A stretch of DNA of 64,000 nucleotides from Macrotis lagotis (lineage: Eukaryota; Chordata; Mammalia; Peramelemorphia; Peramelidae), in assembly GCF_037893015.1 (NCBI RefSeq), contig NC_133665.1, positions 104,871,937 to 104,935,936 of the forward strand, given 5' to 3'. This document shows, piece after piece, positions 1 to 64,000 of the stretch. The translations under genes and the position numbers were made by a program. Below the pieces are notes generated by a model that was not told the origin of the DNA, searched no databases, and was given only the letters and a program-made list of their open reading frames with translations. Every line of letters begins with the position of its first letter. The stretch's first letter is position 1.

Positions 1-115
1 CTGTAAAAAGAATATAATAATCACACCTACCTCACAGGATTGTCATGAAGATAAAATGAGGTAACATGTGCAGTGCCTTGCAAATCTTAAAGTATTTTGT
101 AAATATTAGCTATTT
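1..115 (+). repeat. MIR-like CORE-SINE 3' end
   Basis: Resembles the 3' half of MIR: CACCTACCTCACAGGATTGT, then a TGAAGATAAAATGAGGTAA block and a GCAGTGCCTTGCAAAT block. It begins outside the window. Confidence 0.6.
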
Positions 116-230
116 TCATGTTAATCAATAAGCATTTACTGAGTGCCTATGTTTCTTTCAGGCATCGTGCTAAGCACTGGGAATACAACTAGAGGTAAAG
201 GCAATCCTATCTATCCTCCAGGAGTGTACA
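116..230 (-). repeat. L2 LINE 3' end fragment
   Basis: Reads AAGCATTTACTGAGTGCCTA then GTGCTAAGCACTGGGAATAC, the reverse complement of the common L2 3' end. Confidence 0.55.
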
Positions 231-2212
231 CTGTAGGCAAAACCCTGGTAGATAGGCACAACGAGAATCTTATTTTTGGCCGCTAGGAGGCACAGGATGT
301 ATAGGACACCAGTCTATCCATTTAAGAAAGTCATAGTAGAAATCTAGGTCCCAAAGAACGATGGATCAGAATACACCACTAATTTATGTCTTTTGCTGCT
401 TGAAATCTAGAGCTAGGTTGGTTGCTGTGGCCCCAGGCCCACACTGAATTGGGGAGTGTTCATAAATTACTTTTCCTGTAGTACTGCCTTGTTCTGAGTC
501 TTCTTTAATATGCCTCTAATTAAAGCAACCACAAATCTGGCCACTTTTCTTCTCCTATAGGAGATTGTGCTGAACAATAGGTCTTCAAGCTCTTTGGTTG
601 CTCTGATTCTAACCTCCATTTGCCAACTCCAAATTCAGTCAGTTGTAGGAGAACAGTTTTCTCTTGACCTATCTTTTTAGCTTTCTTTTGTGACCTGTGG
701 TCTGAAGGGCATCCTCCCCAAAATGGAAGGCTCTGTACTGGATTCATATGGGACCCAGATTCATCCTAAGAGTGGCCAGAACCCAAAGAGGAGTCAAGAT
801 TTTTTCCCACCCTCTGACTTATTTATGCCTCTTAGGGTCTCTGGAAACAAGATTAACAGGGTCCTCTTTAGAAAAGGTATTAAATTCACAAACTAAATAT
901 CAGGTATAAAACAGCTTTTTATTTTTCCATCCACTATTATTTCATCAACATTATTTATTCATCCACTAATAAAAAAAACTCAGAAAACCAACAATGCATA
1001 ACTTTAAATTGAACTGTCACACACCTATTACTCAGTTCCAGAAGAAATAACAACTTTCGTAGGCTGTTTAACAGTCATTTGACATTTGCTTAAGATCATA
1101 CAGTTCAAAAGACTCCCCAAATCCAGATCTTCTAGCCAGTCAAGCAGTTCATCAGTTCCTTCTATTCAGGATTCTGAAGATGGTCATTTTCTTCAAGAAG
1201 CAGTGGAGTTGTGGAAGCACCTTCCACTGGGCAATAAGCACTGACTCAGAAATCCCCAAACTCTGGAACTCAAATAGCAGTCAAGGCTGAAAATTTCCAT
1301 TTCTTTCTTGTGACAATTCAGTAATAGGTGCTCAAATAAATAAGAGGCAGCCAGAACTTAAGGTACAGTCTCAAGCATGCCTAGGTAAGAGGAGGTTCTC
1401 ATTATCATACATTCATAGCTGGCACTGCAATTTGGAAGAAAAAAGAGAGAAAAATCCCCAACTGACCTCCATTGGAAATCCAAAAGAGACAGCATAGTCC
1501 CAAAATGACAACTCAAAAGACAAGACTTTCTATGGTTCTTCTGGTCTACTAATGGGAGAAGTTCCTTCCAAATCTGTGGTTAATCATCTTCAACATATCT
1601 CTGTAACAGGGACCAAAGGATCACTTAGGAATTACTATGTCATAGCAGAGCAAATATCCATCTCCATGGGAAATGCACCATTTATTAGTATTACACTTGC
1701 ACTTGGGGTCCTGAGGTGTCTTGAGCTGGGTTTTCTTTCACTTTTACAGGTACATCTAAATTTGGCAGATAATCTAGTCCTTCATCCAGATGGAATCCAG
1801 ATGGTTGTTAATAGGTGATACTTTGACCAGTCTCTGATGTGGCAAATATGTGTTCTTCTGCTATGTGTTTTATGTGCAATTAACAGATGGTAGCACCAGA
1901 GATCAACAGAGACTGGTCCTCAAAGACCATATCAAAGACCATCTCATTTATATACTCAGTCACTGTGTTCCGGTTCTCTGGTTTCATCTGTCAGAACTCT
2001 AGGAGGGCTGCAGCCTGGACTAAAAGCAGCCAGATCTGGTCAAAATGAGAGAGGTGATTCGTAAAGAGTTCTAAAACCAGAGACTAATACCCAAAAAAGG
2101 AAGCTGAGATTCATTTAGAAGTTGAAGCCTTCTTCTTGCTCCACAAAAAAAAAAAAAAAAATTGTGATAAATCATCTGCAGAGCTAGACCTGATATTGAA
2201 ATCTATGCCCCA
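231..2212. other. Unassigned intron sequence
   Basis: About 2 kb of AT-rich sequence inside the presumed QRICH1 intron 1. No gene, domain or clear repeat was recognised. Short open frames (up to 88 residues) lack similarity or splice context. An A-run lies at 2,144-2,160. Confidence 0.5.
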
Positions 2213-2356
2213 GGACAGCTAGGTGGCAAAATGGATAGAGCACCAGTCCTGGAGTCAGGAGGATTTGAGTTCAAATCCAGATTCAGACACTTTATTACCC
2301 AGCTGCATGATCTTGGGTAAGTCACTTAACCCCACTGCCTTGCAAAAGCAAACAAA
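2213..2356 (+). repeat. Marsupial tRNA-like SINE
   Basis: One copy of the window's dominant SINE. The consensus head reads GGGGCAGCTAGGTGGCACAG, followed by GGATAGAGCACC, GAGTTCAAATC (a B-box-like core), CCTAGCTGTGTGGCCTTGGG and an end of GCCTTGCAAAAA with an A-rich tail. This copy is diverged. Confidence 0.9.
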
Positions 2357-2442
2357 AAGAAATCTATGCCCCTCTTCCATTTTCCATCTTTGCTTTCTGC
2401 CTCTCTATCTTCATTTCTCTCTCCATTCACAATTATCTTCTG

Positions 2443-2600
2443 AGGCTGCTAGGTGGCACAGTGGATAAAGTACCAGCCCTGGAGTCAGGAGTATCCGAGT
2501 TCAAATTCAGCCTCAGACACTTAATAATTACCTAGCTGTTTGGCCTTGGGCAAGCCACTTAACCCCATTGCTTTGAAAAAAAAATCTAAAAATAAAATAT
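2443..2600 (+). repeat. Marsupial tRNA-like SINE
   Basis: Second copy in tandem with the one at 2.2 kb. Its A-rich tail runs directly into an ORF1-only LINE fragment. Confidence 0.9.
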
Positions 2601-2604
2601 CTTT

Positions 2605-3966
2605 TGAAGGCTCCTAGGGTTTGGAATATAATATTCCAGAAGACAAAAGAACGCAGAACGCAACCAAGAATCAACTACCCAGCAAAACTGAAGTCCTCTT
2701 CCAGGGAAAAGGACGGATTTTCAATGAACCATGGGAATTTCAAATGTTCCTGTTAAAATGGCCAGAGCTGAACAGAAAGTTTGATCTTCAAATACAGGGC
2801 TCAGGTGAAGCATAGAAAGTGGAGAAGGGTAAAATATGAGGGACTTAATGATGATCAACTACATGTATTCCAGCATAGAAAAAATGATACTGATAACATT
2901 CATAAGAAACTCCTCATTTAATAATAGAGCAGATAGGAGCTTTTATAGATGAAGCACAGAAGAGACCTGAATTTGAAGATATAATATAGTGTAAAAATGG
3001 AGTCAATGGCTAAAAGGAAAATGTAAAATAGGAGTAAGAGAAAGGAGAGATGGAATAGGCCAAGATATTTCATATAATAAGATTTTTTTTTTTTTTACTA
3101 CAACGAGCTATTGCAATGATATGGAAGGGGGGGAAGGCAAAGGGGAATGAGGGAACCTTCGTTCTCATCAGAGGTGGCTCAGAGAAGAAACAGCATATTT
3201 ACTCAATGGGGTATAGACATCTAGAGTAAGAAGGAGAGAAGGGGCACATGGGGATGGGGGGGATGTGAGTGATGGAGGAGAGGGTGGACCATGGGGGAGA
3301 GTGGTCAGATATAACACATTTTCTTTTTTTACTTCTTGCAAAAGGCTGGGATTAGGTGGCCTCTCTGGGACCACAGGGCCGGGTGGTTGCTAGGCCTTAG
3401 GAGTGGTATGTGGGCTCGGGGCCTCTTGGCCCCAGGGCCGGTGATCAGTCTGCTGTGCCACTCGGCTACCCTACAGCACATTTAAGAAGAGGGACAGAGT
3501 GAAAGGAGAGAGAAAACATAGTGTATGGTAGTGGAGAAGTACGAATGGATGGAGTTGTGATCAGCAATGGCAATGGTGGAAAATTATGGAAGCAGCTTTT
3601 GTGATGGACTTATCCTAAAGAATGTGATCCACAGAGCTGGTGGTGGTGTAACACAGACTGAAGCACATTTATCATCATCATCATCATCATCATCATCATT
3701 ATTATTATTATTTTGGGGAGGGTTTGTGGGGCAGATGGGGTTAGGTGGCTCAGGTGCTCCTGGCAGCAGGGCCAGTGCTCCGTCCACTGTGCCACTTAGC
3801 TACCCCTATTATTTTTGTTATTTTAATTTTTTACTCTTTCCTTTATTGCTCATGAGGGTCTATATTTTTGGGGTGGAGGGGATATTATGTTTACTCTTAA
3901 ACAAGAATATTTTAATAATGTATAAAAAATCATTTGTACAAAAATAAAATATAAATTAAAAAAAAT
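2605..3966 (+). mobile_element. ORF1-only L1 relative, copy 1 (5'-truncated)
   Basis: Starts within the ORF1 C-terminal domain (2,620-2,815, including a NEPWEFQMFLLKWPELN stretch) and carries the same 3' end as the copies at 6.0 and 9.5 kb, down to a tail of AAAATAAAATATAAATTAAA. No reverse transcriptase is present. The 3' part contains two antisense SINE-derived modules at about 3,335-3,475 and 3,711-3,808, and a (CAT)n run at 3,670-3,700. Confidence 0.8.
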
Positions 3967-4395
3967 CATCATTTGAAATTATGTCCCTTTTAAAACAAAC
4001 TGTTCTCCATCCCTGATCTTTGACATTTAAAACCTAGTGGCAACCATGTTTTCAGGTCATAGTATATAGTACCATCCTCAGAAGCTTCGCTCCAGCTCAA
4101 CTGGTTTCCATATTGCTCTTCATACATGACAATCCATCTGTTAGGTGTGGAACAGGGTGAATTAGAAGGGTGTGTTCAGCATTAGGGCTCCAAGTATGAT
4201 GCTTCTGCTTCCCTGACATTTTTTCCCCCTTCACTCAGAGCCCAACCAATGGTTAATATCCTTCTTTTCTTTTAATCTCCTCTTCACAATCTACTCTCTG
4301 ATTTTTTTCTGTTTAAGATTTATCTTCTTTTACTTCCTGTTCTCTCTTACTGCCTCTTTTCTTTTCTCCCCTTTCACTTGTTTCCCTTTAGAGGA

Positions 4396-4850
4396 AAATG
4401 TATTTCTGAAACTTGGAAAGCCTTACATGAACTGATGTTAAATGAAGTGAACAAAACCAGAAGAACATTGTACACAGTAACATTGTATGATGAGACTTAG
4501 CTGTTCTCAGTGATCAAAGACAATTCTAAAAGACTCATGATGTAAAATCCCCTCCACATCCAGAGAAAGAACTACAGAATCTGAATACAGATCAAAGCAT
4601 ATTACTTTCACTTTTTTGCTTCTGTTTTTTTTTCTTGTAGTTTCCCATTTTTTCTGATTGTTATTTCACAACATGACTAACATGAAAATTTGTTTAACAT
4701 AATTGTACATGTATAACCTGTAATAGATTGCTTACTTGTCTTGGGTGGATGGGAAGGAAAAAAATCTCGAACTCAAAATTTTACTAAAATTAATGTTCAA
4801 AACTATATATGAAATTGGAAAAAATAAAATAATATTAAGATAAAAGTGTT
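4396..4850 (+). mobile_element. L1-lineage 3' end fragment
   Basis: Contains the block CATGAACTGATGTTAAATGA, then AACCAGAAGAACATTGTACA and CCAGAGAAAGAACTACAGAA. The same series recurs at 44.6 and 54.0 kb and marks the end of marsupial L1. Ends in an A-rich tail. Confidence 0.75.
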
Positions 4851-5310
4851 GTCTACTCTCATCAACCATTCCTCCTTATTTACATAGTCTTGTATTTGCA
4901 TTCAAATTACCTGAGTTAGCGTTCCCCACCTTTTCTTTCTATAGAATATATTCTTTGTCCGCTTCCTTTCTAAAATATTCAAAATTTTATTAGATTCCTT
5001 ATTTAACACCTAATTAGTGTATAATCTCCCCATATTAGAATGTAAATAGTTCATCTTTGTTTAGTCCCTTATGGTTGCTCACTCATTTATCTTTTTATGT
5101 CTCTCAGAACTTTCATGTTTGTATTTCAAAGTTTCTAGGCAGCTCTGGTCTTTTTGTCAGGAATGCTTAGAAGTCCTCTATTTAACTAAAGATCCATTTT
5201 TTTTCCTCTTTAGAACCATACTCAGTTTTGCTAGATAATATATTTGTGGTTGTAAGTATATCTTTAGCCTTCTGTAACGTCATATTCCAAGAGGTGGTGG
5301 CCGTGAAGTC

Positions 5311-5478
5311 TTTTTTTTTTAATTTTTTTTTTTAGGTTTTTGCAAGGCAAATGGGGTTAGGTGGTTTGCCCAAGGCCACACAGCTAGGTAATTATTAAGT
5401 ATCTGAGGTAGGATTTGAACTCAGGCACTCCTGACTCCAGGGCCGCTGCTCTATCCACTGTGCCACCTAGCTGCTCCT
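5311..5478 (-). repeat. Marsupial tRNA-like SINE
   Basis: Full-length reverse copy: T-run, GCAAGGCAAATGGGGTTAGG, and head GCCACCTAGCTGCTCC. Confidence 0.9.
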
Positions 5479-5569
5479 GATAGGTGATTTTTCCTACTTT
5501 TATTTTGCCATTTATTTCTAAGTGGAGAGATTTGTGCAGTTTTATTTTCTTGAAGTACAATGTCTAGGT

Positions 5570-5695
5570 TCTTTTCTGGTCATGGCTTTCTGGTAGAAAT
5601 GGCAAACTACTTCATGTATCTTTGCCAAGAAAACCTCAAATGGGGTCACAGAGTCATATACAACTGCAACATCTGAACAACACTCGTGTAGTAGT
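5570..5695 (+). repeat. RTE/BovB-tailed SINE or LINE end
   Basis: Reads AAATGGCAAACTACTTCATG, then ATCTTTGCCAAGAAAACCTC and AAATGGGGTCACAGAGTCAT, the tail typical of RTE-mobilised elements. Similar sequence occurs at 43.8 and 47.6 kb. Confidence 0.6.
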
Positions 5696-7400
5696 TCAAT
5701 GATTTTAAAATTATCTTTCTTTACTGTTTCCCAAGAAAGTTGTTTTTGATATCTTTTATGTACTTTCAATTTTTTTTCTGTCTCCTGGATTTTAATGCTT
5801 CTTATTGTCTCCGGGAATCAATATCCTCCTTTCTAATTCATACTACTTTTTAAGGAGTATGTTGCTTGGGTGATGTTTTTAATCTAACTCTTAAACAAAG
5901 CTGTCCAATTCATTCATCCAACTTAATTCATTTATGAAATCTTACCCCCCCCTTAAAAAACACAACCCAGCAACAAATCTCTTCTAGAAATTCTAGTGGA
6001 GAGAGGTGGAGTCAAGATAGCAGCATGAGAACAGCCTTTCCTAGGAGCTCTCTCCAAAATATTTCAAAAACCTTGGGATTATGACTCTAAATTTTCTTGA
6101 GACAAAACCCACAGAAAGATCCAAGGAGGCAGTTCTCCAGCCCAGGGTAACCTGGAAGATCGTGGGAAGGCTCTGTTCCACAGGGTTAGAGGGGGCAAAA
6201 GCACAGCTGGGATCACCAGACCAGAGCAAAGGAGCTCCAGCCTTCTGGGAACAGCCTGTGAGGCACCTGGATCCCTGGGAGCCACAGCTCCTGGCAGCAG
6301 AAGCAGTTTCCTGATCTGTTAACCCAGGGACTATCAAGCACAACTTCAAAGATCAGCAGGGAAACCTCTGTCAGAGTGAGCAGAAAGCCCAGGCCAACTT
6401 GGCCCTCAGCACAGCCCAGATCCCAGGAAATAGAAGCAAGCCCACAGAGCCGCACAGCAGCTCCCAGAGCACTTAGCCCATGTAAGGTAAGGCTGTGTGT
6501 GTGTGGGGGGGGGGGGGGGGGGGGGAGAGACTGTCAAGGTCTCTCCTCTGTCCCTGGAATAGGACTCTGATGCTTTGTCCATATATAGACCCTGGTCACA
6601 ATCTGAGCTCCCATACTGCCATAGCGGAGCAGGGACCCTCCTCACAGCTGCAAGGCAGAGGGGGTATGCTTGCGGTCATCCACAGACCAAAACACAGGCC
6701 AGGGGAGCAGTCAGAACCTCTCATAAGACCTCGAAGGAACTGAGGTCCTTTTGGGGGTGTCCCAATAATATTCAAAAGCTCAAGAAGGACCCTCAAATCA
6801 GGGCACAGGTTGGGGAAATGAGTAAACAAAAAAAAAAAAAAAAGGAACCTAACCATAGACAATAACTTTGGTTCCTTGGAGGATCCTAACACAAATTCAG
6901 AAGATGACAAAGTCCAAGCTTCTGCATCTAAAGCCTCCAAGCTGTGGCAGATCTTAAAAAAAGATTTTGAAAATCAAGTGAGGGATGTAGAAGAAAAATT
7001 GGGAAGAGAAATGAGAGAGATGCAGGAAAAATATGAAAACCAGGTCAGCAGCTTGGTGAAGGAGATCCAAAAAATGCAAAAGAAAATAACATGTTAAAAA
7101 CCAGTTTAGGTCAAATGGAAAAAGCAGTCCAAAATGTTAAATACCTTAAAAAGCAGAATTGGCCAAATGGAAAAGGAGACAAGAAAGCTCTCTGAAGAAA
7201 ACAACTCCTTAAATGTAGAATGGAGATAAAAGAAGCTGATGACTTTTCAAGGAATCAGGAAAAACTAACACAATACCAAAAGAGTGAAAAGTTAGAAGAA
7301 AATGTGAAACACCTCATTGGAAAAAAAAAAAACAAGATCTGTAAACAGATTCAGGAGAGACAATTTAAAAATTATTGGGTTACCTGAAAGCCAGGATCAG

Positions 7401-7545
7401 GGGGATGGCTAGGTGGAGCAGTAGATAGAGCACCAGCCCAGGAGTCAGAAGTACCTGAGTTCAAATCCAACCTCAGACACTTAATAATTGCCTAGCTGTA
7501 TGGTCTTGAGCAAACCACTTAACCTCATTGCCTTACAAAAACTTA
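7401..7545 (+). repeat. Marsupial tRNA-like SINE in LINE copy 2
   Basis: Family core and 3' end are clear; the head is diverged. It interrupts the ORF1 region of the host LINE. Confidence 0.85.
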
Positions 7546-8592
7546 TTGCCCTGATATTCTGAAAGCAGAGGGCAAAGGGCAAGATAGAAATTGAGAGAAT
7601 CCACTGATCTCCTCCTGAAAGAGCTCCAAAAAAAATTAAGCCTCCAGGAATATTATAGCCAAATTCCAGAACTCCCAAGTCAAATAGAAAATATTACAAG
7701 TAGCCAGAAGGAAACAATTCAAATATCGTGGAACTACAGTCTGCATTACGCAGGAATTAGCAGCATCCACATTAAGGGATTGGAATATAATATCCCAGAA
7801 GGCAAAAGAACTTGGAATGCAACCGAGAATCAAATACCCAGCATAACTGAACATCCTCTTCTAGGAGAAAAGGTGAACTTTCAACAAAACAGGGGAATTT
7901 CAAATGTTCCTGTTGAAATAGCCAGAGCTGAACAGAAAGTTTGATCTTAAAGTACAGGACTTAGGTAAAGCATATAGAGAGCGGATGGGAAGGGCAAATT
8001 ATGAGGGATTCAATAATTATGAACTGCGTTAATTCCTGCATGGGAAGATGGTACTGTAGTCTAATACTCACATTTATTTATTTATTTGTTTGTTTATTTG
8101 GGGTCATCCACAGACCAAAACATAGGCCAGAGGAGCAGTCAGAGCCTTTCATAAGACCTTGAAGGAATTGAGGTCCTTATGGCGGTGTCCCAATAATATT
8201 CAAAAGCTCAAGAAGCACCCTCAAACTAGAGCACAGGTTGGGGAAATGAGTAAACAAACAAACAAAAAAGGAACCTAACCAAAGACAATTACTTTGGTTA
8301 TTAGAGCAATTAGAAGGAGCTTTTATAGGCAAAGCACAGGAGAGAGCCAAATTTGAAGGTATAATATACTGTAAAAATGGGGTCAATGAGTGAAAAGGAA
8401 ATGTACTGGGAGAAAGGGAAGGAGAAGTAGAATAGATTAAGATACTTCATGTAAAAAGAGTCAAGAAATAGCTTTTGCAATGGTATGAAAGGGGGGAATG
8501 TGAGGGGGGGAATAAGGGAGCCTTCATTCTCATTAGGAAATTGCTTGAAAGAAAACAACATACATACTTCATAAGGTATAGAAATCTAGAAG

Positions 8593-8740
8593 GGGGCAGC
8601 TAGATGGCACATTGGATAGAACACCAGCCTTGGAGTCAGGAGTACCTGAGTTCAAATCTGGCCTCAGACACTTAATAATTACCTAGTTGTGTGGTCTTGG
8701 GCAAGCCACTTAACCCCATTGCCTTGCCAAAAAAAAAAAA
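8593..8740 (+). repeat. Marsupial tRNA-like SINE in LINE copy 2
   Basis: Flanked by the perfect 13 bp repeat AGAAATCTAGAAG (8580-8592 and 8741-8753), so a direct L1-type insertion into the 3' region of the host LINE. Confidence 0.93.
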
Positions 8741-11700
8741 AGAAATCTAGAAGAAAAAGGGAGTGAAAGGGGATGGGAGAGGAGAGGAGGGATGTAGGTG
8801 AAAGAGGACAGGGTAGATCATGGAAGAAGATAGAGTCAGCTATAACACATTTTATTTTTTTACATTTTACAAGGTGGTGGGATTGGGTGACCTGTCCAGG
8901 ACCAGAGGGCTGGATGGTTGCTGGGTCTCTGGGGTGGGAGGCAGGCTCAAGGCCTCTTGGCCCCAGGGCCAGTGCTCTGTCCACTGTGCCACTTGGCTGC
9001 CCCACAGAACACTTCTGAAGAGGGACAGAGTGAAAGGAGAGAGAAAAATATAATAGATGGTAGTGAGAAGGAATGGAGGGAAGGACAATCAGCAACAGCA
9101 ACTGTGGAAAAATATGGAAGTAACTTCTCTAATGGACTTATGAAAAAGAATGCAATCCATCCCAGAGACAGAGATGATGGTACTGGCATACAGACTGAAG
9201 CACAGTTTTTTTTCTTTCTTTCACTTTATTTCTCATGAGGTTTTTTGAATTTTTTTTGAGGGTGGGATTATGCTTATTCTTACAAGACTATTTTAGTAAT
9301 GTATAAATAAATTAAGATGTAAATTAAAAAGTTAATAAAACAGAAATTCTACTTAAACTGTTGCCCAAGTTATGTTTTGACTTAAGATTTTGCTTGTAGA
9401 AGTTATGGAGTCATTCTTTTCTGGGTTTGTGTGTCCTGAGAATTTTTGTCACAATAGCTCTTTATGATGGGAGTCCTTTTGTTTGCCTTACTTTCAACTT
9501 TTCTTAGGTTTAGGCACTTTTGTGGAAGAAATGGTTGAGGGAGGTGGAGCCAAGATGGCGACAAGAAGGGATCAAATCTTAGGAGCTCTCTGATAAAACT
9601 CATGAGCTAAGGACTCTAACTAAACTTTCGAGAGACAGAACCCACAAAGGGACCCAGCGAGGCAGTTCTCCTACTCAAGGTAACCTGGAAAAGAGCAGAA
9701 AGGATCTGCTACCCCGGGTCGGAGGGGCGGCCAGCCAGAGGGGCTCCCCCAGGGCACTGGAAGCCGTGGCTCACAGCAGTGGGGGAATCTCCTGAGCTGC
9801 ACCCCAGGGAGCACCGGGCACAAAGTGGGGGAACAGCGGAGGACCTCTGCCAGAGCAAGGAGAGCAGCCCTCAGGGCACACAGCTAGCAGCTTGGTCTGT
9901 CCTCTTGGCCCAGATCCAGAACCAGAAGCAGGCGGAGCCAGTAAGCAGGAGCCCGCAGGGCATGAGCCCATTGAGCTGAGGGAGGGGAGTGAAGAGAGAG
10001 AGGGAGAGACTGCAGAGCTCTGTCCTCTGCCCCTGGAACAGGACTCTGGGGCTCTGACCACATTCAGATCCTGATCCTAGTCTAGGCCCCCCCCCCCCCG
10101 GCAGAGGGGGGCACTTATGGTCATTCACAAACCAGAAGGGAGGACAGAGCCTCACACACTGAGACCCTTGTGTCCCAAAAGCTCAGGAAGCACCCCAAAA
10201 CCAAGCCCAGGCTGGGAAAGTGAGCAAGCAGAGAAATAAGAGGAAGACTATTGAGAAATATTTTGCAAATGAGCCCAAGAAGGATCAAAATACTCAGTCT
10301 GAAGATGAGGAAGCACAAGCTCCTGCATCTAAAGACTCCAAGAAAAACATAAATTGGGCTCAGGCTATGATAGAGCTCAAAAAAGACTGAAAATCAAATG
10401 AGGAAGTTGGAAGAAAAACTGGGAAAAGAAAGGAGAGAGATGCAGGAAAAACATGAAAATGAAGTCAGCAGTTTAGTCAAGGAAATCCAAAAAAATGCTG
10501 AAGAAAATAGCATGCTAAAAACCAGCTTAGGTCAAATGGATAAAACAATTCAAAAAGTTACTGAGGAGAAGAATGCCTTAAAAAGCAAAGTTGGACAGAT
10601 GGAAAGAGATAAGAAAACTCTCTGAGGAGAACAAATCCTTCAGACAAAGAATAAAATTCAGGGAGATTGATGAATTTACCAGAAATCAGGAATCAATACT
10701 TCAAAACCAAAAAAATGAAAAATTAGAAGAAAATGTGAAATATCTCATTGAAAAAACAACTGATAAGGAAAACAGACTTAGGAAAGATAATTTAAAAATT
10801 ATTGGAATACCTGAAAGTCATGATCAGGAAAAGAGCCTTGACAACATTTTCAAAGAATTACTACAGGAAAATTGGCCTGATACTCTAGAAGCAGAGGGCA
10901 AAATAGAAATGGAGAGAATCCACTGATCCCCCCCAAGAAAGAGATCCCAAAAAACCAACCCCTAGGAATATTATAGCCAAGTTCCAGAACTCCCAAGTCA
11001 AAGAGAAAATATTACAAGCAGCCAGAAGGACACAGTTCAAATATTGTGGAGCTGCAGTCAGGATCACACAGGACTTAGCAGCAACTACAGTGGAAGCTGT
11101 AGGGCTTGGAATACAATATACCGGAAGGCAAAAGAGCTTAGAATGCAGCAAAGAATGAACTACCCAGCAAGGCTGAATGTCCTCTTCCAGGGAAAAAGAT
11201 GGACTTTCAATGAACCAGGGGAATTTCAAATGTTCCTGTTGGAATGGCCAGAGCTGAACAGAAGGTTTGATCTTCAGATACAGGACTCAGGTGAAGCATG
11301 GAGATTGGAGGAGGGGGGGGGATATGAGGGACTTAATGAGGATGAACTGCATGTATAGAAAAATGACACTGATAATATTCATATGAACCTGCTCAGTTAA
11401 TAGAGCAGGTAGAGGGAGCTTTTATAGTTGAAGCACAGGAGAAAGCTGAATTCGAAGATAAAATATGGTGTAAAAATGAAGTCAATAGAAAAAAGGGAAA
11501 TGGAATGGGAGAAAGAAAAAGGAGAGGGGGAACAGTCCAAGATATTTCACATAATAAGATTTTTTTTTATTACAATGAGCTACTGCAATGATATGGAAGG
11601 GGGGAGGCAAGGGGGAATGAAGGAACCTTTGCTCTTATCAGAGATGGCTAGGAGAGGAAACAGCAAATATACTCAATGGGGTATAGACATCTGGAGTAAG

Positions 11701-11809
11701 AAGGAGGGGGGAGCAGGGGGAAGGGGTGGGGATGTGAATAAAGGAGGAGAGGATGGACCATGGGGGGAGAGTGGTCAGATATAACACATTTTCTTTTTTA
11801 CTTCTTGCA

Positions 11810-11945
11810 AGGGGCTGGGATTGGAAGGCCTGCCCAGGACCATAGGGCCAGGTGGATTCTGGGCCTAAGGGGTGGTAGGGGGGCTCAGGGCTTCTTGGCC
11901 CCAGGACCAGGGATCTGTCTGCTGCACCACTCAGCGACCCTACAG
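11810..11945 (-). repeat. Antisense SINE-derived module 1 in the LINE 3' region
   Basis: Aligns in reverse to the SINE from GCAAGG to GTGCACCACT but is much diverged and G-enriched. The same module sits at the same place in the copies at 3.4 and 8.9 kb, so it was in their common ancestor. Confidence 0.75.
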
Positions 11946-12159
11946 CAGAGTCAGAATGAAAGGAGAGAGAAAATATAGTACATGGTAGTGGAGAAATAAG
12001 AAAAGAGGGAGTTGCAATCAGCAATGGCAAAGTTGGAAAAATATGGAAGTAACTTTTGTGATGGACTTATCATAAAGAATGTGATCCACCCATGACAGAG
12101 TTGTTGGTGTTGGAACAAAGATTGAAGCACATTTTTTGTTATTATTATTTGGGGGAGGG

Positions 12160-12256
12160 TGCAGGGCAAGTGGGGCTGGGTGGCCTGCCTGGGGCCGGAT
12201 TTGGACCCAGGTGCTCCTGGCTCAAGAGCCAATGCTCTGTCTGCCACCCAGCCACC
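12160..12256 (-). repeat. Antisense SINE-derived module 2 in the LINE 3' region
   Basis: Reverse SINE core (GGATTTGGACCCAGGTGCTC and a GCCACCCAGCCACCCC head). Present at the matching place in the 3.7 kb copy, absent from the 9.2 kb copy. Confidence 0.72.
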
Positions 12257-12311
12257 CCTACTATTATTACTATTTTATTTTATTTTGGGTCTTTTTTTCC
12301 CCTCCTTTTTG

Positions 12312-12452
12312 GTTTTTGCAGGGCAGTGGGGATTGGGTGGCTTGCATGTCACATGGCTGGGTGATTACTGGGTTTCCGAGGCTGGATATGGACTCGGGTG
12401 CTCGTGGCTCCAGGGCTGGTGCTTTGTCCATTGCACCACCTGGCCATACCTA
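12312..12452 (-). repeat. Antisense SINE-derived module 3 in the LINE 3' region
   Basis: Third reverse SINE-like segment (TTTTTGCAGGGCAGTGGGGA to TTGCACCACCTGGCC). Found only in this copy of the LINE. Confidence 0.72.
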
Positions 12453-12644
12453 CAATTATTACTATTATTTTTTTAATTTTAATTTTTTTCTCTCCCCTTT
12501 ACTTTTTTTTGCCCAAGCAAGTCTATCTATATTCATGGGGGGAGGGGTATTTTGTTTACTTGTAAACAAGAATATTTTATTAATGTAAAAAAACATTTGT
12601 ACAAAATGAGAAAAACAAATAATAAAAAAAAAAAGAAATGGTTG

Positions 12645-13482
12645 GGGCTGTATTTAGTTGTTCTTTGTCCTCAAGAGTACTGCTATAACTTTCACAGGGT
12701 ATTGAGTGTTGCCATTCCAGGATCTCAGGGGCAAGTTAAGCTGGAGACGTGCAAGTGGTTTCAGTATTCCAAAGTGCTCTGATCCTTGGTAAAATCTAAT
12801 TATCTGGTTTCCCCAATTTCAGTCTGAGCTATATAAGTTTCTAACCCAGTTAAGGAAATGAGCATGAGGCCTATGGGTTTGACCAGGAGTTTCAATAGAT
12901 TGCTCTGAACTTGGTCATTATTAGTCAGCTACGACAGTTCTTGCTGCTTCACAGATATAGATTTCAGACTGATCTAGAAGCTGAAATGAAGACTTCACTT
13001 CTAGGCTCAGGGCTACTTCATTACCTCCATACTTGCTCTTTTTTCAGATTATAGCCTAGGGTCTGAGATGATCTTTGCCCTAGCCTGCCACCCTCAAATG
13101 AATATCCCCTATTTAGTCCAAATTGGGTAATGAATGACAGAGCTGCTACTTAGCACCTTTTCTTGGTACCAGCACAAAGTCAAGCCCTTCTCTGACAAAT
13201 CTAAATACTCTTTCTGTAGCAGGGAGGGTACAGATAAGCTAAATCTCATTTATCTCAGTGTTCACAGACCTGTCTGTCTCCTTGTGTTACCTGAGAGAAA
13301 ATTTACTATTTTGGTTTTTGGGTTTTGTTTTTTTTACATTTCCTGTTCAGGATTTGGTCTGATGAATTTTCTGGATTTGGGGGAAGTAATTGTGGGGCAA
13401 AGTTCAGCTACACTATTTCATCCTACTATACCATTTCTGCTATTCCCTTCTTTTTAACACTTTAATTGATTGTGACTTAAAG
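12645..13482. other. Unassigned intron sequence
   Basis: AT-rich intron sequence with no gene or repeat recognised. The first 12 bases of the window to the left are the target duplication of the LINE. Confidence 0.5.
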
Positions 13483-13570
13483 GAATACATCAGGAGTTGA
13501 CAAACTTTCTGTGAGGCAAATAGAACCTATTTTAGGCTTTATAGACCACTTTGTTTAAGAGTTACAAGTA

Positions 13571-13716
13571 GGGGCGGCTAGGTTGGGTAGCGGATAAAGC
13601 ACCGGCCCTGGAGTCCGGAGTACCTGGGTTCAAATCCAGTCTCAGACACTTAATAATTACCTAGCTGTGTGGCCTTTGGCAAGTCACTTAACCCTGTTTG
13701 CCTTGCAAAAAACTAA
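13571..13716 (+). repeat. Marsupial tRNA-like SINE in the hAT element
   Basis: Flanked by the perfect 14 bp repeat AAGAGTTACAAGTA (13557-13570 and 13717-13730). Confidence 0.93.
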
Positions 13717-14121
13717 AAGAGTTACAAGTAAAAGTCCACAAATTTCTTTACTGATATTATTTAAAATATAATAAGATTTGAATATTTTGGGTTTTTTGGT
13801 AATACAGGTCTAATAATGAGAATGGAACTTTTTTGGGGAGGTAAATAATTTTTAGCTTAACTGGCTTTAAGTTTAGTATTCCATATGAACAAAATTAATT
13901 CCAAGTGTTCATCCATTAAGGCTGATTTTTAAGGAGATTTTACTGTTTCAGTCTTGAAAATGCACATAGGTTCTGCAAAAGTGTTATTAATCCATGAGCA
14001 AATGATTTTAATTGAGCATGTTTATCACTTGGAAAGCATTTATAGAATTCTATCAGATTCTTAATATTTTATTATTAGCAGGTCATTATAGTATAATTAT
14101 TTCCAATTCAAAGTCACATGA

Positions 14122-14272
14122 GGGGGCAGCTAGGTGGCACAGTGGATAGAGCCCAGCCCTGGAGTCAGAAGTACCTGAGTTCAAATCTGGCCTCAGACAC
14201 TTAATTACATAGCTGTGTAGCCTTGGGCAAGCCACTTAACCCCATTGCCTTGCAAAAACCTAAAAAAAAAAA
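14122..14272 (+). repeat. Marsupial tRNA-like SINE in the hAT element
   Basis: Full-length copy close to the window consensus, ending CCTAAAAAAAAAAAG. Confidence 0.93.
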
Positions 14273-15029
14273 GTTAAATGGCTCCTCAACTACACAATTA
14301 AATAATTTCTTTGGCATTTGCACTGAGATCCAAAAAACTGCTGGAACAGTAGTTTGAGCTCAGAAAAAAAATCTACTTACAATTCCCTTGTTTTAATTTT
14401 TGACAAGCTAGGAAGTACATAATGTAGAGTTTGAGATTATTTGTGACTTAAGCAACCTTAATTGTCATTGAATTAATTTTGCCATGATATAAGTTTTACC
14501 TATAAGCACCATTTTGCCTTGTAATTTCATGCTGAATCCACAAAGAAATATTAACTGCAGCAGAAGCTAGTCATTCAGTTCAATAACAATGGCTGAGAGT
14601 AGTCTCAAAAAAATTTCAATTGACTCTGAGCTTAGGAGGAAAAACAACGCAAGTTCTTTCCTCGTTTTGATATGATGGATATATGCCAATAATAAAATAA
14701 TTAAAATTACACAGTAAAAGGATATACTTGACAAGGAAAACATGTAAGTGCAATCAATGAAAAATTTTTTATTTTAATCACTGAAATTTTTAGTGCAGCA
14801 AGGAGTTGTTGGAAGGGATGAGAGCATTATTTGTAGTCTCAGTCACAATTACTCAACTCTGCCATTGTACCAGGAAAGCAGTCACAGACAATGTACAAAA
14901 ACAGGCAACAGAATGAATTAGTCCCTAAGTCAGTTTTGCCAACTCCTGGTATAAATGGCATAATTATCAAATCTCCAGATGACTCAAATATGAGTAGGAT
15001 ACCTAACATTGAATACCCTCCCCCCTCAA

Positions 15030-15870
15030 AAAAAAAACCTATTGACTAGAAGCACTGAGTTGAATTTAATAAGATGAAGGATAAATGTAAAGTCTTATTC
15101 ATGGGCTCAAAAAGTCAACATTACAGGTATCAAATATAAGAAATATATGGCTAGACAACAATTTGTATGAAAGGGGAACACAGGGTCCTGAAAACTAACA
15201 ATGGGTTCACAATGTGATTTGACAGTTAAAGAACTCACGTGAAGTTGTTACTATAGAGAGGCACAGTTTTCAGAAAAAAATCAAGTGCCAGTGACACTGA
15301 ACTTTCTCCTGGTATTTAGTATTCAGCACTATCATTTAGAAATTGTTTGGAAGGGGTGGCTAGGTAGCGGTGGATAAAGCACAGGCCCTGGAGTCAGAAG
15401 TACCTGAGTTCAAATCTGCCCTCAGACACTTAATAATAATTACCTAGCTGTGTGGCCTTGGGCAAGCCACTTAACCTCGTTTGCCTTGCAAAAATCTAAA
15501 AAAAAAAAATTGTTTGGATAAGAAAACCAGAATGTAAAAGGACCTTAAAATCGGGTTATATGAAAAATGATTGAAAGAAACTTAGAATATAGACGGACTA
15601 GAAAAAAACTCAGAGATAACATATCTGTCTCCAAATATTTGAAGGGCAACTCTGTGGAAGAGGGATTAGATTTGTTCTGCTTAGTACCATATGTAAGAAT
15701 TTAGAGTTGTTACAAAGATGAGGCAAAGATTGATTTCCTAGGGATATCTATAAATTAGAGCTAACCCAGAACAGAATGGACAGTCCTAGATCAGTGGATC
15801 ACCCCTCATGGGAAGTCTTCAAAGAATGCATGACCATTTGTCAGTTATGCCATGTCCAGACGCAGTCTTC
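15030..15870 (+). mobile_element. CR1/L3-like LINE 3' fragment
   Basis: Shows the order of blocks typical of CR1/L3 3' ends: GTTACAAAGATGAGG; a CTGTCTCCAAATATTTGAAG block followed by GGCAACTCTGTGGAAGAGGG; AGAACAGAATGGACA; GGAAGTCTTCAAAGAATGCA. A SINE interrupts it. Similar to 46.06-46.25 kb. Confidence 0.6.
15352..15507 (+). repeat. Marsupial tRNA-like SINE in the CR1/L3 fragment
   Basis: Flanked by the 11 bp repeat AATTGTTTGGA (15341-15351 and 15508-15518). Confidence 0.92.
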
Positions 15871-16280
15871 CTTTTCTGTCAATTTGCTGGTGGTGGTGTT
15901 GACTACAATGAATTCTGGATATGGTCCTAGAGAGGCTTTTGGTGGATTCCAGGAAAGAAGAGCTAAAAGGGTGTTTGCCGTAGGTATTCTTTTGTTGAGA
16001 TATCAGCTTGCCTAGGTATCTGATGAAAATTCTTCAGTCTGAAATTCTGTGCTTTTATAATGAGTCACATTTATCGTACATTTACTAAGCCTCATAAGTT
16101 CTACAATGGAAAATAAGGGCATATCCTACTACTTTGACTTCCTTCCACAAAGGCTGTCAATTTTGTTGTTTCTACTATTATACAGGCTAATTTCATTCCC
16201 TCTAAGTATCTGGCTACTTGCCAAAGTTGCTGCAGCAAATAATAAATAAGCAGTTTACTTTCTGAATGTTGAATATTATT

Positions 16281-16424
16281 CTTTTTTTTTGGCAAGGCAA
16301 TGGGGTTAAATGACTTGCTCAAAGTCACACAGCTAGGTAATTACATGTCTGAGGCTGGATTTGAACTCAGGTCCTCTTGACTCCAGGGTCAGTGCTCTAT
16401 CTACTGTGCTACCTAGCTGCTTCT
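16281..16424 (-). repeat. Marsupial tRNA-like SINE
   Basis: Reverse copy flanked by GAATATTATTCT on both sides. Confidence 0.92.
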
Positions 16425-16564
16425 TAGAATATTATTCTCAAGGAGTTCAGAGTTCTTCGTATTATCCCTTTCTTTTACTATGAAAGTAATTATTCAAAAA
16501 AAGAAACTATTTGTCATACAAAGAAAAAGAGGCTTACAAAAAATTGTGAACTTCTGTTACATAG

Positions 16565-16680
16565 TTTAAAAAATAAAACATCATTTATTAGGTGCCTAAT
16601 ATGTGCTAGACACTGGGGATCCTTAAATAATCCCATCTCTTAAGGAGCTTACTTTCTATCAAATGTATACTTTGAAAAGT
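16565..16680 (-). repeat. L2 LINE 3' end fragment
   Basis: Reads CATCATTTATTAGGTGCCTA then TATGTGCTAGACACTGGGGA, the reverse of the L2 3' end. Confidence 0.6.
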
Positions 16681-17278
16681 GCATATTAAAGTTTAAAAGG
16701 AGTAACAAAATTGCTTTTTGTATCTTCTGTGTATTTTTAAATGATATATCTCTATTACAGTTCACTAATTATTCCAGTACTAATAAAAGACACTCAAGGT
16801 AACAAATTAGCATAGTCAAGCAAAATATATGAACATTTTTATCATGTCTGCAAATGTATACCACATTCAGCAGTTCTCGTCCATCATCAATCTGCCAAGA
16901 GATTTCTCCTGTTACTTCTTCTCTTCCAAGTACTTTCTAACAGCAGATTTATCAAATGGTCAACTTTTTAAAAGGGGAAATATGATCAAATCCACAATCT
17001 TCTCAGTATTGCTGTTCACACTTACCTTCTTTCTCTTTCTTCACCCATCTGCTATTGTGACCTAGAACTTAAGAATCTACCAATGGTCATATATTTATCT
17101 CAATTTAAAAATAAGCTCATTTTTGTAGGTTATTTACTCTCTTAGGATAACATGCACTTAATCTGAATTTTTCCATGCTCTTTGTGAGCTTTCTCAAGTT
17201 CTTACAAAAGTATATATCTCTCCTTTCTAATTAGATTATTCTAGTCCTTCACAAGATCTTTTACATCTCTAATATCCT
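16681..17278. other. Unassigned intron sequence
   Basis: AT-rich; nothing recognised beyond short chance open frames. Confidence 0.5.
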
Positions 17279-17430
17279 TTTTTTTAAGGTTTTTGCAAGG
17301 CAGATGGGGTTAAGTGGCTTGCCCAAGGCCACACAGCTAGGTAATTATTAAGTGTCTGAGACCGGATTTGAACCCAGGTACTCCTGACTCCAGGGCTGGT
17401 GCTTCATCCACTGCACCACCTAGATGCCCC
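17279..17430 (-). repeat. Marsupial tRNA-like SINE
   Basis: Reverse copy flanked by TCTAATATCCTTTT on both sides. Confidence 0.93.
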
Positions 17431-19639
17431 TCTAATATCCTTTTAAGAGCTCCAAATACAGGGCTTAATCCACAGTGAGTACTTTAAAATAACTGGACAA
17501 AAGTTTCATTTAGTGTTTTCTAGTGAACCCACATATACCTCCTCAATTCATTATTAGAAAAGCTTCTTTCCTGGAATACAACAACAATCATACTTTGAGG
17601 CTCAATGTAGTACTCCCAATTTATGACCTACAACTTAACTGAAACCAATTCAAAATCAACTTTTCTTCATATAGAGATGCATCAAAATCCAGTTTCATTT
17701 TAGCAAGTAATGCATTTGTTCTAACTGAATCACTTCCAACCAACCAATAAGCTATTTGTTCAAAGTGTAAGACAAAGCCCCAGACTCTGGAATTTGTGAT
17801 GGAAATAATACACTGTCATTTCTCAAACTTTACTAGAATCACTGACTCAGAAACATTTTCATTCTAAAACTACTTTGAAAAAATAAGTTTTAAAGTAAGA
17901 ATTTAAAATTGGTTTCCTAACAGTTCATTAAGTCTACCTACAATTATGCAATACTAGTTTAAATAATGAAACAGTCATTTAATCGCATGCTTATAAATCA
18001 CAATACAATCTATTTTAGAAAAGGAAAGCAGCCTCCAATGTGAAAAAGAGAAAGGAAAAATTAAATACAAGCCTAGACACTGTGAAAATACTATGAAAAG
18101 CTTAGGTCAAATATGTTCTAAGGAACAAAAAAGCTAGGTGCCCTAAATGTACACTCCTTGGCCAAGAGACAATGAAATAGAAAATCTCTGGCAAAAACAA
18201 CAACTCCCCCCTCCCCCCATCATTCAGACACATGAAGAGAACAAGGAAATGTCCAGTGTACAGCAGGGATATAAACTCTCAATTGATTTAATTTCCCAAG
18301 TTAGCAGACTTAAGGAAATTAAATCATTTGAGAGTTTGTATCGCTAGTTGTTGAGATTGACAAGCAGGAAGAATAAACTTTCTAAACCTCAAATTTCTCA
18401 TTTATCAAACCCCTGTGAGGTAGAAGTGAATGAATCAGGATGCTCCTTTGACAAATGAGCAAGATGATCACCAGAAAGATTAGAAGATTTGTTCCCTTGG
18501 GCAAGTTATCCCATTGCCTTGTAAAAAAATAAAAGATTTGTCCAGCATTGGCCATTTGCAGAATTGGAATTTGAACACAGGTCTAATTCAAAGCTCAACG
18601 TTCTGCTAGTCCATGATGCCTCTCTTATCTTTTATTTGAAATTATGCAGGAGATAGATGTTGGTATTATGCTAAAATAATCTAATACTATATTTAGAAAA
18701 CTGGAAGGGAGAGAAAGTACAGATTGTGGTTAATGCAAAGGTTGATAATTTTTACATCACCTAACCAAATCATAGCCTAAAATTTATGCAAAATTATGAC
18801 AATTCTCTCTTGGAAGTTATTGGCACGTCAACAGTTTTAAATTCAATCTAGCTGATCAATTAGGTATAATCTATAAAATTCCTGAATCATAATCCTGAAA
18901 CTTGGCAGCATCATCAATTTTTTTACGTTTAGAGAGGAATATAGCCTATGCCAGACAACAACCTGTTGTGGGATACAAAGATGAAAGTTCTTCCTGCTTA
19001 AGGTTAACGGAAATTACTATCTAATAGCTCCAGAAAATACCCAAGATAGTTTGTTGAATTTTTAAAAGGAAAAGTAATTTTTTTAATAGGCATACATACT
19101 CAAGGCATGTGAACATTCACCCAATCAACATGTTTTATATAGATTGTTGCCCTGAGCTCTTAATGTAACATTCTGAAAAACAAGTAAGTTGTTTCCATTC
19201 TGACTCCTTTTATGTCCTGACATTTTAAATGAAAGTGTAGTAGGAAATTAAGTTTCCATTATTACCAAATTCCTAAGTTCTTTCCAACTATTGCTAAAAT
19301 CCTCTTATTTCTTCCACAAAACGTAAATCGACAAGGCTTTCAGACACAGATTTAGTGACATTCTTTCTGTCCAGGAAAACATAGCACTCAGGCAAATCAT
19401 TGGAGGTCATAATAACATGTGGACAAACTAGAGTCCAGCATAAGAAAGCAATGCAGAAAGAATATACAACAAAGGCGGAAAGGAATGGGATTTCAATTTT
19501 CAGAAAATGTGGGATTTGCTTGTGATCTGCTTAATAGTGTAATTCGTACAATACTAAGTTTTTTGAAAATGAATTTTTAATTCCTTAATAGTCTTTTCCC
19601 AGATTTCTACAGAAAAGGCTGTCTGTTTTGTCGCGGCCA
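17431..19639. other. Intron sequence without recognised genes
   Basis: About 2.2 kb of AT-rich sequence leading up to the CpG island. The only repeat noticed is a 40 bp SINE 3' end remnant at 18,497-18,538 (CCATTGCCTTGTAAAAAAAT). Confidence 0.5.
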
Positions 19640-20676
19640 GCTTCCGGCTGGAGCAGCCTCCGGCCCTCGGGCCAGAGGGGAGGATGACGGGGGGAGCTCC
19701 GGTGAGTCTTCCCGGGTCGGGGCAGCAGAGCGCGGCGCCGCGGGAGCGTGCGGGGGGCGCGGGCAGGCCGCGGGCGAGTCCGACCGAAAACAAGCCACCG
19801 AGGCCCGAAATAAAAGCTGCGGAGCTCGGGGCGGATCGGGAGGCGCCTTCGGGCTGGCTCCGCCCGGCGCATCAGCCCTCGGGTCGCCGGGCCCGCGAGG
19901 CCCCAGGCCCCCGCCCCGCCCGGGCCCCGCCGCGAAGGGGCCGGGCCCGAGCCAGCGTCACGCTGACCACCGGCCGGCCGGGCCCCGGGGACGTGGGGCG
20001 GGGGAGGGGAGGGGCGGGCCGGCGCCGCGCGTGCCCGCTGCCCCCTCCCTGCGCAACCCGGGCGAGGCTCCCTCCCGGCTCCGGCTCGGGCTCGCGCCCG
20101 CCGCGGCCGCCCCGCCAGGAAGGGTCGCCCTGGGCCCGGGCGCGCCGCGCCCCGCCCCGCCCTCCGCGGCGGCCACAGCCCGGCGCCCGCGGCGCGCCCC
20201 GCCCCCTCCCCCCGGGCGCGCCCCCACGCCGGGCGGAGAACCAGGCCCGGCCCCCGCCCCCACTCCCGGGCCCGGGCCCGCGCGCGCTCCGCACGGCGGC
20301 GCGGCCAGGCGCGCGCCGGCGGGACACAGAACCCGCTCTGCGCGCGCGCGCGCACCCGCCCTCCTCCCCCTCCCCTCCCCCTCCCCTCCCTCCCCCACCG
20401 CGGAGGCCAGGCCCAGGCTGGCCGGCGCGGCCCCCCGCACCAGCGCCCCCGCGGCCGAGCCGGGGGCAGGGGCCGGGCCGCGGCGGCGCGCGGGAGGCTC
20501 GGGGGTCTCCTCGGCTGCCCGGAGCCGCCCCGCGCCCTCCGGGGCCCGGCAGCCCCGGCCCGCTCCCCCAGCGCCCTCCGCCGTTGTGTAGTGCTGTCGG
20601 TGGCGGCGCCCTCCCGGCCCGCTCGCTCGTGCCGCGGCGGCCCCGGAGCCCCCCTGGCCCGCGCCGCCGCCCTTAC

Positions 20677-20790
20677 CGTGTGCCGCCGCCGCCGCTCCGC
20701 CCACGGGCCCCTCCGTGCCGCCTCGGGCCCCTGCTCTACCGTCGCCGCTTCGAGACCGACAGGATTTTCCCCTCACAGCTCCCTGGGCGC
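20677..20790 (-). other. QRICH1: Probable non-coding exon 1 of QRICH1
   Basis: On the minus strand a strong splice donor, CACG|GTAAGG, ends an exon at 20677. Upstream are a YY1 element, a CCAAT box and a TCTCGCGAGA palindrome, placing the transcription start near 20,790. The gene identity comes from synteny: in human, QRICH1 is the next gene 3' of QARS1, on the same strand, with a non-coding first exon. No QRICH1 protein sequence was found, so all coding exons should lie beyond position 1. Exon boundaries on the 5' side are estimates. Confidence 0.6.
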
Positions 20791-20844
20791 CATCTTACAT
20801 TCAACACCGCTAGCCAATGGGCGCCTAGCTCCTCTCTCGCGAGA
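20787..20844 (-). promoter_or_regulatory. QRICH1: QRICH1 core promoter motifs
   Basis: Read on the minus strand: the palindrome TCTCGCGAGA (20835-20844), a reverse CCAAT box (20814-20818) and AAGATGGCGC (20787-20796), a YY1 site in the orientation and position usual just downstream of start sites. The order and spacing fit minus-strand transcription starting near 20,790. Factor binding is inferred. Confidence 0.6.
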
Positions 20845-22060
20845 ACGGAGGTGGCAAATCCCGCGAGAACTAGCCGGGGCCTCCCGGCCCGCCTTAAAGG
20901 GAACGCGTTCCGCTGCAGCCCCCGGGCGTCCTCGGAGGGACGCCGCGGGGGGCGAGGCTGGAGTGACCCGCCGCGACCCTCTGCCCCTGCCCGCTCTGCC
21001 TCCCCTCGGGCGGCGGACGGACGGACGGCCCCGTCCCCGCCGCCGCCGCCCCGGCAGACCCGCCCCCGGCCTCAGTTTCCCCCGCAGTCCCGGCCCCGGA
21101 GCTTGGCCCGCCCTGGGAGGTGCGGCGGCCCGGCCCAGGGGTCTCGGCCCTCTCCCCGGACCAGGCCTTCGGGGCGGCCCCCGCGGGAGGCCAGAGCCTC
21201 CGGGTGGGGGCCCCGGGCCGGGCGTGGAGGCCCCAAGGCCGGGAGCCCCGGGGAGCGGAGCCTGCGGAAGGGCTTGGACTAGGCCCGAGCGGAGGCCTGG
21301 GGGAGGGAGGACCCGGGGGCCGGCGGCTGCCCCCGATGGCCCAGACCCCGCGGGGAAAGGGCTGCCCCGCCCCGCCCTGGGGGAAGGCCGAGGTCACCCC
21401 GGAGCCGGGCCGGGGCGCGGGCCCCCAGAGGAGGGGAGGAGGCTGGGCTGCGGCCCGGCCCGGGGGCGCCCCGCTCCCCACGGCCTCCTTGGCCCGAGGC
21501 CTGGCGGGCGGCCCCCGGCCCCGAGCCGCCCCGGCCTGGGGGCTTCACCCGGGCCATCCCGGCGGGGCCCAGCCCTTCCTACCCCCTGGCTTCCCATCCT
21601 TAGGAAACTACCTCCTCCTCGGCTGCACCAGCATCCCTGCTTAAGGTGGCCCGGGGCCTCGGCCAGGCGGGGCCCTCCTGCCCTCGGGGCGGCCCAGGCT
21701 GCCCTGCCCCGAGACGGGCTTCCCCCGGGAAAGGGAGGGCCCCATCCTCCAGGGAGCGCGCCCCGGGGGCAGGGCAGGCCCCTTCCAAGCAGGGGGCCGC
21801 CGGCCCCCAGCTCCCCGCAGTCCACCTTAAACCGGGCCCTGGGTGACTTCGGTGTTTGTATACAGTGGGAAATGTGGAGGACGTTAAAGCTGCAGACACA
21901 CTCCCTGCCTTCAGACCGGGACTGCGGGGTGGGGGGGAGGGACCCCGAAGGAGGTCAGGCGGGAGCCTGCTCCCTGGAAGGGCAGAAGCCCAGGCCAGAA
22001 GGGCAGTCGGGGTCTGCGCCAGGGCCTGCCCTTGGAGCCCCAATCCTAGAGCTGCTGTCC

Positions 22061-23005
22061 TGATTGGGGGAAGCAATAGATTCCCCCCCGAACAAGTCAG
22101 CTGGGCCTGGGCCCAACCCTGGTTGTCACTGACTCTGCATCTCCATGAGCCTGGGCCCTGAACTGCAGCTCCTGCTGAGGCCTGAGAGGAAGCTGGGGGC
22201 ATCCTGATGCTGTTTCTTACTCTGTGTCACATGAGGGATGAGCTAGTCTCAAGTTCCATGCTTAATAAGAGCATGCATGGTGAGACTGGAGAGCCAAAGC
22301 AGAATCAAGGGCCTCTGACTCATGGGAAATAAATTTCCTGGCCATCCAAATATTGAAGCCATCAGAGGTTTCTGGTTTACCCTGATGAAATTCCTTGTGT
22401 GGGGACTCTATTCTTTGTAGCAGTATTCCCAGAACCTATCAAAGTGCACGATACCCAGATTTCTATTAAATGCTTGTTGAGTGACACAGGCCCCTCTGGA
22501 CAATCTTGTCCAAGATTCTTGTTAATGATCTGGTCACCAGGAGCGGTCTTCTTGGCTTCAAGCCACAGCTCCCTCCTCTTCTGCTTTTATCCCAGTGGAA
22601 GAGAGGGGGCAAGGGTGAGGACAGAGCTTTTGGGAACCAGGCTAGAAAAAAACTTCATCTCCTTCTTCAGAGCTACATAGAAGCAGGTAATCTGTTCCTA
22701 GTCTCTGATGCCAGACTCACAGCCTCCTTATGAAGAAATGACCAAAAGTAGGGGCTTCTGTTCTGCCCAAAGAAGCCAAAGAGGTTTAAGCCTCATCTCT
22801 TGATCATTAATAACTCAAAATCCAGGGGAAAAAGGGAGAAAGGCTTGCTAGATAGCAGGAAGCCAAGCAAAGCCTAGCTTAGAGAAACAGGGGGTCACTA
22901 GCCCTGGCCAACAAGGCTTCCCTGAGCCACATCCTCTGAACAGAAGTCCACAATAGAAGTACAGCATTCACCACCATCCCCTGCCCCAACTCAAAGAGGA
23001 CAGAC
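22061..23005. other. QARS1-QRICH1 spacer
   Basis: About 1 kb between the CpG island and the QARS1 polyadenylation region. No gene or repeat was recognised. A short segment at 22,685-22,735 (CTGTTCCTAGTCTCTGATGC) recurs almost exactly at 24,766-24,800 next to QARS1 exon 21, a local duplication. Confidence 0.55.
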
Positions 23006-23026
23006 TCTAGGAAAACTGTGCTGTTT

Positions 23027-23032
23027 TTTATT
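23027..23032 (-). terminator. QARS1: QARS1 polyadenylation signal
   Basis: AATAAA on the minus strand, 117 bases past the QARS1 stop codon. It predicts a short 3' UTR with cleavage near 23,005-23,015. No other canonical signal lies between it and the stop. Confidence 0.8.
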
Positions 23033-23148
23033 GGTCATCTTGAGGTGGCACAGCAGATGGGCAGGGCCAAGTATGGCCCTGATAAGGCAAAGATCAATTT
23101 TGTCTTCCTGGCCTCCAGACTGGTGACTTCATCCTGTACTCAAGGAAC

Positions 23149-42803
<19,655 letters not shown>

Positions 42804-43400
42804 GCTGGAGCCGCGCAGCTCAGGAAAGAGCGCAGGCGCCCGCGCGCCGCCGCCTCGCTCTTCCTGCCAATGGGAGGGCGCGCCGCTGTGCGTCTCCGCA
42901 GCCGGACCAATGGGCCCGCGCCTGGGGGGCGGGCGCAGGACGGCGCTGGAAGCGATTAAAGAGCCAGAAGCGGAAGAGCAGGTCGGACAGGCCGCCGTGG
43001 CTTCCGGGAACGGCGGCGTCGGGCGTCGGCGCCGCCGAGCGGCGGGGCGGGGCGTCCCTGGCTTTCCTGGCGGAAGAGAGCGACTGCTTGTTTTAGGAAT
43101 GGCGGCCTGCATTCGCCAAGAACTTGTCGGGGGACCTTACCTTCCCGGAGGCGCGCCGGGCAAAGAACGTGGGAGAAGTGGCCCGGCAGTGATCCTGGCG
43201 CTCAGCCCGCGACCCTCCTGGCTGCAGGGGCTAATACGTCCACGTGTTATCCGCGAGGGACGGGGCGGGGGAGGGGACGGTGTAACCTGGAAGTCTGCGA
43301 GTGGCTGAAAGCTGGAAAACCTTCCCGACGCGCCATTGGAAGAGATCAAACGTCAATCAGGACGACGCCCTCGGCCGCAAGCGCGGAGTGGCCACGCGCG
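42804..43400 (-). promoter_or_regulatory. QARS1: QARS1 promoter and CpG island
   Basis: GC- and CpG-rich sequence directly upstream of the QARS1 start codon. It has two CCAAT boxes of the same form (CCAATGGG) 40 bp apart at 42867-42871 and 42907-42911, an Sp1-like GGGGGGCGGGC just beyond, and several ETS-like GGAAG cores. There is no TATA box, typical of a housekeeping tRNA synthetase. The start codon lies in CAGCATGGCGGC, close to a YY1 site. High CpG content runs on to about 43,740 and back to about 42,360, where the minisatellite begins. Binding roles are inferred from motif form only. Confidence 0.75.
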
Positions 43401-43729
43401 GCTGCTTCCGGTGGGGTCAAACAGCGAGCTGAGGCTCGACCTCCGGAAATAGGGCGTCAGGGGGGCAGCGGGGGGAGGGGCGGTAAGTGGAGGGCGGAGC
43501 CAAGTTCCATGGCCGGGAAGGACCCTGTCTGCCTCAGTTCCTCCCCTGGAGAAGGGAATGCGGACCCCTGGAGTGAGGAGGACCCCGTGGGACTGAAGCT
43601 GCCTCCGCCCGCCGGTCCGTGGGGCGCTGCCTGCGTGGGAAGGCGCTCGCGTGTATGTAGGTGTGGGGCCTCTGGGTGGCGCCACAGTGCACAGACCGCC
43701 GCCCCTGAGGTGGGCAGCTCAAAGCCAGC

Positions 43730-43900
43730 CTCGGAGGGCTGCTGACTGACCCTGGCAAGTCGCTTAACGTTGTTTACCTCAGTTTCCTCAGCGATAAAAT
43801 GAGCTGGGGAAGGACATGGCAAACCGCTCGAGTCTCCTTGCCCGGAAAGCCTCAAATGAAGAGTTGGTCATGAATGGACACGATGATTGAACAAAATGCA
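43730..43900 (+). repeat. RTE/BovB-tailed SINE
   Basis: MIR/CORE-like front (CTGGCAAGTCGCTTAACGTT; CTCAGTTTCCTCAGCGATAA) joined to an RTE-like tail (GACATGGCAAACCGCTCGAG; GCCCGGAAAGCCTCAAATGA). Confidence 0.65.
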
Positions 43901-44000
43901 TATATGTTATATATAGTGTTCACAGATATAAATATATACATTCATGCATACATATACATATTATATACATATATAACCATATATATCTGTATATCTATTT
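43895..44000. repeat. AT-rich microsatellite
   Basis: Runs of ATAT, ATACAT and TATATA units between the RTE-tailed SINE and an L1 fragment. Confidence 0.8.
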
Positions 44001-44164
44001 TTTTAAGGAACTCCACAAGTCCCAGATTCTGAAAACTTTGGCAGCCAGATAGGTATAAAATATTTTTTTAATTTGAAATAAAAACGGTGTTTTAAATCAT
44101 TGCCCTGCTCAATATAAGTCAACGCCTGCCAAAAAAAGTGTGTTCTTAAGCTGTCTTAAAACTA

Positions 44165-45352
44165 TAGTCATATGAAAAATTGCTGAAAATTATTATTAGA
44201 GAATTGCAAATTAAAACATCTCTGAGGTACCACTTCACACCTTTCAGATTGGCCAATATGACCAGAAAGGACAATAATCAATGTTGGAGGGGATGTGGGA
44301 AATCTGTCACACTAATGCATTGTTGGTGAATTGTGAACCGATTCTACCTTTTCTGGAGAGCAATTTGGAATTGCCCAAAGGACAATAAAACTGTTCATAC
44401 CCTTTGATCCAGCAATACCACTACTGGGTCTGTATCCTGAAGAGATCATGAAAAAGGGTAAAAACATCACTTGTACAAAAATATTCACAGCAGCTCTGTA
44501 GTGGCAAAGAGTTGGAAATATAGGGAATGTCCAATAATTGGGGAATGGCTAAAAATATTATGGTATATGTATATGATGAAACTCTATTGTTTTATTAGAA
44601 ATCATAAGGGACAGAATTTCAGAGAAGTTTGGAAAAACTTGCATGAATTGATGCTGAGTGAAATGAGCAAAACCAGAAGAACATTATACAGCCTAACAAC
44701 AATATGGGTGACAATCAAACTTGATGGACTTGCTCACTCCATCAGTGCAATAATCAGGGTCTATTTGGGGGGACCTGTAATAGAGAATACCATCAGTATC
44801 CAGAAAAAGAACTGTGGAGTTTGAACAAAGATCAAAAATTATTGTCTTCAATTTTTAAGAAATTGTCTTAAGTATTACATAAATTTGCTATCCCTAATAT
44901 TTTCTTTCTTAAGGATATATTTTTCCTCTCAACACATTCAATATTGATCTATATGTAGCATGGATGCAATGTAAAAACTATCTCAGATTGCCTTCTGTTA
45001 GGAGGAGTGGGGAGTGAAAGTAGGAAGGGAGGAAAATTGCAAAATTCAAATACTTGCAAAAGATGATTGTCAGAAACTACTATTGGATATAATTGGAAAA
45101 CAAATTATGAAAAAAATGAATGCTTGGGGCAGCAAGGTGACACTGTGGATAGAGCACTGGTCCTGAAGACAGGAGCACCTGAGTTCAAATCTAGACTTAG
45201 ACACTTAATACTTAATTAGCTGTGTGACCTTGGGCAAGTCACAACCCTATTGCCTTGCCCCTCAAAAAAAAGATAAATGTTGAAAACTATCTTTTATATT
45301 TTTTATTTTAAGAAAACTATCTTTACATGTAATTGAAAAAAATAAAATACTA
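44165..45352 (+). mobile_element. L1-lineage ORF2 C-terminus and 3' UTR
   Basis: Translates in pieces to the L1 ORF2 C-terminal region: a YHFTP-like stretch, CWRGCGKS, IPFDPAIPLLG-like IPLLGLYPE and CPIIGEWLKILWYMYMMKLY (44,530-44,590). Continues through the shared 3' blocks and ends TACATGTAATTG plus an A-rich tail. One SINE sits near its end. Confidence 0.82.
45126..45272 (+). repeat. Marsupial tRNA-like SINE in the L1 tail
   Basis: Full-length but diverged copy (GGGGCAGCAAGGTGACACTG). Confidence 0.9.
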
Positions 45353-45384
45353 CTCACTAAAAATAATCATATTCATTCTTTTTA

Positions 45385-46055
45385 TTACCAGTTAACCAAT
45401 CAGAGTTGATTGTCACCCTCAGGAACACCCACTCTTTGCTAGGGCTTCAAGGCATTTAGTGGGTTCCCCTAAGGGGCCTTTGGCATTCAAGAGTGTCAAT
45501 GACCCCATTTATTAATTATTACTAGTGTTATTAGTAAAATTCTTAATTATGAAAAGGTTAGTAAGAAATGAGGCAGAAAATGGCCTTTTTTACCTAGTCC
45601 AAAAAAAAATTACTTGGTGAGGGGAAGATGCTCAAGTTTTCTGGTCAAAACAGAAAGAATTACTATTTGCATTCACTCTGAGCTAATCAGGGTCTAAATG
45701 CTGATAGGGTTTGACCTGGGACCTAGTGTTGATCAATCCGTTCTTTGCTTCATTTCTTTCTGACCTTAATCTGCTTTAATCGTCCATTGCCTCATTCAAA
45801 CTAAGACCTGTTAAGACCTGTTAAAGGCCTTAGGTTAAAAAGGCTAAAGTCTCTCACAACATCCAAGGCCATCACCAGTTTCTATGATTCATATATATGG
45901 CCACTGGACCCATTTGGCTCCAGAGAAGGAAGTGAGGCAGGTGACTTTGCATAGCCCTCCCTCATTTAAATCCAATTCACTACATGTCATGACATCATCT
46001 CCCTGAAGTCTTAGTCCTTTTTGAGAATGAAGGACAAGCAAAAACAACATTACAA
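45385..46055 (+). repeat. Dispersed 0.5-0.7 kb repeat, copy 2
   Basis: Longest copy of the family also seen at 31.1 and 56.3 kb. Ends TTTTTGAGAATGAAGGACAA, nearly the same as the tail of the LINE at 50.78 kb. Confidence 0.65.
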
Positions 46056-46059
46056 GGGG

Positions 46060-46255
46060 AAAATGTGCAGAGAAGGGCAGCTAGCATAATGATCCATTAA
46101 GGAGGCAGGATGTTTAACCTGGTGAAGAGAATACATGGAGGCACAGTATTGTCTTCAAGTATTTGGTGAGAAGCCCCTTCATTTAAAAGAGAAATAGATT
46201 TGCTCAGCTGAAGCCCAGATGGTGGATTTTGGCAAGGTGGTCCGACTAGTATATA
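46060..46255 (+). mobile_element. CR1/L3-like LINE fragment
   Basis: Blocks GGTGAAGAGAATACATGGAG and TGTCTTCAAGTATTTGGTGA match the fragment near 15.6 kb. Confidence 0.5.
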
Positions 46256-46804
46256 CAAAATTACTTATATCTCCTTCATTAAATCTGAGATTGACTTGGA
46301 TTTCTTACCTGCTATATTATACTGTCTAGATACTTGAAAAATCAGTCTCTGCCATCCAGTGTATTAGCAAGCCATCTCTTTGAGGTTTGTGTCTTCTCCA
46401 GATATGATCAGCATATCATCTCATCTGTTACAAAGATTTTTCCCCCCAATAGTGAAAGGATATAGGAAAGAGAGGAAATAAAAACTTAATTGAAAAAATA
46501 AAAAGTATGTTATCTGTGCCTTCATCCAGTTCATTGATAAAACTGTTAAATATCACAGATTGTTCAGACATTCTACAAGAAATCTCTTTCCAAAATAATC
46601 CTGGTCAGGAATGGAAGATGGCAATGTAGTAGAATGTATCTACTGACAGCCCAGCATGAATGATAGATTAGGGGAGGTGGAGCTGTAGATATTGGTAATC
46701 AATGCCTGCCAATTAATGGTCCCTCTCCTCCCTTCCTCCCATCCCTTCCCCCCAGGTCAGTAATGTAAGTACAAGTTTTCGCTAGTATAGCCAAAGGGGA
46801 GCAG

Positions 46805-46827
46805 AGAGAGAGAGAGAGAGAGAGAGC
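46805..46827 (+). repeat. (AG)n microsatellite
   Basis: About 11 AG units. Confidence 0.95.
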
Positions 46828-46899
46828 TGGAGATGGACCTTGAAGTGAAGGTCATTGGGAAGGTGCTATTATAATTAATTGCAATTATAATTAATTTAG

Positions 46900-47488
46900 C
46901 AAATAACCCCCAAATTGCTCATTCTTGTTCTAAATTCCACGTTGATATTCCTGAAACTCAGATCTGTCAATGTCACACTTTCCAATCTTCCTTGGCTCCC
47001 TATTTCTGGATAAAATAGAAACTCCTTATCTTGGCACTTAATGTCCTCAATCTACCTCTCCAGTCTTATTTCAAATCACACCTCTTCTTGATTTTCCTAT
47101 CCTAATTATATTATCTGTTCCTAAATATATCATCTCATCTTCTGACCCTGTGTCTATATACCTGTTTCCCTGTGTCTGGAGTCCACTATCCCTTTCCCAC
47201 CCCTATCCACACCTATATTTTAGAATCCCAAACTTCTCTCAAAGCAAGGTTCAGTCATCATCTCTTAGAAGGGGGTCTTTAATACTTTTTCCAGCTTTTG
47301 GTTCACTTACACTCTCGAAATTGCATAGTATTATCTTTGTATATCCTTTGTATTTATTTGTCTATCTCCTCAGTAAAATTTAAGATTCATGAGATTAGTG
47401 ACTATTTCATTTTGTCTTTGCCTAGTATCCAGCACAGTGCCTTGCAAGTAGTAAAGTCCTTAATAAATGCTTGTTGAATTGAATTAAA
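46900..47488 (+). mobile_element. L2 LINE 3' end
   Basis: About 590 bp running through the usual L2 3' order (CTTCCTTGGCTCCCTATTTC; TGAGATTAGTGACTATTTCA; CAGCACAGTGCCTTGCAAGT) to AATAAATGCTTGTTGAATTG. Confidence 0.8.
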
Positions 47489-47589
47489 GAGGAATCATTG
47501 CCTTATCCTGGCAGAGTGGCTTTGTGTAGTCCATGAGTTATGCCATTCAGGGTTACCCAAAATGGTCATAGTGGAGGGTTCTGACAAAA

Positions 47590-47648
47590 GGTGATCCACT
47601 ACAGAAGGAATTGGCAAACCACTCCAGTATCTTTGCTAAGAAAACCCT
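47590..47648 (+). repeat. RTE-type tail fragment
   Basis: GGAATTGGCAAACCACTCCA followed by GTATCTTTGCTAAGAAAACC. Confidence 0.6.
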
Positions 47649-47651
47649 ATA

Positions 47652-47787
47652 GGGTACATCTAGGTGGTGCAGTGGATAAAGCACTGGCCCTGGAGTCAGG
47701 AGGATCTGAGTTCAAATCTGGTCCCAGACACTTATTTCTCACTTAGCTATGTGACCTTGGGCAAGTCACTTAAACCCATAGCCTTTG
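47652..47787 (+). repeat. Marsupial tRNA-like SINE with a (GAAA)n tail
   Basis: SINE body with its A-tail converted to the microsatellite that follows. Confidence 0.92.
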
Positions 47788-47814
47788 AAAGAAAGAAAGA
47801 AGGAAAGGAAGAAA

Positions 47815-47908
<94 letters not shown>

Positions 47909-47925
47909 AAAGAAAGAAAGAAATC
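47788..47925 (+). repeat. (GAAA)n microsatellite
   Basis: About 34 GAAA units with a few GGAA variants at the left end; it arises from the SINE tail. Confidence 0.97.
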
Positions 47926-47929
47926 TCCA

Positions 47930-49590
47930 TGGACAGTACTGAAATGATAAAAGAGATGACATTGGAAGATGAGCCTCTGGTCAGAAGGTGTCCAATAGGC
48001 TCCTGGAAGACAATTACAACTAGCTCCAGTGCTTAATGAAGCGACCAGGCTAAAGCTGAAGAAAGGAAGCTCAACCACAGAAAATTGTCTGATGATGAAA
48101 GGAAAGTTTGATGCTGTAAAGACCAATATTGCATAGGAACCTAAGATGTAAGATCTATCAACTGAGGGAAGTTGGATATGGTCAAGCAGGAAATGGAAAA
48201 ATTAAACATAAACATCTTGAATATTGACAAAAATCATAAGGAAGGGGGCAGCTAGGTGGCGTAGTGTATAGAGCACCAGCCCTGGAGTCAGGAGTACCTG
48301 AGTTCAAATCTGACCTCAGACACTTAGTAATTACCTAGCTGTGCGGCCTTGGGCAAGCCACTTAACCCCATTTGCCTTGCAAAAACTAAAAAAAAAAAAT
48401 CATAAGGAAGGGAATGGGTGAATTTAATTCAGGTAACCACTATTCATGCCACTGAGGGTAAGAATCCCTTAGAAGAAATACTGTAGCTGTTACAGTCACT
48501 AAAAGGATGAGAAAAGCAGAATTGGAATACTACCTTTAAATATCAGAATGATATCTGTTTGAATCCAAGGCAGAGCATTCAACATCATGGTAATATGAGA
48601 CTATGCTCTAACCACTAATGCTGAAGAGGCCAAAGTTGATTAGTACTATGAAAACCTACAACAGCTTCTAGAAATAACAACCAAAAAAAGATGTCATATT
48701 CATCACAGATAATTTGAATACTAAAGAAGAAAATCAAAAGATAATTGGAATAACTGTTAAGTTTGACCTCTAAGAACAAAGTGAAGCTGAGAAGAGGCTA
48801 ATAGTTTTCTCAAGATGACTCACTGGTCATAGCAGATCCTTTTTCAACATTCCAAAAGTTCTTAACCAGGTGTATAGAGAAACAAGATTGATGAATATAC
48901 TTTGCAGTCAAAGGTGGAAAAGATCTCTATGGTAAACTAAAACAAGACCTGGAGATGATTGTGGCTTAGATCATGAGCTAGCTTCATGTTTCAAAATTCA
49001 GACTTAAAGAAAGGAAAAACCATTTGTCAGTATACGTTATGTACAATATGAATATAAAGTGGAAGTGATGAATAGATTTAAAGGAATAAATCTGGTAGAC
49101 AGAGGGCTTGAACAATTGTGGATAGAGATTCACAATATTATGAAGGAAGCAGCAACAAAAAACATTCCAAAGAAAAAGAAAAGCAAGAAAGCAAAATGAC
49201 TATCTGATGAGGGTTTACTAATAGCTGAGGACAGAAAGGGAAAGATATGCTTAACTGATTGCAAGGCAAGATAAATAAGAATGTTTTCTTCAATGGGTAA
49301 TGCAGAGAAATAGAAAACAGTAGAATAGGAAAGGCAGATCTCTTCAAGATATCAAGGGAAAATTTCTTGCAAAAATTATCAAGATAAAAGTCAAAAATGG
49401 TAGAAGGGGGCAAGAATACACAAAAGCACTATGCAAGAAAGATCTTAATGCCATTGATAACCACAGTGGTGTATTGCTGATCTAGAGCCAGATATCCTGG
49501 AGAATGAAGTCAAGCTGGTCTTAGAAAGTATAGCTAAAAATAAGATGGATGGAAGTGATAGAATTCCAATAGAGCTCTTTAAAAGATAAT
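47930..49590 (+). mobile_element. RTE (BovB-type) LINE, 5' and endonuclease part
   Basis: Conceptual pieces follow BovB ORF2 in order: a QGKLEVVKQEM-like GKLDMVKQEMEKLNINIL near 48,165-48,225; a GKTIRQYTLCTI region near 49,010; an IPKKKKSKKAKWLSDEG region near 49,160-49,215; and YTKALCKKDLNAIDNHSG at 49,417-49,470, ending in IPIELFK near 49,580. Frames are broken throughout. The next part of the protein resumes at 54,725, so this is probably the left half of one split element. Confidence 0.8.
48247..48396 (+). repeat. Marsupial tRNA-like SINE in the RTE element
   Basis: Flanked by the perfect 16 bp repeat AAATCATAAGGAAGGG (48231-48246 and 48397-48412). Confidence 0.95.
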
Positions 49591-50090
49591 GATTTTAAAA
49601 TGCTGCAGTATGGATCTATTCTCTGCTGCTTGTGCTAATTTTGGTCTAACAATTAACACCAAGAAAACACAGGTGCTCCATCAGCCAGCACCACATCATC
49701 CATATGTGGAACCATCAATTACAGCAAATGGAGAAGTTTTGAGCATTGTGGACAAGTCCACTTCCCTTGGCATTGTCCTTTCCAAGGAAGTACATATTGT
49801 CACATTCATTGCCAGAGCTAGCTCAGTATTTGGGAGGTTCTGAAACAAAGTGTAGGAGAGAAGTATTAGACTGACTAGCAAAGCAAAGATCTACAGAGCC
49901 TGTGCTGAGCTCATTATTGTATGCCTGTGAAACCTGACAACCTACCAGCGCCATGTCAAGAAACTGAATTGCTTACATTTAAAATTGTCTTGGGGAGATT
50001 CTGAAGATCACCTGGCAGGAGAAGATACCAGACATTGAGGTCCGTTCTTCCTTCCTTCCTTCCTTCCTTCCTTCCTTCCTTCCTTCCTCT

Positions 50091-50173
<83 letters not shown>

Positions 50174-50790
50174 GCAAAGCAGTGGGGTTAAGTGACTTGC
50201 CCAAGGTCACATAGCTGGGAAATTATTAAGTCTTTGAGGTCAGATTTGTACTTAGGTCCTCCTGACTCCAAGGCCAGTGCTGTATCCACTGCACCACCTA
50301 GCTGCCCCACTGAGGTCCTTTCTTGAGCTAAACTGCAGAGCATTCCAACATTACTACAGAGTACAAATATGATGGGCTGGACATGTTGTTAGAATGCCAG
50401 AAGTACATTTGTCAAAAAGACCGTTCTGTGGAGAACTCACATAGGGAAAGTGTTCACAAGGGGATCAGAAGAAGAAATACCGAAACACCCTGAAAGTCTC
50501 TCTTGAGAACTTTAGAGTTGATGTACAACATGGGAGACACTGACCCAGGACCACCCAGCATGGTGTGCCCTCATCAGTGAGGGTACTGCACTCTATGAGG
50601 AAGGGAGAATTGAAGCAGCTCAAAGGAAACATGACATACATGAGTTTAGAATACCCATCCCAGGTGTTCCCATAGAGCATCCTGAGTCTGCATTTGTCTG
50701 ATCACCAACAGTCAGACATACTGTAATTTGTTTCAAATATAGTGATGTCATTTTGGTCTTCTTTGATAATGAAGGACAAGAACCAACCAA
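49590..50790 (+). mobile_element. Second non-LTR LINE, reverse transcriptase C-terminus and tail
   Basis: The frame at 49,589-49,843 reads FSAACANFGLTINTKKTQVL and later YVEPSITANGEVLSIVDKST, the end of a non-LTR reverse transcriptase common in fish and invertebrate elements. Downstream pieces resemble the conserved tail (RWAGHVVRMP-like, KKRYRDTLKVSLENFRVD-like). It ends TTTGATAATGAAGGACAAGA. Clade not settled. A reverse SINE interrupts it. Confidence 0.7.
50045..50312 (-). repeat. Reverse SINE with (CCTT)n and (CTTT)n tail
   Basis: SINE body at 50,174-50,312; its tail has become CCTT repeats (50,046-50,088) then CTTT repeats (50,093-50,173). Flanked by near-matching GAGGTCCGTTCTT and GAGGTCCTTTCTT. 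Confidence 0.93.
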
Positions 50791-51636
50791 GAAAAAATCC
50801 TAGGTTCAGATGAATTCACAAGTAAATTTCATCAAACATTTAAAGAAAAATTAATTCCAATAATATATAAACTATTTTGCAAAATAAATAGAGGTCCTAT
50901 CTTTTATGTCACAAATTTAGTGTTGATACCTAAACCAAGAAGAGCTAAAATTGAGAAAGAAAACTGTGGACCATTTTCCTAATGACTGATAGAAAATTTT
51001 AAAATAAAATAGCTGCAAGGTATGTTATAAGGTTCATGTACCATAATTAGGTGGGATTTATATCAGGAATTGAAGGACTAGTTCAATATTAGGAAAAGTA
51101 TCAGCATAATAGACCATATCAAGAATAAAATCAACAGAAATTATGACCATCTCAGTAGATATAGAAAAAGGTTTTGATAAAATACTATACTTTAAAAAAT
51201 AACAAACTAAAGAGCATAGGAATAAATGGAGCTGTTCTAAAAATGAAAAGTAGTATTTACTAAAACTATCAGCAAGCATTATCTGTAATGGGGATAAGTT
51301 AGAAATTTTCCCAATAAGATCAGGGGAAAAGCAAGAGTGACCATTATTACCACTATTATTGATTATTGTACTAGAAATGTTCACTCTAGCAATAAGAGAA
51401 GAAAAAGAAATTGAAGGAATTAGAATAGCCAATGAGAATACAAAACTATCACTCTTTGCAGATAATATAATGGTTTACTTAAAGAATTCTAGAAAATCAA
51501 ATAAAAAACTAATTGAAATAATTAACAACTTTAGCAAAATAGCAGGATACACAATAAACTCACATAAATCATCATCATTTCCAACAAAATCTAGCAGCAA
51601 GAGATAGAAAGAGAAATTCCATTTAAAATAATGGCA

Positions 51637-51797
51637 GGGTACATCTAGGTGGTGCAGTGGGTAGAGTACCGACCCTAGAGTCAGGAGAACCTGAATTCAA
51701 ATCTAACCTCTGCCACTTAATAATTAGCTGTGTGACCTTGGGCTAGTCACTTGATCCTACTGCCTTTCAAAAAAAGCCCCAAAAAAGATATATAAAG
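51637..51797 (+). repeat. Marsupial tRNA-like SINE in L1
   Basis: Flanked by TAATGGCA (51629-51636 and 51798-51805). The head GGTACATCTAGGTGGTGCAG is shared with the copy at 47.65 kb, marking a subfamily. Confidence 0.92.
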
Positions 51798-52927
51798 TAA
51801 TGGCAATCAGTATAAAACATTGAAAATCTACCTGTCAAGGCAAATCAAGGAACTAGATCAACACAATCAAAACATTTTTTATATAAAGTCAGATCTAAAC
51901 AATTAGAAAAATATTAATTGCTCATGGATAGGCCAAGCCAATAAAATAAAATATATAATTCTATCGAAATTAATTTACTTATTCAATGTCATATCAGACT
52001 ACCAAAATTTATTTTATAGAGCCAAAATGATAAAATTCATCTAGAAGAACAAAAGGTTAAGAATATGAAGGAAATTAATGAGGAAAAAATATGTGAAGGA
52101 AAGTAGACTAGCTGTACCCAATCTCAGATTACATTATGAAGTGGTAATCATCAAAAGTATTTGATACTAAGAAATAGAATGATAGATCAGTGGAACAAAT
52201 TAGATAAACAAGATCCAGTAGTAATGACTATAGTAATCTACTATTTGATAAAGCCAAAGAACCCAGCTTCTGGAAGAAGAACTCTCAATATCTGACCAAA
52301 ACTGCTAGCAAAACTGGAAAACAGTAAAGTAAAAACTAGGTACACACCATCATCTTACACTATATAACAAGATAAGGTTAAGATGGGTACATGATTTAGA
52401 CATAAAGTATGAAAAAAATAAGCAAATTAGGAGAACAAAGAATAGTTTACTTGTCAGATCTATGGAGAAGGGAAGAGCTTATGACCAAATAAGAGATAGA
52501 GAGCATAATGAAATGTAAAATATTTATTTTGATTATATTAAAAAGTTTTGCACAAACAAAACCAATGCAACTAAGATTAGAAGAAAAGCAGAAATCTGGG
52601 AAATAATTTTTATAGCAAGTGGCTCTGAAAATGGCCTTATTTCCCAGAAATATCAAAAACTATGTTAACTTTATAAGAATACAAGTCATCCCCCAATTGA
52701 CAAATGGTTCATTAAAGGATATGAAAAGGCAATTCTCAGATGAAATCAAAGTTATCTATGGTCATATGAAAAATGCTCTAAATCACTATTGATTAGAGAA
52801 ATGCAAATTAAAACAACTGGGAAGAATTGCTTCATGCCTATCATATTGACTAATATGACAGAAAAGAAAATGGATAAATGTTGAAGGGAACAGGGAAAAT
52901 TAGGTCACTAATGCACAATGTACTCTT

Positions 52928-53078
52928 TTTGTTTTTTGCAAGGCAAAAGGATTTCAGTGATTTGCCCAAAGTCACACAGCTAGGTAATCATTAAGTGTCT
53001 GAGTCCAAATTTGAACTCAGGTTCATCCTGAGTCCAGGGCCAGTGTTCTATCCACTGTACCACCTAGCCACCCCCCCC
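52928..53078 (-). repeat. Marsupial tRNA-like SINE in L1, reverse
   Basis: Lies between two perfect copies of CACAATGTACTCTT (52914-52927 and 53079-53092); a third copy bounds the neighbouring L1 tail. Confidence 0.93.
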
Positions 53079-53092
53079 CACAATGTACTCTT

Positions 53093-53705
53093 TTTAAAAA
53101 AATTTTTAATTTAAGATATTATTTAAATTTTACAATTTCCCCCCAATCTTACTTCCCTCCCTCCACCCCCCCACAGAAAACAATCTGTCAGTCTTTACTT
53201 TGTTTCCATGTTGTACATTGATCCAAATTGAGCGTGATGAGAGAAAAATCATATCCTTAAAGAAGAGACAAGAAGTCTAAGAGGTAACAAGATCAGAAAA
53301 TAAGATATCTGGGTTTTTTCCCTAAATTAAAGGGAATAGTCCTTGAACTTTGTTCAAACTCCATGGCTCTTTATCTGGATACAGATGGCACTCTCCTTTG
53401 CAGACAGCCCAAAATTCCCGATTGTTGCAGTGATGGAATGAGCGAGTCCTTCAGGGTTGAACATCCACCCCCATGTTGCTGTTAGGGTATACAGTGTTTT
53501 CTGGTTCTGCTCATCTCACTCAGCATCAGTTCATGCAAATCCCTCCAGGCTTCCCTGAATTCCTGTCCCTCCTGGTTTCTAATAGAACAATAGTGTTCCA
53601 TAACATACATATACCACAGTTTGCTAAGCCATTCCCCAATTGAAGGACATTTACTTGACTTCTAATTCTTTGCCAACACAAACAGGGCTGCTATAATATA
53701 TTTTC
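53093..53705 (-). mobile_element. L1 3' end inserted in reverse
   Basis: Reverse complement of the L1 3' blocks seen elsewhere (CTCAGCATCAGTTCATGCAA; CATTCCCCAATTGAAGGACA). Bounded by CACAATGTACTCTT at 53079-53092 and 53706-53719. Confidence 0.88.
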
Positions 53706-54503
53706 CACAATGTACTCTTGATGGAATTATGAACTGATCCAACCATTCTGGAAAGCAATTTAGAACAAAGCCCAAAGGGCAAATTGATCCAGTGATACTA
53801 CTGTTAGATTTGAATCCCCCCAAAATAAAAATTTTTTAAAAGGGAAAGAAAAGGAAAGGGACCTACTTGTACAAAAATATAGCAACTCCCTTTGTGGTGG
53901 CAAAGAATTAGAAATTGAGGGAATGCCTATCAACTGGGGAATGGCTAAACAAATTGTTACATTTGAATGTAATGGAATGTGTTATAAGAAATTATGAGTA
54001 GCCTGATTTCAGAAAAAACCTAGAGAGGATTACATGAACTGATACAAAGTGAAGGGAGAAGAAACAGGAGAACCTTGTACATAGTTAAGAGCAACACTGT
54101 GGGAAAATCAACTACGAATGATTTAATTATTCTCAGCAATACAGTGATTCGAGTTAATTCCAAAAGACTCATGAAGAAAAATGCTTTTCACATCCAGAGA
54201 AAGAACTGATGGAATCTGAATGCAGATTAAAGCATACTTTTTTCACTTTCCTCATTTTTTGGTGTTTTTTTTCCTTTGCTCCATTTCTTCTTTCACAACA
54301 TAACTAATATGGAAATTTGTTTTACATGATAGCACATATATAATTTACATCAAATTGGTTACTGTCTTAGGGAGGAAGAAAATTTGGAATTCAAAAATTT
54401 TTAGTATATATTAAAATTTGTTTTCAGATGTGATCAGAAAAAATAAAAAATAATTAAAAAGTAACTATTTATTTCTTTAGTTTTTTTAAAAAATAAAGTA
54501 CTG

Positions 54504-54655
54504 TGGGGGCAGCTAGGTGGCTCAGTGGATAGAGCACCCATCCTGGAGTCAGGAGGACCTGAGTTCAAATCCCACCTCAGACACTTAATAATTACCTAGC
54601 TGTGTGACCTTGGACAAGTCACTTAACCTCATTGCCTTGACAAAAAAAATTAAAA
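54504..54655 (+). repeat. Marsupial tRNA-like SINE
   Basis: Near-consensus copy at the right edge of the L1, flanked by AAATAAAGTACTG on both sides. Confidence 0.94.
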
Positions 54656-54724
54656 AAAAATAAAGTACTGCATTCAATATGGCAAAAATTTAAAAAACTC
54701 AGCAGTAATCACTGGATTGTAAAA

Positions 54725-56110
54725 GATCAATTTATATCCTAATTCCAAAAAAAGGGCAATGCCAAGGAGGAATTGTTTAGATTCTATTCAGTTCTGTTCA
54801 GATTACTGAACAATAGAGCTCATTTCACATGCCAGCAAGATTATACTTATGATTATGCAATCTAGACTTCAATATCATGTGAACCAAAAATTATCAGAAG
54901 AGCAGAATGGTTGTGAAAGAGGCAGAGGTATCAGGGACCAAATTGTCAACATTAACAGGATTATAGAGAAAGCAAGGGAGTTTCAAAAAAAAAATCTAAT
55001 TCTGCTTCACTGACTATACTAGAGCATTTTACTGATGTGGATCACAACAAAATGTAACCATTTCTCAAAAAAAAAACAAGAGCACCAAATCATCTTACTT
55101 GTCTGCTGAGGAACCTATATGGAGGCCAAGAAACAACAGTTTGAAATGAACATGGGACAATAAAATGTTTTAATAAAATGTTTAAGATTGAAAAAGGAGT
55201 ACAATAAGACTGTAAGTTGTCACCCTGTTTATTTAACTTATATATAGAGTATGTTATTTGAAATGTTAGGCTACATGAATCAAAAGTGGGAATTAAGGTT
55301 ATTGGAGAAACATTAACAATCTCAGATATGCAGACAGAACTCTGAGTGAAAAAAATGAAATTAAGAAGCCTCTTGATGAGTGTGAAATAAGAGAGTGTAA
55401 AATCTGGCTTGAAGTTGAACATAAAAAATCAAAAACTTAAATCCTGGCACTTGATCCCATTACTTTCTAGCAATTCGAAGAAGAAATTGAAGTAGTGTCA
55501 GATTTTATATTCTTGGGTTCAAAGATCACTGCAAATGGTGTTAACAGGTAAGAAATTAAAACACTCTCCTTGAAAGAAAAAGTATAGCAAATCAGGAGCG
55601 CCTACTAAAAAGCAGCGTCATCACCTTGCTGACAAAGGTCCCTATAGTCAAAACTATGATTTTTTTCCATAAGCAAAGTTTAGGCGTGAGAGTTGGACTA
55701 TAAGCAAAGCTGGGTACTGCCGAATTAACATTTTCACATTGTGGTGCTGGGGAAGAGTTTTGAGTGTCCTTAGACAGCAAGGAGATCAAATCAGTCAATA
55801 CTTAAAGAAATTCATTCAGGTCATTCACTGGAAGGTCAGTTACTAAAGATGAAGCTACAATATTTTGGCTAACTAAGGAGAAGACAGGACTCATTGGAAA
55901 AGATCCTGATCTTAGGTAAGATCGAAGGCAAAATGAAAAGAGAAAGGTAGAGAATGAGATGGATAGATGGTGTCATGGAAACATTTACAAACATAGACTT
56001 GGCAGGCTTAAAGATACAGTGGAGGATAGAAGGTTCTGGCATGCTATGGTCCATGGGATCAGGAAGAGTCAGGTATATACAACTGAACAATAGCAAAAAA
56101 GGGGCAAGAG
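54725..56110 (+). mobile_element. RTE (BovB-type) LINE, reverse transcriptase and C-terminal part
   Basis: Pieces follow BovB in order: IPKKGNAKE (54,745), ILEHFTDVDHNK (about 55,020), LTCLLRNLYGGQETTV (55,090-55,140), LSPCLFNLYIEYVI (55,215-55,260), EVVSDFIFLGSKITANG (55,490-55,540), and the C-terminal RMRWIDGVMETFTN (55,955-56,000). Frames are broken. Probably the right half of the element that begins at 47.93 kb. Confidence 0.85.
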
Positions 56111-56289
56111 GTCCTGATTTATTATGGACATAAGCATGAATCATTTCTGTGTCTTCTTCTCTTAAAAGCCTGTTCAGTGATTGATACCTGTGAGTCTGAT
56201 ACTTATACAGTTATTATTGTTTATCCTTTGTATTCTTTTTGTGTATTCTGTGTATCCTTTGTATTGAAGAATGGCTGCAGCATGTAATT

Positions 56290-56640
56290 GCTGAGACAGT
56301 GTTGCTCAGTTGTCAGCCTTGCTTTGTCTTCTAGTCATCAAAGTCTAGGGGCAAAACAAAAGTCAAGATGACTGGTAATGGCCTGGGATGTAGTTGGAAG
56401 ACCTTGGGGTCTCTGAAGTCTGAACCAAGCTCTAAGATCTCCACAACACTTGCTTCAGCTGCCTTCGAGGTCATTGCAACAAATTGTTCTCTTTCGTCCA
56501 TTCCAACTAGGGGATGTCTTCATCCTTGGGAGTAAATAGCCCCCTGAATAACTGAAGGATTTGAGCCCCTCACCTGGGGCTTCAAGAAGCTGTAGCATGT
56601 GTTACAGCAGCCCCACCCTGGGAAAGCCATCTTGGCACTG
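56290..56640 (-). repeat. Dispersed 0.5-0.7 kb repeat, copy 3
   Basis: Matches 31,245-31,600 with shared AAGATGACTGGTAATGGCCT and CAACAAATTGTTCT blocks. Confidence 0.65.
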
Positions 56641-56721
56641 AGTTAAACTAGGTTGAAGGTAACCAACAACCATTGTACAGTAATGCAATACTGGTGGCCA
56701 CGCTCAGGTGATTTCTGCATA

Positions 56722-57479
56722 CAAGCATACCTTGTTTTATTGTGTTTTGTAGATAGTGTTTTTTTGCAAATTGAAGGTTTGTGGCAACCTTATGTCAAGC
56801 AAGTCTACTTTTTTATATACCATCACCTTTTTAACAGCAGGTCCTCACATCATGTCTGTCACATATTGGTAATTCTAATATTTCAAACTTCATTATTATT
56901 ATATTGGTTATGGTGATCTATGATCAGTGATCTTTGATGTTACTGTTGTAATTATTTTAGGGTACTATCAACCAAGCCCATATAAGATTGTGATAACAGT
57001 TGTGTATTTTGACTTCTCCACCAATCCACCTTTGAAGTCTCCCTCTCCTCAGGCTTCCATTGAAATTAAGCCAGTCAATAACCCTACAATGGCCTCTTAA
57101 GTATTCAAGTGAAAGGAAAAGTGAATCAATGCAGCAAACTTTTTGTCTTATTTTTTTTAAATTACCACAGCCACCCCAAGCCATCATTCTGATCAGTTGG
57201 CAACTATCAACAACAAAGCAAAACTCTCCACCAGCAAAAAGATTATGACTCTCTATTGGTTCAAATGATAGCTAGCCTTTTTAGCAATAAAGAATTTTTA
57301 ATTAAGGTAGATACATTTTTAAACAAATTAGTATTGTACACTTAACAGACTACAGTATAGTGTAAACCTAACTTTTACATACACTGAAAGACCAAAATAA
57401 TTCCCGTAACTCAATTTATTGCGCTATTCGCTTTACTGTGGCAATCTAGAGGCAAACCTGAAATATCTTCACTGGCCTG
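56722..57479 (+). mobile_element. Tigger1-like (pogo) DNA transposon, internal deletion form
   Basis: Begins TA|CAAGCATACCTTGTTTTAT, close to the Tigger1 end CAGGCATACC. Follows Tigger1 through GAAGGTTTGTGGCAACCTTA and GGTGATCTATGATCAGTGAT to the transposase start (ATGGCCTCT, GTTCAAGTGAAAGGAAAAGT). It then jumps to the 3' end (CAACTATCAACAACAAAGCA; ACAGACTACAGTATAGTGTA; GCTATTCGCTTTACTGTGGC). Most of the transposase is missing. Confidence 0.88.
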
Positions 57480-60104
57480 TTGCCAGTGTCCACCCATGGG
57501 GTGCAGTCAAACAAACAAGAAGAATAAGAGGAAGATCTCCAAAGTGTATTTCATATTCAGAGGAAGCATCAAGGGTTGTGACTTAAAGAAAAAAAAAACA
57601 CTCTTTTTTATTGTCCTTGTTTTCTTTTTCCAGTCTCAGCTCTTTCCAATTTACAATCACTCCCAAAATTAGCCCCACAGGAATGCAGAGCATTGTCCTT
57701 ATCCTCTATTACTTACCCTTGCTTCCCTCCTATGACCATGCCTTTTATTGGTCGTTGAGTTCCCTGTTTATCAGCTTCCGCTTCTTTAGGTAACTTCTTT
57801 TCTTTCTCATAGATATGTTTTTAAGTCTTGGAAATTTCACTCAAGAGATCTTTCTGACCCTCTAAGGATGATTTTCATTGTATCATTTTAGCAACAGGAA
57901 TCCTACCTCAATTTTGTGTAACAGAATCTTTTCTGAGACCTGAGGAGGAAGGAAGTGGGATTATTCCTTCTTAGTTCAGGAAAGTGAGATTTCAGTAGTT
58001 TGCTAGAGGGCAATATATGTCTCCAGGGCCCAGATTCAGAGGAAGGTAGAAAGGACTTTGTAAATTCAGAGGCTTAGAGTCTCTTAGAAGAAGGGGGCCC
58101 AACTCCCTCTTTTTACAGATGAGGAAATTGGGGCCCAGAAAATGTCCATCATCACACAGATGCACCACTTTCTCTCAAGCTTTGGTCATTGGTCCCTGGG
58201 GTCATTTTTAATGATTAAGGTTACAAAGCACTTTCCTACCCCAGGAAAATAGGAAATACAGATAGCAAGATCCTTATTTACAGATGGAACTAAAGCCCAA
58301 AGAAGCTATTTGTCTATAGTTGCATATTTGATAAGTCTCAAAGCTGATATTCAAATCTAGGTTTCCTGACTGTAGGTTCAATGCTATTTGATGCCAATCA
58401 ATATTGATATTGTTCTTTAAATGAGCTTCTTAATTAATATTCTTTGTCCAACTGCTGTCAGTTTTCATGGTAGTCTCGACCTAGGAGGTCATACCCAATG
58501 GTATCCAGGTAACACAATTGTGTTAGATATGACTTTCCCAGCTTCATCACCCCAATTCCTATTAACCTACTTACAGCCTTTCCACATGATTCATGGAACT
58601 TTTCCCACCCTAGAGCCCCATAAAGTACTTAAAATACCGGACCTTGTGCCTTCAAGACTCATTACCCATTAATCAAATGTCTGTAATGTGTTTTCTTGGG
58701 GAGAGCCCTGGGGAGCTCTAGGCCTAACAACTTCCCATGTCTATTTTCCTTATCCCATATCCCTACAATGAGTCTGAGGCCCCAAAGCCAAGGTGACTTT
58801 TTAACAGGTTTCTGGTAGGATTTAACTTCCAAAGCACAGGATTAGAGCCCTAGAGGAGCTTGGTGTTCTGCAGAAACCCATCAACCTGTCAATTCCTAAT
58901 GGAGCCACAAGAGTGCGCCTGTGTGACATCTGCAGATCTTCTGGAATCTGATGGAAGGAACCTCAGAGATCCGACTCCACCTTCCCTAACAGTCCAGGAA
59001 TCCTGTGGCCTCTGCTAAAATAGCTGCAGTGATAAGGTACTGTCTTTTGCACTTGTGGACAACTGTTGGGAATCTTCTGAACTGAGGCGAAATATGCCTT
59101 CCTCTTATTTAACATAGATGGCTTGCCTCCCCTTCTCCCTTTTTTTACCCCTTCTTTCTTCTCTCCCTTCCATCTAGACATGGTGATACTACTCCCCTCT
59201 TCTAGAGATAAATGGACACAAAGAGAGCAGGCACAGTGGGAGATACTAAGGCTGAAGGGATTCAAGATTCATTCTTAAAAACTAGATCACAATGTGAAAT
59301 CTTGTTAGGCAAGGACAATTTCTCTTTTCAACCCCCTTTCTCCTTCCTTCACTAGGTCTTCCTGGAGTTACTTCCGCTTTCATTTTTACCTCTCTCCAGA
59401 AGAGACCTGACTTGTCATTTTAACTCAATAACACAGGAGAGTGGCAAGGGCATTGCCCTGGGATGAGCTTAAGTCTCAATTCTGCTGCTTAGGTCCCCTG
59501 TAATCTTGGACAATTTCTCCATCTGTCCAGTTGAGGAGCTGATATAGATGGTCTGTAAGGCCCCTTCTACCTACCAACTTTTATTCCTTATCATATTTGG
59601 ATAGGATTTTTTTCATTGAAACTCAGAGTAAGCCAATCTGGGAGATGGAGTGGGATACAGATTCAAGACCCACAAATGGTTGATTGGTTTATATCTTCCC
59701 CGACTTTGGAGGTTCCTCTAAATTTCCAACTTAACCTGACCTATCCCCTGATCAACTTCTGCCAGACCATTCAGATCTCTATCTCCAATGACCTGTTGAC
59801 AAGTGAGTTTCCCCTAGAACAGTCTCAGGTCTAGTGGTTAAGAAGGTCTGAATTTCAGGCCCGATTAGAAGGTCCTAGAAAGCTTAATGAGATTTAGGTG
59901 GGAAATGGGGCAAGAACAGGATTGAATGGGACCAGTGAAGGAAATTGTTGGGAGGAAGAAAATTTAGGTTTCTGTGAACATATGCAAATTGTTCTCAAAA
60001 CAAGTCAGCTTCTCAGACTTTATAGAATTGTTATAAGTCCCCTCAAGTAAAGGGAATATTTTCCACCCCACACCCCAAGGACTCAGAGAGAGGCCAGAAT
60101 TTTA
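57480..60104. other. Spacer upstream of the receptor 3' end
   Basis: About 2.6 kb with no supported gene. Weak reverse MIR-like segments lie at 58,080-58,170 and 58,255-58,395. Open frames of 60-100 residues have no recognised similarity. Confidence 0.5.
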
Positions 60105-61174
60105 GAGGAAGGGATGGTGATCAAGTTTATTTAGCTAAGAGAAGAAGGAGCAGATCCTTTGCAAGTATTTTGCAGAAAGACCTGGGGCCACCTCAGACAC
60201 CAGGGGAACTGATTGCTACCAGAAAAGTCACACCAGACTGGATAGTATTAAAAGTAAAAACTACAAGTAAAGATAGGGTTCCCCCTCTTATCACCAGCCC
60301 AAGCAGGGGAAGCAGCTGCCAAAGGTCCTGGGTACCCCCAGTGACATCATTTCCTGGAGGATTTGAACTGAGAGTCAGTCCTTAACCCAGGGAGTTAGGC
60401 CAAAGCCAGAAAGAACTCTGGCCTGCCCCTTGTTTTCCCCCCTCCTGTAAGGAAGAACCGTTCACCTCTTCTTCTTGGGAGGGTGCTGGTAAGGAGACCG
60501 ACACCTGTCTAGTCCCCTCTAGGACAAGCAAGCCAAGGGCAAACAGGAAGACCAGACAGGCTCCCGCTTCCTAGCTAAATCTCTGACTGGGGAAGGTGGT
60601 GACTCTCAGGCTGGTGACTCTTTCTGGGAAGGAATGGGGTAACTGAGGACCTCCATCTGGAGTTATTGCTGTGATGAGTCTCGTGTGGGGTGTTCTTTTC
60701 CCTAGCCCCGTTATTGCCTTAATGGTTGAGCAAATAGGGCCCCTCACCGTCCCCAAGAGCAGAGCACTCAGTGGTGGCTAGGGACTTTGTGACTCGGATG
60801 GAGACTGTGCTTTCTTTGGTGATGGGTGATGGGGCTGTGCTGGCAGGAATCTGAGCTTCGAGGAGGCTCTTCTCCAACTCCCGGGCAGGGTCGGGGGTGG
60901 GGGGCCCAGGGGGAGTGGGTGCTGGTGACAAGTCCCGGGCCCCCGGGCCACTCGGGGCAGGAGGACAGAGAAGGCCTCCGGCCCGTGCTGCTCTGCGGGA
61001 CTGGGTCGATGAGGGAAGCCTTCGGCCGGGGGCATCCGCCGCGGGGCAGGGGTGCCGGGCCCGGGCCCTCGGGCCTGGACCCCAGCGGGGGGGGGGGGGG
61101 GCTGCACCTGGATGAGGCTGCGGTCCAAGGCTCCCCGGCAGCCGGGGTCCGGGGCGGGCGGGGCCGCGCCTCAG
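60105..61174 (-). other. Putative 3' UTR of the GPR22-like gene
   Basis: Non-repetitive sequence between the receptor stop and the candidate polyadenylation signal. The first 300 bases stay GC-rich and include a run of G on the + strand near 61,086-61,100; the rest drops to ordinary composition. A 393-residue open frame overlapping the receptor here is a frame shadow. Confidence 0.4.
60126..60131 (-). terminator. Candidate polyadenylation signal of the GPR22-like gene
   Basis: AATAAA on the minus strand about 1.04 kb past the stop codon, giving a 3' UTR of about 1.05 kb (61,174 to about 60,105). No other canonical AATAAA was noticed in that interval. Confidence 0.5.
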
Positions 61175-62518
61175 TCAGTCCGGGGCCGGCGCGGCCGCCG
61201 GGGCCCGGGCCCGGCCTTTGCGCGCCCCGAGCCAGGAGTCGCGCACCACGGCGGCGCCGGCGGCGGGGGGCTCGGGCCGCAGGGCGCACACGGCGTGCCT
61301 CCGGGCCCGGCCCCGCAGCGCCCGGCCGAGCGGCCGGCGCGGGAAGGCGTAGAGCAGCGGGTGCAGCACCGTGGTGCCGTAGGCCGCCGCCAGGCAGCAC
61401 AGCCGCAGGCGCGCCAGCCGCTCGCTGGGGCCCAGGCACAGCAGCAGCAGGTTGCCCACGGACAAGGGCGCCCAGCAGCCCACGAAGGAGCTGACGATGA
61501 GCAGCGAGCGCCGCAGGACGCGCCGCCGCCGGGCCCGCCGGTCCCGGTGCCGCCGCACGGCCCTGCGCAGCGCCAGGATCACCGACACCGACGTCTGCAG
61601 GGCGGGCGGCGGCGGGGCCGGGGCCGGGGCCGCGGGCGGCGGGGGGCTGGGCCCGCGGGCCTCGGCCGCCCCCGGGGCGCCCCCGCCGCCGCCGCGCCCC
61701 CGGCCCCGCCGCCCGCGCCCCCGCCGGCCCCGCCGCCGCCGGCCGGCCCGCGCCCCGAGGCCCGCGCTCAGCGCGTGCAGCACGCGCGCGTAGGTCACCA
61801 GCAGCCCCACCAGCGCGGCCACGAAGGCCGGGATCTGCACCAGCAGGTGGCCCCTGCCGGCCGGCGCCCCCGGGCCCGCCGCGCCGCCGCCGCCCGCACC
61901 CACGCAGGCCACGCCCGTGCGGTTGTCGGCGCCCGCGGCCTCGTCCCACGCGCCCGGCGCCAGCTCGGCCTCCACGAAGGGCAGGGAGAAGGCGGCCAGC
62001 GACAGCAGCCAGGCGCCGGCCAGCAGCAGGAGCGCCCGCGCGGGCGTCAGGCGGCGGCGCGCCGGCCGCGCCGACATGTCGTAGCGGTCCAGGCTGACGG
62101 CCAGGACGCCGGCCGCCGTGGCCACGCCGCTGAAGGTGACGCCGGCCTCGTGGAAGCGGCAGAGCAGGCTGGTGGCGGGGCGCGGGGCGGCGGGGCGCGG
62201 GGCGCGGGGCGGCGGCGGCGGCGGCAGCAGCAGGACGGCCACGCTGAGCGGGACGCAGAGCGCGCAGATGAGCGTGTCCAGCACGTGCAGGCTGAGGGTC
62301 AGGCGGGCGCTGGCCGAGGCCCGGGGCCCGGCCCGGGCGCGGTGCAGCAGCAGGGCCGCCGCGTTGCAGCCCAGGCCCAGCGCCAGCTCCAGGAGCAGCA
62401 CGCCGGCCAGCGAGGCCCGGAAGCCCCCGGGGAAGGGGCCCGCGGCCCAGCCCGCGTCCGCCGCGGCTCCGGGTCCATCACTGCTCTCCGGCGCCGGAAG
62501 GTCCGAGGGGGTCTCCAT
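61175..62518 (-). CDS. GPR22-like orphan class A G-protein-coupled receptor
   Basis: A 447-residue seven-helix receptor in one coding exon. Helices lie near residues 36-58, 73-98, 118-147, 160-183, 224-250, 333-361 and 369-392. DRY is at 144-146; the likely disulfide joins C120 to C205; an N-glycosylation site (NRT) is at 199-201 in loop 2. Helix 6 has CWAP; helix 7 has HPLLY in place of NPxxY. Stretches match GPR22 as I recall it: LHVLD, CRFHEAG, LDRYD, HLLVQIP, TSVSVILALRRAV, YGTTVLHPLLYAF and a C-terminal DSW. GPR22 is about 433 residues. Unlike GPR22, this gene is extremely GC-rich, with Pro/Gly/Arg-rich insertions in loop 1 (99-115) and loop 3 (255-306). The start was chosen because the next upstream ATG (TTATGCTGAG) is out of frame. 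Ligand unknown; GPR22 is reported as Gi-coupled in heart and brain. It is a paralogue, not GPR22 itself. Confidence 0.88.
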   Translation of the reverse strand: METPSDLPAPESSDGPGAAADAGWAAGPFPGGFRASLAGVLLLELALGLGCNAAALLLHRARAGPRASASARLTLSLHVLDTLICALCVPLSVAVLLLPPPPPPRAPRPAAPRPATSLLCRFHEAGVTFSGVATAAGVLAVSLDRYDMSARPARRRLTPARALLLLAGAWLLSLAAFSLPFVEAELAPGAWDEAAGADNRTGVACVGAGGGGAAGPGAPAGRGHLLVQIPAFVAALVGLLVTYARVLHALSAGLGARAGRRRRGRRGRGRRGRGRGGGGGAPGAAEARGPSPPPPAAPAPAPPPPALQTSVSVILALRRAVRRHRDRRARRRRVLRRSLLIVSSFVGCWAPLSVGNLLLLCLGPSERLARLRLCCLAAAYGTTVLHPLLYAFPRRPLGRALRGRARRHAVCALRPEPPAAGAAVVRDSWLGARKGRARAPAAAPAPD

Positions 62519-62548
62519 GGGCGGGGCTCAGCATAATCCCGGAGCCGC
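62519..62548 (-). other. 5' UTR of the GPR22-like gene with a likely splice acceptor
   Basis: On the minus strand a pyrimidine tract followed by CAG ends at 62549, so an exon probably begins at 62548, 30 bases before the start codon. The mature mRNA would then have at least one upstream non-coding exon; its position was not found. A short out-of-frame upstream ATG lies in this segment. Confidence 0.45.
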
Positions 62549-62756
62549 CTGGAGGGGAGGGAGAAGGAGTGATTGCGGGCTGGAGCCCGGCCTCGCCCGC
62601 CACAGGCCTCGGGACCCTTCCGCCGATGAACTCTCGTGGGCCTCCTGTGGGCCGCGGCCGGCCAGGCAGCGAACCTGGCCGAACTGGAGGTGGCCTGTGG
62701 CCTGTGGCCTGGTCGTGGTGAGGACAGTGCTGGGAGGCCTAAAGGGCTGTCCTGGG

Positions 62757-62880
62757 GCCGCCCTGGAGTCAGAAGGACCCGAGTCCAAATCCGGTCTCAG
62801 ACACTTAATAATTACCTAGCTGTGTGGCCCTGGACAAGTCACTTAACCCCATTTGCCTTGCAAAAAACTAAAAAAAAAAA
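62757..62880 (+). repeat. Marsupial tRNA-like SINE, 5'-truncated
   Basis: Near-consensus 3' three quarters of the SINE, 240 bp upstream of the receptor start. Confidence 0.9.
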
Positions 62881-64000
62881 TTGCCTGCCTCATCCCCATT
62901 GGCCTTCTTTATGACTTCAGCTACCTGCCTTCCCATTCTCAGACCAGCGGTGCCCTGGACAGGGCGCCCAGTGTCCTTCATCAGGGGTCTGGACTAGGGA
63001 GGGATTTCTATCCCCCCTGTCTGAAACTGCCTTGGAAGTTAGAGGAGGGAAAGCAGTACAGTGAGGGAGAGTCGGGAGCCTCGGGTCAAATCACAGGTCT
63101 CTGAGAGTATCTATAAAATGGGGTAGACAACATTTTCATGACCAGACAAGGGTGGTGAGGAAAGTGCCCCTTAACATTAAAGCTCTGTAGGAATGGGAGT
63201 TATTACCCCTGTCTTTTGGCTCCCCTCAAGATGGAAGCTCCCCAGGAGAGAAGCAAGGCTTCTCCAACCTTGTCTCTGTCCTTCCTGAAAAAGCATACTG
63301 CCTGCTCTGAGAAATGGGAATGGTAATTAAGGGTCTAACTTCCTTTCTTTTGGCCCACAGTTCTGGACCCCAAATCCTGAGTCATAACCTAGCTTTAACC
63401 TAGTCCATCCCATGGACCCTGATATCTAAAACCTACCTTTTGCTGTAAGGAGAGAAAAGTATGGGACATTAGATAGTGAGTTCTTCTGGAATCTTGCAAT
63501 TGGTTGACCTAACAACATCTAAATTTGAATCCCAGCTTTGCCACTAACCACTTTGTTTGAATTTGGATGAATTATTTATCTTCTCTGGGTCTCAGTTTCC
63601 CTATCTGTAAAAAGAGGGGGTGGAGCAGATGATCTTTAAAGTCTTTTCCTAGCTTTAACAAACTATGTTCCAAGGTCCCTTCCAGCTTTAATATTATAAT
63701 TCCAATGAAGGAAGCCAATTGGGGAACATACAGCAGCTGTTGCCCTATCTGGAAAGATGACTAAGTGACTCTATGGCCACCTCATCAGCATCTCTACCAT
63801 GATGTCAGTTAACCAAGGGTAGACTGGAGTGGGTAGACCGACTTTCCCCTTTTCCAACTGACCATGTGTGTTTGAGAAGGGGGAAGGAGGAAGGAGGAGA
63901 AAGGTCAAGAATAAAGGGCAGAACACCTGTCCCACCCAGTTCCACACATACACCTTAGGTCACCTGCCCCTTCTCTCCAGTTTGGGGTTTCTAAATGGAT
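62881..64000. other. Upstream flank of the GPR22-like gene
   Basis: No gene recognised. A MIR-like copy lies at 63,500-63,690 (TTTGAATCCCAGCTTTGCCA; GGGTCTCAGTTTCCCTATCT). The receptor's 5' non-coding exon or USP19 could lie here or beyond, but nothing shows it. Confidence 0.45.

Follow-up and report, generated by a model that had tools for sequence, protein, structure and literature searches.

A second GPR22-family receptor gene in the bilby, most likely a paralog of GPR22 from the early vertebrate genome doublings

The 64,000-nucleotide stretch of the bilby (Macrotis lagotis) genome analysed here (the window) contains an intact coding gene whose closest relative within the genome is GPR22 and which is located in a duplicated block matching that of GPR22. 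This gene is very probably a second member of the GPR22 family, GPR22L, that most likely derives together with GPR22 from the two early vertebrate genome doublings, has been kept intact in the bilby, and can be read as a Gi/o-coupled, cAMP-lowering receptor. The name GPR22L was found in only one paper of the literature searched, which describes it in gar, fishes, coelacanth, an amphibian, a reptile, and a marsupial as a clade without a human orthologue (Rinne et al. 2019, PMC6504862). The existence of GPR22L was thus already known, which reduces the novelty of the original prediction of a GPR22-like paralog with no counterpart known in human. The GPR22L passage of that paper gives neither a chromosomal position nor a GC content, birds and monotremes are missing from its species list, and the absence of the gene in placentals rests on this publication. 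At the level of listings, the literature searched did not reveal the paralogon placement, the GC shift, or the lopsided divergence of GPR22L, and the titles and abstract beginnings did not mention any GPR22 relative beside QARS1 or LAMB2.

The coding sequence occupies 61175-62518 of the minus strand and consists of an ATG-to-stop frame of 447 codons plus stop in a single coding exon, as judged from the open reading frame, the Pfam match, the alignment to GPR22, and the GC content per codon position. The Pfam domain 7tm_1 matches residues 73-390 (E 1.2e-16, 61.5 bits compared to a curated cut-off of 30.5), and the class A motifs DRY, CWxP, and the TM7 PxxY are present at residues 144, 348, and 387, respectively, which places the protein in the class A (rhodopsin-like) GPCRs. 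The canonical NPxxY is replaced by HPLLY, as is also the case in GPR22. The intact 447-residue receptor that had been predicted is thereby confirmed, and its strand, which had not been stated, is the minus strand. The openness of the frame alone says little because stop codons are rare at 83% GC and because overlapping frames are open as well, namely a 494-codon frame on the plus strand and a second frame of 393 codons on the minus strand. The gene is instead identified as coding by its similarity to GPR22 and by the GC signature of its codon positions, which amounts to 369, 299, and 440 of the 447 first, second, and third positions (83, 67, and 98%; chi-square p 2e-34). The best 60 of 309 matches in a PDB sequence search, with E-values between 1.3e-7 and 3.1e-5, comprise opioid, nociceptin, somatostatin, and adenosine receptors and do not include a GPR22 structure. 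A single-sequence structure model is of poor quality (mean pLDDT 46.8), with a helix order that fits a receptor. Rfam at gathering thresholds gave no match within the 64-kb window.

A CpG island spanning roughly 1.6 kb (61001-62600; GC 0.77-0.94 and CpG observed/expected 0.73-1.09 in 200-base bins) surrounds the frame, whose GC content of 83% compares to 45% in the whole window. GC-rich low-complexity repeats at 61678-61767 (minus strand; repeat finder and alignment) encode the end of helix 5 and an Arg/Gly-rich stretch of intracellular loop 3. About 1.05 kb past the stop codon, at 60126-60131 on the minus strand, a candidate poly(A) hexamer AATAAA was found by eye, although a single hexamer may be due to chance. 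An upstream ATG frame of 18 codons plus stop (62478-62534, minus strand) overlaps the main start out of frame. It begins with MLSP, comparable to the MCLSP at the start of bilby GPR22, and may be left over from an old start, may act as a brake on translation, or may be due to chance.

The gene is presumably expressed. An intact frame could also belong to a gene that was silenced recently and is out of use, a scenario that we regard as improbable. It would be in line with the low-complexity repeats in the sequence that encodes loops 1 and 3 and with the upstream ATG frame, whose overlap with the main start could reduce translation. How long a frame would survive without selection was simulated with a simple neutral model of our own, in which indels made up one tenth of the changes and 400 frames were generated per setting; a drawn base may equal the old one so that the real change is below the nominal one. 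At nominal 0.005, 0.01, 0.02, and 0.03 changes per site, 60%, 32%, 10%, and 5.5% of the frames remained intact, respectively, and a very recent silencing could thus have left the frame untouched. However, at 0.05 changes per site a single frame out of 400 (0.25%) was still intact, and at 0.1 or 0.3 all frames were disrupted. If GPR22L has been silenced at all, this must therefore have happened recently. In addition, the DRY, CWxP, and PLLY motifs have been kept, which also speaks against silencing.

Searching the bilby genome with the GPR22L protein retrieved the gene itself and then GPR22 on C7 in two pieces (E 4.2e-38 and 4.5e-37, 40% and 50% identity), while the next-best match had an E-value of 5.1e-4. 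The search with bilby GPR22 resulted in 28 matches, which are GPR22 itself, GPR22L, and a further 26 with E-values of 2.1e-7 or weaker and identities of 18-32%. Two GPR22-type genes were therefore found in the genome, GPR22 and GPR22L. GPR22 is intact, encodes 433 amino acids, and is located at C7:151585889-151587187; the possibility that GPR22L is itself the GPR22 orthologue was therefore rejected. By elimination, the second gene should belong to the published GPR22L clade. The two proteins share 155 of 411 residues in a pairwise alignment and 158 of 409 (39%) in a multiple alignment, and gap-free blocks of 75, 77, 40, and 135 residues extend over the helix regions, in agreement with the long shared blocks across the helices that had been predicted. 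Compared to nine other receptors of the genome, GPR22 and GPR22L show only 16-22% identity. In a one-genome tree with these nine receptors (L044-L052; L053 and 16 matches without a locus were excluded) the two group together at 100/100 support, which assigns GPR22L to the GPR22 family. Four of the eight inner branches, all among the other receptors, lack resolution. The tree places all change after the split on GPR22L (2.13 compared to 0 on GPR22). Because of this one-sided distribution and because the abnormal composition of GPR22L violates the tree model, the divergence cannot be used to date the split.

The duplication would date to the early vertebrate doublings if the surroundings of both genes are considered. 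Two exons of QARS1 were found in the window on the same strand as GPR22L, at 34838-34969 and 28656-28760, matching residues 88-131 and 294-328 of the glutamine-tRNA ligase 4ye6, respectively, which bears out the predicted adjacency to QARS1; the first QARS1 exon is located near 43 kb as judged by eye. A minisatellite with a 51-base unit at 36791-42355, for which one row of the repeat finder lists 89.8 copies over 37772-42355, apparently lies within an early QARS1 intron between this first exon and the exon at about 35 kb. Long overlapping frames at 19588-21600 and 42500-43700, the latter containing the QARS1 start as judged by eye, suggest GC-rich islands. The former may be the promoter of a neighbouring gene, presumably QRICH1 if the human gene order applies. 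Beside the window there is a stretch reading N, and beyond it laminin-beta sequence on the minus strand like GPR22L. From its position this neighbour is probably LAMB2, given that in human QARS1 is followed by USP19 and LAMB2. USP19 was not detected here, the sequence adjoining the window consisting of N.

Laminin N-terminal domains were detected by genome profile searches at no fewer than 35 places in at least 16 loci, and SLC26 domains (Sulfate_transp) at no fewer than 29 places in at least 10 loci. As far as the places found are concerned, the stretches within 0.75 Mb of both families add up to just 1.98 Mb of the 3656 Mb (0.054%), are confined to C7 and C8, and hold GPR22 and GPR22L, respectively; this chance figure is post hoc because laminin, SLC26, and CACNA2D were selected on the basis of human gene order, as a check of a prediction and not as a blind scan, and because the radius was chosen to slightly exceed the longest distance seen, 0.71 Mb. 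With radii of 1 Mb and 2 Mb the fraction increases to 0.082% and 0.19%, still on C7 and C8 only among the places found. GPR22 is 0.61 Mb away from laminin and 0.24 Mb from SLC26, and GPR22L 0.10 Mb and 0.71 Mb, respectively. The laminin exon on C8 is closest to the two C7 exons (39/64 and 35/65 identical residues) when compared to seven other places, the other five reaching 32/68 at best. For the C8 SLC26 exon, compared to eight other places of which one covered a different part of the domain and with the C1 and C3 loci left out, the C7 members score highest (30/40, 25/39, and 26/38), with the best of these located 4.9 Mb from GPR22 and with members elsewhere being close (24/39 and 19/30). CACNA2D (VGCC_alpha2) gave 14 matches in one locus on C7 and one on C8, 11.8 and 2.3 Mb away, respectively. 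The two blocks thus share duplicated laminin-beta and SLC26 families and, more loosely, CACNA2D, as is expected for a pair from the two rounds of genome doubling (2R), with the reservation that the families were selected on the basis of human gene order. A 2R paralogon with CACNA2D among its families has been described over the human chromosomes 1, 3, 7, 12, and X (Lagman et al. 2013, PMC3826523), and LAMB and SLC26 are absent from its text. Among the papers listed by a literature search for SLC26, LAMB2, GNAI2, and CACNA2D, none uses the word paralogon.

As an alternative to the doubling, GPR22L could be a marsupial-specific, fast-evolving copy or a retrocopy of GPR22, which seems highly improbable. 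The tree with all change on the GPR22L branch and the restriction of the coding part to one exon would fit such an origin. However, the copy would have to accumulate about two changes per site and yet keep the helices and motifs, the gene is located in a block matching that of GPR22 itself, and GPR22L has been published from gar to reptile (PMC6504862). Concerning a retrocopy, a splice-acceptor-like AG at 62549-62550 follows a pyrimidine-rich run and leaves a leader of 30 nucleotides to the ATG (62519-62550 in total, minus strand, read by eye). In bilby GPR22 a comparable acceptor-like AG, also identified by eye behind a pyrimidine-rich run, is found 25 nucleotides ahead of the ATG. The similar placement suggests an intron ahead of the coding exon common to both genes, which argues against a retrocopy. 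A recent copy within marsupial GPR22 is also disfavoured by the 39% identity, compared to 78% between zebrafish and human GPR22 (PMC4204907), and by the matching blocks, with the reservation that in the tree all change falls on GPR22L; the old paralog of the original prediction is thus supported. The open overlapping frames on both strands would speak for a frame that is open by chance in GC-rich DNA, but this reading can be dismissed given the 7tm_1 match, the similarity to the GPR22 found in the genome along the whole length, and the codon-position signature.

GPR22, an orphan receptor in brain and heart, has been tied to cardiac stress and protection and to cilia (PMC11138089, PMC4204907). 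In human it is encoded at 7q22 (PMC4204907). It has been reported to couple to Galpha-i/o (PMC4204907, PMC11138089), and in one study it did not have a constitutive effect on cAMP (PMC4575141). GPR22L would act at the cell surface, coupling to Gi/o and reducing cAMP in the way reported for GPR22; this assumption is based on the end of loop 3 and the G-protein-facing part of helices 6 and 7 being best kept. The ligands of the two receptors may differ because their outer loops differ. A natural sister receptor that keeps the G-protein-facing parts and changes the outer loops helps to identify the essential residues and provides another approach to finding the ligand. If the published species list holds, GPR22 work in placentals covers the family minus one member. 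With its GC content of 83%, GPR22L can serve as a test case where genes may have been missed in birds and monotremes. A more far-reaching scenario, which we consider possible but rather doubtful, is that GPR22L is a working sister from the doubling that survives in marsupials and has been rewritten within a CpG island to extreme GC (GC3 98%, with about two changes per site and the sister having hardly moved), that part of its reported absence in birds and monotremes is an assembly artefact caused by GC, and that a true loss happened in placentals only.

Compared to GPR22, the bilby GPR22L has kept FHEA (122), DRY (144), CWAP (348), and HPLLY (386-390), as well as the TM3 cysteine 120, the loop-2 cysteine 205, and an aligned glycosylation site at 199 ahead of the latter cysteine. 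The block at the end of loop 3, TSVSVIxALRRAVxRHRxRR, starting at 309 in GPR22L, is nearly identical, and the best-kept long block extends from there through helix 7 with 60 of 135 residues identical. In contrast, GPR22L contains inserts between helices 2 and 3, 4 and 5, and 5 and 6, which are dominated by Pro, Gly, Ala, and Arg and accord with the GC-rich repeats in the DNA. Unlike bilby GPR22, with one VxPx and one AxxxQ motif, it has neither of these motifs, and the N-terminal glycosylation site is missing as well. The GC content of 83% compares to 37% in bilby GPR22; the prediction of a separate gene had been based on such differences in GC content and loop inserts. With respect to the published GPR22L clade (Rinne et al. 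2019, gar ENSLOCP00000017943; PMC6504862), the bilby gene is assigned to it by elimination.
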